A stretch of 64,000 nucleotides of DNA from Thioalkalivibrio sp. XN8 (GTDB lineage: Bacteria; Pseudomonadota; Gammaproteobacteria; Steroidobacterales; XN24): contig NZ_JAALFH010000067.1 in NCBI RefSeq assembly GCF_011058255.1, positions 369,724 to 433,723 on the forward strand. Reading direction: 5' to 3'. Below the pieces are notes generated by a model. It ran no database searches, was not told the DNA's origin, and worked only from the letters and a program-made list of their open reading frames with translations. Shown here piece after piece: positions 1-64,000 of the stretch (within the stretch, counting starts at the first letter, position 1; every line of letters begins with the position of its first letter). The translations under genes and the position numbers were made by a program.

Positions 1-743
1 TCGAGATGGCGACGATAGAGCGCCGCCAGCACCAGGCCGGTGCGCTGCCGGGGTCGTTCGATGCCCGGCAACAAGCCCTCGGCCTCGTCGAGCGCCACGC
101 GGGCTTCGCCGGCCAGCCGGTCGACGCAGGCCGCCAGGGCCGGGTTCATGGGCGTGGCGACGAACTCCTCCCGGGCGCCGGTTTCCTCGATCCAGTCCCG
201 CGGCAGCAGGCGGCGCCCTGCGGCCAGGTCGGCACGGAGGTTGGCGATCAGCTCTACCAGTCGTGCCCCGGTGCCGAGGCGCTGCGCGTAGCGCCGCACG
301 GCGCGCTCGTTGGCGGTGTCAGCCAGCCCCAGGACGCCCGCGATCATCTCCTGCAGCACGCCGCCGCTGCGATAGCAGTACAGGGACAGCTCGGCATAGT
401 TGCGGCACGGCCCGGGGCCCAGTTCGCTGTCGAAGGCGTCGACCAGCTCGAGCAGGTATTCCGGCTGCACCGCCCCCCCCGGGCTGGTGTCGCGCAGCCG
501 GCGCAGGACGGGGTGCTGCGCCCGTCCCTGGCCGAAAGCCGCCAGCTCGGCCCGCCACCAGTCGAGCCGGGCACGGGCCACGGCCGGCTCGCTGGGTCCG
601 CGGGCGGAACCCATGATCTCGGCGCGGAGTTCCACCAGCGCCGCCACCGCGGGCCGGCGTTCCTCCGGCGTGAACAGCAGGGCGTACCAGTCGGGCGAGC
701 CCGGCGGCGCGCCCTTGCCGCCGGCGGGATCCACCGGCGTCAC
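1..743 (-). CDS. Squalene/phytoene synthase family protein (3' end outside window)
   Basis: Partial: 247 residues are visible and the frame is still open at the window edge. The start is a GTG whose last two bases lie in the rmuC stop codon (GTGA overlap), so it is translationally coupled as the last visible gene of the mtaD-ubiG-gph-rmuC operon. The N-terminus (YALLFTPEERRPAVAAL) and the ARARLDWWRAEL segment (residues 57-68) are typical of the all-helical squalene/phytoene synthase fold. The first acidic motif is reduced to LVDAFDSEL (100-108) and the second to NLRADLAAGR (168-177), where active enzymes carry a DxxxD-type motif. It may therefore be a non-enzymatic relative (NDUFAF6-like) rather than a terpene synthase. 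Family assignment is fairly safe; activity is unknown. Confidence 0.7.
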   Translation of the reverse strand, partial: MTPVDPAGGKGAPPGSPDWYALLFTPEERRPAVAALVELRAEIMGSARGPSEPAVARARLDWWRAELAAFGQGRAQHPVLRRLRDTSPGGAVQPEYLLELVDAFDSELGPGPCRNYAELSLYCYRSGGVLQEMIAGVLGLADTANERAVRRYAQRLGTGARLVELIANLRADLAAGRRLLPRDWIEETGAREEFVATPMNPALAACVDRLAGEARVALDEAEGLLPGIERPRQRTGLVLAALYRRHL

Positions 744-2077
744 GCGTCCGGCCCCCGGGGCGGATCGTCGCCGCCATCGGCTGCGGCCGGCGGGGTGTTC
801 GAGTCCTCGGCGGCTTCGCCCCGCGGCGTACGGGCGATGAGATCGATCTCGGGCACGGATTCGAGCGGCTTCTGGGCCTGCACCCCGAGCTCGGTGAACT
901 TGCGCGCCCCCGGCAGCACCTGGCGCTCCAGCGATCCGACCGCGCTGTTGTAGGCGTCGACGCTGCTGGAGAGGGTCCGGCCGACGCGGGCCAGGTGACT
1001 GGTGAAAGTCGCGAGGCGGCGATGCAGTTCCGCCGCGAGGTCGCGGATCTGCCGGGCGTTCTCGGCCAGGGCGACCTGGCGCCAGCCGTAGGCCACGGCC
1101 TTGAGCAGCGCCACCAGGCTGGTCGGCGTGGCCAGGATGACATGCTGGTTGAGGGCCTCGTCCAGCAGTCCGGGGTCGCGCGCCAGCGCGGCACTGAGGA
1201 ACTGGTCGCCGGGAATGAACAGGATGACGAACTCCGGGCTGCGCTCGAATTGCGCCCAGTAGCGCTTGGCCGCCAGCTCGCGGACCCGCTCGCGCACCTT
1301 GCGCGTGTGGCGCTCGAGTGCCGCCTCGCGCGTCACGTCGTCGGTGGCTTCGACCGCCGCCAGGTAGGCGTCCAGCGGGGTCTTCACATCGACCACGAGC
1401 TGCCGGCCTTCGGCCAGGTGCACGATCATGTCCGGCCGCAGCACGCCGTCGGCGGAGACGGTGTGCTCCTGCTCGGTGAAATCGCAGTGCTCCACCATGC
1501 CCGCGAGCTCGACCAGCCGCCGCAGCGTCATCTCGCCCCACTGGCCGCGCACCTCGGGTCGGCGCAGGGCGGTGACCAGGTTGCGCGTCTCGGCGCTCAG
1601 CGCCTGCTGGCTGGCGTTGACCGATTCGAGCAGGCCCCGGATGCTGCCGAAGGCCTGGTTGCGCTCACGCTCGATCTCGGCGATCTGCTTCTCGGTTTTC
1701 TCCAGCGCCTGGCGGATCGGCGCGACCAGCTGCTCGACCGCCTGCTCGCGGGCCTGCAGGTCGCCCTGGGCCCGCGTGCGGTGCACCTCGAGGTTCTGCT
1801 GCGCCAGCTCGAGGAACTGGCGGCTGGTGTCCTGCAGCGAGCGCCGTGACAGGTCGTCGAAGATTCGCGCCAGGCGCTGCTCCAGCACGTTGATGGACGC
1901 ATTGAGCTCGTCCTCGGTGCGCACCTGCGCCGCGAGGCGGCTCTCGGCCACCGCCAGCTGCGCCCGCAGCCGGGTGGTTCGCGGTTGCAGCGCGAGCAAG
2001 GCGATGACGACACCGGCCAGCAGCCCGCCGGAGAAAAGCAGGTACGGCGTCAGCTGGGCGAGGTCGATGGCGTTCAT
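740..2077 (-). CDS. rmuC: RmuC family DNA recombination protein
   Basis: 445 residues. A single N-terminal transmembrane segment (about residues 12-30) is followed by a long coiled coil (35-165) and the RmuC domain, with the diagnostic RGQWGEM (177-183) and VVDVKTPLDAY (228-238) motifs and FIPGDQFLSAAL further on. The family resembles restriction-type nucleases and in E. coli limits inversion rearrangements at short inverted repeats. The C-terminal tail is proline- and acid-rich. The ATG overlaps the gph stop by four bases (ATGA) and the stop overlaps the next gene's GTG, so it sits inside a tightly coupled operon. Confidence 0.92.
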   Translation of the reverse strand: MNAIDLAQLTPYLLFSGGLLAGVVIALLALQPRTTRLRAQLAVAESRLAAQVRTEDELNASINVLEQRLARIFDDLSRRSLQDTSRQFLELAQQNLEVHRTRAQGDLQAREQAVEQLVAPIRQALEKTEKQIAEIERERNQAFGSIRGLLESVNASQQALSAETRNLVTALRRPEVRGQWGEMTLRRLVELAGMVEHCDFTEQEHTVSADGVLRPDMIVHLAEGRQLVVDVKTPLDAYLAAVEATDDVTREAALERHTRKVRERVRELAAKRYWAQFERSPEFVILFIPGDQFLSAALARDPGLLDEALNQHVILATPTSLVALLKAVAYGWRQVALAENARQIRDLAAELHRRLATFTSHLARVGRTLSSSVDAYNSAVGSLERQVLPGARKFTELGVQAQKPLESVPEIDLIARTPRGEAAEDSNTPPAAADGGDDPPRGPDA

Positions 2078-2757
2078 GCCACGCCAGCCAGCGCCCCGGG
2101 CGCGGCGAGCCAGGCGCCGAGCGCACGCGGATCGGCCAGCAGGGTGTCGGCCTGCCAGGCTGCGGGGTCATCATCGGCGGGGATGTAGCCCCAGGCGGCA
2201 GCCACGGTATGCATGCCCGCCGCCCGGCCGGCCTCGATGTCCCGGATGTTGTCCCCGACATAGGCGCAATGCGTCGCTGCCACCGCGAGCTCGCGGGCGG
2301 CATGCAGGAGGGGCAGGGGATGGGGCTTGGCGTAGGGCAGGGTGTCGCCGCTGATCACCGTGGCGGCGCGGCCGCCGAGTCCCAGCGCGCCGAGCAGCGG
2401 CTCGGTGAGCCAGCCAGGCTTGTTCGTGACGATGCCCCAGGGCACGCCCGCGTCCTCGAGCGCCGTGAGCACCTCCGGAATGCCGGGAAACAGCCGCGAG
2501 TCGCGGCACAGGCCGGCCTCGTAGCAGGCCAGGAAGCGGCCCCGCAGGACCTGCAGCGTGGCCGCCTCGAGCTGCTCGCCATAGCCGACCCGGATGAGCC
2601 GCATCGCCCCCCACGAGACCCAGGGGCGCAGCTGCGCGAAGGGCAGTGGCGCCCGGCCGTCCTCTACCAGCATCTGGTTCAATGCCGCCGCCAGGTCAGG
2701 CGCCGTGTCGGCCAGGGTGCCGTCGAGGTCGAACAGGATCGCCGCGTGGCGCTTCAT
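2074..2757 (-). CDS. gph: Phosphoglycolate phosphatase (HAD superfamily)
   Basis: 227 residues, the usual Gph size. All four HAD motifs are present: FDLDGT with nucleophile Asp10 and acid/base Asp12, Thr111 in GIVTNK, Lys144 in YAKPHP, and [11 protein letters not shown] with Asp169 and Asp173. The enzyme hydrolyses 2-phosphoglycolate, which arises from repair of oxidised DNA ends. The ATGA overlap with ubiG upstream and with rmuC downstream places it mid-operon. The ubiG-gph pairing is common in gammaproteobacteria, which supports Gph over other HAD phosphatases. Confidence 0.92.
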
Positions 2758-3473
2758 GCCTGCTCCGGCCGGCGCCCGTGGGCAAGATAATTCACGTCCA
2801 CGTTGCCGCCCAGGGTGCAGGACCGCGTGAAGGGGTTGTAGTGCATGCCGGTGAACTCGTTGAGCTCCAGTCCCGCCGCGCGCATCCAGTCGGCCAGTTC
2901 GGAGGGCCGCACCAGCTTGCCATATTCGTGGGTGCCGCGCGGCAGCAGCCGCAGGACGTACTCGGCGCCGAAGATCGCCATCACCCAGGCCTTGGGATTA
3001 CGGTTGATGGTCGAGAAGAAGACCTGGCCGCCCGGCCTGACCAGCGCGTGGCAGGCCGCGACCACCAGCGAAGGATCCGGGACGTGCTCGATCATCTCCA
3101 GGCAGGTGACCACGTCGTAGGCGGCCGGTCGGGCGGTTGCATGCTCCTCCGCGGTGCACTTGAGGTACTCCAGCTCGAGCCCGGATTCGCGGCCGTGGAT
3201 GCGCGCCACGGCCAGGGGAGCCTCGGCCATGTCGATGGCGGTGACGGTCGCGCCCTTGCGAGCCATGGATTCGGCCAGGATCCCGCCGCCGCAGCCGATG
3301 TCGAGCACGCGCTTGCCGGCCAGGGCGACCCGTTCGTCGATGTATTCGAGTCGCGCGGGGTTGATGTCGTGCAAGGGCTTGAAGTCGCCTTCGGGGTCCC
3401 ACCAGCGGTCGGCGAGCGCCTCGAAGCGGGCGATCTCGGCGGCGTCGACATTGGCGGTGCTGGTCTCATTCAT
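2754..3473 (-). CDS. ubiG: Ubiquinone biosynthesis O-methyltransferase UbiG
   Basis: 239 residues from the chosen ATG. It catalyses both O-methylations of ubiquinone synthesis using S-adenosylmethionine. The SAM-binding loop [15 protein letters not shown] lies at residues 56-70, followed by an acidic residue in TAIDMAE and the family motif [12 protein letters not shown]. An upstream in-frame ATG (at 3491) would add six residues, but its codons contain the GGAG that sits nine bases before the ATG at 3473, so the downstream start is preferred. That start overlaps the mtaD stop by eight bases. Confidence 0.95.
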
Positions 3474-4791
3474 GCTGGTCTGCTCCTGCAATGCGGCTGC
3501 GCCAGTCCTCGGCCTGGCGCGCGATGGCGACGGGGTCGAGCCGGGTCAGGCGCCCCTCGGCGACCATCCTCCGGCCGGCAACCCACACGTCCGCAACCTG
3601 GTCGCGCGAGGCCGCGTAGACCAGCTGAGCTACGGGGTCGTACACCGGCCAGGTGCCCGGCCGGCCGAGGTCCACGCAGCACAGGTCGGCCCACTTGCCC
3701 GGCTCGATCGTGCCGGTTTCCTCGCCGAGCCCCAGGGCCCGGGCGCCGTTGCGGGTGGCCATGGCGAGCACTTGTTCCGCCGTGACGGCGTCGGCCCGGC
3801 CCGCCACGCCCTTGGCCAGCAGCGCCGCGGTCCGCATCTCGCCGAGCATGTCGAGATCGTTGTTGCTCGCCGCCCCGTCGGTGCCGAGGCACACGTTGAC
3901 GCCGGCCTCGACCAGCCTGGCCACAGGAGAGAATCCGCTGGCGAGCTTCAGGTTGGATTCAGGACAGTGCACCACGCTGGCCCCGGTCGCCGCCAGCCGC
4001 TCGATCTCCGTCTCCTCCAGCTGGGTCATGTGCACGGCCATCAGCATCGGCGACACCAGCCCGAGCCGGTCCAGCCGGGCGAAGGGCCGTTCGCCCGAGT
4101 CGACCACGCTGGCCATGACTTCCTCCGCCGTCTCGTGCACATGGGTATGCACCGGGACTTCCAGCTCGTCCGCCAGGCGGCGGATTTTCACCAGGTACTC
4201 GTCGTCCACGGTATAGGGCGCGTGCGGGGCGAAGGCCGTGCTGACCAGCGGGTGACCCTTGTACTCGTCGCGCAGGGCCAGTCCCTTGCGCAGGTACTCG
4301 GCCATGTCGCCGGCCCAGACGGTCGGGAACTTGATGAGGATCATCCCGACGCAAGCCCGCATGCCGATCCGGGCCGAGGCGCGCGCAACGACCTCCGGAA
4401 AAAAATACATGTCGTTGAAGGTGGTGGTGCCGCCGAGCAGCATCTCGGCCATCGCCAGCTCGCTCCCGTGCTCGACGAATTCGGCGCTCATCCAGCGCTG
4501 TTCGGCCGGCCAGATGTGCTCCTGCAGCCACTGCATCAGGGGGATGTCGTCCGCCAGGCCGCGCAGCAGGGTCATCGCCGCGTGCGTATGCGCATTGACC
4601 AGGCCCGGGATCAGCAGGTGCGCCGGCCGGTCCAGCACCTCGTCCGCCGTATAGCGGGCCACGGCCTCGGCTGCCGGCAGCAGGTCGACGATCCGGCCCT
4701 GGCGCAGCGCCACGGCGTGCTGCTCCAGCACGCCGGGGCAAGCGACGGGCGCAACCCAGCGGGCCTTGATCAGGGTGTCGACTTTCTCCAT
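3466..4791 (-). CDS. mtaD: 5-methylthioadenosine/S-adenosylhomocysteine deaminase (amidohydrolase)
   Basis: 441 residues. Amidohydrolase-superfamily metal site: NAHTH (His68, His70), His217 with Glu220 in [10 protein letters not shown], His254 in [10 protein letters not shown] and Asp305 in [14 protein letters not shown]. The arrangement matches MtaD-type deaminases, which convert methylthioadenosine to methylthioinosine or SAH to S-inosylhomocysteine. Divergently transcribed mtnA next door supports a role in methionine salvage. It is the first gene of the minus-strand operon. A guanine/atrazine-type deaminase is the main alternative, but the context argues against it. Confidence 0.9.
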
Positions 4792-4883
4792 GCTCGATTA
4801 CTCGGCGGCGACCGCCCGCGAGGCGGATGCGGCCAAATTCGTACATTCTATCGTTCCCGGCCCACACGAACGAGCGTAACAGC

Positions 4884-5948
4884 ATGACCGGACCTCTCCC
4901 CACGCCGCCCGAGCCGACCGATCCGACCGGGATCAACGCGGTGCTGTGGCGCGACGGCAAGGTCGACCTGCTCGACCAGCGGCGCCTGCCCCGCGATGTG
5001 CGCCGCGTGGTCTGCGAGGACGTGGACGCCGTGACGCTCTCGATTCGGGAAATGGTCGTGCGGGGGGCGCCCGCGATCGGCGTCACCGCCGCCTACGGCG
5101 CCGTGCTGGCCGCCCGCGACCGGGCCCGTTCCGACGGCCCGGACTGGCAGGCGAAGTTCCAAGAGGACCTCGAGCGGCTGCGTGCGGCGCGGCCGACGGC
5201 CGTCAACCTGGGCTGGGCGGTGGACCGGATGCTGGCGGCTGCCGCAACGGCCGGGGCGGAGCCGGAGGCCGCCATGCTGGCCGAAGCGCGGCGGATCCAT
5301 GCGGAAGACATCGCCATGAACCAGGCCATGGCGCGCCTCGGCGCCGGGCTCATCGAACAGCAGGGCGCGGTGATCACCCATTGCAATGCCGGCGCGCTGG
5401 CCACCGGCGGGCTGGGCACGGCGCTGGGGGTGATCCGGGAGGCCTGGCGGCAGGGCAAGATCACCCGGGTCTGGGTCGATGAAACCCGACCCTGGCTCCA
5501 GGGCGCGCGGCTGACAGCCTGGGAACTGGCGAGGGACGGTATTCCGGCGACGGTCATCACCGATTCGGCGGCGGCCCAGCTCATGCGCCGGGAGCCGCCG
5601 ACCTGGGCGATCGTCGGCGCCGACCGCGTGGCGGCCAACGGCGACGTGGTGAACAAGATCGGCACCTACAGCCTGGCCGTCGCGGCCCGCTATCACGGCG
5701 TGCGCTTCATGGTCGTCGCCCCGACTTCGACGCTGGATGCGGGGACTCCGACCGGCGACACGGTGACCATCGAGGAACGCGATGCGGCGGAGCTCTGGCA
5801 GGCCGCCGGGGGCGCCCCGGACGGCGCCTCCGCCGCCAACCCTTCCTTCGACGTGACCCCGGCCGAACTGGTCGACGCGCTGGTCACGGAGCGGGGCATA
5901 GCGGCCCCGCCGGGCCCCGCCGCGCTGGCACGCCTGCTGCCGCCCTGA
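4884..5948 (+). CDS. mtnA: Methylthioribose-1-phosphate isomerase
   Basis: 354 residues. It isomerises 5-methylthioribose-1-phosphate to 5-methylthioribulose-1-phosphate in methionine salvage. Catalytic residues are visible: Cys167 in THCNAGALATGGLGT and Asp247 in VGADRVAANGDVVNKIGTY; the RGAPAIGVTAAYG stretch (60-72) is also diagnostic and separates it from eIF2B-type relatives. A longer frame opens 57 bases upstream, but family alignment begins near MTGPLP and the extension has no homologous look. It is divergent from mtaD, with 92 bp between the start codons. Confidence 0.93.
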   Translation: MTGPLPTPPEPTDPTGINAVLWRDGKVDLLDQRRLPRDVRRVVCEDVDAVTLSIREMVVRGAPAIGVTAAYGAVLAARDRARSDGPDWQAKFQEDLERLRAARPTAVNLGWAVDRMLAAAATAGAEPEAAMLAEARRIHAEDIAMNQAMARLGAGLIEQQGAVITHCNAGALATGGLGTALGVIREAWRQGKITRVWVDETRPWLQGARLTAWELARDGIPATVITDSAAAQLMRREPPTWAIVGADRVAANGDVVNKIGTYSLAVAARYHGVRFMVVAPTSTLDAGTPTGDTVTIEERDAAELWQAAGGAPDGASAANPSFDVTPAELVDALVTERGIAAPPGPAALARLLPP

Positions 5949-6080
5949 CCCCCTCCGCGGCGGGGCTCGAAGGAGCCCGCTGTGGTAACATAACCAGCTT
6001 GTACACAGCCTCCATGACGCGCCGCATCACGAGCGCGGCGGCTGCATTCAAGTTCATGAAAAGAAACGGCAAATCGCTCC

Positions 6081-8657
<2,577 letters not shown>

Positions 8658-8682
8658 GGCAACTATCCGAGGGGGCATCACG

Positions 8683-9762
8683 ATGGATCGGGTCTATAAC
8701 TTCAGCGCAGGGCCGGCGGCGATTCCCCTGCCAGTGCTGGAGCGGGCGCGCGACGAGCTGGTCGACTGGCGCGGCTGCGGCATGTCCGTGATGGAACTCT
8801 CTCACCGCGGCAAGGAATTCATGTCCATCGCGGAGCGCGCCGAAGCGGACCTGCGCCGCCTGCTCGACATCCCCAACGGTTACCGCGTGCTGTTCCTGCA
8901 GGGCGGCGCCACCGCCCAGTTCGGCAACATCCCGTTCAACCTGGCGCGGGCCGAAGACAAGGCCGACTACGTGGTCACCGGCTCCTGGTCGAAAAAGGCC
9001 CTGGCGGAGGGGCGCCGGTTTCTCAATGCCCAGGTGGCGGCCGACTCGGCGCCCAACCGCCATACCGAGATCCCCGATCCCGCGACCTGGGAACTCAGCC
9101 CGGACGCGGCCTACCTCCACTACTGCCCCAACGAGACCATCGGCGGGGTGGAATTCCATTTCGTTCCGGAGAGCCCGGCGCCGCTGGTCGCCGACATGTC
9201 CTCGACGATCCTGTCGCGTCCGCTGGACGTCGAGCGCTTCGGGCTCATCTACGCCGGCGCGCAGAAGAACATCGGCCCGGCGGGCCTGGCGATCGTCATC
9301 GCGCGGGAGGAGCTCCTCGGGCGGGCGCGGGAAGGGACCCCGGTGATGATGGACTACGCCCAGCAGGCGGAAGCCGGGTCGATGCTGAACACGCCGCCGA
9401 CCTGGGGCTGGTACATCGCCGGCCTGGTGTTCGAGTGGCTGCTGGAGCAGGGCGGGCTTGCCGCCATGGAAGCGCGCAACCGGCGCAAGGCCGAGACGCT
9501 GTACGCGGCGATCGACGGCTCCGGCTTCTACGCCAACCCGGTGGCGCCGCATTGCCGCTCCTGGATGAACATCCCGTTCACGCTGGCTGATCCGGCCCTC
9601 GACGGGCCCTTCCTCGAACAGGCCCGGGCCGCGGGGCTGCTGACCCTCAAGGGCCATCGCTCGGTCGGCGGCATGCGGGCGAGCCTCTACAACGCCATGC
9701 CGCAGGAGGGCGTGGACGCCCTGGTCGCCTTCATGCAGGAGTTCGAGCGGCGTCACGGCTAG
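8683..9762 (+). CDS. serC: Phosphoserine aminotransferase
   Basis: 359 residues. A class V PLP aminotransferase of serine (and pyridoxal phosphate) synthesis converting 3-phosphohydroxypyruvate to phosphoserine. It begins with the signature RVYNFSAGPAAIPLPVLERA. The PLP lysine is Lys195 in YAGAQKNIGPAG, and the C-terminus carries the SVGGMRASLYNAMP motif. A GA-rich ribosome site (gaggggg) precedes the ATG. The preceding enzyme of the pathway, serA, lies directly downstream. Confidence 0.96.
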   Translation: MDRVYNFSAGPAAIPLPVLERARDELVDWRGCGMSVMELSHRGKEFMSIAERAEADLRRLLDIPNGYRVLFLQGGATAQFGNIPFNLARAEDKADYVVTGSWSKKALAEGRRFLNAQVAADSAPNRHTEIPDPATWELSPDAAYLHYCPNETIGGVEFHFVPESPAPLVADMSSTILSRPLDVERFGLIYAGAQKNIGPAGLAIVIAREELLGRAREGTPVMMDYAQQAEAGSMLNTPPTWGWYIAGLVFEWLLEQGGLAAMEARNRRKAETLYAAIDGSGFYANPVAPHCRSWMNIPFTLADPALDGPFLEQARAAGLLTLKGHRSVGGMRASLYNAMPQEGVDALVAFMQEFERRHG

Positions 9763-9831
9763 CCCTGGTGTTGCAATGCCGCATCAATCTGCCACTATCG
9801 TCGGGTTGACGCCCCGCCGTTGGAGATTGCC

Positions 9832-11013
9832 ATGACTTTCAAGGTCCTCACCCTCAACAACATCGCCCTGGCCGGCCTCGAACGGCTGCCGCGGGACCGC
9901 TACGAGGTCGCGTCGGAAATCGGCCATCCGGATGCGGTGCTGGTCCGTTCGGCCGACATGCACAAGGTCGAGCTCCCGGCCAGCATCAAGGCCATCGGCC
10001 GCGCGGGCGCAGGCGTCAACAACATCCCGGTCGAGGAGATGAGCCGGCGCGGCGTGCCGGTCTTCAATGCGCCCGGCGCCAACGCCAATGCGGTCAAGGA
10101 ACTGGTGCTCGGCGGCATCCTGCTGGCGGCGCGCAACCTGTGCGAGGCCTGGGATTACGTGCGGACGCTGGAGGGCAGCGAGGAGGAACTGCACCGGGCC
10201 GTGGAGAGCGGCAAGAAGCGTTTCGTCGGCTTGGAGCTGCCGGGGCGGAGCCTCGGCGTCGTCGGCCTCGGCGCCATCGGTGTCGAGGTCGCGAACGCGG
10301 CGCTGTCGCTGGGCATGCAGGTCATCGGCTTCGACCCCAGGATCACGGTGGAGCGGGCCTGGCAGCTGAGCTCGGGCGTGCGCCAGGCGACCAGCCTGGA
10401 CGACCTGTTCAGCCGCGCGCAGATGGTCACCGTGCATGTGCCGCTGGGCGAGGGCACCCGCGCGCTGGTCAACGCCGACCGCCTGGCGCTGATGAAGCCG
10501 GGCGGCGTGGTGCTGAATTTCGCCCGCGGCGGGGTCGTCGACGAAGCCGCGGTGCTGGCGGCCCTGGACGAAGGCAGCCTCGGGCGCTACGTGACGGACT
10601 TCCCCAGCGCGGCGAACAAAGGGCATCCGAAAGTGATCGCCCTGCCGCACCTCGGCGCCTCGACGCGCGAAGCGGAGGAGAACTGCGCGATCATGGTGGC
10701 GGAGAACGTGCGCGACTTCCTCGAGCACGGCAACATCCGGCACTCCGTGAATTTCCCCGAGTCGGTGCTGCCCCGGGTCGCCGGCGGCACCCGCCTGGCG
10801 ATCGCCAACGCCAACGTGCCGAACATGGTCGGCCAGATCTCGACCGCGCTGGCCGCCGCCCAGCTGAACATCTCCGACCTGCTGAACAAGTCGCGCGGCG
10901 AGCTCGCGTACACGCTGGTGGACGTCGACGGGCAGGTGCCGGAGGACGTCGCCGCCCGGATCGGCTCGATCCAGGGCGTGCTGTCGCTGCGGATGATTCC
11001 CGCCGCGGCCTGA
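9832..11013 (+). CDS. serA: D-3-phosphoglycerate dehydrogenase
   Basis: 393 residues from the ATG at 9832, which has GGAG six bases upstream; an in-frame TTG 12 bases earlier is rejected because that Shine-Dalgarno lies inside it. It has an NAD-binding Rossmann core with SLGVVGLGAIGVEVA, the catalytic arginine in NFARGGVVDEAAVL and the catalytic histidine in LPHLGASTREAEE. A C-terminal ACT domain (about 318-393, NMVGQISTALAAAQLNISDL) is the usual serine-sensing regulatory module. With serC it provides two consecutive steps of serine synthesis. Confidence 0.94.
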   Translation: MTFKVLTLNNIALAGLERLPRDRYEVASEIGHPDAVLVRSADMHKVELPASIKAIGRAGAGVNNIPVEEMSRRGVPVFNAPGANANAVKELVLGGILLAARNLCEAWDYVRTLEGSEEELHRAVESGKKRFVGLELPGRSLGVVGLGAIGVEVANAALSLGMQVIGFDPRITVERAWQLSSGVRQATSLDDLFSRAQMVTVHVPLGEGTRALVNADRLALMKPGGVVLNFARGGVVDEAAVLAALDEGSLGRYVTDFPSAANKGHPKVIALPHLGASTREAEENCAIMVAENVRDFLEHGNIRHSVNFPESVLPRVAGGTRLAIANANVPNMVGQISTALAAAQLNISDLLNKSRGELAYTLVDVDGQVPEDVAARIGSIQGVLSLRMIPAAA

Positions 11014-11020
11014 GACGGAG

Positions 11021-12130
11021 ATGAGCGCCACCGGAGACGACGATCGGCTGGCCGGCATCCGCCGCCGGATCGATGCCATCGACGAACAGCTGCAGCAGCT
11101 GATCAGCGAGCGGGCACGCCTCGCACTCGAGGTGGGCGCGACCAAGTACCCGGAGCCGGTCGGCCTGTCCCGGACCCCGCGGGACTACTACCGGCCGGAG
11201 CGCGAGGCGGAGATCCTGCGCCTGGCCGTGGCGCGCAACGAGGGCCCGCTCAGGGACGCCGAGATCGTCCGCCTGTTCCGCGAGATCATGTCCGCCTGCC
11301 TGGCGCAGCAGGAGCCGATGAAGGTGGCTTTCCTCGGCCCGGAAGGCACTTTCTCCCAGGCCGCCGTCCTGAAGCAGTTCGGGCATTCGGTGCGGACGCT
11401 CGCGCTGCCGTCGATCGAAGAGGTCTTCCACGACGTGGAGGCCGGCGTGGCGGATTTCGGCGTGGTGCCGGTGGAGAACTCGACCGAGGGCACCGTCGGC
11501 ACCACCCTCGACATGCTGATGAACACGCCGTTGCACATCAGCGGGGAGGTCGAGCTGCGGATCCGCCAGCATCTGCTGGGCCGGATGAGCGGCCTGGATG
11601 GCGTGGCCAGGGTGTATTCCCACCAGCAGTCCCTGGCCCAGTGTCGTGCCTGGCTCGATCAGCGCCTGCCCGGCGTGGAACGCGTGGTGGTGGCCTCGAA
11701 TGCGGTGGCGGCGCGGCTGGCGGCAGAGGAGGAGGGGGCGGCGGCGATCGCCGGCGACACCGCGGCCGAGGTCTACGGGCTCGGGATCCTGATGGCCAGT
11801 ATCGAGGACCGTCCCGACAACACCACGCGTTTTTTGGTCATCGGCCGCGAACGGCCCGGGCCGAGCGGCCAGGACAAGACCTCGCTGCTGCTGTCCTCGC
11901 GCCATCACGCGGGCGCCCTGCAGGAATTGCTGCATCCGCTGTCGCGGCACGACGTCAGCATGACCCGGATCGAATCCCGGCCGTCGCGGCGCCGCAAGTG
12001 GGACTACGTCTTTTTTGTCGATATCGAGGGCCACTACGCGGACGCCAACGTGGCCGCGGCGCTGGCGGAGCTGGAGCAGGCAGCCGCCTGGCTGCGGGTG
12101 CTGGGCTCCTACCCGGCGGCGATCCTGTAA
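11021..12130 (+). CDS. pheA: Bifunctional chorismate mutase/prephenate dehydratase (P-protein)
   Basis: 369 residues. The N-terminal AroQ-type chorismate mutase (about 1-95, IRRRIDAIDEQLQQLISERA) is fused to prephenate dehydratase (about 98-275, with FLGPEGTFSQAAV and DNTTRFLVIG) and a C-terminal ACT domain whose GALQELLHPLSRHDVSM and ESRPSRRRKWDYVFF motifs form the phenylalanine-binding allosteric site. It starts seven bases after serA, so it is cotranscribed. It leads chorismate to phenylpyruvate, the substrate of the downstream aminotransferase. Confidence 0.96.
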   Translation: MSATGDDDRLAGIRRRIDAIDEQLQQLISERARLALEVGATKYPEPVGLSRTPRDYYRPEREAEILRLAVARNEGPLRDAEIVRLFREIMSACLAQQEPMKVAFLGPEGTFSQAAVLKQFGHSVRTLALPSIEEVFHDVEAGVADFGVVPVENSTEGTVGTTLDMLMNTPLHISGEVELRIRQHLLGRMSGLDGVARVYSHQQSLAQCRAWLDQRLPGVERVVVASNAVAARLAAEEEGAAAIAGDTAAEVYGLGILMASIEDRPDNTTRFLVIGRERPGPSGQDKTSLLLSSRHHAGALQELLHPLSRHDVSMTRIESRPSRRRKWDYVFFVDIEGHYADANVAAALAELEQAAAWLRVLGSYPAAIL

Positions 12131-12156
12131 ACTGCCGGCCTCCCTGGGGAGGTGTC

Positions 12157-13281
12157 ATGAGCAACAAGTTCCTCGACCTGGCCGTGCCGGGAGTGCAGGG
12201 CCTGCAGCCCTATCAACCCGGCAAGCCGATCGCCGAACTCGAACGCGAGTACGGCCTGAGCGATATCGTCAAGCTGGCCTCGAACGAGAATCCGCTGGGC
12301 CCCAGCCCCGCAGTCGCGGCGGCCCTCGCCGCGGGGGTCCCCGAACTGGCGCGCTATCCCGATGCCAACGGCTTCGACCTCAAGGCGGCGCTGGCCGCCC
12401 GGCACGACGTGGCGCCGGAATGCATCACGCTGGGCAACGGCTCCAACGACATCCTGGTGCTGCTCGCCGAGAGCTTCCTGGCGCCGGGGCTCGAGGCGGT
12501 CTACTCGCGGTATGCCTTCGCTGTATACCCGCTGGCGGTCCAGGCCACCGGCGCGGACCACCGCGTGGCCGAGGCGTTCCCCGCGTTCCACCCCGACCAG
12601 CCGCTGGGCCACGACCTGGCAGCGATGGCGGCACTCGTCGGGCCGCGCACGCGCCTGGTGTTCATCGCCAATCCCAACAACCCGACGGGCAGCTGGGTCG
12701 ACGCCGCCACGCTGGAGTATTTCCTCACCGGCCTGCCGGGCCACGTGATTGCCGTGGTGGACGAGGCCTATTTCGAGTACGTGCGCGAGCCGGAATATCC
12801 CGACGCGAGCCGGTGGCTGGAGCGCTTTCCGAATCTCGTCGTCACCCGCACCTTTTCCAAGGCCTACGGCCTGGCGGGGCTGCGCATGGGCTACGCCCTG
12901 AGCGATCCGGGGATCGCCGACGTGCTGAACCGGGTGCGGCAGCCGTTCAACACCAGCCTGGCCGCGCAGCTCGGGGCGCTCGCGGCCCTCGGCGACCAGG
13001 CACACCTGGCGCAGGGCGTGACGCTGAACAACCGGGAACGGGCACGCGTCAGCGCCGGCTGCACCGCGCTGGGTCTCGAGGTCGTCCCGTCGGTGGGGAA
13101 TTTCATCCTGGTGGACATGGGCGCGCCGGCCGGTCCGCTGTTCGAGGCCCTGCTGAGGCGCGGCGTGATCGTCCGCCCGGTGGGGAATTACGGGTTGCCG
13201 CAGCACCTGCGGATCAGCATCGGGACCACCGCCGAGAACGACCGGCTGCTGGCGGCGCTGGCGGAGGTGGTCGGGCAGTGA
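12157..13281 (+). CDS. hisC: Histidinol-phosphate aminotransferase family (HisC2-type aminotransferase)
   Basis: 374 residues from an ATG preceded by GGGGAGG with ideal spacing. The frame is open for 516 bases upstream inside pheA, but that part is a shadow. It is a class I/II PLP aminotransferase with the substrate/cofactor motif KLASNENPLGPSPAV, IANPNNPTGSW, and PLP Lys235 in TRTFSKAYGLAGLRMGY. The position between pheA and aroA is that of hisC2 in Pseudomonas, so its main role may be transamination of phenylpyruvate or prephenate rather than histidine synthesis (inference from context). Confidence 0.92.
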   Translation: MSNKFLDLAVPGVQGLQPYQPGKPIAELEREYGLSDIVKLASNENPLGPSPAVAAALAAGVPELARYPDANGFDLKAALAARHDVAPECITLGNGSNDILVLLAESFLAPGLEAVYSRYAFAVYPLAVQATGADHRVAEAFPAFHPDQPLGHDLAAMAALVGPRTRLVFIANPNNPTGSWVDAATLEYFLTGLPGHVIAVVDEAYFEYVREPEYPDASRWLERFPNLVVTRTFSKAYGLAGLRMGYALSDPGIADVLNRVRQPFNTSLAAQLGALAALGDQAHLAQGVTLNNRERARVSAGCTALGLEVVPSVGNFILVDMGAPAGPLFEALLRRGVIVRPVGNYGLPQHLRISIGTTAENDRLLAALAEVVGQ

Positions 13282-14597
13282 GCGCCGCAGCATGGATCGC
13301 GCGGCCTTCGGGCCCGCTGCGCGGCCTGGTGGCGGTCCCGGGCGACAAGTCAGTTTCGCATCGCGTGATGCTGCTCGGTGCCGTCGCGTCCGAGCCGCTG
13401 GAAGCCGCCGGGTTCCTGCGCAGCGCCGACTGCCTGGCGACGCGGCGGGCGGTCGAGCTGCTCGGCGCCGAGGTGGAGGACCTGCCGGACGGGCGGGTGC
13501 GGGTGACGCCGCCGAAGGCCTTGCGTGACCCGCCTGCGCCGCTCGATTTCGGCAATTCCGGGACCGGCCTGCGGCTGATGACCGGCCTGCTCGCCGGGCG
13601 CCGCATCGAGGCCGAGCTCACCGGCGATGCTTCGCTCTGCCGCCGCCCGATGGAGCGCGTGGCGGCACCATTGCGCCTGATGGGCGCCGTGCTGGACACC
13701 ACCGATGGGCGCCCCCCGGTGAGGATCGGGCGGGCGGGGCCGCTGCAGGCCCTCGAGTACGACCTGTCGGTCGCCAGCGCCCAGGTGAAGTCGGCCCTGC
13801 TGCTGGCGGGCCTGTCGGCCGGCGGCCGGACCCTGGTGCGCCAGCCTGCGATCACGCGCGATCATACGGAGCGGATGCTGGCTGCCCTCGGGTGCCCGGT
13901 CGAAATGGGGCCCTGGGGCGCGGCCGTCACCGGTCCGTGCCGGCCGCGGGGCGGCAGTGTCGTGGTGCCGGGCGACTTCTCTTCGGCCGCCTTCTTCATC
14001 GTGGCCGGGCTGCTCGCGGCCGGCGACGACCCGCTGGTCGTAAGCGGGGTCGGACTCAATCCCACCCGCACGGGCCTGCTGGAGATCCTGCGCCTGATGG
14101 GCGCGCGGATCGAGGTGCGCAACCGCCGCGAGACCTGTGGCGAGGAAGTGGCCGACCTGGGCGTCTGGCGCAGCGAGCTGCGGGGCATCGATGTGCCGGC
14201 CGAGCTGGTGCCGCTGGCCATCGACGAGTTCCCGGTCCTGTTCGTGGCGGCCGCGCTGGCGCGCGGCACAACCCGTGTACGGGGCGCCGAGGAGCTCCGG
14301 GTCAAGGAATCGGACCGGCTCGGCGTCATGGCGCGGGCCCTGGCGGCGACCGGCATCACCGTCGCCGAGCATCCCGACGGCCTGGACATCGAGGGCGGCG
14401 TCCTGCGCGGCGGGACTGTCGACAGCGCCGGCGACCACCGGGTCGCGATGGCCTTCGCCGTGGCCGCCGCCCGCGCCGCCGCCCCGATCCGGATCCTGGA
14501 TGTCGCCAACGTGGCCACGTCCTACCCGGGTTTCGCCGCGGACGCGACCCGCCTCGGGATCGGCCTCGAGGCCCAGCGCCAGCAGGGGGCCGCATGA
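13278..14597 (+). CDS. aroA: 3-phosphoshikimate 1-carboxyvinyltransferase (EPSP synthase)
   Basis: 439 residues from a GTG that overlaps the hisC stop by four bases (GTGA). It catalyses the sixth step of the shikimate pathway. Conserved elements are PGDKSVSHR (Lys24, Arg29) for phosphoenolpyruvate and shikimate-3-phosphate binding, LDFGNSGTGLRLM, ELRVKESDRLGVMA and SAGDHRVAMAF. In Pseudomonas the corresponding gene is fused to prephenate dehydrogenase (tyrA). Here the protein is a stand-alone AroA and no tyrA is present in the window. Confidence 0.96.
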   Translation: MSAAAWIARPSGPLRGLVAVPGDKSVSHRVMLLGAVASEPLEAAGFLRSADCLATRRAVELLGAEVEDLPDGRVRVTPPKALRDPPAPLDFGNSGTGLRLMTGLLAGRRIEAELTGDASLCRRPMERVAAPLRLMGAVLDTTDGRPPVRIGRAGPLQALEYDLSVASAQVKSALLLAGLSAGGRTLVRQPAITRDHTERMLAALGCPVEMGPWGAAVTGPCRPRGGSVVVPGDFSSAAFFIVAGLLAAGDDPLVVSGVGLNPTRTGLLEILRLMGARIEVRNRRETCGEEVADLGVWRSELRGIDVPAELVPLAIDEFPVLFVAAALARGTTRVRGAEELRVKESDRLGVMARALAATGITVAEHPDGLDIEGGVLRGGTVDSAGDHRVAMAFAVAAARAAAPIRILDVANVATSYPGFAADATRLGIGLEAQRQQGAA

Positions 14598-15268
14598 AGA
14601 CGGCACCGGTACTGGCGGTCGACGGCCCCGGCGGGGCCGGCAAGGGAACGATTTGCCGGGCTGTGGCGGCACGGCTCGACTGGCACCTGCTGGACAGCGG
14701 AGCGCTGTACCGGCTGGTTGCCGCCGCGGCAGCCCGCGCCGGGGTGGCGCTGGACGACGAGGCCGGCCTGGCCGGCCTGGCGCGGGACTTGCCGGTACGT
14801 TTCGAAGGCGAACAGGTCTGGCTGGGGGACGAGGAGGTGAGCGAGGAAATCCGCAGCGAGGCCTGCGGCGATCGCGCTTCGCAAGTGGCGGCGCTGCCGG
14901 GCGTACGGACCGCCCTGGTCGGCCTGCAACGCGAGTTTCGGCGGGCACCCGGCCTGGTCGCGGACGGTCGCGACATGGGGACCGTGATCTTCCCCGACGC
15001 GGAGCTGAAGGTCTTCCTCACCGCCTCGGCCGAAGAGCGCGCGAGGCGCCGTTATAAGCAGTTGAAGGAAAAGGGGTTTGATGTTAACCTTCCGGCCCTT
15101 TCGGCTGAGGTGGCGGCCCGTGACCGCCGGGATGCGGAACGTGCCGTGGCGCCGTTGCGCCCGGCAGTGGACGCGGTGGTGGTCGACAGCACGGCGCTGG
15201 ACATCGAGGCGGTGATCGAGCGCGTACTGCAGGAATTGAAGCGTCGCGGCCTCGCGCCGGACGCCTGA
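14594..15268 (+). CDS. cmk: Cytidylate kinase
   Basis: 224 residues. It phosphorylates CMP and dCMP. The P-loop [17 protein letters not shown] is at the N-terminus; [20 protein letters not shown] and [16 protein letters not shown] match the nucleotide-binding and lid regions. The ATG overlaps the aroA stop by four bases (ATGA). The codon block 15055-15105 near the C-terminus is AT-richer than its surroundings. It ends the aromatic/serine block; a hairpin terminator follows before rpsA. Confidence 0.96.
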
Positions 15269-15277
15269 GCAAGCGTG

Positions 15278-15302
15278 GCTCCCAGGGAAACGGGAGCTTT
15301 TT
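15278..15302 (+). terminator. Rho-independent terminator after cmk
   Basis: GCTCCC pairs with GGGAGC across an eight-base loop (AGGGAAAC) and is followed by TTTTT. It lies 10 bp after cmk and 80 bp before rpsA, so it should separate rpsA transcription from the aro block. Confidence 0.6.
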
Positions 15303-15381
15303 ATATTGCATACCCGGTGCGGCAGGGACGTGTCGCCGGATCAACTACAGGTCGGCCTGCGGGCCGTTGGATCATTCAACC

Positions 15382-17058
15382 ATGTCAGAAAGTTTTGCCG
15401 AGCTCTTTGAGCAGAGTTTTGCCAGCCAGCAGATTCGTCCCGGCGCCATCCTCAAGGGGAAGGTGGTCGAGATCAACGACGATGTCGTCATCGTCTCCGC
15501 CGGGCTGAAGTCCGAGTCGGTCATCCCGGCCGAGCAGTTCAAGAACGAGAAGGGTGAGTTCGAGGTCGCCGTCGGCGACGAGGTCGAAGTCGCGCTCGAT
15601 GCCGTCGAGGACGGCTTCGGCGAGACTCGCCTGTCCCGCGACAAGGCCAAGCGCGCCCGCACCTGGACCGTCCTCGAGGAAGCCTTCGAGCAGGAAGAGG
15701 TCGTCCAGGGCATGATCACCGGCCGGGTCAAGGGCGGCTTTACCGTCGAACTCGAGCTGGTGCGGGCCTTCCTGCCCGGTTCGCTGGTGGACGTGCGCCC
15801 CGTGCGCGATCCCAGCTACCTCGAGGGCAAGATGCTCGAATTCAAGGTCATCAAGCTGGACCGCAAGCGCAACAATGTCGTCGTCTCCCGCCGTGCGGTG
15901 GTCGAGGCCGAGCACAGCGTCGAGCGCGAGGAGCTGCTGAAGAACCTGACCGAGGGCGCGGTGCTCCCGGGTATCGTCAAGAACCTGACCGACTACGGCG
16001 CCTTCGTCGACCTCGGCGGCATCGACGGCCTGCTGCACATCACTGACATGGCGTGGCGCCGGGTCAAGAACCCCTCCGAGGTCGTGAACGTCGGCGACGA
16101 GATCCAGGTCAAGGTGCTGAAGTTCGACCGCGAGCGCAATCGTGTCTCCCTCGGCCTGAAGCAGCTCGGCGAGGACCCGTGGCAGGACATCGCGCGGCGC
16201 TACCCCGCCGGTTCGCGGCTGTTCGGGCGGGTCACCAACCTGGCCGATTACGGCGCCTTCGTGGAAATCGAGGATGGCGTCGAGGGCCTGGTGCACGTGT
16301 CCGAGATGGACTGGACCAACAAGAACGTCAATCCGTCCAAGGTGGTGCAGATCGGCGACGAGATCGAGGTCATGGTGCTGGAGATCGACGAGGAGCGCCG
16401 TCGCGTGTCGCTCGGCATCAAGCAGTGCATGCCCAACCCGTGGAACGAGTTCGCCGCGACCTTCAACAAGGGCGACCGCGTGCGCGGCGTGATCAAGTCG
16501 ATCACCGACTTCGGCATCTTCATCGGCCTGGACGGCGGCATCGACGGCCTGGTGCACCTGTCCGACCTCTCCTGGGAGCTGGCGGGCGAGGAGGCCGTGC
16601 GCAACTACCGCAAGGGCGAGGAACTCGAGGCGGTGGTGCTTTCCATCGACCCGGAGCGCGAGCGGATTTCCCTCGGCATCAAGCAGCTCGACCGCGACCC
16701 GATGTCCGCCTGGCTGGCGGACCACCCCAAGGGCAGCATCGTGCGCGGCACGGTGACCGAGGTGGACGCCAAGGGCGCCACGGTGGACGTGGACGGCCTC
16801 GAGGCCTACCTGCGCGCCTCCGAGCTGTCCCGCGAGCGAGTCGAGGATGCCCGCTCGGTGCTCAAGCCGGGCGAGGAGATCGAGGCCCGGTTCATCGGGC
16901 TGGATCGAAAGAGCCGCCAGATCTCGCTCTCCATCAAGGCGAAGGAGGCCTGGGAAGAGGCCGAGGCAATGCAGAGCTACAAGAAATCGGATAGCAGCAC
17001 CGGGACCAGCCTGGGCGACCTGCTCAAGGAGCAGATTTCCAGCCAGGAAAACTCCTGA
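15382..17058 (+). CDS. rpsA: 30S ribosomal protein S1
   Basis: 558 residues from the ATG that gives [13 protein letters not shown], matching the E. coli N-terminus; an in-frame TTG 15 bases upstream is rejected. Six S1 RNA-binding repeats are visible, with signatures such as [38 protein letters not shown] and [18 protein letters not shown]. Repeats 1-2 anchor S1 to the ribosome and 3-6 bind mRNA. The usual neighbours, cmk before and ihfB after, are both present. Confidence 0.98.
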
Positions 17059-17071
17059 CCGGAGCCATGGC

Positions 17072-17095
17072 GGGCCGCCTGCGGGCGGCCCGTCC
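17072..17095 (+). terminator. Hairpin between rpsA and ihfB
   Basis: An 8-bp perfect stem (GGGCCGCC with GGCGGCCC, loop TGCG) is followed by a weak pyrimidine tract (GTCCTTTCC). It is a weak terminator or processing signal 13 bp after rpsA; some read-through to ihfB is likely. Confidence 0.45.
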
Positions 17096-17145
17096 TTTCC
17101 GCCGGGTCCCGGGGTCGTGAGGGCGAAAGGGGACGGATCGAAACC

Positions 17146-17448
17146 ATGACAAAGTCTGAACTGATCGAAGCCATCTCCCGGCGGCAGAGCCATCTCAACG
17201 CCAAGGACGTCGAACTGGCGGTCAAGCATCTCATCGAGGTGATGAGCAACAGCCTGGCCAACGGCGAGCGCATCGAGATTCGCGGCTTCGGGAGTTTCTC
17301 ACTCCATTTCCGGCCGCCACGCATCGGGCGGAACCCGAAGACCGGCGAAGCGGTGGCGCTGTCCGGCAAGTACGTGCCGCATTTCAAGCCCGGCAAGGAC
17401 CTTCGCGAGCGGGTCAACGAAGGGCGGCACAACCCCATCAAGGCCTGA
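17146..17448 (+). CDS. ihfB: Integration host factor subunit beta
   Basis: 100 residues. HU/IHF-family DNA-bending protein with [17 protein letters not shown] at the N-terminus and the minor-groove-intercalating arm [20 protein letters not shown]. The rpsA-ihfB-lapA order is conserved in gammaproteobacteria and distinguishes it from HU. The alpha subunit is encoded in the same window at 42795, after pheT. Confidence 0.96.
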
Positions 17449-17539
17449 CCCGGTCCGGCCCGCGCGTTGCCGCGCGCCGGCGCGCCCGCTGATACAATCC
17501 CGCCTGTAACGCGCCGCGGCGCGCCTCGGGCGAGTTGTC

Positions 17540-17818
17540 ATGTTCAAGCGGGTCCTCACAGCCGTCGTCTTCGTCGCGGCCCTTGCGGTGGCCGTCCTGT
17601 TTACCGCCATGAACCCCGGCGAGGTGGATCTCGAACTGGGCTTTGCCCTGTGGCAGGTGCCGCTGGGACTCGCCTTCATCCTGGCCATCGCACTGGGCTG
17701 GGTACTCGGACTGCTGTCGATGCTGCCGCGAATGCTGCGCCTGGCGAACCAGAAGCGGCGGCTGCGCCACGAGGCGCAGAAGACGGGCGGCGGCCTGGCG
17801 GTAGATGAGCGCGGCTGA
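17540..17818 (+). CDS. lapA: LapA-type lipopolysaccharide assembly membrane protein
   Basis: 92 residues. Two transmembrane helices (about 5-24 and 38-62) flank a short loop with the family sequence TAMNPGEVDLELGFALWQVP; the C-terminal cytoplasmic part is a basic coiled coil. LapA works with LapB in controlling LPS synthesis through FtsH and LpxC. Its last 14 bases overlap the start of lapB, indicating translational coupling. Confidence 0.9.
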   Translation: MFKRVLTAVVFVAALAVAVLFTAMNPGEVDLELGFALWQVPLGLAFILAIALGWVLGLLSMLPRMLRLANQKRRLRHEAQKTGGGLAVDERG

Positions 17819-19028
17819 CAGTCTCCTGCTGCTGCTGCTGTTCGCGGCCGCCGCCGGCCTTGGCTGGTATTTCGCCCGCCGCAGCCTGCGCGCGCCTGCC
17901 CCCGCCGGCCGGGCCCAGGTCTCGGCCGAGTATTTCCAGGGCCTCAACTACCTGCTCAACGAGGAACCGGACAAGGCCCTCGAGGTGTTCATCCGCATGG
18001 TCGACCTGGATGCGGACACCGTGGACACGCATTTCGCGCTCGGGGCGCTGTTCCGCAAGCGGGGCGAGACCGAGCGGGCGATCAAGGTGCACCAGAACCT
18101 GGTTGCGCGCCCCGACCTCCCGCGCGAGGCCCGGGCCCGGGCCTTGAACGAGCTCGCCGAGGATTATTTCAAGGCCGGCCTGTTCGACCGGGCCGAGCAG
18201 GTCTACGGCCAGCTCGCCCGAGGGGCCGTGCGGCGTGAACTCGGCCTGCTCGGGCTGGTGCGGATTTACGAATTGCAGCGCGACTGGGAACAGGCCATCG
18301 GGGCGATGGACCAGCTGGCGTCGACGTCGGGCCGGGCCGGCGGCGAAACGGTGGCGCATTACTGTTGCGAGCTGGCGCAGGAGGCCGTGGGCCGCGGCGA
18401 CCTGCTCGCAGCGCGCCACTGGCTGAAGCGGGCGCAGGGGGCCGACCGCCAGGGCGTGCGCGGTGCCATGATGCGGGCCCAGGTCGCGCAGCTCGAAGGC
18501 GACCACCGCCTGGCCGTGCGCCTGTACGAGCAGGCGCTCGAGCGGGACGGCGGTTTCCTCGTCGATGTCCTGCCCGAGCTGCGCCGCAGCTATGCCGAGC
18601 TGGGCAAGGCCGGCGAGTTCGGGCATTGGCTGGAAGCCGCGCTGGCGAAACACCCGGAGTGGCGGCCCGGCGTCGCCTTTGCAGCAATTGCCGACGGCGG
18701 CTTCGACGACCCGACCACGCGCCAGTGCATCGTCGACTTCGTCGCCAGCAACCCGATCCTGACCGAGATCCTGGAGATGCTGCGGCCGACCCTCGCGAGC
18801 GACGGCGGCCGTGACGCCGCCATCCGCCGCATCAGCCGGGCCATGCAGCGGATCGCCAGGGCCAGCCCGCGCTATCGCTGCAATGTCTGCGGCTTCTCCG
18901 GCAATACGCTGTACTGGCAGTGTCCCAGCTGCCGCACCTGGGGCGCCACGCGGCCGGTGACGAAGTTCCGCTTCGAGGCCATGCTGGATCCACGCGCCGT
19001 GCCCCGCGAATCCGGCCCCAACCGCTGA
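17805..19028 (+). CDS. lapB: Lipopolysaccharide assembly protein LapB (TPR and rubredoxin-type zinc domain)
   Basis: 407 residues. An N-terminal membrane anchor (about 4-20) precedes a series of TPR helices (YFQGLNYLLNEEPDKALEVF and repeats) and a C-terminal metal-binding domain with Cys359, Cys362, Cys373 and Cys376 in CNVCGFSGNTLYWQCPSC. Family knowledge: it is the adaptor coupling LPS level to LpxC degradation by FtsH. The start overlaps lapA by 14 bases. All features match YciM/LapB, and the length is slightly above the E. coli protein (389). Confidence 0.95.
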   Translation: MSAADSLLLLLLFAAAAGLGWYFARRSLRAPAPAGRAQVSAEYFQGLNYLLNEEPDKALEVFIRMVDLDADTVDTHFALGALFRKRGETERAIKVHQNLVARPDLPREARARALNELAEDYFKAGLFDRAEQVYGQLARGAVRRELGLLGLVRIYELQRDWEQAIGAMDQLASTSGRAGGETVAHYCCELAQEAVGRGDLLAARHWLKRAQGADRQGVRGAMMRAQVAQLEGDHRLAVRLYEQALERDGGFLVDVLPELRRSYAELGKAGEFGHWLEAALAKHPEWRPGVAFAAIADGGFDDPTTRQCIVDFVASNPILTEILEMLRPTLASDGGRDAAIRRISRAMQRIARASPRYRCNVCGFSGNTLYWQCPSCRTWGATRPVTKFRFEAMLDPRAVPRESGPNR

Positions 19029-19117
19029 ATTATCCCTCTCGTGTCGGGCGCCGCCCGGGGCGAACATGATGGCCGTGGCCGGTGTGGCCGCATCCACAAG
19101 CCAAGGAGGGATTACCG

Positions 19118-19396
19118 ATGATTCGTCATGCTGTGAAGCTGCTGGCCAGCCTGGCCCTGTTGCCCATGCTCGCCTGGGCGGGCCCAGTGGACCTCAACGA
19201 GGCCGATGCCGAGACGCTGGCGCGCGAACTGAAGGGTATCGGCCCGGCGCGCGCCGAGGCCATCGTCGCCTGGCGGGAGGCGAACGGGCCGTTCAGGTCG
19301 GCCGACGATCTCGTGCTGGTCAAGGGCATCAGCGAGCGAGTGCTGGAAGACAATCGAGAGCTGATCACGGTGTCCGCCCCGGATCGGCCGGAGTAG
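19118..19396 (+). CDS. ComEA-like helix-hairpin-helix protein, exported
   Basis: 92 residues from an ATG with AAGGAGG upstream; a start 36 bases earlier is not supported. A cleavable signal peptide (about 1-22, ending LAWA-GP) is followed by VDLNEADAETLARELKGIG and RSADDLVLVKGISERVLED, two HhH motifs typical of ComEA and YbaV-type proteins. Such proteins bind double-stranded DNA without sequence specificity in the periplasm. No other competence genes lie nearby, so a role in DNA uptake is only inference. Confidence 0.88.
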   Translation: MIRHAVKLLASLALLPMLAWAGPVDLNEADAETLARELKGIGPARAEAIVAWREANGPFRSADDLVLVKGISERVLEDNRELITVSAPDRPE

Positions 19397-19510
19397 GCGG
19401 GCGGCCGGGTGGCGGTGGCCCGGAAACCGCCACCCGGTTCATTGCATGGCGCGTGGCCCTGTGCAAGCATGCCGGCGGTTCCAAGGACCGCACATCGCAG
19501 GAGGCCCCGC

Positions 19511-20383
19511 TTGAGCGCAAAGATCCGCTACGCCGTCTTTCCGGTAGCCGGCAAGGGCACCCGTTTCCTTCCCGCCACCAAGGCGAGCCCGAAGGAAATG
19601 CTCCCTGTCGTCGACAAGCCGCTGATCCAGTACGCCGTCGAAGAGGCCATTGCCGCGGGGGCGACCAACCTCGTCTTCATCACCGGGCGCAACAAGCGGG
19701 CCATCGAGGACCATTTCGACGTCGATCCGGAGTTGGAGCTGCTCCTGGCCAGCAAGGACAAGGACGAGCTGCTCGATATGGTACGCAACACGGTCCCGCC
19801 GCACGTGAACTGCATTTACGTCCGCCAGGGCGAACCGCTGGGCCTGGGGCATGCCGTGCTCTGCGCCCGCCCGGTGGTGGGCAACCAGCCGTTCTTCGTG
19901 CACCTGGCCGACGACCTGATCGACGCGGAGGAAAGCTGCCTCGGGCAGATGGCGCGCGTCTTCGAGGCCGAGGGCGGCAGCGTGCTCGGCGTCGAAGAGG
20001 TACCGCGCACCCAGACCCGGCAATACGGCATCATCGACGCCGAGCCCGTGGCCGAGGGACTGCGGCGGCTGCGGGGAATCGTGGAGAAGCCGAAGCCGGA
20101 AGACGCCCCGTCGAACCTCGCCGTCGTGGGGCGCTATATCCTGACGCCGCGGATCTTCGAGCTCCTGGCCGACACCGGCGCCGGCGCCGGGGGCGAGATC
20201 CAGCTCACCGACGCGATCGCCCGGCTGCTCGCGGAGGAGCCGGTTTTCGGGCATGAATTCAATGGCTTGCGCTTTGATTGCGGGAGCAAGCTCGGCTACC
20301 TGGAGGCGACCGTGCATTACGGGCTGAAGCATCCCGAGCTCGGGCCTGAGTTCCGCCAGCACCTGCGCGACATGGCGTTCTAG
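19511..20383 (+). CDS. galU: UTP-glucose-1-phosphate uridylyltransferase
   Basis: 290 residues from a TTG start with a near-perfect AGGAGG six bases upstream; the frame continues 102 bases further upstream but without family similarity. It makes UDP-glucose for envelope polysaccharides. Motifs are [20 protein letters not shown] and [18 protein letters not shown] at the nucleotide site, GLGHAVLCA, and [14 protein letters not shown] near the C-terminus. The final residues [17 protein letters not shown] match the family. Confidence 0.96.
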
Positions 20384-20478
20384 CGCCCGGCCAGGATCGC
20401 GCGTCTTTTTTCCTGCAGGGGCAAAGCTTTACGTAGATTCACGAATAGCTGTCCCCTGGCCCCTGGGGTGCAATGCAG

Positions 20479-20530
20479 GTCAGGCGCAGAATCCCGCGCG
20501 GTACGGTGCCGCGCGGGATCGACGCCTGAC
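20479..20530 (+). promoter_or_regulatory. Long inverted repeat in the leader of the first decaheme cytochrome gene
   Basis: GTCAGGCG...CGCCTGAC (8 bp) encloses a perfect 11-bp inner repeat ATCCCGCGCGG...CCGCGCGGGAT with a seven-base loop. The 52-nt element ends 27 bp before the ATG at 20558. No T-tract follows, so it is not a typical terminator. It could be a 5'-UTR stem affecting translation or mRNA stability, or a protein-binding palindrome. The structure is seen directly; the function is unknown. Confidence 0.55.
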
Positions 20531-20557
20531 AGTCGCGACCTTCGGGGGACTATCCCA

Positions 20558-22780
20558 ATGACCAAGACTCGAACTTTCCGCCGGGCCGGCATCGCCACGC
20601 TCACCGCGCTGGCCTGCCTTTCCCTCGTGCTTGCCGGTTGCAGCGGAGATGACGGCCCGCCGGGTCCGACGGGTCCGGAGGGGCCGCCGGGAGCTGGCGG
20701 ACCGCCGGGACCCGAAGGCCCGCCCGGACCGCCCGCGACGGCCGTCGTGATCATCGGCAGCGGCGACCTCAGCGCCGAACAGGCGGCCGAGATCGGCACC
20801 CTGGTGGTGGACATCACCGATGTCGTCATCGCCAGCCCGCCGACGATCACCTTCAGCGTCACGGCGGCCGACGGCCGGCCGGCGCTGCAGATCGCGCCTG
20901 AACTGCTGAACTTCACGCTCAACAAGCTGCAACCGGCCGTGGACGGGATTCCTGCGGCCTGGGTCAGCTACATCAACCGGCTCGAGGTGGCCAACGCCGC
21001 CGCTACCCCGAACGTGCTGGAGCAATCGCTGCAGGCCACCACCGAGAACGGCAGCGCCGGCACGCTGCTCGAGCTGGGCGAGGGCGTGTACGAGTACACC
21101 TACGCCACCGATCCCGCCAACGTCACCGACCCGGTGGCCGTGGCCTATGAGCCCGAGCTGGTGCATCGGGTGGGCCTCGAGATTCGCGGCGGGGGCGGCA
21201 GCGCTTTGCGCGACATCGCGCCCGACAACCCGGTGATGGATTTCATTCCCGCGACCGGCGCGATCGTGGCGCTGGAGCGGCAGATCGCCGGGACGGTCGA
21301 CTGCAACGCCTGTCATGAGCGGCTGTCGTTCCACGGCGGCCCGCGCTTCACCATGGAATACTGCGTGACCTGCCACAACCCGGACACCATCGACCAGGAT
21401 ACCGGCGAGTCCCTCGACATGGCCTACATGGCGCACTCCATTCACATGGGGCCGAACCGCGCCGAGGAATACGTAGTCTACGGCTTTGGCGATCGCCGGC
21501 ACGCCTACGGCGGGGTCACCTACCCGCAGGACATCCTGTTCTGCGAGAGCTGCCACGAGGCGTCGCCGGAAACGCCTGCGGGCGACGCGTTCGACGCGAC
21601 CGTCACCGCGACTACCTGCGGCGGCTGCCATGTCGAAGGGCTGGTACTCGGCGTGCCGGACGCGGTCACGGGCCGGCCGATCTACAGCTATGCGCACCAG
21701 ACCACACCCATCGGCACCTTCCAGACCGGCGTCTGCACGCAGTGCCACAACGGCACCATCGTGGCTTCCGCCGGCGTGATCCACGCCAACATCACCGACT
21801 CTGCGCGCCAGCGCACGACCCAGGGCGAGGACTTCACCTACGAGATCCTCAGCGTGGTGAACACGGCGCCCGGCGACACGCCGACCGTGACGTTCCGCAT
21901 CCTGGGCGCCGACGGCACGCCGCTCGACGTCATCGACGGCCCGACCTTCAACACCAGCGGCACTCGCCTGCGCATCAACATCGGCTGGTCGGCCGACGAG
22001 GTGTACAACGGCTTTCCCCTGCCGGACGGCAGCCAGGCGAACGAGCAGGGCCAGCCGGACAGCTACGACCTGATCGCGCGCAAGGCCGACATCACCGACA
22101 ACGGCGACGGCACCTTCAGTTTCACGGCCGACGCGCTGCCGCTCGCTTATCCCGGCGACCTGGTGGTGCATCTGGAAGGGCGTCGCGTGCTCGAGGACGG
22201 CACCCGCGCCTATCCGGACAATGCAGTGTTCTTCCCGGGCCAGCAGCGTGCTCGCATCGTTACCCAGGAGGCCTGCGAGGCCTGCCACGTCCAGGTCGTC
22301 TACCACGGCAGCGCCCGGGCGGGTGATCCGGAGACTTGTGCTGTCTGCCACAACGCGGACGCGGCCTATGTGAACCTGGGCCTTACGACCATCGCCCTCG
22401 GCCCGATGCTGCACGAGATCCATGCCGCGGTGTACCCGGGCTTCGAAGGCGTCACCTATCCACACAGCGTTGCGAACTGCCAGGGCTGCCATGCGGAAGG
22501 GACCTTCTACGCCGCCCGCGACACGGCGCGCCCGGTGTCTTACGACGAGGGTGCGGATCCTCTGAGCTGGGCGGACGACATCGCGACATCCGCGACCACC
22601 GCGGCCTGCGTCAGCTGCCACAGCAGCAACGCGGCGAAGTCCCATATGGAGAGCAGCGGCGGCGTCATCGACGGCGTGAAGGGCGACATGCCCATTCCCT
22701 CATCGCTGACGGAGAGCTGCCTGCTCTGTCATGGCCCGGGTCGGGTCGCGGACACGGCAGCCGCCCACGGCCAGTTGTAG
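20558..22780 (+). CDS. OmcA/MtrC family decaheme c-type cytochrome, outer-membrane lipoprotein (copy 1)
   Basis: 740 residues. The signal peptide ends in a lipobox with LAGC (Cys28), followed at once by nine uninterrupted Gly-X-Y triplets (residues 33-59), a collagen-like linker. Ten CXXCH haem sites follow, in two groups of five: CNACH, CVTCH, CESCH, CGGCH, CTQCH, then CEACH, CAVCH, CQGCH, CVSCH, CLLCH. This two-pentahaem plan is that of Shewanella MtrC/OmcA, which accept electrons from the MtrAB conduit and pass them to minerals or other extracellular acceptors. It is first in the mtr-like block and paralogous to the next gene. Whether it is surface-exposed is inference. Confidence 0.93.
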   Translation: MTKTRTFRRAGIATLTALACLSLVLAGCSGDDGPPGPTGPEGPPGAGGPPGPEGPPGPPATAVVIIGSGDLSAEQAAEIGTLVVDITDVVIASPPTITFSVTAADGRPALQIAPELLNFTLNKLQPAVDGIPAAWVSYINRLEVANAAATPNVLEQSLQATTENGSAGTLLELGEGVYEYTYATDPANVTDPVAVAYEPELVHRVGLEIRGGGGSALRDIAPDNPVMDFIPATGAIVALERQIAGTVDCNACHERLSFHGGPRFTMEYCVTCHNPDTIDQDTGESLDMAYMAHSIHMGPNRAEEYVVYGFGDRRHAYGGVTYPQDILFCESCHEASPETPAGDAFDATVTATTCGGCHVEGLVLGVPDAVTGRPIYSYAHQTTPIGTFQTGVCTQCHNGTIVASAGVIHANITDSARQRTTQGEDFTYEILSVVNTAPGDTPTVTFRILGADGTPLDVIDGPTFNTSGTRLRINIGWSADEVYNGFPLPDGSQANEQGQPDSYDLIARKADITDNGDGTFSFTADALPLAYPGDLVVHLEGRRVLEDGTRAYPDNAVFFPGQQRARIVTQEACEACHVQVVYHGSARAGDPETCAVCHNADAAYVNLGLTTIALGPMLHEIHAAVYPGFEGVTYPHSVANCQGCHAEGTFYAARDTARPVSYDEGADPLSWADDIATSATTAACVSCHSSNAAKSHMESSGGVIDGVKGDMPIPSSLTESCLLCHGPGRVADTAAAHGQL

Positions 22781-22800
22781 GCATTGCGGGGAACTGCTGG

Positions 22801-22835
22801 CGGGGGCCGGGGCAAACCCGGCCCCCGTTTTCTTT
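22801..22835 (+). terminator. Strong rho-independent terminator between the two decaheme genes
   Basis: An 11-bp perfect stem (CGGGGGCCGGG with CCCGGCCCCCG, loop GCAAA) is followed by TTTTCTTT. It lies 20 bp after copy 1 and 172 bp before the copy 2 start, so copy 2 probably has its own promoter in the AT-richer stretch near 22860-22900. Confidence 0.8.
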
Positions 22836-23007
22836 CCGGGGTGCCTGGCGCGAATCCGGAGTGCTTAATTTTCCGTGGCTTAGGTATAAGTCCTGATTCT
22901 TGGGAGGGGTGTTCTCCCGTGAAATGAACGCTGTAATTCCAGTAGTTTCGCGGCCCTTGAGAGTCCCGGCGGCTCTCGCGGCCGCAAGCAGGGGACAGGG
23001 TAGGCCA

Positions 23008-25341
23008 ATGACCGTGATTTCCGGACGCTTTATCGGGCTCAAGGCATTGCTGGCGGCGGGAATTCTTTCCCTTGCGCTGGCCGGTTGCGACGGGGACAAC
23101 GGGCCCGCCGGACCCTCCGGCCCCTCCGGGGACCCGGGCCCCGTCGGCCCGCCCGGCGGCGAAGGCCCGCCCGGACCGCTCGGCGACATCGTCATCGGCA
23201 ACGGCGGCGGGCTGAGCGAGCGCCAGCTCGAGCTCATCGGCCGGATCCAGGCGGAAATCACCGGCGTCGCGCTGAACGGAACGCCGGTCGTCGAGTTCAC
23301 GCTCACCACCCAGGGGGGTGACGCCATCCTCGGTCTCGATCCGGGCGTGATCAGTTTCACGCTGGCCAAGCTCGCTCCCCCCGGCAACGGGCTGGCGCCG
23401 CAATGGCAGAGCTACATCAATCGCATCCAGACCGCCTCTGCGGGGCCCCAGGCGCTGCCCCGGGCCGTCCAGGCCACCACCGAGTCGGGACGCGACGGCG
23501 TGCTCTCCGAGCTCGGCGACGGTGCCTACAGCTACACCTTCGCCACCGATCCCGCCAACGTGACCAGCCCGCTGGCCGTCAGCTTCGAGCCCGACGTGGT
23601 GCACCGGGTCGGCTTCGAGCTCAGGATGCAGGCGCCGGGCAACCAGGTGTTCCCGGACAATCCGGTGTTCGATTTCATCCCGGCCACCGGCGCGGCCGTG
23701 CCGCTGGCCCGTACCATCGCGGCCAACGAGAACTGCAGCAATTGCCATGAGCGGCTGGAACTGCACGGCGGTCCGCGGGTGACGGTCGAGTATTGCGTCA
23801 CCTGCCATAACCCGGCCACCATCGATCCCGATTCGGGCGAGTCGGTGGACATGGCCTACATGACGCACGCGATCCACCTCGGCACCGAGCGCACCGAGCC
23901 CTACGTGGTGTACGGCTTTGGCGGCAGCCGCCACGACTACTCGAACGTGACCTACCCGCAGTCGCCGCTGTTCTGCGAGAACTGCCACGAGGCGAGCGCC
24001 GCGGCGCCCGAGGGCGACAACTGGAAGTCGGCGGCGAGCTCCACGGTATGCGCCGGCTGCCACATCGAGGGTCTCGCCATCGCCCAGCCGGACCCGGCGA
24101 CCGGCCTGTCGCAATACGCCTATGAACATGACTTCGGGCCGGCGGCTGAGGGCACCTGCGTCAGCTGCCACGCGCCGGGCAGCTCTGCGGGCGGCAACGA
24201 AGCGAATCACCTGAGAGGGATCAAGGAAGCGACGCTGATCGGCCGCGAGCAGTTCGACTATGAAATCCTGGCCGTGGAGAACGCCGTGGCCGGGTCGCAG
24301 CCGGTCATCACTTTTGCGGTCACCAATCCGGCCGACGGCACGCGTTACGACATCACCACGGACGCGCCCTTCAACCAGGGCTCGGCCAGCCTGACGCTGG
24401 ATATCGCCTGGAACACCTCGGATTACTCCAACGAGGGCAGCGGCAGCGCCACTGTCGACACCGGGGCGCCCGCGCAGCCGGCGACCATCGGGCTCGCAGC
24501 CCTGAAGACGGACGCCGTCCGCAACGCCGACGGCAGCTACACCGTCACGGCGCCCAATCCGCTCCCGGCGGCTGCGACGGGCGGCGTCGCCGTGGCGCTC
24601 GAGGGCCGCCCGATCGTGGCCTCGCCCTCGACCGGGTCCCTGATCAGCATCCCGGTCGAGGGCGACGTGTTCTTCGCCGGCGAGCCCCGGCGGGAAATCG
24701 TGTCGCTCGAGAGCTGCAACGCCTGCCACGAGTCGCTGGCCCTCCACGGCAACAATCGTGCCGATAACATCCAGCTGTGCGCGACCTGCCACAACCCTGA
24801 CGCCACCGACGTCCGCCGGCGGGACGGGGCCGGCTTCAGCTGGGCCACGCCGTCGCCGCTCGACGGTAAAGGCGAGGAGAGCGTGGACATGCGGTTCATG
24901 ATCCATGCAATCCATGCGCAGCAGAACGTGGTCTACGGCTTCGGCAACACGCCGCACGATTACCGCGACATCACCTATCCCCAGGCGCTGGCCAACTGCA
25001 ACGCCTGCCACTTGGAAGGCACTTACTACCCGCCGGCCGAGCAGACGCGCTCGGTGACCATCAACACCGGCGCGGACCGGGCCGACTGGCGCGACGACGT
25101 GGCGATCACGCCCACGGCAGCAGCCTGCTGGTCCTGCCACCAGGGCGCGCCGACTTCTATCGCCAACCTGGCGCGGCTGCACATCATGCAGAACGGCGGC
25201 TACCTGCCGTCTGCGACCGATACCAGCGTGACCAAGGAAACGCTCGAGGCGCAGTCCGTCTCCGCGTTCATCGAGAGCTGCGGCATCTGCCACGGTCCCG
25301 GCGCCATCGCCGACGTCGAAGTGATGCACGGGCTGCGCTAG
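23008..25341 (+). CDS. OmcA/MtrC family decaheme c-type cytochrome, outer-membrane lipoprotein (copy 2)
   Basis: 777 residues from the ATG whose product begins MTVISGRF; a start 108 bases upstream would bury the signal peptide. The lipobox has LAGC with Cys27, then nine Gly-X-Y triplets (32-58). Ten CXXCH sites: CSNCH, CVTCH, CENCH, CAGCH, CVSCH, CNACH, CATCH, CNACH, CWSCH, CGICH. Long stretches are shared with copy 1 (for example EYCVTCHNP and MAYMTHAIHLG versus MAYMAHSIHMG), so the pair arose by tandem duplication and has diverged. The mtrA-like gene starts 20 bp downstream. Confidence 0.93.
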   Translation: MTVISGRFIGLKALLAAGILSLALAGCDGDNGPAGPSGPSGDPGPVGPPGGEGPPGPLGDIVIGNGGGLSERQLELIGRIQAEITGVALNGTPVVEFTLTTQGGDAILGLDPGVISFTLAKLAPPGNGLAPQWQSYINRIQTASAGPQALPRAVQATTESGRDGVLSELGDGAYSYTFATDPANVTSPLAVSFEPDVVHRVGFELRMQAPGNQVFPDNPVFDFIPATGAAVPLARTIAANENCSNCHERLELHGGPRVTVEYCVTCHNPATIDPDSGESVDMAYMTHAIHLGTERTEPYVVYGFGGSRHDYSNVTYPQSPLFCENCHEASAAAPEGDNWKSAASSTVCAGCHIEGLAIAQPDPATGLSQYAYEHDFGPAAEGTCVSCHAPGSSAGGNEANHLRGIKEATLIGREQFDYEILAVENAVAGSQPVITFAVTNPADGTRYDITTDAPFNQGSASLTLDIAWNTSDYSNEGSGSATVDTGAPAQPATIGLAALKTDAVRNADGSYTVTAPNPLPAAATGGVAVALEGRPIVASPSTGSLISIPVEGDVFFAGEPRREIVSLESCNACHESLALHGNNRADNIQLCATCHNPDATDVRRRDGAGFSWATPSPLDGKGEESVDMRFMIHAIHAQQNVVYGFGNTPHDYRDITYPQALANCNACHLEGTYYPPAEQTRSVTINTGADRADWRDDVAITPTAAACWSCHQGAPTSIANLARLHIMQNGGYLPSATDTSVTKETLEAQSVSAFIESCGICHGPGAIADVEVMHGLR

Positions 25342-25361
25342 GCAAGCGGAAGGAAAGCACC

Positions 25362-26309
25362 ATGCTGTTGAGATCAAGCGTACTGTTCATGGCCCTGCTG
25401 GCTTGCGGCCTCCTGGGTGGCGTCCCGGCGACCGTGCAGGCCCAGGAAGAAGAAGTGGTGGCCTACAGCGATCGCGGCGCCGACGGATGTATCGGCTGTC
25501 ACCGCCGGTGGGAGATCCCGCTGATGGGGATCTTCGAGACCCCGCACGGCAACCCCCATGATCCGCGCTCGCCCTTCGGCGAGAAGCAGCTCCAGTGCGA
25601 GGCCTGCCACGGTCCCGGCGGGGCGCACGGCGGCCGCGTGCCGCGCGGCGAGCCACGGCCCTACATCATCAACTTCGGCTCGGACGCCAAGACCCCCATC
25701 CCGGAGCAGAACGCGATGTGCCTGCAGTGCCATGAAGGCCATGTCGGCGAGCAGTGGGCGGGCAGCGCGCATGACGTCAACAGCGTCGCCTGCGCCGATT
25801 GCCACAGCTCGCACCAGCCCCGCGACCCGGTGCTCGACAAGCGCACCGAGGCCGAGGCCTGCTACGCCTGCCACGCCAACGTCGAGGCGCATTTCCTCAA
25901 GCCGTCCGCGCACCCGGTGCGCCAGGGCCAGGTAACGTGCACCGACTGTCACAAGCCCCACGGCAGCAACGCCGAGGGCCTGCTGATCCGCGCCACACTG
26001 AACGAGACCTGCTTCGAATGCCACGCGGAAAAGCGCGGCCCGATGGTATGGGAGCATGCGCCGGTGGTGGAGGACTGCAGCAACTGTCATGACCCGCATG
26101 GCGCCGTCCATCCCGCGATGCTCACACGGCGGCCGCCGATGCTGTGCCAGTCCTGTCACACGCCGGCGGGCCATCCCTCCGTGCCCTATGGCAGCGGCGA
26201 CCTGGCCGACGGGTCCGCGTCGGCGTACCTGCTGGGCGGCAACTGCCTCAGTTGCCACGCGCAGGTCCACGGATCCAACCATCCGTCCGGCAAGGCGCTG
26301 ATGCGCTGA
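25362..26309 (+). CDS. mtrA: MtrA/DmsE family periplasmic decaheme c-type cytochrome
   Basis: 315 residues, with a Sec signal peptide (about 1-27, cleavage after VQA). Ten CXXCH motifs at short regular spacing: CIGCH, CEACH, CLQCH, CADCH, CYACH, CTDCH, CFECH, CSNCH, CQSCH, CLSCH. That count, the length and the neighbouring porin fit the MtrA/PioA/DmsE family, in which the haem wire is inserted in the MtrB barrel and carries electrons through the outer membrane. A purine-rich ribosome site (GGAAGGAAAG) precedes the ATG. The symbol is by family, since MtrA and DmsE cannot be told apart from sequence alone. Confidence 0.92.
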   Translation: MLLRSSVLFMALLACGLLGGVPATVQAQEEEVVAYSDRGADGCIGCHRRWEIPLMGIFETPHGNPHDPRSPFGEKQLQCEACHGPGGAHGGRVPRGEPRPYIINFGSDAKTPIPEQNAMCLQCHEGHVGEQWAGSAHDVNSVACADCHSSHQPRDPVLDKRTEAEACYACHANVEAHFLKPSAHPVRQGQVTCTDCHKPHGSNAEGLLIRATLNETCFECHAEKRGPMVWEHAPVVEDCSNCHDPHGAVHPAMLTRRPPMLCQSCHTPAGHPSVPYGSGDLADGSASAYLLGGNCLSCHAQVHGSNHPSGKALMR

Positions 26310-26330
26310 GCGACGCAGGAGACGCCAGAG

Positions 26331-28475
26331 ATGAACCGGAAGACCAACCTCAAGCTGCTCGTCGCGACCCTGCTCGGCACGATCGCCCTGCACGGCGGCG
26401 CCGCGAGCGCCCAGGAAATGCCCGACTTCGAGCGCTGGGAGTGCAAGCGCTGTCCCTTCCCTGACAAGGGGCTCGAGGGCGACGCCGGGGCCGCCGCGCT
26501 CAATGTCTCGGACGACTCGGCCCGCTTTGGCGACTACACCGGGCTGGACGAGAGCGGGGCCTACCTCAATGCCGACGCCGACCTGCTGTACCGGGCCGAG
26601 GGCGGCTACGCCGTCTCGTTGCTGGCGCAGGACCTCGGGCTGGATTCCCGGAGCCTCGCGCTGCAGGCCGGCCGGCGCGGGCACTGGGTGGTGGACCTGT
26701 CGTGGGACGAGATCCCGCGGCGGCTGGACGACTCCGTGCAGACGGTGTTCGGCGGGCTCGGCAGCAGCCGGCTGACGCTGCCGTCGTCGTGGGTCCGCGG
26801 CAACTTCACCTCCGATATGGCGGCACTCGACGCCAACCTCAGGGATTTCACGCTCGGCTGGGACCGCAAGACGCTGGGTCTCGGCTTCGAGTTCGTGCAG
26901 TCCGAGCGACTGCGCTACGAGGTGGACGCCAGCTCAGAGACGAAGGAAGGGCGCGGCCTGACCTGGGGCAGCTTCATCGGCACGGCCGCCGACCTGGTCG
27001 AGCCGCTCGATTACCAGACCGACCGGGTCGATGCGGCGCTGATCTACAGCGGCGAGACATGGAACGTCCGCGTCGGCTACTACGGCTCCTTCTTCAGCAA
27101 CCAGGACACTTCCCTGGCCTGGGACAATCCCTTCAACGGGCCGGACCAGGGCCGCATGGCGATGGCGCCCGACAACCTGTACCACCAGGGGATGATTTCG
27201 GGCGGCTACCGCTTCGTCACCTGGGACACCACGCTCAACGCCAGCTATGCGCGCGGCCGGATGGAAAACAGCGACTCGCTGCTGCCGTATACCATCAACC
27301 CCGCGATCCCGGCCCAGGCGCTGCCGGCGGCCGAGTTCGACGGCCAGGCCGACACCACCAACGCCAACCTGCGGCTCAGCGCCCGGCCGAACAGCCGGCT
27401 GCGCCTGACCGGCGAGTACCGCTCGAGCGAGCGCGACAACAAGTCGCCCCAGTACGACTGGGCGCCGGTGCAGGCTGACGCGTTCCAGACCCTGTCGGCG
27501 GTCAACCCGGTCTACAGCTACGAGACGCGCGACCTGGCCTTCGCCGCTGACTACCGTTACAGCCGGGCCATCCAGGTCGGCGCCGGGTGGGGCAGCAAGG
27601 TGCGCGACCGGGACTTCCAGGACGTGAGGCGAACCGAGGAAGACGGCACCTGGGCCCGGGCGCGGTTCCGTCCCATCGACCAGCTGGGCCTCGCCCTGCG
27701 GGCCGAGAGCACCACGCGGGACGCACGTGAAGCACTGGCCCCGCCGGTGGTCGGCGCCGGCAGCGCGCAGAACCCGTTGCTGCGCAAGTACCATACGGCT
27801 GACCGGGACCGGGACCTGGTGCAGGCCGAGGCCGACTTCACGCCTGCCGGTCGCTTCAGCCTGGCGATGCGCTTCGAAACCGCGCGTGACAGCTATGACC
27901 AGAGCGAGGTCGGCCTGGTGTCGGCCGATTACGACCAGTACAGCGCCGAGGCAAGCGTGCGCGTGGGCGAGAAACTGGGGGTCACCGGCTACTTCAGCCG
28001 CGAGAATTACGACTCGCGGACCATCGGGGCCGCCAGTTTCGTGGCGCCGAACACCGCTCCGCCCAACTGGGCCGGCACCAGCGAGGACCGCCATGACGTG
28101 TACGGCGTGGCGCTCAACTGGCCGGGACTGGCCGACGGCAAACTGGACCTGACCGCCGACTTCACGCGCGCGGACACGCGGGGAGAGTTCCGCATCGAGG
28201 ACCCGCTGGGCGGGGCCCAGGATACGTTCCCGCCGCTGGAGTCCAAGCTGACCGGGGTCCAGCTGATGGCCGACTGGCGGCTGAACGAACGCTGGAGCCT
28301 CAATGCGGGCTGGCGCTGGGAGGATTTCGAGGCCGACGACTGGGCCAAGGACGGTGTGGGTCCGGCGACCATCGCCAATGTCCTCACCTTCGGCGCCGAT
28401 ACCCTCGACTACGACGTCAACGTCTTCCTGCTGGGCTTCACCTACCGCTTCCTCAACGCGGAAGAAGACGAATAG
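26331..28475 (+). CDS. mtrB: MtrB/PioB family outer-membrane beta-barrel of the electron conduit
   Basis: 714 residues. A signal peptide (about 1-27, ASA-QE) is followed by the N-terminal CKRC pair (Cys38, Cys41), the CXXC that is characteristic of MtrB in metal reducers. The rest consists of alternating amphipathic strands rich in aromatic and charged residues (LRLTGEYRSSER, RFSLAMRFETARDSY) ending in the barrel-type VFLLGFTYRF, with a short acidic tail after it. It forms the pore that sheathes MtrA. It starts 21 bp after mtrA and ends before a strong terminator. Confidence 0.92.
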   Translation: MNRKTNLKLLVATLLGTIALHGGAASAQEMPDFERWECKRCPFPDKGLEGDAGAAALNVSDDSARFGDYTGLDESGAYLNADADLLYRAEGGYAVSLLAQDLGLDSRSLALQAGRRGHWVVDLSWDEIPRRLDDSVQTVFGGLGSSRLTLPSSWVRGNFTSDMAALDANLRDFTLGWDRKTLGLGFEFVQSERLRYEVDASSETKEGRGLTWGSFIGTAADLVEPLDYQTDRVDAALIYSGETWNVRVGYYGSFFSNQDTSLAWDNPFNGPDQGRMAMAPDNLYHQGMISGGYRFVTWDTTLNASYARGRMENSDSLLPYTINPAIPAQALPAAEFDGQADTTNANLRLSARPNSRLRLTGEYRSSERDNKSPQYDWAPVQADAFQTLSAVNPVYSYETRDLAFAADYRYSRAIQVGAGWGSKVRDRDFQDVRRTEEDGTWARARFRPIDQLGLALRAESTTRDAREALAPPVVGAGSAQNPLLRKYHTADRDRDLVQAEADFTPAGRFSLAMRFETARDSYDQSEVGLVSADYDQYSAEASVRVGEKLGVTGYFSRENYDSRTIGAASFVAPNTAPPNWAGTSEDRHDVYGVALNWPGLADGKLDLTADFTRADTRGEFRIEDPLGGAQDTFPPLESKLTGVQLMADWRLNERWSLNAGWRWEDFEADDWAKDGVGPATIANVLTFGADTLDYDVNVFLLGFTYRFLNAEEDE

Positions 28476-28503
28476 GCCCGGCTGCGGGCCGGTTCCGGTC
28501 GAA

Positions 28504-28528
28504 GGGGCGCCATTCGGCGCCCCTTTTT
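28504..28528 (+). terminator. Rho-independent terminator after mtrB
   Basis: GGGGCGCC pairs perfectly with GGCGCCCC over the loop ATTC and is followed by TTTTT. It closes the cytochrome/porin block and separates it from moaA. Confidence 0.88.
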
Positions 28529-28623
28529 GCTGTGGCAGCGCAGCATGCAGCGTCCAGGGGTCGGCTGGCACCTGCGTGGCGCCCCATGAGATACTTTCGC
28601 GATCGCTTAATTGGGAGTACCGC

Positions 28624-29682
28624 GTGGAGTCCAGACTCGCGACAACGAAGACCCCGACCCCTGGCGGCGGATCGCTGGAAGACCGCCGCGGACGGCCGCT
28701 GCGCGACTTGCGCATTTCGGTCATGGACCGCTGCAACTTCCGCTGCCCGTACTGCATGCCGGAAGACCAGTACCATCGCGACTTCCAGTTCCTGCATTCT
28801 GACGAGCGCCTGTCGTTTCCCGAGATCACGCGCCTGGCGCGGCTGTTCGTGGAGCGCGGCGTCACCAAGCTGCGGCTGACCGGCGGCGAGCCGCTCCTCC
28901 GGCCCGGGCTGGTGGACCTGGTGGGCGAGCTCAGCCTGATCGAAGGCGTGCAGGACCTGGCCCTGACCACCAACGGCATCCTGCTCGCGCAGCATGCGGC
29001 GGCCCTGAAAGCGGCCGGCCTCGACCGGGTCACGGTCAGCCTGGATGCGCTGGATGAAGGGACGTTCCGCCGCATGAGCGGCGGGCGGGGCACGCCCGAG
29101 CGCGTACTCGAGGGGATCGACGCCGCGATCGAGGCCGGGCTCGCGCCGATCAAGGTGAATACCGTCGTGCAGCGCGGGATCAACGAGCGCGGCATCTACG
29201 CCCTGCTGGAGCGCTTCCGGAACACCGGCGTGGTCGTGCGCTTCATCGAGTACATGGACGTGGGCACGCTGAACGGCTGGGACGAAAAGGAACTCATTCC
29301 CTCATCTGAGCTGGTCAAGCGGATCGCCGAGCGCTGGCCGATCCGGCCGGTCGAGGCGGGTTACCGCGGCGAGGTGGCGGAGCGCTGGCAGTTCGAGGAC
29401 GGGGCCGGCGAGATCGGCTTCATCAGCTCGGTCACCCAGCCCTTCTGCGGCGACTGCACCCGCGCGCGCCTGTCCTCGGACGGCGGTCTCTATACCTGCC
29501 TGTTCGCCGCCCGCGGCACCGATCTGCGCGGCCCGCTCCGGGCCGGCGCGGACGACGCCGAGATGGGCCGGATCATCGACCGGGTGTGGACGGTGCGGGC
29601 CGATCGCTACAGCGAGCTGCGCGCCGAAGGCGGGCGCGAGGCCCGGGTCGAAAAGATCGAGATGTACTACATCGGCGGATGA
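28624..29682 (+). CDS. moaA: GTP 3',8-cyclase MoaA (molybdenum cofactor biosynthesis)
   Basis: 352 residues from a GTG with GGGAG six bases upstream; the frame extends further back into mtrB but has no family match there. Radical-SAM cluster cysteines are Cys37, Cys41 and Cys44 in CNFRCPYC. The second cluster is in CGDCTRARLSSDGGLYTC, and the required C-terminal Gly-Gly ends the protein. It catalyses the first step of Moco synthesis together with MoaC. First of four coupled moa genes. Confidence 0.96.
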   Translation: MESRLATTKTPTPGGGSLEDRRGRPLRDLRISVMDRCNFRCPYCMPEDQYHRDFQFLHSDERLSFPEITRLARLFVERGVTKLRLTGGEPLLRPGLVDLVGELSLIEGVQDLALTTNGILLAQHAAALKAAGLDRVTVSLDALDEGTFRRMSGGRGTPERVLEGIDAAIEAGLAPIKVNTVVQRGINERGIYALLERFRNTGVVVRFIEYMDVGTLNGWDEKELIPSSELVKRIAERWPIRPVEAGYRGEVAERWQFEDGAGEIGFISSVTQPFCGDCTRARLSSDGGLYTCLFAARGTDLRGPLRAGADDAEMGRIIDRVWTVRADRYSELRAEGGREARVEKIEMYYIGG

Positions 29683-30173
29683 GCAAAGTGGCGGACGACA
29701 AGCTGACTCACGTCGACGCGGCCGGTCGGCCGCGCATGGTCGATGTCGGCGGCAAGGCCGTGACCCGGCGCACCGCCCACGCCCGGATGCGCGTCGGCTT
29801 CCCGCCCGAGGCGGCCCGAGCCCTGGCGGCGAAGGACTTCGCGACCGCCAAGGGCCCGGTGTTCCATACCGCCATTGTCGCCGGCGTCCTGGCCGCCAAG
29901 CGTACGCACGAGCTGATCCCGTTCTGCCATCCGCTCGGGCTCGAGGACTGCGCCATCGAGATCGCGATGGACGGCGATGACGCCGTGATCGATTGTCGCG
30001 TCAGCCTGCACGGCCGCACCGGCGTCGAGATGGAAGCCCTGACCGGCGCGACGGTGGCCGGGCTGACGGTCTACGACATGTGCAAGTCGCTCTCCAAGGG
30101 GCTGGTGCTGCGCGACGCGCGGCTGCTGGAGAAGACGGGCGGCAAGAGCGGCGACTGGAGGGCCGCGGGCTGA
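29679..30173 (+). CDS. moaC: Cyclic pyranopterin monophosphate synthase MoaC
   Basis: 164 residues. Motifs KRTHELIPFCHPL and GRTGVEMEALTGATVAGL with VYDMCKSLSKG are the active-site signatures; the N-terminal MVDVGGKAVTRRTAHA matches the family. It converts the MoaA product to cyclic pyranopterin monophosphate. The ATG overlaps the moaA stop (ATGA). Confidence 0.96.
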   Translation: MSKVADDKLTHVDAAGRPRMVDVGGKAVTRRTAHARMRVGFPPEAARALAAKDFATAKGPVFHTAIVAGVLAAKRTHELIPFCHPLGLEDCAIEIAMDGDDAVIDCRVSLHGRTGVEMEALTGATVAGLTVYDMCKSLSKGLVLRDARLLEKTGGKSGDWRAAG

Positions 30174-30412
30174 TGCAGGTCCAGGTCAACTATTTCGCGT
30201 GGCTGCGGGAAAAAGCGGGTTGCGAAGGGGAAACCCTGGAGACCTCGGCCGCCACCCCCGCGCAGTTGTGGACGGAACTGGACGCGCGTCACGACTTCGC
30301 CACCGAGCGGCGCCACCTGCGCGTCGCGGTCAATGACGCGTTCGCGGACTGGGATGTGGCCCTGCAGCCGGGCGACCGGGTCGTGTTCATTCCGCCAGTG
30401 TCGGGAGGTTAG
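30173..30412 (+). CDS. moaD: Molybdopterin synthase sulfur carrier subunit MoaD
   Basis: 79 residues. Ubiquitin-like fold with the terminal VFIPPVSGG; the Gly-Gly end is adenylated and thiocarboxylated. The start codon shares one base with the moaC stop (TGATG). Short, but the position, length and end are decisive. Confidence 0.93.
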   Translation: MQVQVNYFAWLREKAGCEGETLETSAATPAQLWTELDARHDFATERRHLRVAVNDAFADWDVALQPGDRVVFIPPVSGG

Positions 30413-30414
30413 CG

Positions 30415-30921
30415 GTGAAATTCGAAATCAGTGCCCGGGACGTCGACGTCGCCGCGCTGCGGCAGGAACTGATGAGCCCCGGTTGCGGCGGCTACACTGC
30501 CTTCGAAGGCTGGGTGCGCGATCACCACCAGGGCCGGGCGGTTTCCGGGCTGCACTACGAGGCGTACGAGGACCTGGCGCGCGCGGAGGGGATGCAGATC
30601 CTCGCCGAAGCCGAGGCGCGCTTCGGCCCGGTCCGGCTGGCCTGCGTGCACCGTATCGGCGACCTGGCGGTAGGGGACCTCGCGGTCTGGGTCGGCGCCG
30701 CCGCACCGCATCGCGACGAGGCATTCAAGGCCTGCCGCTACGTCATCGACGAACTCAAGCAGCGGCTGCCGATCTGGAAGAAAGAGCACTACCTCGAAGG
30801 GGAATCGGCCTGGGTGGACTGCGAGCGCTGCCGTGCCGCGGGCCACGGCAAGCACCATCACGACCACGCGCACGAGGGCGCGGCCGCCGGCGAGACCGAG
30901 GGACTCGCGAGCGCCGACTGA
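30415..30921 (+). CDS. moaE: Molybdopterin synthase catalytic subunit MoaE
   Basis: 168 residues from a GTG preceded by GGGAGG. Core motifs GGYTAFEGWVRDHHQGR, HRIGDLAVGDLAVWV and the catalytic lysines in LPIWKKEHYLEG are present. After the conserved end the protein continues for about 30 residues with CERCRAAGHGKHHHDHAHE, a Cys/His-rich tail not part of the core family and possibly metal-binding. It ends three bases before the convergent transporter gene. Confidence 0.95.
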   Translation: MKFEISARDVDVAALRQELMSPGCGGYTAFEGWVRDHHQGRAVSGLHYEAYEDLARAEGMQILAEAEARFGPVRLACVHRIGDLAVGDLAVWVGAAAPHRDEAFKACRYVIDELKQRLPIWKKEHYLEGESAWVDCERCRAAGHGKHHHDHAHEGAAAGETEGLASAD

Positions 30922-30924
30922 GGC

Positions 30925-32424
30925 TCAGCCGCCGCGGGCCCAGTCCGGGAGCACACCCGGCTCGATGGTGAACACCGCCAGCATCAGGGTATAGGCGGCG
31001 GCGAGAATCAGGCCGATGAACACGGCGTTCAGCCAGGCGCCGGCCCGCATCATCATCGGGATCGTGAGCAGCTTGCTGCCGTAGACGATCGCGTTGGGCG
31101 GCGTCGCCACCGGCAGCATGAAGGCGCAGGATGCCGCCAGCGCCGCGGGAATCGCGAACAGCAGGGGGTTCTCCCCGACGCCCACCGCGGCCGCGCCCAG
31201 CACCGGGAGAAAGGCGGCCGCCGTGGCGGTGTTGCTGGTCATCTCGGTCAGCAGCAGGACGACCACGACCACGAAAGCGAGCAGCAGCAGCGTCGGCCAG
31301 GCCTCGAATCCCGTGACCAGCGTGCCGATATAGGCGTCGACGCCGTTGCGGGTCACGGCGGAGGCAAGGCTCAGGCCGCCGCCGAAGAGCACCAGGATGC
31401 CCCACGGCAGCTTGCGGGCGTCCTCCCAGTCGAGCAGGAACTGGCCGCGCGCGAGGTTGGAGGGCACCAGGAACAGCGCCAGGCCGGCGGCGATCGCGAT
31501 GCCGGCGTCGCTCAGGCCGGGCACGAGGGGCTGCAGCAGCGGGCGGAACATCCACAGCGCAGCCGTGGCCGCGAAGACCACCGCCACCATGATCTCCTCG
31601 CGCGAGACCGGGCCCAGCTGTTCCCGCTCGCGATGGATCAGGTCGTGCCCGCCGGGCAACTGGTCCAGATGCAGGGGGAAACTCAGGCGGGTCAGGATCA
31701 CGTAGGCGAGCGCGATACCGACCACGACCATGGGAACGCCGAGGAGCATCCATTGCGCGAAGCCGATCTCGATACCGTAGCTTTCCAGCACGAAGGCCGC
31801 CAGCAATGCATTCGGCGGCGTGCCGATGAGCGTGCCGAGCCCGCCGATATTGCAGGCATAGGCAATGCTGAGCACCAGCACGATGCCGAAATTCTTGAGG
31901 TCGCGTTGCTCGGCCTCGGTGGTGGAGGGCAGTTGCCGCGCAAGGTGGATGATGGACATGCCGATCGGCAGCATCATCAGGGCCGTGGCGGTGTTGCTCA
32001 CCCAGAGGCTGAGGAAGGCCGAGGCGATCATGAAGCCGAGGACGATCGAGTTCGGCCGCGTGCCCACCCGGTCGATGATGCCCAGCGCGATACGCTTGTG
32101 GAGGTTCCAGCGCTGCATGGCGATCGCCAGCAGGAAGCCGCCCATGAAGAGATAGATCAGGGGATTGGCGAAGGGCGCGGTGGCCTGCCCCACGGTGCCG
32201 ACATCCAGCAGCGGAAACAGCGGGATGGGGAGCAGGGCGGTTGCCGGGATCGGGACTGCCTCGGAGACCCACCAGATCGCCATCAGGGCGCCCACTGCGG
32301 CCGTGGACCAGCCGGCGGCCGTCATTCCCTCCGGCGCCGGCAGCAACAGCATCAGCGCGAAGAACGCCGGGCCCAGGAAGAGGCCGAGGCGTTGTCCGCG
32401 CGAGTACGCGTCCGCGGAACTCAC
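30925..32424 (-). CDS. SLC13/DASS family sodium:anion (dicarboxylate) symporter
   Basis: 499 residues from the GTG at 32424. A longer version starting with ATG at 32457 is unlikely because that codon lies in the loop of the tRNA-Asn terminator. About 11-13 hydrophobic helices. Family motifs are VSNTATALMMLPIGMS in the first half and LLTEMTSNTATAAAFLPVL in the second, the two Ser-Asn-Thr sodium and substrate loops, plus LMLPVATPPNAIVYGS. Family members import dicarboxylates such as succinate, or sulfate; the substrate here is not decidable. Convergent with moaE. Confidence 0.88.
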   Translation of the reverse strand: MSSADAYSRGQRLGLFLGPAFFALMLLLPAPEGMTAAGWSTAAVGALMAIWWVSEAVPIPATALLPIPLFPLLDVGTVGQATAPFANPLIYLFMGGFLLAIAMQRWNLHKRIALGIIDRVGTRPNSIVLGFMIASAFLSLWVSNTATALMMLPIGMSIIHLARQLPSTTEAEQRDLKNFGIVLVLSIAYACNIGGLGTLIGTPPNALLAAFVLESYGIEIGFAQWMLLGVPMVVVGIALAYVILTRLSFPLHLDQLPGGHDLIHREREQLGPVSREEIMVAVVFAATAALWMFRPLLQPLVPGLSDAGIAIAAGLALFLVPSNLARGQFLLDWEDARKLPWGILVLFGGGLSLASAVTRNGVDAYIGTLVTGFEAWPTLLLLAFVVVVVLLLTEMTSNTATAAAFLPVLGAAAVGVGENPLLFAIPAALAASCAFMLPVATPPNAIVYGSKLLTIPMMMRAGAWLNAVFIGLILAAAYTLMLAVFTIEPGVLPDWARGG

Positions 32425-32437
32425 GCCGCCCCCGGAA

Positions 32438-32470
32438 TGAAAAGGGGCTGCGACCAACGTCGCAGCCCCT
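32438..32470 (-). terminator. Terminator of tRNA-Asn
   Basis: A 12-bp perfect stem (AGGGGCTGCGAC with GTCGCAGCCCCT, loop GTTG, read on the minus strand) followed by TTTC lies 10 nt after the tRNA 3' end. It isolates the tRNA from the downstream transporter gene and argues that the latter starts at 32424. Confidence 0.85.
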
Positions 32471-32479
32471 GCCGGTGTC

Positions 32480-32555
32480 TGGCTCCCCGGGCCGGACTCG
32501 AACCAGCGACCAACGGATTAACAGTCCGTCGCTCTACCAACTGAGCTACCGGGGA
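32480..32555 (-). tRNA. tRNA-Asn (GTT)
   Basis: 76 nt including an encoded CCA. The acceptor stem TCCCCGG pairs with CCGGGGA; the D-loop has AGCTCAGTTGGTAGAGC, the anticodon loop is ACTGTTAAT giving GTT, and the T-arm has GGTTCGAGTCC. It lies on the same strand as, and downstream of, the aminotransferase gene, with its own promoter-like sequence and terminator. Confidence 0.97.
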
Positions 32556-32592
32556 ATAAACGGTCCCGGGCCAGGCCCGGGAAAGCGCGCAA

Positions 32593-32621
32593 TTTTCAAG
32601 TACGGTGCCGGCCACTGTCAA
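32593..32621 (-). promoter_or_regulatory. Putative promoter of tRNA-Asn
   Basis: On the minus strand TTGACA is followed after 17 bp by TGAAAA, with a GC-rich discriminator (TTGCGCGC) downstream. This is typical of sigma-70 stable-RNA promoters. Transcription would begin about 30 nt before the tRNA. Confidence 0.5.
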
Positions 32622-32630
32622 GGCGAGGAC

Positions 32631-33812
32631 TCAGAGCACGGCCCGGATGCGCTCGACCGCACGCTCCAGTGTCTCCAGTGAACAGGCGAATGACAGCCGT
32701 TCGTGCCCGGGGGCGCCGAAAGCCGCGCCGGGAACGACGGCGACGCCGGCATGCTCGAGCAGGAAAGCGGCGAAGGCGGTGTCGTCAGCGACGCCGTCCA
32801 GCCCGCCAATGGCCTCGCTGACGTCCGGGAAGGCATAAAAGGCGCCGTCGGCCGGCAGGCAGCGGAAGCCCGGCAGGCTGTTCAGGGCCTCGAGCAGCCA
32901 GTCATGGCGCTGGCGGAAGGCCACGTTCATCTCGGCGATGCAGGCCTGGTCCCCGCTCAGCGCGGCCAGGGAGGCGTACTGCGCGATGGAGTTGGGGTTG
33001 GAAGTGCTCTGGCCCTGGAGCTTCTTCATCGCTCCGATGAGCTTGCGCGGCCCGGCGGCGTAGCCGATGCGCCAGCCCGTCATGGCATAGACCTTGGATA
33101 CGCCGTTGATGGTCACCACCTGTTCATGCAGGTCCGGGGCCGCCGTCAGCAAGGTGCAGAACGGCTCGCGGCCCCAGTAGATGTGCTCGTAGATGTCGTC
33201 GGTGGCGACGATCACCGCGGGATGGCGGCGGACGACCTCGGCCAGGGCGGCGAGCTCCGCGCGGCTGTAGGCCACGCCCGTCGGATTGCTCGGGCTGTTC
33301 AGTATCAGCAGGCGTGTCCGCGGGGTGATGGCCGCCTCGAGCTGCGCCGGCGTGATCTTGAAGTGCTGTTCGGGGCCCGCGGCCACGATCACCGGGGTGG
33401 CGTCGGCCAGCAGCACCATGTCGGGATACGAGACCCAGTACGGCGCCGGAATGATCGCCTCGTCCCCCGGGCCCAGCAGGGCCATGCAGAGGTTGTAGAT
33501 GCTCTGCTTGGCGCCGCTGGAAACCAGCACCTGGTCCGGCTGGTACTCGATATGGTTATCGCGGCGGAATTTCTCGCAAATGGCTTCCCGCAACTCCAGG
33601 ATGCCCTCGACGGCCGTGTACCGGGTGCGGCCCGCGCGGATCGCTTCGATCGCCGCCTCGCGGATGTGGGCCGGGGTGTCGAAGTCGGGCTCGCCGGCGC
33701 CCAGCCCGATGATGTCCTTGCCCGCCCGTTTCAGCTCGGCGGCCTTGGCGGTGACCGCCATGGTGGGTGACGGCTTGACGCGCGTGATGCGCTCGGACAG
33801 GCGAAAATCCAC
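32631..33812 (-). CDS. Aspartate/aromatic class I aminotransferase (AspC/AatA type)
   Basis: 393 residues from a GTG with AGGGGG six bases upstream. Fold-type I PLP enzyme of the Thermus-like aspartate aminotransferase group: [33 protein letters not shown], the PLP lysine in [19 protein letters not shown], and the C-terminal [18 protein letters not shown]. It most likely interconverts aspartate and oxaloacetate, though related enzymes also act on prephenate or other amino acids. Divergent from uvrB. Confidence 0.88.
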
Positions 33813-33937
33813 GGTTGACCCCCTGGTGCATAATGGGTGGCAGGCGGCATCGGCCAGCCTCGCCGGAGCGAAGTACAGGCCGTGGCCGACATGTTGAAAG
33901 GAAAGCCGGCCGCCGTCCAGTCAGGGATTCCCGCGAA

Positions 33938-35998
33938 ATGAACCACGATCCGCATACCGCAGCGCCCGACGCCCGGCCCTTCGAGCTGGTCTCCGACTAT
34001 GCGCCGGCCGGCGACCAGCCGGAGGCCATCCTTGGCCTCGTCAACGGCCTGGAGGCCGGACTGGCGTCGCAGACGCTGCTGGGCGTCACGGGCTCAGGCA
34101 AGACCTACACCATCGCCAACGTGATCCAGGAGCTGCAGCGCCCGACGCTGGTGCTGGCCCACAACAAGACCCTGGCCGCCCAGCTGTACGGCGAGTTCCG
34201 CGAGTTCTTTCCCGGCAACGCGGTGGAGTATTTCGTTTCCTATTACGACTACTACCAGCCCGAAGCCTACGTGCCGTCCTCCGACACCTATATCGAGAAG
34301 GACGCCTCGGTGAACCAGCACATCGAGCAGATGCGGCTCTCCGCCACCAAGGCGCTGCTGTCGCGCCCGGACAGCATCATCGTGGCCACGGTTTCCTCGA
34401 TTTACGGTCTCGGCGACCCCGCCGCCTACCTGCAGATGGTGCTGCACCTGGACCGCGGGGACCGGATGCCCCAGCGCACCATCCTGCGCCGGCTCGCCGA
34501 CATGCAGTACCAGCGCAACGAGATGGACCTGCGCCAGGGCACCTACCGGGTCCGCGGCGACGTGATCGACGTGTTCCCCGCCGAGTCCGAGCGGGAGGCC
34601 CTGCGGGTGCAGCTGTTCGACGACGAGATCGAGTCGTTGAGCTGGTTCGACCCGCTGACGGGGGAGCTGCGGCGGAAGGTGCCCCGCGTCACCATTTTCC
34701 CGAAGACCCACTACGTCACGCCGCGCGACCGCCTGCTGGCCGCCATCGACGAGATCAAGGCCGAGCTCCGGGAGCGGCTCGAGGTGCTGCGCCAGGCCGA
34801 CAAGCTGGTGGAAGCCCAGCGGCTCGAACAGCGCACGATGTTCGACCTGGAGATGATCCAGGAACTGGGCTACTGCCAGGGCATCGAGAACTACTCCCGC
34901 TATCTCTCGGGGCGCGAGCCCGGCGAACCGCCGCCCTGCCTGTTCGACTACCTGCCGGCGAACGCGCTGCTGGTGGTCGACGAGTCCCACGTGACCATCC
35001 CGCAGCTCGGGGGCATGTACAAGGGCGATCGCAGCCGCAAGGAAACGCTGGTCGAGTACGGCTTTCGGCTGCCCTCGGCGCTGGACAACCGGCCGCTGCG
35101 CTTCGACGAGTTCGAGGCCCTCTCGCCCCAGACCATCTACGTCTCCGCCACGCCGCGAAGCTACGAGCTGGACCGCTCGGGCCAGGTGATCGAGCAGGTG
35201 GTGCGGCCGACCGGGCTGGTCGATCCGGAAGTAGAGGTGCGGCCCGTGCGGCACCAGGTGGACGACGTGCTGTCGGAGATCCGGCTGCGCGTGGCGCGCC
35301 GGGAGCGCGTGCTCATCACCACGCTGACCAAGCGCATGGCCGAGGACCTGACCGAGTACCTGGCCGAGCACGAAGTCCGGGTGCGGTACCTGCATTCCGA
35401 CATCGACACCGTCGAGCGCAGCGAGATCATCCGCGACCTGCGCCGTGGCGAGTTCGACGTGCTGGTGGGCATCAACCTGCTGCGCGAAGGCCTCGACATG
35501 CCCGAGGTGTCGCTGGTGGCGATCCTGGACGCCGACAAGGAAGGCTTCCTGCGCTCCGAGGGTTCCCTGATCCAGACGATCGGGCGGGCCGCCCGTAACA
35601 TCCACGGCAAGGCCATCCTTTATGCCGACCGCGAGACCGGCTCCATGCAGCGGGCGATCGACGAAACCAACCGGCGGCGGGCCAAGCAGATCGCTTTCAA
35701 CGAGGAGCACGGCATCACGCCACAGACCATCGTCAAGCGTGTCGCCGATGTGATGGAGGGGGCCAGGGAGGCGGGCGCCCGGCCCGGCCCGGCAGCGGGC
35801 CGCCGCAAGGTGGCCGAGCCGCGACTGGCCTACGAGAAGCTGAGCCCCGAAGAAGTGATGAAGCGGATTCGCAAGCTCGAGGCGGAGATGTACCGGCATG
35901 CCCGGGAACTGGAATTCGAGCGTGCGGCCGAGTTGCGCGACGAGATCGAGCGTCTCCGGGAGGAGGGGCTGGGGCTGCCCTCGCACCTTGCCGGCTGA
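33938..35998 (+). CDS. uvrB: UvrABC system protein B
   Basis: 686 residues. Helicase-like DNA damage verification subunit. Walker A is GVTGSGKT (49-56), the beta-hairpin region is [20 protein letters not shown], Walker B-like VVDESHVT, helicase motif [11 protein letters not shown], and a C-terminal UvrC-binding coiled coil ([17 protein letters not shown]). The frame is open upstream but the family starts at this ATG. No convincing LexA box (CTG-N10-CAG) was found in the 125 bp between the divergent starts. Confidence 0.98.
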
Positions 35999-36010
35999 GG
36001 CCCCGAGGCC

Positions 36011-36039
36011 TTGCCCGGCGGGCACTTCGCCGGTATCCT
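36011..36039 (+). promoter_or_regulatory. Putative promoter of tRNA-Val
   Basis: TTGCCC and TATCCT are separated by exactly 17 bp, with a GC-rich discriminator; the tRNA begins 15 nt after the -10 element. It overlaps the region just after uvrB. Confidence 0.5.
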
Positions 36040-36054
36040 TCCGCGTCTTGAACC

Positions 36055-36129
36055 AGGCGCGTAGCTCAGTGGTAGAGCACTACGTTGACATCGTAGGGGT
36101 CGGCGGTTCAAACCCGCCCGCGCCTACCA
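36055..36129 (+). tRNA. tRNA-Val (GAC)
   Basis: 75 nt including CCA. The acceptor AGGCGCG pairs with CGCGCCT; D-arm TAGCTCAGTGGTAGAGC; anticodon loop GTTGACATC giving GAC; T-arm GGTTCAAACCC. Positioned between uvrB and thrS. Confidence 0.97.
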
Positions 36130-36215
36130 ATTCCGCGATCGGCACGCCCCCGGCAGGGATTCTCCGGATGAACTTCCCGGGGCGTGCGGTCCGAATCTGA
36201 GCAAGCAGAGTTCCC

Positions 36216-38147
36216 ATGCCGGTCATTACCCTCCCTGACGGAAGTCAGCGCCGCTTCGATGCGCCCATCACCGTGGCGGAGCTGGCCGCCGACATCGGCC
36301 CCGGCCTCGCCAAGGCCGCGGTGGCCGGCCGCGTGGACGGCCGCCTGGTGGACACCGCCTACCGCATCGAGCGCGATGCGCAGGCCGCGATCGTCACGGG
36401 CCGGGACGAAGAGGGCCTGGAGATCATCCGCCACTCCACCGCGCACCTGCTGGCCCAGGCCGTCAAGCAGCTGTTCCCCAGCGCCCAGGTGACCATCGGG
36501 CCGGTGATCGAGGACGGCTTCTACTACGACTTCGCCTTCGAGCGGGCCTTCACGCCCGAGGACCTGGCGGCGATCGAGCAGCGCATGGCAGAGCTGGCCG
36601 AGGCGGACCAGCCGGTGCAGCGCGAAGTCATGGGCCGCGACGAGGCCGTGGCCTTCTTCCGCGGCATCGGCGAGGAATACAAGGCCCGGATCATCGAGGA
36701 CATCCCCGCCGACGAGACCCTCAGCATTTACGGCCAGGGCGACTTCAGGGACCTGTGCCGCGGCCCCCACGTGCCCCGTACCGGGCTCCTGAAGGCCTTC
36801 AAGCTGACCAAGGTGGCAGGCGCCTACTGGCGCGGCGATGCGCGCAACGAGCAGCTGCAGCGGATCTACGGCACGGCCTGGCCGGACGCCAAGCAGCTCA
36901 AGGCTTACCTGCGACGTCTCGAAGAGGCCGAGAAGCGGGACCACCGCCGCATCGGCCGGGAACTGGACCTGTTCAGTATCCAGGACGACGCCGGCGGCGG
37001 CCTGGTGTTCTGGCACCCGCGCGGGGCCCGGATCCGGCGCGTGATCGAGGACTACTGGCGCGACCAGCACAGCAGGCACGGCTACGAGCTGCTGTTTACG
37101 CCTCATATCGCGCTGGAAGACCTCTGGCACACCTCCGGCCACACCGACTTCTACCGGGAGTCGATGTACAAGCCGATGGAGGAGGACGGGCAGGAATACC
37201 AGCTGAAGCCGATGAACTGCCCCTTCCACGTGCTGGTGTACAAGGATCGCCTGCGCTCCTACCGCGACCTGCCGATGCGGTGGGCCGAGCTCGGCACCGT
37301 GTATCGCCATGAGATGTCCGGCGCGCTCCACGGGCTGATGCGCGTCCGCGGCTTCACCCAGGATGATGCCCACGTCTTCTGCCGCGAGGAGCAGATCGAG
37401 GAAGAGGTCCTGCGCGTCCTCGACCTGACGCTGGAGATGCTGGGCGACTTCGGCTTCACCCAGTACGAGGTGAACCTCTCGACCCGCCCGGAGAAGGCGG
37501 TCGGCTCGCAGGAGATCTGGGACAAGGCGACCGTCGCGCTGCAGGGTGCGCTGGAGCGCAAGGGCCTCGAGTACATCCTCGACGAAGGCGGCGGCGCCTT
37601 CTACGGCCCGAAAATCGATTTGAAGATCGAGGACGCCATCGGCCGCAAGTGGCAGTGCTCGACCGTCCAGCTGGATTTCAACCTGCCCGAGCGCTTCGAC
37701 ATGGAGTACGTGGCGGCCAGCGGGGACCGCCGCCGGCCGATCATGATCCACCGCGCGCTGCTGGGTTCGCTGGAGCGTTTCTTCGGCATTCTCATCGAAC
37801 ATTACGAGGGCCGCTTCCCCGCCTGGCTGGCCCCGGTGCAGGCCGTGGCGATGAATATCACCGACCGCCAGGCCGAATATGTGGATTCTGCCGTGAAAAC
37901 CCTCGCCAATCAGGGGTTTCGGGTGGAATCGGACTTGAGAAATGAGAAGATCGGCTTTAAAATCCGTGAGCATACTTTGCAAAAGGTGCCTTTCCTCCTG
38001 GTCGCTGGCGACCGCGAGGTAGAGGCTGGTTTGCTGGCCGTGCGTTCGCGCAGCGGCGAGGACCTCGGGTCGATGAGCATCGACCAGGCAGGTGAATTCC
38101 TCGCGGCTGAGGTAGCGAAGCGCGGCCGGTCTGTTATGGAGGATTGA
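36216..38147 (+). CDS. thrS: Threonyl-tRNA synthetase
   Basis: 643 residues. N-terminal TGS domain (1-60), the editing domain with [16 protein letters not shown] and a downstream Cys-His pair (DLCRGPHVP), then the class II catalytic core with [17 protein letters not shown] (zinc Cys and His), [17 protein letters not shown], and the C-terminal anticodon-binding domain. The stretch 37875-37990 in the C-terminal domain is notably AT-rich in codon choice. infC follows in the same frame three bases after the stop. Confidence 0.98.
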
Positions 38148-38150
38148 CGC

Positions 38151-38669
38151 ATCACGGCGTCCAAACGTGTCAGGCGCAACGAGGACATCGGCGCGCCGCA
38201 ATTGAGGATTATCGGCTCGGACGGCGAGCAGCTCGGCATCATGCAACGCGAGGACGCCCTGCGTCTCGCAGCGGACGAAGGGCTGGACCTGGTCGAGGTG
38301 GCGCCCACGGCGGAGCCCCCGGTCTGCAAGGTGATGGACTACGGCAAGTTCGTCTTCGAGCAGAACAAGAAGAACCAGGTCGCGAAGAAGAAGCAGCGCC
38401 AGATCCAGGTCAAGGAAGTCAAGTTCCGGCCGGGGACGGAAGAGGGTGACTACCAGGTGAAGATGAGAAACCTGGTGCGCTTCCTCTCGGCGGGAGACAA
38501 GGCCAAGGTAACCCTGCGGTTCCGCGGCCGGGAGATGGCGCACAAGGACCTCGGCGCCAAGCTCCTCGAAAGGGTGCGGGACGACCTCGCCGAGCTGGCC
38601 TCGGTGGAGCAGTTCCCGCAAATGGAAGGGCGCCAGATGACCATGGTGCTGACGCCCAAGAAAAAGTGA
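38151..38669 (+). CDS. infC: Translation initiation factor IF-3, starting at a rare ATC codon
   Basis: 172 residues from ATC at 38151: GGAGG lies eight bases upstream and the predicted product begins with (M)[19 protein letters not shown], which aligns with IF-3 N-termini. No ATG, GTG or TTG lies between the thrS stop and residue 18 in this frame, and a TTG start at 38202 would remove the conserved N-terminus. Family motifs are [34 protein letters not shown] and [14 protein letters not shown]. infC is classically initiated from AUU or another non-AUG codon, which IF-3 itself discriminates against, giving autoregulation. Confidence 0.93.
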
Positions 38670-38753
38670 GCTGCGGGCCGAAGGCGGAAGCCGGAGGCCG
38701 CATCTACGCCTGCAGGGACTCGAGCCCGACCAGGCCATAAAACGGAGAACGAC

Positions 38754-38951
38754 ATGCCCAAGATGAAAAGCAATCGCGGGGCCGCGAAGCGGTTCCGTGC
38801 CACGGGCGGCGGCGGCTTCAAGCGCGGCCAGTCCCACACCAGCCATATCCTCACCAAGAAGAGCACCAAGCGGAAGCGTCATCTGCGGTCCACCGAGATG
38901 GTGGCCGAGGCCGACGTCAAGGCCGTCCGCAAGATGCTCCCGTACGCCTGA
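38754..38951 (+). CDS. rpmI: 50S ribosomal protein L35
   Basis: 65 residues, beginning [20 protein letters not shown] and containing the [19 protein letters not shown] signature. Very basic, and the usual size. Preceded by GGAG and in the universal infC-rpmI-rplT order. Confidence 0.97.
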
Positions 38952-38962
38952 GGAGGTGACCC

Positions 38963-42793
<3,831 letters not shown>

Positions 42794-42794
42794 T

Positions 42795-43094
42795 ATGGCG
42801 CTGACGAAGGCGGAAATGGCGGAAGCGTTGTTCCAGGACATGGGCCTGAACAAGCGCGAGGCGCGGGAACTCGTCGAAATGTTCTTCGAGGAACTGCGGA
42901 CTGCCCTGGCAAACGGGGAACAGGTCAAGCTGTCGGGCTTCGGCAACTTCGACCTGAGAGACAAGAACCGCCGGCCCGGCCGCAATCCCAAGACCGGCGA
43001 GGAAATCCCCATCACGGCGCGGCGGGTAGTGACGTTCCGCCCGGGCCAGAAGCTCAAGACGCGGGTGGAAGCCTATGCTGGAACCGGGGAATAA
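42795..43094 (+). CDS. ihfA: Integration host factor subunit alpha
   Basis: 99 residues: [20 protein letters not shown], the [13 protein letters not shown] core and the DNA-intercalating arm [20 protein letters not shown]. It begins one base after the pheT stop, the standard pheT-ihfA arrangement. The C-terminus overlaps the next gene by 20 bases. Confidence 0.97.
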
Positions 43095-43434
43095 CGACGA
43101 ACTCCCGGTTATCCCCGGGAAACGTTACTTCACCATCGGCGAAGTCAGCGAGCTCTGCGGTGTCAAGCCGCACGTGCTGCGTTACTGGGAGCAGGAATTC
43201 CCGCAGCTGAAGCCGGTCAAGCGACGTGGCAACCGCCGCTACTACCAGCGCCGGGACGTGCTCCTGATCCGCCAGATCCGCAGCCTGTTGTACGAGGAGG
43301 GCTTCACCATCGGCGGGGCCCGCCAGCGACTGACGGGCGACGACGCGAAGGAAGACCTCACCCAGAGCGTGCAGATCGTGCGGCAGATCCGCACGGAGCT
43401 CGAGGAAATCCTCAAGATCCTGCGGAGCAAATAG
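43075..43434 (+). CDS. MerR family transcriptional regulator
   Basis: 119 residues. N-terminal winged helix of the MerR type ([23 protein letters not shown], then a wing with [20 protein letters not shown]), followed by a short coiled-coil dimerisation helix ([20 protein letters not shown]) and no effector domain. It overlaps ihfA by 20 bases. This gene is regularly found between ihfA and tRNA-Pro in gammaproteobacteria; its target is unknown. Confidence 0.9.
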
Positions 43435-43445
43435 GCCGCGGCAGT

Positions 43446-43473
43446 TTGTCCCGGCGGCGCCATCGGGTATGAT
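43446..43473 (+). promoter_or_regulatory. Putative promoter of tRNA-Pro
   Basis: TTGTCC and TATGAT are separated by 16 bp, and GC-rich sequence follows; the tRNA begins 40 nt after the -10 element. Confidence 0.45.
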
Positions 43474-43513
43474 GCCGCCCTCCTCACGGCGAATGGCCGT
43501 CTTCTCTCTCGGT

Positions 43514-43590
<77 letters not shown>

Positions 43591-43711
43591 TCTAACTTCC
43601 GGAATATCAAGCATAAAGCGCGCATCTGGGCTTTACTGCTGCGAATTCGGTACAAACGTTGATCGCGGCGGTGATGTCGGCAGCATCATTATCAGGGCAA
43701 AATCCGCAAGC

Positions 43712-43795
43712 GCCCCCGAACCCGGCACCCTCGCGCTTCTCGACCTCGGCCTGGCCGGTATGGGCCAGGCCCGGCGCAGGAAGCAGCCTAGCTAG
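43712..43795 (+). pseudogene. Orphan PEP-CTERM sorting-signal fragment
   Basis: The frame reads APEPGTLALLDLGLAGMGQA, then RRRKQPS and a stop. This is the full architecture of a PEP-CTERM tail: Pro-Glu-Pro, a hydrophobic helix and a basic cluster at the extreme C-terminus. No signal peptide or secreted domain precedes it; the frame upstream runs back into tRNA-Pro. It appears to be the surviving 3' end of a lost exported-protein gene, followed by an intact terminator. An aspartate interrupts the hydrophobic segment, which fits decay. Confidence 0.65.
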
Positions 43796-43807
43796 CCTCC
43801 GAACACG

Positions 43808-43846
43808 AAGCCACCTCGGATTAGCGTCCGGGGTGGCTTTCTTCTT
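43808..43846 (+). terminator. Terminator following the PEP-CTERM fragment
   Basis: AAGCCACC pairs with GGTGGCTT, extended inward by CGGA/TCCG around a short loop, and is followed by TCTTCTT. It lies 13 bp after the stop codon of the fragment. Confidence 0.7.
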
Positions 43847-44025
43847 GGGTGGCGTTGATTGAACGCGCCTGCGGGTCCCGATCAGGCTGCAGAGGTTGGC
43901 ACGGATATGGCCCCCGGCGACAGCGTCGCAGAAAAGGAAGCTCTTCCGGCCGAGAAGTTGGTCCCATTTTGCTGCAGGACTTGGATGAAGTCGCTCAGCG
44001 CCAGGACCACCGGATCAGGCCCAGA

Positions 44026-44253
44026 TCACCCCTTGAACTCTGATTCCCTGAGGTCTTTGGGGTCGTGGTCCTGAAGGATTTTCCGGACCTGGGTTTCTGT
44101 CGCCCCGGTGGTCATGACCTTGATCTCTTTTCTCTCCTTATCGGCCAGAATCTTTTCCCGCGGAAACCCGGCTATGGTCGCGGTGGTGAGATCATACTGC
44201 GCGGCTTTCAGGGCCTCTTCGGTGTCGAAGGATGCGGTCAGAATCTTGTTCAT
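44026..44253 (-). CDS. Small hypothetical protein (75 residues)
   Basis: 75 residues from an ATG with GGGAGG seven bases upstream; a start 45 bases earlier lacks such a site. The sequence MNKILTASFDTEEALKAAQY, then IAGFPREKILADKERKEIKV and TETQVRKILQDHDP, suggests a ferredoxin-like alpha/beta fold. It resembles small uncharacterised bacterial proteins with a 'PREKI...D' core and a C-terminal 'ILxxH' segment, though I cannot name a family with certainty. It is isolated in the low-GC patch, with no neighbours on the same strand. Confidence 0.65.
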   Translation of the reverse strand: MNKILTASFDTEEALKAAQYDLTTATIAGFPREKILADKERKEIKVMTTGATETQVRKILQDHDPKDLRESEFKG

Positions 44254-44770
44254 GTGATTTCCTCCCGAGGATTCAAATGACTCCGAACTTGCCTTCAAAG
44301 TCTAGCAGGCGCCAAGCCATACCGAATGCTTTGTCGAGGAGACCGTCTATGCTGACCTCACGGCGCGCCAGTGCTCATGGGATTTTCCAGGGCAAGACTC
44401 GTGAGCTCAAGTGCCCGATCTCGGTCGCTAAGCCTGGCAAGGTTCTCGGCACCTGCCATTTGGCGGCGGCGATACCCAAGATACCCGCCGCGTATATTTC
44501 GTCGTTGCCGAGAGGTTCCTGAGCTGGCCCAAGGGCCCATGAGAAAATGCAAAAAAATGCAAGAGAAAGAGTAAGTTAAGTAAAAGCCGAATTCTTGCAC
44601 ATTCTCTGTCTTTCCTGGCCCGGACTTGCATGGGGTGCGGGGGCCTGAGGTTCGAATCCTCTGATTCGCCCCCAGAGGCGAAGCCAGGCCGCGAAGGCAG
44701 TCAAGTCCGTATGGAATTCCAGTCGGGCTGTCCTAGATTGTTTTATATGGGCGCCAACAGGACAGCTGAC
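44254..44770 (+). other. Intergenic stretch with no credible gene
   Basis: 517 bp. It is AT-rich around 44545-44600 (runs such as GCAAAAAAATGC). It contains the tRNA-Pro-like fragment at 44627-44674. Short frames on both strands have no ribosome sites and no recognisable product. Promoter elements for the small genes on either side could lie here, but none is clear enough to call. Confidence 0.5.
44627..44674 (+). repeat. Degenerate copy of the tRNA-Pro 3' half
   Basis: TGCATGGGGTGC, then a GGGGG run, GAGGTTCGAATCCTCT and CGCCCC reproduce the anticodon arm, variable loop, T-arm and part of the acceptor of tRNA-Pro(GGG), with one indel and scattered changes. There is no 5' half, so it is not a functional tRNA. 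It is consistent with the distal attachment site left by an element once integrated in tRNA-Pro, or with a local duplication. No integrase gene is visible. Confidence 0.6.
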
Positions 44771-45103
44771 ATGAAAAGCGGTGGCAAAACATTACTCATC
44801 GTTGTCGCACTGGTTCTGGGTGGTCATGCAAGCCAGACACTTGCATCCGAGACGCCGCCGGCAACCTTGGATTATCTTGATGATTGCGTTGTCGATGAGG
44901 AGACGGATTGTGCTCAGAGGTGCCTTACCGAGCACAACTGCTGCATCAAGAGCTGCAACTGGGTAGAACAAAGAGCCAAGTCGAAATGCAAAAAGCGCTG
45001 CGAGTCCATCCTGAAAAAATGCTACCAGGAATGTGACCACAAACCGGCCGTAGACAAGGCAGGCAGTACCTCTGGCGGAACCGAGCCCGATCCGGCTGAG
45101 TGA
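44771..45103 (+). CDS. Small exported cysteine-rich protein with four CX3C motifs
   Basis: 110 residues. Signal peptide with a basic start and the hydrophobic LLIVVALVLGG, probable cleavage near TLA-SE. The mature part has ten cysteines, including four CX3C pairs: CAQRC, CIKSC, CKKRC and CYQEC, spread over about 45 residues predicted to be helical. Twin CX3C pairs are known from disulfide-stapled helical hairpins (for example small Tim proteins), so a periplasmic disulfide-rich hairpin fold is plausible. No family is recognised. The tail is acidic and low-complexity. It ends one base before a convergent gene. Confidence 0.65.
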   Translation: MKSGGKTLLIVVALVLGGHASQTLASETPPATLDYLDDCVVDEETDCAQRCLTEHNCCIKSCNWVEQRAKSKCKKRCESILKKCYQECDHKPAVDKAGSTSGGTEPDPAE

Positions 45104-45104
45104 T

Positions 45105-45479
45105 TTATGATTGCCCCGTCGGCCCGCTCGCATGGCGAAGCCGCTCGAGCAATTCCTGCGCGCGGGCGCGAGCCTCTTCCCGGCGGGCCGGATCCCGGAC
45201 CATTTCCTCGAGGTCCTGCAGGATCACGTCCATGCCCTTGGTTTCTGCGGCCGGTTTCTCCGGCCCCGCCGCCCCGAACAGGTTGATCCACATTTCGGTG
45301 CGGCGGCCATACCGGACTACCGCATAGAACCGCCTGCCGCCGTCGTCGCCCGGCACCAGCAGGTCGACCAGGGCCGCCAGCAGCGAAACCGGACTGATCA
45401 GCAGGTCCCGCAGCCCGTCGACGAACAGTTTGAACTGGAACACGATCACGTCGCGCAAGACTGGGAATCGACTGGTCAT
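45105..45479 (-). CDS. Hypothetical protein with amphipathic/membrane helix
   Basis: 124 residues from an ATG with GGGAGC four bases upstream. The N-terminal third is hydrophobic (VIVFQFKLFVDGLRDLLISP, then VSLLAALVDLLV) and may be membrane-associated. The middle holds RRFYAVVRYGRRTEMWINLF, and the C-terminus is a charged helix (LEEMVRDPARREEARARAQE). I do not recognise a named family. It is convergent with the CX3C gene and divergent from the signalling operon. Confidence 0.65.
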   Translation of the reverse strand: MTSRFPVLRDVIVFQFKLFVDGLRDLLISPVSLLAALVDLLVPGDDGGRRFYAVVRYGRRTEMWINLFGAAGPEKPAAETKGMDVILQDLEEMVRDPARREEARARAQELLERLRHASGPTGQS

Positions 45480-45629
45480 GGGCGCTCCCGTATCTGCTGG
45501 CAGCAGCTGCATAACCTTATTCTACGCGCTAAAGACTTCCCGCCGTCCGCCGACATAGCGAGAAGGGTGTTCGTCGTCGCCCCCGGCGGCATCCTGCATC
45601 GCTGGGCGGGGTCGAGGAGACGAGAGCGG

Positions 45630-46793
45630 ATGACCGAGGGAGAAACCGCGGGCGCGCCGGTGCCTCTGGCCCGGGGCCGCAGGGCCGCGGGCGCAGCGTG
45701 GCGGCGGGCGGTGCCGGCCGCACTCGCCTGCGCGAGCCTGGTGGTGGTCGCGGGCTGCGGCTCCTCGGCGCCCGATGCCGCCGGCCACGCCGGGCCGGCG
45801 CGCGAGCGACTGGTGTTCTTGAGCTGGGCCGACGACCTGCCGCCTTCCGTCATCGAGGCCTTCGAGGCCGAGTTCGGCGTCGAGCTGATCTACGAAAGCT
45901 ACGAGAGCACGGAGGAGGCCGTCGAGCGCCTGCGTGCCGGGCGGGAGTACGACATCGCGGTCATCGACGGCCCGTATGTCCCCGGCCTTGCCGCCGATGG
46001 ACTGCTCGCGGAAATCGACTACCGCAAGGTCCCCAACTTCCGTCATGTCTCGGCCAATTTCCGGGACCTGGCGTTCGATCCGGGGAATCGCCACAGCGTC
46101 ACCTACAACTGGGGCCTGGCCGGGCTGATCGTGCGCACGGACCTGGTCGACCGGCCGGTGCTGGCGTGGCAAGACCTGTGGGACCCGGCGTTCGCAGGCC
46201 GGGTGCTGGCCTGGGACGACCGGGACATCCTCATCGGCATCACCCTCCGGTCCCTCGGCTACTCGATCAACACGGACTCGCCCGAACAGCTCGAGCAGGC
46301 GCTGCAGAAACTGCTGCAGCTGCGCGCCAGCGCGATGACTTCCGGCTACTCGCCGGACATCGCCATGGAAGCCCTGGCCAGCGGCGAGGCCGTGCTCATG
46401 TTCGGCTGGTCGGCTGACGCCCTGCGGGCGCGGGAAGAGGGTCTCGAGGTCGCGTTCGTGCTGCCCGAGGAGGGCAGCATCCAGTGGATCGACAACTTCG
46501 TCATTCCCGCCAGCTCCGGGCGCAAGGCGCTGGCGGAGGCGTTCATCGATTTCATGCTGCGGCCGGAGATCAGCGCCCAGGTAGTCAACGAGCACTATTA
46601 CCCGACTGCGAACGACAGCGCCTATCCGTACATCCTGCCCGAGATTCTCGGCGACCCGCTGATCGTGCCGCCCGCGTCCAAGGTCGCGAACGCCGAAGTG
46701 CATGCGCCCGCCAGCTCCCGCACGCGGGAGCTGCACGAGCAGATCTGGTCGGCCTATCTCGCGGCGGGCCAGCAGGCGGGGGCCGGACCCTAG
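45630..46793 (+). CDS. PotD/PotF-like periplasmic binding lipoprotein
   Basis: 387 residues. A long basic N-terminus leads to a lipobox with VAGC (Cys43). The mature protein has the type II binding fold of spermidine/putrescine-binding proteins: [52 protein letters not shown], and [20 protein letters not shown] with FMLRPE near the C-terminus. There are no permease or ATPase genes; the next gene, two bases away, is a sensor kinase. A sensory rather than transport role is therefore likely, comparable in logic to NspS with MbaA in Vibrio cholerae. The ligand is unproven. GAGGAG lies 10 bases before the ATG. Confidence 0.85.
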
Positions 46794-46794
46794 C

Positions 46795-49524
46795 ATGCGC
46801 CAGGGACTGGCCCGACAGGCAGGCCGACTCTGGCCCCGCTTCTGGCGGCAGAGCCTCCGGCACCAGTTGCTGGGCGTTTTCAGCATCGCCATGCTGGCGC
46901 TGCTGGCGGGCGGCGCTGGCGCGATCATCGTGCTGGTGAGCAAGGCCGAGCGCGATGCCTGGGAGGGCCGCCAGCGCGAGGCGACCCAGCGCGTGGCCGC
47001 GACGGTGGACGGCTTCCTCGAGCGGCAGCAGGACCTGCTGAAGGTGCTCGATTCGATCGGGCATGCCGGCGCCAGGGGCAGTTCGGCCGAGATCGATGAG
47101 CTGGTCCGGACCCAGCCCGCCTTGCACGAGGTCGTCTACCTCAGCCCGTCCGGCCGGATTCTCGCCCATGCGCCGACCGAGGAACGCGGCCTGGCCGGGC
47201 TGTTCACGATCAGGCAATCGAACTGGTTCATGGCCGCGCGGGGTGGCGAACGCTACATCAGCGACGTGCAGGTATCGGCGAACGAAGAGCCCTACCTGAT
47301 CATCGCAGTGCCGGCGGCGAGTGGCACGGTAGTGGCCGGGCGGGTCCGCATGGAGGGACTGTCCGAGGTCATCGCCGGCATCCAGCTGGGTGAGTCCGGC
47401 GTCGGCTACCTGGTGAACCAGAACGGGCGCGTGATCGCCCACGCCGATTCGACGGTCGTCCGGCGCCAGACCCACGTCGCGGACCGGTTGCATGCGCGGA
47501 TCGGTGAGGTTTCCGGGTCCTGGGCCGGCTTGTACCAGGATTTCGACGGCAACACGGTGCTGGGCACCATGATCCCGGTACCGGGAACCCCCTGGTTGGC
47601 CGTGACCGAGGTGCCGTTGCACAAGGTCTACCAGGCGAGCCGCCAGGCCCTGGTGATGATGGCATCCCTGGGCCTGTTCTTCGGGATGCTGGTGATCGGG
47701 GTCGGTTCGCGGCTGCTCGACCAGCATTTCGTGAGCCCGATCAAGCGCCTGGAGGACGGCGCCCGGCGCATCGGCCGGGGCGATCTCGCGCATCGCATCT
47801 CGCTGGAGGATGCCGGGGAGATCAGTCGGGTCGGCGCGGCCTTCAACGAGATGGCCGCCCGCCTGCGCCAGCGCGAACAGGAGATCATCGAGCAGAAAGA
47901 GGCGTTGGAGCGGGCCAAGGACGCCGCCGAGGTCGCCAACCAGGCCAAGTCCGAGTTCCTGGCCAGGATGAGCCACGAGATCCGGACGCCAATGAACGGC
48001 GTGCTCGGGATGACCGAGCTGCTGCTGGACTCCGAACTCGACGCCACCCGGCGGCGCCAGGTCGAGCTGGTCCGGCATTCCGGGCAGCACCTGCTGGAGC
48101 TGATCAACGACATCCTCGACTTCTCGCGGGGCGAGTCCGGCCGGATCGAGCTGGAGCAGTCCGGGATCGACCTGGCGCGGTTCATCGGCGAGACGGTCGA
48201 GATGTTCCGCGCCCAGGCCCAGGTCAAGGGGCTCGAACTGCGCTTCAGGCAGCCGAGCCTCGCCGCGCCGCTGTGGGTGAAGGGCGATCCCTTCAGGCTG
48301 CGGCAGCTGCTCATGAACCTGGTCGGGAACGCCATCAAGTTCACCGCCTCCGGCGAGGTCCGCATCGAATGCGTCATGGCGCCGACGGGCGATGGCCGCT
48401 GGACCGCCTGGATCAATGTCCGGGACACGGGCATCGGGATTCCACGGGATTCGCTGGCCCGGATTTTCGAGCCCTTCCGGCAAGCCGACAGCTCGACTAC
48501 CCGCCGGTTCGGCGGCACCGGCCTCGGACTCGCCATTTGCCGCCAGTTAGTGGAGCTGATGGGCGGCAGGATCGGCGTCGAAAGCAAGACCGCCATCGGG
48601 TCCAATTTCTGGCTGGAGCTGGAATTCGAGACTGCGGCACCCCCTGTGGCCGAGGAGGCCGAGCGAGCCGCGGACGAGCTGCCGCCGATGCCCGTCCTCG
48701 AACCGCCGGTCGAGCGGAATAGCTTCGCCGGGGCGGCTGGTGCGCGCGGGCGGGTGCTGCTGGCCGAGGACAACCTGGTCAACGAGACGCTGGCCTGCGC
48801 GATGCTGGACCGGCTGGGGATGAGGGTGACGGTGGCGCGAAGCGGCGAACAGGCGGTGGCGCTGGCAACCGGGCGGGACTTTGACCTGATCCTGATGGAC
48901 TTGCAAATGCCGGTGCTGGATGGCTTCGAGGCGACCTCGGCGATCCGGGCCGAGACTGAGGCAGCCGGCCGGCGCGTGCCGATCGTGGCATTGACTGCGA
49001 ACGCGCTCGCAGGAGACCGGGAGCGTTGCCTGGCGGCCGGGATGGACGACTACCTGGCGAAGCCGTTCACGCGGGCGCAGCTCGAGGGCGTGCTGCGCCA
49101 GTGGGTCGCGCCCCGGGTCGAAGACGCGGATTCGGCCCGGGATTCCGCGGCGGAGTCGAACCCCCACAATGAGTTCATCGATACCGCGGTGCTCCGCCAG
49201 TACGAGGAGCTGGACGCCAGCGGCGAGGGCGCGTTGGCTGCGCGCCTGATCCAGGCCTACCTCGAGACGGCGGGCACGATCATCCAGGATATGCGCAGCG
49301 CCATCGGGACGCCCGACCTGAACGCGGTGCGGCAGCATGCCCACAAGCTGAAGTCCGGCGCGGCCAACGTGGGAGCGCGGCGCCTTGCGGAGCTCGCGGC
49401 CAGGCTGGAGACGACCGCTCGTGAGGGCAACGCGGCCGAGGCCCGGGGCATGCTGCAGCTGGTCGAGAACGAAAACACGATGGTCTGCGCGGCCTTGCGC
49501 GGCTGGTTGCCGGAGGCCGCATGA
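46795..49524 (+). CDS. Hybrid sensor histidine kinase (Cache-HAMP-HisKA-HATPase-REC-HPt)
   Basis: 909 residues. TM1 at about 28-48, a large periplasmic Cache-type sensor region (about 50-283), TM2 at about 284-304, then HAMP. HisKA carries His394 in [13 protein letters not shown]; the ATPase domain has N ([12 protein letters not shown]), G1 (DTGIGIP) and G2 ([10 protein letters not shown]) boxes. The receiver has Asp702 in [13 protein letters not shown], and a C-terminal HPt domain has His850 in [13 protein letters not shown]. It is thus a complete His-Asp-His relay ending at HPt. It starts two bases after the binding protein and overlaps the next gene by four bases, so ligand-bound binding protein probably signals through the Cache domain to the downstream receiver. 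Confidence 0.94.
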
Positions 49525-52500
49525 AGAACCCGAGCATGCGCGTGCTGTATGCCGACGACGACGCTACCGCGCGCGTCCTGATGGGCGCGGCACTGGAGCG
49601 CAGCGGCTTCGAAGTCGGGCTCGCAGTGGACGGCGACGACGCGCTGGCCAGGTTTCGCGAGGACGACTACGACCTGGTGCTGCTGGACGTGGAGATGCCC
49701 GGGCGAAACGGCTTCGAAGTCTGCCGCCTGCTCAGGACCGAAACCGGGGAGGAGTTGCCGATCGTCATGGTCACCGGGCATGACGACGTCAGCGTCGTCG
49801 AGCAGGCCTTCGACCTGGGCGCAACGGACTTCATCTCCAAGCCTATCAACTGGGGCCTGATCGGCCACCGCCTGCGCTACCTGCTGCGCGGCCGGGAGCT
49901 GCTCCAGGATCTCTGGCGAAACGAGCGCCAGCTGGAAGAGGCGCAACGGATCGCCCGGATCGGCAGCTGGGAGCTCGATCCGGTGGTCGGCAAGGTGAGC
50001 TGTTCCGGGGCGATGCTCGCAATTTTCGAGCTTCCTGCAGACGAAACCGAACTGCCGCTGGACCAGTTGCTGGAGCGGGTCGACCCCGCAGACCGGGCCG
50101 GCGTGCGCGCCGCCTTCCTCGACCGCGACGGCGGCGAGAGCGGCGGCGCCGGCATCACCTACCGCCTCCAGTTTCCAGGCGGACGCGTGAAATACCTGCG
50201 CCAGGAGGCTGCGCCGAGAGGCGACCTGGACAGGAACATGCCGGGCGTCGTGGGCACGGTGCAGGACATCACCGACCAGCACCTGGTACGCAGCGCTCTC
50301 GAGGCCCTGGCGACGAGGCTGGCGGCCCTGTCGGGCGAATCGTTCCACGCTGCGGTCAGTCGCTGCCTGGTCGAGGAGTTGAACCTCGATGTCGCCTTCG
50401 TGGGGCGACTCGATCCCGAGCGCCTCAGCGTCCAGGTGATCGCAGGCTGGCAAGCCGACGGCCCGCTCGAGCCGTTCGTGTACGAGCTTGCCGGGACCCC
50501 CTGCGCCGACGTGTTTACGCGCGGCCACCAGGTCCATCCCAGCGACATCCAGGCGCACTTTCCAGCCGACGACCTGCTACAGGAGCTCGGGCTCGAGTCC
50601 TATGCGGGCGTGCCGCTGTTCGACAAGAACAATGCGCCGATCGGCATCCTGGTGGCCGTGGGCCGGCGCCGGCTGGATCGCCCCCTGCTGGTAGGGCGGC
50701 TGCTCGACATTTTCGCCGGCCCCGTCGGGACGGAGATCATGCGGTCCGACGCCGAGGCGGCGGCGATGCGGCTCGCCGACTATCGCCAGATGATCCTCGA
50801 GCTCTCCTCGGGATTCATCCGTACCCGGCCGCACGAGATCGACGACTCGATCGACCAGGCGCTCGGCCGGATGGCCGAGTTCTTTCGGGCCGATCGCGCG
50901 TATATCTTCAGCTACGACTTCGCCGCGGGGACGACCAGCAACACGCACGAATGGTGCGGACCGGGGGTCTCGAGCCAGATCGACAACCTGCAGCAACTGC
51001 CTCTCGAGACGGTCCGGGAGATGGTCGAAACGCATCGCAGCGGGCAGCCGATGGTCATCCCCGACGTCACGGGGCTACCTCCCGGCGACCTGCGCGGCAT
51101 GCTGGAGCCGCAGGACATCAAGAGCCTGATCACGTTCCCGATGGTCTACGAGGAGGAATGCCTCGGCTTCGTCGGCTTCGACGCGGTGCACGAGCACGTG
51201 GACTATGGCGCCGACGAGAGCGAATTGCTGGGGCTGTTGGCGGGCCTCCTGGTCAATGTCGAAACGCGCCGCCGGGCGGAGCAGGCCGTGCGCGACAGCG
51301 AGCGCCTGCTGCAGCAGGCCCAGGCGGTGGCCCACCTCGGCAGCTGGCTGTACGACCTGGCCACGGACGAGCTGCACTGGTCGGACGAGACTTACCGGAT
51401 CTTCGGCCTGGCGCGCGGCACGCCGATGAACTACGCCCGCATCATGGCCCTGGTCCACCCGCAAGACCGGGAGGCGGTCGAAAGCGCCTGGCGGGCCGCC
51501 CTCGAACACGGGGATCTCTTCATCGAGCACCGGATCTCCGTCGAGCACGAGGTGCGCTGGGTGGCCGAGCGCGCGCAGATCACGCGCGACGCGGCGGGCA
51601 ACCCGGTGGCCGGCATCGGCACGGTCCAGGACGTCACCGACCGGAAACGGCACGAACTCGCCATGGTGGAGGCCACCAACAAGCTCCGCGACACGCTCGG
51701 GGCGATCCCCGACCTGCTGCTCGAAGTGGCCGCGTCCGACCGGATCATGGATCTCCACGTGCCGGAGGCGACCGGGCTGACCCTGCACGGCGCGGTCGGC
51801 AAGACGCTGGCAGAAGTGTTCCACGAGGAGGCGGCCGCAACCTTCAAGGCCGCCCTGCAGGAAGCCCGCGAGCAGGGCGCCTCGCTGGGGATGATTGCCG
51901 AGCTCGAGACCATGCAGGGTCCCCGCTGGTTCGAGCTGTCTGCCTCGCGCAAGGAAGGCGCGGAGCCGGAAGCCGCCAGTTTCGTCGTGCTGGCGCGCGA
52001 CGTCACCTCGCGCCGGGAGGCGGAGCAGAAGGTCTACCGGCTGGCGTACTTCGACCCCCTGACAGGCCTGCCGAACCGCCTGTCCTTCAGTGAACAGCTC
52101 GAGCGCGAGATCTACCGGGCCCGGCGCGCCGGGTGCAAACTCGGGGTGCTGTTCCTTGATCTCGACGGCTTCAAGAACATCAACGACACCATGGGCCACG
52201 GTACGGGGGACCTGCTGCTGCAGTGGGTTTCGGACCGCCTCCGGCACAGCGTGCGGCCGGCGGACCTGGTCGCGAGGATCGACTCCTCGGAACAGGAGAT
52301 CGCCCTGGCGCGGCTCGGCGGCGACGAGTTCACGGTGATGGTTCCCAATCTCCAGGATGCGGAGGACGTGCTCGGCGTGGCGCACCGCATCCATGAACAG
52401 ATGCGCCGGCCCTTCCTGCTCGAAGGACGCGAGGTCGTACTGACGGCCAGCATCGGGATCTCCGTGTTCCCGGAAGACGGCGAGGACAGCTCGAGCCTGC

Positions 52501-53444
52501 TCAAGCATGCCGACACTGCGATGTACCACGCCAAGGACCAGGGCCGCGACAACTGCCAGTTCTACAGCGCGTCCCTGACCGAACGGGCGCTGCGGCGGCT
52601 CGACCTGGAAAACAGCCTGCGGCGCGCGCTCGAACGGGACGAGTTCTTCCTGGTCTACCAGCCGCAGCTCGACGTTGCCACCGGGCGCGTCAAGTCGGTC
52701 GAAGCGCTGTTGCGCTGGCAGCACCCGGAGCGCGGCCTGATTCCCCCGCTGGATTTCATCCCCGCAGCCGAAGAGAACGGCCTGATCGTCCCGATCGGTG
52801 AGTGGGTCATGAAAACGGCCTGCGCGGACGCCATGCGGTGGACCGCGCAGGGGCTGGACCTCCGCGTCGCGGTCAACCTGTCGGCGCGGCAGTTCCGCGA
52901 CCCGGCCCTGTCCGAGCGCATCGCTGCCATTCTCGCCGACTCGGGGCTGGCTGCCGACCGGCTCGAGCTGGAGGTGACCGAAGGTTCCTTGATGGAGGAC
53001 ACCGACGCGACGCTGGCCACCCTCAACCGGCTCACCAGCATCGGGCTGCGCCTGTCGCTGGACGATTTCGGCACCGGCTACTCCTCCCTGAGCTACCTGA
53101 AGCGACTGCCACTCGACAACCTCAAGGTCGACCGCAGTTTCGTCCGCGGGCTGCCGTTCGACCACGACAACATGGCGATCGTGCGGGCGATCGTGTCGCT
53201 GGCACGGAACCTCGGCTACAGCGTGACGGCGGAGGGCGTGGAGACCGTGGCCCAGGCGAGCTGCCTGCGCACCCTGGCCTGCGACCTGCTGCAGGGCTAT
53301 TTCATCGGCCGGCCGGTCGGCGCCGAGGAAATCCCCGACCTGATCCGGAATTTCGGCGCCCGCGCCGAGGACCAGGGGCTGGTCCCGGGCCGCGGCGACA
53401 GCGGCTCCACGGAATCGACCCTCACGGCACTCGGCTTGCGCTGA
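49521..53444 (+). CDS. Receiver-PAS-GAF-GAF-PAS-PAS-GGDEF-EAL cyclic-di-GMP regulator
   Basis: 1307 residues, cytoplasmic, no transmembrane segment. Receiver 7-118 with Asp56 in [13 protein letters not shown], a PAS region (about 140-250), two GAF-like regions (about 270-400 and 415-575), two further PAS regions (about 590-710 and 725-835), then GGDEF with intact RLGGDEF (motif 933-937) and EAL with intact E1061-A-L in [10 protein letters not shown] plus [10 protein letters not shown] and KVDRSF. Both catalytic signatures are complete, so it could make or degrade c-di-GMP depending on state. The ATGA overlap with the hybrid kinase makes it the natural phosphoacceptor of the HPt domain. Confidence 0.93.
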
Positions 53445-53519
53445 AACGCCTGGCCGTCAGCACGGTGAGCCGGCCCGATCATAGCTCCCGGAAGGCGCCT
53501 CGGCTTTACAGCCAAGGCC

Positions 53520-55472
53520 ATGGCTACCAAACTGCACCTAGTCCGGCTTCACTCGCTGGCGAGGCAATTGGATAGCGAAGCACTGGAAATCCGGCAGCAC
53601 CTGGCGCGTTTTCCCCCGTTCGAGGGCCTGACGGACGCGCTGCTCGACCTGGTCGCCGAGAGCGTCGACGTCGCCTATTTCAAGGCCGGCAGCGAGATCC
53701 TCGAGCGCGAGCAGACGATCGATGCGCTGTATTACATTCGCAGCGGCGCGGTCGAGGTCTACCGGCGCGGCGGGGCCCTGCTCAACCGCCTCGAAGAGGG
53801 CGACATTTTCGGGCATTTCAGCCTGCTCCGGAATCATCGGGTCCACTTCCCGGTCAAGGCCATCGAAGACACGCTGGTCTACCTCGTGCCCGACGAGATA
53901 TTCCGGCGCCTGGGGACCGAGGACGAACAGTTCGCCGACTTCGTGGAACTCGACCGGCCGCGGCTACAGTCAGCGGTCGAGAAGCGGGGCGGCGACGCGG
54001 GACTGGCGACCACGCGCGTCCGCAAGCTGATCAGCCGGCCGCCCGTGATGGTCGACGCGAGTGTCACCGTCCGGGACGCCGCCACCCGCATGACCGCCAG
54101 CCACGCTACCTCGGTGCTGGTGCTTGGTGAAGAAGATGGCAATCCCCGCTATGCCGTGACTGCGCCGGAGGGCACGCAGGCCTGCCTGCTTGGCGTGCTC
54201 ACGGACGCCGATTTTCGCAGCCGGGTGGTGGCCGAGGGCAAGCCGCCGGAGACTCCGGTGAGCGAGATCGTGCAGGGACCGCCGACCACCATCCAGTCCG
54301 ACGAAACCCTGCAGGAAGCGATGCTGTGCATGCTGCGGAACAACCTGCAGCACCTGCCGGTGCTCCACCGCCGCACGCCGGTGGGCGTGCTGCATATTTC
54401 CGACATCATCCGCCACCAGACCCACACCAGCCTGTACCTGGTGGAGCGCATTTTCAGCCAGGGCAGCCCGCAGGCGCTGGCCCGGCTGCTGCCGGACGTG
54501 CGTGAGGCCTTTGTCCGCATGGTGGAGGAAGGCGCTGATTCCCAGGTGATCGGCAGTGCCCTGTCCACCATCGGCCGCAGCTTCACCCGCCGCCTGCTGG
54601 AGCTCGGCGAGGCGGAGCTGGGTCCGCCGCCGGTGCCGTACTGCTTCATGGCGCTCGGCTCGATGGCACGCAACGAGCAGACCATCGTGACCGACCAGGA
54701 CAATGCGCTGGTGCTGGACGACAGCTTCGATCCGGCCCGGCATGACGAGTACTTCGCCGCCCTGGGCCAGTTCGTGAGCGACGGCCTCGCGGCCTGTGGC
54801 TACAGCTATTGCACGGGCGGGATCATGGCCACCAACCGGGAATGGCGCCAGCCGTTGCGCGTCTGGCGCGAGTACTTCATCGACTGGATCGGCCAGCCGA
54901 CCCCCGAGCGACTGCTCCACAGCTCGATCTTCTTCGACCTCGACAGCGTGAGCGGCGAGGAGGCTTTCGTCGTGGCGCTGCAGGACCTGGTGGCCGAGCG
55001 CGCACCGCGCAGCCCGCTGTTCCTCGCGGCGATGGCCCGCAACGCGGGCAACCGCACGCCGCCGCTCGGCTTCTTCCGCAATTTCGTGATGGAGAAGGAC
55101 GGCAAGCAGAACAACACCATCAATGTGAAGCGTCGCGGCACCGCGCCCATGACGGACCTGATCCGGGTCCACGCGCTGGCCTGCGGCTCCACCGCCCAGA
55201 ACTCCTTCGACCGGCTCAACGATATCGCCCGCACCGACCTGTTGCCCAGCGGCGTCAGCGACCGCATTCGCTATGCGCTGGAGTTGATCTCCATGCTGCG
55301 CATCCGTCACCAGGCCATCGACCTCCAGCGCGACCACCCGCCGACCAACAGCATCGAGCCGGAGAACATTTCACCCGCCGAGCGGCATAACCTGAAAGAC
55401 GCCTTCCAGCTGCTCAGCGACGCCCAGAAGTTCCTCCAGTTCCGCTACCCGATCCCGGCCCGGCGGAGCTGA
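53520..55472 (+). CDS. Cyclic-nucleotide-binding/CBS/DUF294 nucleotidyltransferase-like protein
   Basis: 650 residues. N-terminal cNMP-binding-like domain (about 25-145, ILEREQTIDALYYIRSGAVE), a CBS pair (about 165-300), a DUF294 nucleotidyltransferase-like domain with GSMARNEQTIVTDQDNAL, and the DUF294 C-terminal helical domain. The GS...DQD pattern resembles the GlnD-type nucleotidyltransferase active site, suggesting a protein-modifying or regulatory enzyme, but the substrate is unknown. It starts 75 bp after the c-di-GMP protein and is followed 22 bp later by an exonuclease gene. This pair often co-occurs in proteobacteria. Confidence 0.88.
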   Translation: MATKLHLVRLHSLARQLDSEALEIRQHLARFPPFEGLTDALLDLVAESVDVAYFKAGSEILEREQTIDALYYIRSGAVEVYRRGGALLNRLEEGDIFGHFSLLRNHRVHFPVKAIEDTLVYLVPDEIFRRLGTEDEQFADFVELDRPRLQSAVEKRGGDAGLATTRVRKLISRPPVMVDASVTVRDAATRMTASHATSVLVLGEEDGNPRYAVTAPEGTQACLLGVLTDADFRSRVVAEGKPPETPVSEIVQGPPTTIQSDETLQEAMLCMLRNNLQHLPVLHRRTPVGVLHISDIIRHQTHTSLYLVERIFSQGSPQALARLLPDVREAFVRMVEEGADSQVIGSALSTIGRSFTRRLLELGEAELGPPPVPYCFMALGSMARNEQTIVTDQDNALVLDDSFDPARHDEYFAALGQFVSDGLAACGYSYCTGGIMATNREWRQPLRVWREYFIDWIGQPTPERLLHSSIFFDLDSVSGEEAFVVALQDLVAERAPRSPLFLAAMARNAGNRTPPLGFFRNFVMEKDGKQNNTINVKRRGTAPMTDLIRVHALACGSTAQNSFDRLNDIARTDLLPSGVSDRIRYALELISMLRIRHQAIDLQRDHPPTNSIEPENISPAERHNLKDAFQLLSDAQKFLQFRYPIPARRS

Positions 55473-55494
55473 TGCCGGCCGGCCCGCCGACAGG

Positions 55495-56202
55495 ATGAGC
55501 GCCGCGCAATCCCCCGACTGGCTCGCCCGCATGCAACGCCAGGCAGCTGCAGCGCGGGATCCGCGGCTGCGGCGCTTCTACGAAGCCTGGCAGCTGCCAG
55601 GGAGCACGCCGCTGCGGGACGTGCCGCTGGCGGCGCTGGACCTCGAGACCACCGGGATGGACCCGCGGCGCCATTCCATCGTCAGTATCGGCATCGTGCC
55701 CTTCGACCTGGGCCGAATCCGGTTCTCGCAACGCCGCCACTGGATCGTGCGTCCGCGCTTTCCCCTGCAGGCGCTCTCGGTGACGCTGCACCACATCACG
55801 CACTCCGACCTGGCCGCGGCCCCGGATCTCGGCGAGGTGCTGGGAGACGTTCTCGACGCGCTCGCGGGGCGACTGCCGGTCGTGCACTACTATCCCATCG
55901 AGCGCGCCTTCCTCGATTCGGCGCTGCGCTTTCGCCTGGACGAGGGCATCGAGTTCCCGGTCATCGACACCATGCAACTGGAGGCCCGCTGGTACCGCCA
56001 GTCGCTGGGGGCGCGGTTGCGACACTGGCTGGGACGCCGGCCGGTGTCGATCCGCCTGCATGAGAGCCGGCTGCGCTACGGCCTTCCGGCCTACCAGCCG
56101 CACCATGCGGCGCTCGACGCGCTCGCCACGGCCGAGCTGCTCCAGGCCCAGGTGGCGGCGCGGTTCAGCCCGGATACGCCGGTCGAGGCCTTGTGGTGCT
56201 AG
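55495..56202 (+). CDS. DnaQ-like 3'-5' exonuclease (DEDD family)
   Basis: 235 residues. Exo I motif ALDLETTGMDP (Asp49, Glu51), Exo II in VVHYYPIERAFLD, and Exo III in PHHAALDALATAELL with the usual His and Asp. The family includes the proofreading subunit of DNA polymerase III and many stand-alone nucleases; this protein has none of the PolC or polymerase-binding extension. Coupled to the DUF294 gene by close spacing and perhaps functionally linked. Ends next to a hairpin before the convergent BCCT gene. Confidence 0.88.
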   Translation: MSAAQSPDWLARMQRQAAAARDPRLRRFYEAWQLPGSTPLRDVPLAALDLETTGMDPRRHSIVSIGIVPFDLGRIRFSQRRHWIVRPRFPLQALSVTLHHITHSDLAAAPDLGEVLGDVLDALAGRLPVVHYYPIERAFLDSALRFRLDEGIEFPVIDTMQLEARWYRQSLGARLRHWLGRRPVSIRLHESRLRYGLPAYQPHHAALDALATAELLQAQVAARFSPDTPVEALWC

Positions 56203-56210
56203 GGCGAACA

Positions 56211-56234
56211 GGGGGCGGCGCCGCGGCCGCCCCC
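56211..56234. terminator. GC-rich hairpin between convergent genes
   Basis: GGGGGCGGC and GCCGCCCCC form a 9-bp stem with a six-base loop. No T-run on either side. It may act as a bidirectional terminator between the exonuclease and transporter genes, but support is weak. Confidence 0.35.
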
Positions 56235-56241
56235 GCCGCCT

Positions 56242-57906
56242 TCACCCCCGTGGCTCGCTCATCAATCCCTTGATGATGGCGTAGCAGCCCACCAGCAGCA
56301 CGATCGTGAACGGCAGCCCGGTGGAGACCGCCATCGCCTGCAGCGCAACCAGCCCGCCACCCAGCAGCAGGGCGACGGCGATGCCGCCCTCGATGAAGGC
56401 CCAGAACACGCGCTGTGCCTTGGGCGCATCCACCTTGCCGCCGGCGGTGATGGTGTCGATCACCAGGGACCCGGAGTCCGAGGAGGTGATGAAGAACACG
56501 ATCACCAGCACGATGCCGACGAAGGAGGTGATCTGGGTGAGCGGCAACTCGCTCAGCATCACGAACAGCTTGACCTCCAGGGCGGCTTCCTTCACACCCT
56601 CGAAACCGTAACTGATGAACTGGTCGATGGCGGTGCCGCCGAAGGCCGTCATCCACAGCACCGAGACCAACGAGGGCACGAGCAGGACGGCAATGAGGAA
56701 CTCCCGCACCGTGCGCCCGCGGCTGACCCGGGCGATGAACATGCCGACGAAGGGCGACCAGCTGATCCACCAGGCCCAGTAGAAGGCCGTCCAGCCCTGG
56801 CTGAAGTTCGCGTCCTCCCGGCCGAAGGGATTGGACAGCGCAGGCAGGTTGGCGACATAGGCCCACAGGTTCCCGAAGAACCCGCTGAGGATAGCCAGCG
56901 TCGGGCCGACAATGAGCACGAACAGCAGCAGCACGAACGCCAGCACCATGTTGACTTCGGACAGCCTCTTCACGCCCTTGTCGACGCCGGCCACGATCGA
57001 CAGGGTGGCGACCAGGGTGATGCCGAGAATCAGCAGCACCATGGTGACGTTGCCCCCGGGGAGCCCGAACAGGTAGCCCAGCCCGGCCGCCGCCTGCGAA
57101 GCGCCGATACCCAGCGAGGTCGCCAGCCCGAACAGCGTGGCGAACACGGCCAGCATATCGATGACGTGGCCCGGCCAGCCCCACACCCGCTCGCCCAGGA
57201 TGGGATAGAAGATGGAGCGGATCGTCAGCGGGAGCCCCTTGTTGAAAGAAAACAAGGCGAGCGCCAGCGCGACCACCGCGTAAATGGCCCAGGGATGCAG
57301 GCCCCAATGGAAGATCGTGGCAGCCATGCCGAGCCGGCGCGCCGCTTCGGTGTCCCCGGCGGCGGCGCCCAGGGGCGCCCAGTCGGTACGGACACCGTTC
57401 TCCATGGTGACGCCTGCCAGTGCGGACTCGAAATGCGACATGGGCTCCGAGACGCCGTAGAACATCAGGCCGATGCCCATGCCCGCGGCGAACAGCATCG
57501 AGAACCAGCCGACGTAAGAGAAGTCCGGCGTGGCCTCGGTGCCGCCGATGCGCACCTTGCCCAGCGGGGAGAAGATGAGCCCCAGGCACAACACCACGAA
57601 GATGTTGCCGGCGAGGATGAAAAACCAGGCGAGGTTCCCAGTGAGCCAGTTCCGCATGGCGCCGAACAGCGGCTCGACCTCGTTCTGCAGGGCCAGGGTG
57701 AGAATCACGAAGAACAGCGTGACAAAGGCCGAGATCGCGAATACCTTGCCGTGAATGTCAAGCGTGATGCCGAGCGGCGACGCAGTGTAGTTGTCCTGGC
57801 CGATTACGTAATCGGTATCGATCAGCGTGGACTCGCCCTCGGGCGCGGGTACGCCTTCGCTGACCTCGGTCGGTTCGGGTGCTCCCTTGTGGTCGTTTTT
57901 CTCCAC
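56242..57906 (-). CDS. BCCT family betaine/carnitine/choline transporter
   Basis: 554 residues, twelve predicted helices. The family signature WTAFYWAWWISWSPFVGMFI, then RVSRGRTVREF, is present, together with YGVSEPMSHFESAL and FHWGLHPWAIYAVVALALAL. The acidic N-terminus is cytoplasmic. These carriers take up compatible solutes such as glycine betaine, usually driven by sodium. A universal stress protein gene lies 18 bp upstream on the same strand, suggesting one operon for osmotic stress. The exact substrate is undetermined. Confidence 0.93.
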   Translation of the reverse strand: MEKNDHKGAPEPTEVSEGVPAPEGESTLIDTDYVIGQDNYTASPLGITLDIHGKVFAISAFVTLFFVILTLALQNEVEPLFGAMRNWLTGNLAWFFILAGNIFVVLCLGLIFSPLGKVRIGGTEATPDFSYVGWFSMLFAAGMGIGLMFYGVSEPMSHFESALAGVTMENGVRTDWAPLGAAAGDTEAARRLGMAATIFHWGLHPWAIYAVVALALALFSFNKGLPLTIRSIFYPILGERVWGWPGHVIDMLAVFATLFGLATSLGIGASQAAAGLGYLFGLPGGNVTMVLLILGITLVATLSIVAGVDKGVKRLSEVNMVLAFVLLLFVLIVGPTLAILSGFFGNLWAYVANLPALSNPFGREDANFSQGWTAFYWAWWISWSPFVGMFIARVSRGRTVREFLIAVLLVPSLVSVLWMTAFGGTAIDQFISYGFEGVKEAALEVKLFVMLSELPLTQITSFVGIVLVIVFFITSSDSGSLVIDTITAGGKVDAPKAQRVFWAFIEGGIAVALLLGGGLVALQAMAVSTGLPFTIVLLVGCYAIIKGLMSEPRG

Positions 57907-57924
57907 GGGGCCAACCTCCTTTTT

Positions 57925-58353
57925 TTAACTGTTGTGCGGCGGCCGCACGAGGAACACGGAAACGTCGGAGTGCTTGGCGACCTTGTCGCCATGCGAGGGC
58001 ATGATGGCGTCTACCTTGTGGGGCAGGTGGGTAGCCATCAGCACCAGGTCAGCGCCGATCTCATCGGCGGTCTTGACCAGGATCTGCTCCAGGTCCGCCG
58101 TCGGATCGTGGCTGACGAGCACGCGGGAGCTGGCAGGCTGGCCATGGCGGCGGGCCTGCTCAGCGGCGAACGCGGCGAGCTTCTGCTCGTACTCCGCCGG
58201 GGTCCGGGCTACCGGGCCCGGCGTGTTGGCGGTGACGCTGACGTAACAGACTTCTGCATCGTAGTGCCGCGCCATGTCGGCTGCGACCTGGAGCGAGCGC
58301 TCGAGCGCATCCAGGTGAGCCAGGTCAACGGGAACCATGATCTTGCTGTACAT
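57925..58353 (-). CDS. Universal stress protein family protein
   Basis: 142 residues: MYSKIMVPVDLAHLDALERS at the N-terminus and the ADEIGADLVLMATH strand near the end. The ATP-binding pattern G-x2-G-x9-G-S/T is not recognisable; the corresponding stretch reads ATHLPHKVDAIMPSHGDKVA. It may thus belong to the non-ATP-binding Usp group, or have a variant site. GGGAGG precedes the ATG. Placed directly upstream of the BCCT carrier, as regulatory Usp proteins are beside some compatible-solute transporters (TeaD with TeaABC). Confidence 0.9.
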   Translation of the reverse strand: MYSKIMVPVDLAHLDALERSLQVAADMARHYDAEVCYVSVTANTPGPVARTPAEYEQKLAAFAAEQARRHGQPASSRVLVSHDPTADLEQILVKTADEIGADLVLMATHLPHKVDAIMPSHGDKVAKHSDVSVFLVRPPHNS

Positions 58354-58571
58354 GCCCGTGTACCTCCCTTTGGCTTTTTTTTGCTTGAAGATTTGGCGGC
58401 GCAGGGGACGCGCGCGACGGCACGCGAGAGATTGGGCTGCGCCTTTTCACCCTAACATCCTTGGCGCGCGACTGCGAATCGCCGGCTTGCCACGCTGGCC
58501 TGCGGGGGCATCCGGGGCCGATAATGCAGCCATTCGTTCACGCACACCGTCCCACGAGGAGCATTCTCACG

Positions 58572-59609
58572 GTGGCCAGCCACAGCACAGATGCCTTCGC
58601 CGGACTGGCCGTCGTGACCGCCCTGGCAACGGTGGCAACGCTGGTGCCGGGCATCCTGGCGCTGCTGCCGGCATTCGCCGGCGTCCCGCTGAGTCCGGTG
58701 CTCGTGGCCATCGTGCTCGGCCTGGCCTGCGCGGGCGCGGCGCGGACCCGGCCTTCGTGGGCGCCCGGCCTGCAACTGGCAGCGGGCCCGCTGCTCAAGT
58801 TTGCCGTCATGCTGATCGGGCTGCGGCTGTCGCTGGCGCAGCTGGGCGTACTGGGATTGCAGGCACTGCCGCTGGTGCTCGGCGCACTGGTCACGGGGCT
58901 GGGCCTCGCCCTGTGGCTTGGCCGCATGCTGGGTGTCGGCCGCAAGCTGACGGCGCTGGTGGCCGTTGGGTCTGCCATCTGCGGCGCTTCGGCGATTGCG
59001 GCCACGGCCCCGGCGCTCAGGCCCAGGCCGGAAGAGACAGCCTACGCGCTGGCCTGCGTGGCACTGTTCGGCCTGGCCGCGACGATCCTGTATCCCTGGC
59101 TCCTGCAGGCCTGGCTCGGCGACGCGCGGCTGGTCGGGCTGGTGCTCGGGGCGGCGGTGCACGACACGGCCCAGGTGACCGCGGCGGCAGTCCTGCACGA
59201 GCAGACTTTCGGCGCCGGCGAGACCGTGGCCGCGGCCACCGTCACCAAGCTGCTGCGCAACCTGACCATGATGATCGTGATTCCCTGGATCGTCTGGTGG
59301 GGCCTGCGGGGCGAAAAGCGAGACGGCGCCGAAACGCACTTCCCGCTCTTCGTGCTGGGTTTCATCGGCTTTGCCGCCCTGCGCAGCACCGGTGACTGGC
59401 TGGTGCCCGACGCCCCCTGGTGGCAATGGGTCATCAGCCTGGGTGGCGACGCCAGCGCTTTCCTTTTCGCCATGGCGATGGCCGCCATCGGCATGCAGAT
59501 TCGCCTCGCCGCGCTGCGGGCGCTGGGCCCCAGGCCGGCACTGATCGCCTTGTTGACGGCGCTCGGTATGGGCGCGGTCGCGCTCGGCCTGGTGCGGCTG
59601 CTCGCCTGA
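58572..59609 (+). CDS. YeiH/UPF0324 family putative sulfate exporter-type permease
   Basis: 345 residues from the GTG at 58572, which has GAGGAG upstream and gives the family length; an ATG at 58524 is an alternative that adds 16 residues. About ten hydrophobic helices with the family motifs KFAVMLIGLRLSL, AVGSAICGASAIAATAPAL, HDTAQVTAAA and TKLLRNLTMMIVIPW. The function of UPF0324 proteins is not settled; a role in anion export is often suggested. Monocistronic, convergent with a lipoprotein gene. Confidence 0.9.
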   Translation: MASHSTDAFAGLAVVTALATVATLVPGILALLPAFAGVPLSPVLVAIVLGLACAGAARTRPSWAPGLQLAAGPLLKFAVMLIGLRLSLAQLGVLGLQALPLVLGALVTGLGLALWLGRMLGVGRKLTALVAVGSAICGASAIAATAPALRPRPEETAYALACVALFGLAATILYPWLLQAWLGDARLVGLVLGAAVHDTAQVTAAAVLHEQTFGAGETVAAATVTKLLRNLTMMIVIPWIVWWGLRGEKRDGAETHFPLFVLGFIGFAALRSTGDWLVPDAPWWQWVISLGGDASAFLFAMAMAAIGMQIRLAALRALGPRPALIALLTALGMGAVALGLVRLLA

Positions 59610-59621
59610 TGCCCCGACCGC

Positions 59622-60188
59622 CTACCAGGCGCCGGGCACGCCGGCAGTGGCCTGGTAACCGTAGTGGGCGCTGACGTAGCAGCTGTTGCCGGTAGGGAAC
59701 CAGCGGGCGACAAGCACGACCGGGCCGGTCTCGACCAGGTGTTCGCGTGAAACCGGCTTGTGCTCGGCGCGTGCTCCGCCAGGCGGGCCGTAGTGGGCGA
59801 TGAAGGGCGCGCCGAACCTGTCCCGCAGGGCGATGCAGGCCGCCTCGCCGGTGGCCTGCAACGGAGCATCGAGCGTGACCTCGATCTCGGCGATCCGGCC
59901 GGCGATAGCCATCCCCATGGCGCTCACCGGCAGGTCGGCGAGCCGGGCGCTGAAGCGCACCTCGTCCAGCCCGTTGCACCCCAGGCCGGCGAAAGCGGTT
60001 TCCGGCGCCGCAGCCATCGTGGCGGCCACGGTTTCCTGGTAGTCGCGGTCGAGGCGGAGCGGACCGATGCCCTCCGGGCCCATGGCCAGCAGCGGCTCGG
60101 GCTGCCGTGCACAGCCGCAAAGAAGAACGCTCGCCGCTGCCAGAGCGACGAGCGTTCGCAGGGGGACCCCGGGGCCCCGTCCCGTCAC
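59622..60188 (-). CDS. Hypothetical lipoprotein
   Basis: 188 residues from a GTG overlapping the sodC stop (GTGA), so coupled to sodC. Signal peptide with lipobox LLCGC (Cys24 or Cys26). The mature part contains GLGCNGLDEVRF, IAEIEVTLDAPLQATGEAAC and WFPTGNSCYVSAHYGYQ, with several cysteines that could form disulfides. No family recognised. The coupling to sodC suggests a periplasmic envelope role, not more. Confidence 0.75.
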   Translation of the reverse strand: MTGRGPGVPLRTLVALAAASVLLCGCARQPEPLLAMGPEGIGPLRLDRDYQETVAATMAAAPETAFAGLGCNGLDEVRFSARLADLPVSAMGMAIAGRIAEIEVTLDAPLQATGEAACIALRDRFGAPFIAHYGPPGGARAEHKPVSREHLVETGPVVLVARWFPTGNSCYVSAHYGYQATAGVPGAW

Positions 60189-60727
60189 TTGGCCTTGATG
60201 ACGCCGCAGGCGATCCGCGGGCCCGCGCCGCCGATCGGCTGCGTGATGTGATCGTCGCGGTTGATATGGATGACCAGCGCCGCGCCGTCCTCGTCGAGGA
60301 TGGTCGCCCTGCCTTCGGCGCCGCCGAGCGAGGCCAGCGGCGTGAACATCTCGACCTTCACGCTGCCGTCATCGAGGACGATCAGGTTCGGCAGGTCGCC
60401 GGCGTCCGGGCCCTTGGGGTTCATCAGGCCATGTTCCTTGCCGTCGGGGTTGAGATGCCCCTTGGAGGCGACGAAGCCGGCGTCCGGATCCTCGCAGGTA
60501 CCGACGCTATGGATGTGAATGGCCTTGGGCCCCGGCGGCAGCCCGTTCAGGTCCAGGTAAATGGCGACCCCGTTCGGGCCCTCGGTGAGCGAGGCGGTGC
60601 CAACCGACTTGCTCTCCTTGTCGATGAACGCCGCGGTGGCCTCCTTGACGCCGTGATTGTCAGCGCCGGCGGCCATGGCGAAGGTGGCACCCAAAGCCAG
60701 TAGTGAAAACCTGGTGAATCTCCTCAT
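60185..60727 (-). CDS. sodC: Superoxide dismutase [Cu-Zn]
   Basis: 180 residues. Signal peptide (about 1-21), then the Cu-Zn SOD beta-barrel: copper ligands in AIHIHSVGTCEDP, metal-binding HLNPDGKEHG, and the C-terminal GGAGPRIACGVIKAK with the disulfide cysteine. Periplasmic detoxification of superoxide. First gene of a two-gene unit with the lipoprotein; divergent from the AbgT-type carrier. Confidence 0.95.
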   Translation of the reverse strand: MRRFTRFSLLALGATFAMAAGADNHGVKEATAAFIDKESKSVGTASLTEGPNGVAIYLDLNGLPPGPKAIHIHSVGTCEDPDAGFVASKGHLNPDGKEHGLMNPKGPDAGDLPNLIVLDDGSVKVEMFTPLASLGGAEGRATILDEDGAALVIHINRDDHITQPIGGAGPRIACGVIKAK

Positions 60728-60873
60728 AGTCGCATCCTCGCGCTGTTATTGGTTTAGCAGAAACTGTTACAGGCTAATCCTTTCCGCGGCCGCTTGACAA
60801 TAACCGGGGATTCGCCCGCCGCCCGCATCCGCTTATACTCCGGCGCTGGCCGTGCCGGGACCGGGGAGTGGAA

Positions 60874-62424
60874 ATGAGCCAGCAGCAGCCGAGCAGGGGA
60901 CAGTCCTTCACGCAATTCGTCGAGCGTGTCGGCCACAAGATCCCGGATCCTGTGATCATCTTCATGGCCTTCTATCCCTTGGCTTTTCTCGCCACGATCC
61001 TGCTGGGCGGCCATACCTTCGAGACCATCGGCGCCGGCGGCGAGCCGGTCGGCTACCAGATCCTGCCCATGTACCAGGCGGAGCATGTGCGCTGGATCTT
61101 CGACAACGCGCTGCTGCAGAACTGGCTGGCCTTCGGCAACGGCGTCCTCGCCGTGATCATGGTAGTGATGCTCGCGATCGGCGTGGCCGAGAACTCGGGC
61201 CTGTTCGCGGCGCTGATCAAGCGGGCCGGCACCCACATTCCGCAGCAATGGCTGCCGCTGCTGTTGATGTTTCTCGGCATCACCAGTTCGGTGGCGACCG
61301 ACGCCGGCTACCTGGTGCTCATCCCGCTGGCAGGGCTGTTGTACGCCGGACTCGGCAAGAACCCGCTCATCGGCATGGCGGCCGCCTTCGCCGGCGTCTC
61401 CGCCGGCTTCAGCGCCAACCTGATTCCAGGCACGCCGATCGACGTGATCATCGGCATGAACGCCCAGGTCTTCGCCGAGTCGCAGGGCATCCCGTTCACC
61501 ACTGCCGATGGTGCCCCGCTGCGCCCGGCGACCATGCACTACTGGTTCATCGCGACCTCGACCGTGGTGCTGGCGTTTACCGGCGCCTGGGTTACCCGGC
61601 GTTTCGTCGAGCCCAAGCTCGAGCATGCGCCCTTCGAGGTGCCGCCCGACATCAACCCGGGCGAGTTCGAGGTGGGGGAGGCCGAGCGGCGCGGGCTCAA
61701 GGCCGCCGGCTGGGGGCTCCTGGTCGCCGCCGCAGCCATTGGCGGACTTATCCTCGGTCCGCTCGGCGCTTACACCGACGAGTCCGGCCAGGAAGTGCTG
61801 CCGTTCCTCAACAACATCATCCTGCTGATCTCGCTGTTCTTCATCATCGAGGGGGTGTTCTTCGGCTACGCCTCGGGCAACTTCCGCGGCGTCGCGGACG
61901 TGGTCAAGGCGATGGTGAAGCAGATGAACACCATGGGCTACATCCTGGTGCTCACCTTCTTCAGCTACAACTTCCTCGGCCTGCTGCGCTACAGCGGGCT
62001 CGGTTCCTACATCACCTACCTTGGCGCCGAGGCGCTGGTGGGCTTGGGCCTGCAGGAATTCCCGGTGCTGCTGCTGATCGGCTTCGTCCTTACGACAGCC
62101 TTGATCAACCTGTTCATCGGCGGGCTGACTTCGAAATGGATGCTGCTCGGCCCGATCTTCGTGCCCATGCTGTATTTCGTGAATCCGGCGATGACGCCGG
62201 ACCTGGTCGCCGCAGCCTTCCGCGTTGCGGACTCGGCGACCAACATCATCACCCCCATGATGGTGTATTCGGGCGTCATCCTTTCTTTCATGCGCAAGTA
62301 CCGGCCGGGACTGGGCTTCGGCGACATGCTGCTGATCATGCTGCCGTATTCCGTGGTGTTCCTGGTGGTGTGGACAGCGTTGCTGGTGGCCTTTTTCGTC
62401 GTCGGCATTCCGCTGGGCTTCTGA
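60874..62424 (+). CDS. AbgT family transporter
   Basis: 516 residues from the ATG with GGGGAG just upstream; a GTG six bases earlier overlaps that site. Family sequence VGHKIPDPVIIFMAFYPLAF near the start, TSSVATDAGYLVLIPLAG, FAGVSAGFSANLIPGTPID, and SKWMLLGPIFVPMLY in the second half. AbgT proteins import p-aminobenzoyl-glutamate or export sulfonamide-like compounds; which applies here is unknown. Followed 57 bp later by a small membrane protein. Confidence 0.93.
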   Translation: MSQQQPSRGQSFTQFVERVGHKIPDPVIIFMAFYPLAFLATILLGGHTFETIGAGGEPVGYQILPMYQAEHVRWIFDNALLQNWLAFGNGVLAVIMVVMLAIGVAENSGLFAALIKRAGTHIPQQWLPLLLMFLGITSSVATDAGYLVLIPLAGLLYAGLGKNPLIGMAAAFAGVSAGFSANLIPGTPIDVIIGMNAQVFAESQGIPFTTADGAPLRPATMHYWFIATSTVVLAFTGAWVTRRFVEPKLEHAPFEVPPDINPGEFEVGEAERRGLKAAGWGLLVAAAAIGGLILGPLGAYTDESGQEVLPFLNNIILLISLFFIIEGVFFGYASGNFRGVADVVKAMVKQMNTMGYILVLTFFSYNFLGLLRYSGLGSYITYLGAEALVGLGLQEFPVLLLIGFVLTTALINLFIGGLTSKWMLLGPIFVPMLYFVNPAMTPDLVAAAFRVADSATNIITPMMVYSGVILSFMRKYRPGLGFGDMLLIMLPYSVVFLVVWTALLVAFFVVGIPLGF

Positions 62425-62481
62425 GCGGCCCGGCATACGCAGGAGCCAGATCCGATTCACTCTGCAAGGAGACTGTGAAAC

Positions 62482-62940
62482 ATGCTTGGAGGACTGTCGC
62501 GAACGGCCTCGTTCACGCTCGGGACCATCGCCGTGATCGTCGCCACGGCAGCCATCGCGCTGCTCGGCAAGTCGATGATCGACGGTTCCAATCCCGAGGA
62601 ACTGGATTTCTGGCACGCCGGTTACTACCGGGACGCCTCCATGGATCGCGTGTTCACCATCGGCTTCAATCCCGCGATCGGCAAGGCAGAGGTCTACGAT
62701 TACGCGGGGCAGCTGATGCATAGCGCGGGGCATGTGACGACGGCCTATTTCTACCCTGCCGACAGCCGCATCCCCACCGGTGTCCTGGCGGGCGCCACCA
62801 GCATGGCGGAAGCGCGCCGGGCGATTGACCCCGCAACCGGGGCCAGCCCATGGCGTTACGCGGCGCGCAAGGACGAAAACCGGCAGCTGCGGGTGGTGGA
62901 CTGCGAAGCGGAACCCGACGAGAGCCTGTGCGCCCCCTGA
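62482..62940 (+). CDS. Hypothetical membrane-anchored protein
   Basis: 152 residues. One N-terminal transmembrane segment (about 10-28) and a soluble domain with IGFNPAIGKAEVYDYAGQLM and HVTTAYFYPADSRIP. GCAAGGAGA lies upstream of the ATG. It probably shares a transcript with the AbgT-type gene. No family recognised. Confidence 0.75.
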   Translation: MLGGLSRTASFTLGTIAVIVATAAIALLGKSMIDGSNPEELDFWHAGYYRDASMDRVFTIGFNPAIGKAEVYDYAGQLMHSAGHVTTAYFYPADSRIPTGVLAGATSMAEARRAIDPATGASPWRYAARKDENRQLRVVDCEAEPDESLCAP

Positions 62941-62979
62941 GCCCGCCCTCAGGGATTTAGTGCATCCGCGGCAACCTGC

Positions 62980-64000
62980 CTACTGCCAGCCGATCATCAC
63001 GGCAACGACCAGCGTCACCGAGCCGGCCAGCATCAGCTTCAGCAGCAGCGGCAGGACGAACCGCAGCCAGCGGTCGTAGGGAATCCCGGCGATGCCGAGG
63101 ATGCCCATCAGGACCGGGTTGGTCGGCACGATCATGTTGGCGAAGCCGTCGCCGAACTGGAAAGCCAGCACCGCGGTTTGCCGCGTGACGCCGACCAGGT
63201 CGCCGATGGGCGCCATCAGCGGCATGGTCACATAGGCCTGGCCCGAGCCCGACGGGATGAAGACGTTGATCACCGTCTGGATCAGCAGCATGCCGATCGC
63301 GGCGAATTCGGCGCCGAGCAGCTGCAGAGGGGCGGCGAGGGCGTTGACGATGGTGTGCAGGACCTGCCCGTCCTCGAGGATCAGCGCGATCGAGCGGGCG
63401 AAGCCGATCAGCAGCGCGGTGCCGGCCAGCTCGGCTGCGCCCTCAGCGAAGCGGCGGGCGGTGCCGTCGGCACCGAGACCCCCGACCAGGCCCGCAACCA
63501 GGGCCAGGCCGAGGAAGATGGCACTCAGCTCGAGGATGTACCACTTGGGCACTGCAATGCCGTAGACCATGAGCGCAAGTGTCGCCAGCGTCAGGACCGC
63601 GACCAGCTTGTGCCGGGCATCCAGGCCCGCGGGCAGTTCGACCGCGGCGTGCTGGGCAGTCTCGATGTCGTGGACGAGACTGTTGGCCGGATCCGCCTGC
63701 ACCCGCCGTGCATAGGACCAGACATGGTGGACCCCGATTGCCAGGAAAGGCAGGAACAGCGCCAGGCGAAAGCCGAGCCCGGACGCGGGCGGCAGGCCGG
63801 CGACGTTCTGCGCCACCAGCACCGTAAAGGGGTTCAGCGCCGCCACGCCGTAGCCGATGCCATAACCGCAGACCATGATGCCGATCGCCGTGACCGTGTC
63901 CATGCGCATGGCGACGCACAGCGCGATCAGCACCAGCGTCAACGGGATGTACTCTTCCGCCACGCCGAGCGTTGCGGAGCCGGCGGCGAACACCGCCATG
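62980..64000 (-). CDS. YfcC/DcuC-type anion carrier (5' end outside window)
   Basis: The C-terminal 339 or so residues are visible and the frame is open to the window edge; full family members have about 450-500. Ten or so hydrophobic helices remain. Motifs FIPSGSGQAYVTMPLMAPIG and FGDGFANMIVPTNPVLMGIL match the YfcC family of putative basic-amino-acid or C4-dicarboxylate carriers. An apparent ATG at 63999 is internal, so the true start lies outside. Confidence 0.85.
   Translation of the reverse strand, partial: MAVFAAGSATLGVAEEYIPLTLVLIALCVAMRMDTVTAIGIMVCGYGIGYGVAALNPFTVLVAQNVAGLPPASGLGFRLALFLPFLAIGVHHVWSYARRVQADPANSLVHDIETAQHAAVELPAGLDARHKLVAVLTLATLALMVYGIAVPKWYILELSAIFLGLALVAGLVGGLGADGTARRFAEGAAELAGTALLIGFARSIALILEDGQVLHTIVNALAAPLQLLGAEFAAIGMLLIQTVINVFIPSGSGQAYVTMPLMAPIGDLVGVTRQTAVLAFQFGDGFANMIVPTNPVLMGILGIAGIPYDRWLRFVLPLLLKLMLAGSVTLVVAVMIGWQ

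Follow-up and report, generated by a model that had tools for sequence, protein, structure and literature searches.

How might a gammaproteobacterium carry electrons through its outer membrane, in which direction would they flow, and which inner-membrane protein would supply them? These questions are raised by four open reading frames on the plus strand (positions 20558-28475) of a 64-kb stretch of DNA, here called the window, from the 3.1-Mb genome of Thioalkalivibrio sp. XN8 (67 contigs, listed as 100% complete). The frames encode two lipoproteins, Omc1 and Omc2, followed by MtrA and MtrB. We are largely confident that they serve as an Mtr-type conduit for the anaerobic respiration of an extracellular acceptor, with a putative donor of the ImcH/CbcL type.

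Judged by their sequences, the four genes are a real and complete outer-membrane conduit of the already known Mtr type, as the sequence-only reading had proposed when it recognized two OmcA/MtrC-like lipoproteins, MtrA and an MtrB/PioB barrel; all four products score above the NCBIfam cut-offs. Omc1 (20558-22780, 740 amino acids) and Omc2 (23008-25341, 777 amino acids) match the OmcA/MtrC-family model TIGR03507 with 385.7 and 465.2 bits, respectively (cut-off 209.3), and Omc1 also matches the Pfam families OmcA-like_N and MtrC/MtrF II-IV. MtrA (25362-26309, 315 amino acids) reaches 285.2 bits with TIGR03508 (cut-off 192.2), and its residues 34-315 match chain A of the solved complex 6r2q (9.9e-83). 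The MtrB/PioB outer-membrane β-barrel (26331-28475, 714 amino acids) scores 440.5 bits with TIGR03509 (cut-off 240.05) and 486.2 bits with Pfam MtrB_PioB (PF11854), and its residues 13-706 match chain B of the same complex (1.6e-81). The earlier count of thirty CXXCH sites in three genes holds, with ten each in Omc1, Omc2 and MtrA and none in MtrB; when all six frames of the 64 kb were read, no CXXCH was found outside these genes, in keeping with the first reading that the window contains no CymA-type protein. The placement between galU and moa genes likewise stands: in a profile search the upstream gene, which ends at 20383, matches NTP_transferase and is named galU from this match and the gene order, and the downstream gene, with its start taken as 28723, matches moaA domains. 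From galU to moaA, the intergenic gaps are 174, 227, 20, 21 and 247 bases. A terminator-like hairpin of 13 pairs (22799-22829, plus strand) lies between the two lipoprotein genes; five terminator-like sites were found in the region against 3.6 expected, and the stems of the other four have 5 or 6 pairs. If the hairpin acts as a terminator, it may set omc1 apart from the other three genes, giving two transcripts. Elsewhere in the window (46795-53444), two very large proteins of 909 and 1307 amino acids are encoded in a row, the second of which by eye starts like a response regulator.

The N-terminal CXXC ascribed to MtrB is present once, as CKRC at residues 38-41 (26442-26453). When any CXXC within 160 residues of the start of the open frame is accepted, a loose criterion, 75 of 83 MtrB frames have the motif; the 83 include two copies of loci from the window's family (L042 and L051), and in L047 and L109, at least, it looks like another motif. 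Because it is this common and is also present in three loci without an OmcA/MtrC gene (L105, L108 and L115), we rejected the idea that the CXXC indicates metal reduction. These loci, from Ectothiorhodospiraceae, combine mtrAB with a CbcL-type gene and, in two cases, a CymA-type gene, and are perhaps iron-oxidation (Mto-like) loci. In the related genome G003, the MtrB frame (L031:5346-7382) lacks the N-terminal CXXC and its start reads differently, possibly through an assembly frameshift.

Omc1 and Omc2 are predicted surface proteins, based on their family and a lipobox in each sequence. Their haem sites are arranged as two blocks of five, with the blocks 175-181 residues apart. The start of Omc2 is most likely the ATG at 23008, which directly precedes a signal peptide and the lipobox. 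Despite its OmcA-like fold, Omc2 is likely the partner docked on MtrAB, because its gene ends 20 bases before mtrA. The fold was taken from a single-chain model of Omc2 (mean pLDDT 78.9, pTM 0.74), which is closest to OmcA (4lmh; Z 31.2, rmsd 3.9, 607 residues aligned), followed by UndA (Z 27.6) and MtrC (Z 22.5), with the first unrelated structure at 7.2. The two lipoproteins are 42-45% identical. In a tree of 81 OmcA/MtrC-family proteins, which was midpoint-rooted, made with a quick method and has several long branches and unsure deep forks, both fall inside one group of 15 (SH-aLRT 99), and the Omc2 of the genus falls outside a group of 12 (SH-aLRT 98) that holds Omc1. By this grouping, Omc1 and Omc2 are best described as old paralogues, and a recent tandem duplication, which we also considered, was rejected on both their identity and the tree. 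The paralogue that adjoins mtrA seems to differ between genera. Further members of the family were seen nearby: at the end of contig C32 of the same genome, a third, smaller OmcA/MtrC-like gene (L019:1312-2481 and L025:18192-19364) encodes a collagen-like tract and 5 haem sites up to where a run of N and the contig end interrupt it, and the relative G006 has three ten-haem OmcA/MtrC-like genes together (L028).

In the outer-membrane cytochromes of Shewanella, a CX8-15C disulfide in domain III controls flavin binding (PMC4486940). The interval between haems 5 and 6 is free of cysteine in both Omc1 and Omc2, which therefore lack this disulfide. The same holds for 31 of 64 proteins (the window's included) in which this interval was compared, and 7 of the 64 carry CX8-15C; the set was drawn from 75 ten-haem proteins, with 11 set aside for a gap of only 21-47 residues, and left out L051 and L042 (copies of G003 and G004) and entries with X. 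In 26 of the 75 (e.g. L039, L048 and L053), two cysteines lie 34-41 residues apart between these haems, another possible disulfide instead of CX8-15C.

Directly after the lipobox cysteine, Omc1 has 10 G-X-Y triplets (20645-20734) and Omc2 has 11 (23092-23190); scripted counts of 11 and 12 each include one triplet that overlaps the lipobox. The run length of Omc1 was reached by none of 1000 shuffles. Such a collagen-like tract is found in nearly every OmcA/MtrC-family protein examined: of 77 ten-haem proteins, those of the window among them, 72 have a run of at least five triplets when the lipobox-overlapping triplet is counted, and 71 when triplets with a cysteine are left out. Among 730 other proteins of the same loci, as called by our own gene caller, which misses genes in lower-G+C loci, none reaches five triplets and the longest run is 4. 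The exceptions comprise L074, which is cut at a contig end, L091, which starts with a run of N, L060 and L084, which have a lipobox and runs of 4 and 3, respectively, and L114, in which no lipobox was found. The tract of Omc2 has a pLDDT below 50 in the monomer model. It would form a stalk that separates the lipid anchor from the cytochrome head, and such stalks may trimerize or space the heads. The N terminus of Shewanella OmcA is likewise rich in glycine. Our literature search found no paper combining 'collagen-like' with 'multiheme cytochrome', and nothing on a collagen stalk on OmcA/MtrC among the matches listed.

The locus looks ancestral to the window's family and vertically inherited there, because its place after galU is kept and MtrAB forms a single clade. 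In the family, TIGR03507 matches occur in all seven genomes, above the cut-off in six, and MtrB is present in six. The window's order, with galU followed by the mtr genes on a single contig, recurs in G001, G003, G005 and G006, and in G005 and G006 moaA follows mtrB, an arrangement restricted to the window's genus. G004 has galU and a surface cytochrome gene on a contig that breaks off, with mtrAB on another, and in G002 (80% complete) galU and a ten-haem OmcA-like gene were found and mtrAB was not. One surface gene lies beside mtrA in G005 and G001, and two in G006 and G003. In a FastTree phylogeny of the 79 loci (of 84) that gave both proteins at the required lengths, MtrAB of the six family genomes forms one clade with a support of 0.996. 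A recent insertion was therefore rejected for the family. Within the genus the same genes are kept, with MtrA 74-88% identical. Outside the family, the nearest named relatives of MtrA belong to Woeseiaceae and other uncultured Gammaproteobacteria, at 47-60% identity. These relatives come from a genome scan with 514 pattern matches, of which 417 were confirmed and the 80 loci with the MtrAs most like those of the family were kept; except for L051, which belongs to the family itself, galU is beside mtr in none of the 80, many of which have short flanks. In G001 and G003, a small cytochrome gene stands between galU and mtr. A small one-haem cytochrome in this position, before mtr or OmcA-like genes, was seen in four family genomes (L031:14940-15215, L032:11367-11627, L033:8521-8772 and L034:2646-2924) and is absent from the window's genus; it is a candidate periplasmic carrier. 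The G002 locus (L033:8521-11724), with galU, this monohaem cytochrome and the OmcA-like gene, may reflect loss of mtrAB or the 80% completeness.

What feeds the conduit has to be sought in the rest of the genome. A full-genome search for inner-membrane donors had been suggested as a check, and the absence of any cytochrome maturation system from the genome had been named as a refutation. With the PF03264 profile, no CymA tetrahaem quinol dehydrogenase was found in this genome, and the profile matches in two places, one NrfH-like and one ImcH-like. The NrfH-like gene (C33:7 kb) adjoins an NrfA-like gene, both scoring under the NCBIfam equivalog cut-offs, and the pair may provide another anaerobic respiration. 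The ImcH-type protein (L024:8017-9444, 475 amino acids) has three membrane helices predicted from hydropathy peaks, a CX3CH (CGLACH) after the third and 5 CX2CH; ImcH homologues are described as having three N-terminal membrane helices, an adjoining CX3CH and 5-9 CX2CH (PMC6295460). The adjacent gene encodes a CbcL-type protein of 642 amino acids that carries 11 CXXCH and whose membrane part resembles b561, with a Pfam b561 score of 27.6, just under the cut-off of 30.1. Seven histidines from residue 314 on are kept in all 24 aligned sequences, and hydropathy gives six peaks, two of them overlapping, hence about five helices; the structure model of a relative is poor (mean pLDDT 50.8). For the CbcL/MtrH/MtoC group, 3-23 CX2CH, 416-1034 amino acids, mostly six membrane helices and conserved b-haem histidines are reported (PMC6295460). 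The names ImcH and CbcL thus rest on described features, the proteins being set beside those of Geobacter by description rather than alignment. Both genes are on contig C62 and mtr is on C33. The genome also encodes one marker of cytochrome maturation (CcmF/NrfE, TIGR00353; 722.7 bits, cut-off 569), which as far as it goes counters the named refutation, together with GspD (548.1 bits) and MenD (365.2 bits); the MenD profile is over its cut-off in all seven family genomes, although it also gives matches in all 14 control genomes, seven of them over the cut-off. A tandem pair of PdsA-like genes (C33:583782-584938, 35-36% identity) encodes candidate shuttles, which may equally be ordinary dihaem cytochromes c4.

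The ImcH and CbcL types are linked to mtr by their position near mtr in many relatives and by their co-occurrence with MtrB across genomes. Since our own gene caller fails in lower-G+C loci, neighbourhoods were counted by tblastn, in the 47 of the 80 named loci with at least 6.5 kb before mtrA and up to 10 kb on either side, using donor-type thresholds of our own choice; some contigs end inside the region, and end fragments in L052 and L077 were left uncounted. In these 47 loci, ImcH and CbcL types occur together in 12, CbcL alone in 5 and ImcH alone in 4, CymA in 10 and CbcL with CymA in 2, and 14 have none of the three; the ImcH type (16 loci) and the CymA type (12 loci) are never found together. 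A dihaem, PdsA-like cytochrome gene is present in 36 of the 47. In many named loci the ImcH-type, CbcL-type and dihaem genes precede omc-mtrA-mtrB, mostly on the opposite strand, with the ImcH-type gene on the same strand as mtr in L069, L072, L084 and L117. All 16 ImcH-type frames have the CX3CH and 13 have 5 CX2CH; the other three, shorter frames at contig or locus ends, have 3. Near mtrCAB in L041, L043, L046 and L052, there are also CbcL-type proteins of 955-972 amino acids with 19 haem sites, together with a second, 11-haem CbcL-like protein. Across the order, 19 of 147 genomes gave a CbcL-type match (E 1e-20) and 35 have MtrB; MtrB is present in 17 of the 19 and in 18 of the 128 without a CbcL-type match (Fisher p 7.8e-11, with relatedness ignored). 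Fourteen of the 19 matches are at 53-100% identity, and 13 of these genomes have MtrB (the exception being G036); the other five (G012, G059, G113, G122 and G133), at 33-44%, may be other subtypes, and G122 lacks MtrB. An ImcH-type gene likewise occurs in 19 of the 147 genomes. In 15 of them it matches at 57-100% identity, and MtrB accompanies it in 13 of these, the exceptions being G036 and G140.

From these data, we propose a path in which menaquinol would be oxidized at the inner membrane by the ImcH-type cytochrome, the CbcL-type cytochrome or both, with electrons passing to MtrA, perhaps through a periplasmic cytochrome. They would cross the outer membrane inside MtrB and reach the docked Omc2, and Omc1, expressed separately, would be a second surface cytochrome that distributes electrons to acceptors, which could be Fe(III), Mn(IV) or something else outside the cell. 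Whether this amounts to a hybrid chain, in which Gammaproteobacteria supply an Mtr conduit of the Shewanella type through Geobacter-type ImcH and CbcL, as a regular alternative to CymA, we judge to be evenly balanced.

The conduit could still hold with a different inner-membrane donor, for instance the NrfH-like cytochrome or a protein outside PF03264, although we regard this as rather unlikely. The NrfH-like gene is one of only two PF03264 places in the genome, but it directly adjoins its natural partner, the NrfA-like gene. A further point for such a donor is the state of the window's family. ImcH and CbcL types stand side by side in four of its seven genomes (XN8, G003, G005 and G006), in each on a contig apart from mtr; a CbcL-type match was not found in the other three, of which G001 and G004 carry mtr all the same, and G004 has a tetrahaem NapC/CymA type instead (186.4 bits). 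Against this stands the proximity of ImcH- and CbcL-type genes to mtr in many relatives, and we retain the ImcH/CbcL-type donor as the preferred reading.

The direction of flow is not readable from sequence, and Mtr conduits can run inwards (PMC8805035). Electrons from extracellular Fe(II) or another donor would then pass through MtrAB to the quinone pool in a lithotrophy resembling Mto or Pio, a possibility to which we give little credence here. It gains from the report that MtrAB does not split into clades of oxidizers and of reducers (PMC8805035), from RuBisCO matches in three of the seven family genomes and from the presence of the MtrB CXXC in loci without an OmcA/MtrC gene. However, two OmcA/MtrC surface proteins are present, no RuBisCO match was found in the three genomes of the window's genus, MenD is found throughout the family, and the only process previously linked to ImcH was quinol oxidation (PMC6295460). 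Outward flow is favoured because of the surface cytochromes, MenD and the lack of a RuBisCO match in the genus. We consider it very improbable that the four genes are a relic, decayed or no longer expressed: a simple scan of the region gave no sigma-70-like promoter (0.8 expected by chance), but the four frames are open, the 30 haem sites are intact and the same genes are kept across the genus.

Marine sediment is rich in Woeseiaceae and their relatives, and the identity of the donor to their extracellular conduit therefore bears on iron and manganese cycling there. The ImcH/CbcL pair near mtrCAB is a concrete and testable replacement for CymA, and if the two donors differ in redox potential, as reported for Geobacter, these sediment bacteria could adjust their Mtr respiration to suit the acceptor. 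The coexistence of ImcH and CbcL with Mtr-type genes is as such not new, since one Desulfobacterota species expresses Mtr with ImcH, CbcL and CymA homologues (PMC12133095), and cbcL and imcH occur in most sediment genomes of a set that includes 28 Gammaproteobacteria (PMC11748539). An imcH-cbcL-mtrCAB cluster in Gammaproteobacteria was not among the literature matches listed in a search that covered mainly open-access papers. Clusters of mtrCAB are described as modular and widely distributed, accompanied by CymA, NetBCD, PdsA, MtoC and new cytochromes (Baker et al. 2022, PMC8805035); by a term search, Woeseia, CbcL, collagen and galU are absent from the main text of that paper.

Compared with Shewanella MtrCAB (6r2q), the window encodes the same ten-haem MtrA, MtrB barrel and surface decahaem lipoprotein, with near-full-length matches for MtrA and MtrB, but it has two OmcA/MtrC-family genes, and the product of the one adjoining mtrA is closest in fold to OmcA. 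Unlike in the Shewanella pathway, no CymA was found in the genome, and unlike the Shewanella surface cytochromes, Omc1 and Omc2 lack the domain-III disulfide. The mtrABC genes are known from benthic Woeseiaceae (PMC12175321), and the mtrCAB loci of Woeseiaceae and uncultured Gammaproteobacteria hold the nearest named MtrA relatives (47-60% identity); where enough sequence is available, donor-type genes are often near mtr there, in contrast to the window's genome. The ImcH-type protein resembles Geobacter ImcH in its three membrane helices, the CX3CH after the third and the 5 CX2CH, but differs in genomic setting, with ImcH-type genes within the 10-kb flanks of 16 of 47 mtr loci; the 2018 survey found no mtrAB adjoining imcH (PMC6295460). 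The CbcL-type protein is built like CbcL/MtrH/MtoC, joining an N-terminal part with 11 haems to a b-type membrane part, and genes of that group are clustered with mtrAB/mtoAB in several species (PMC6295460).
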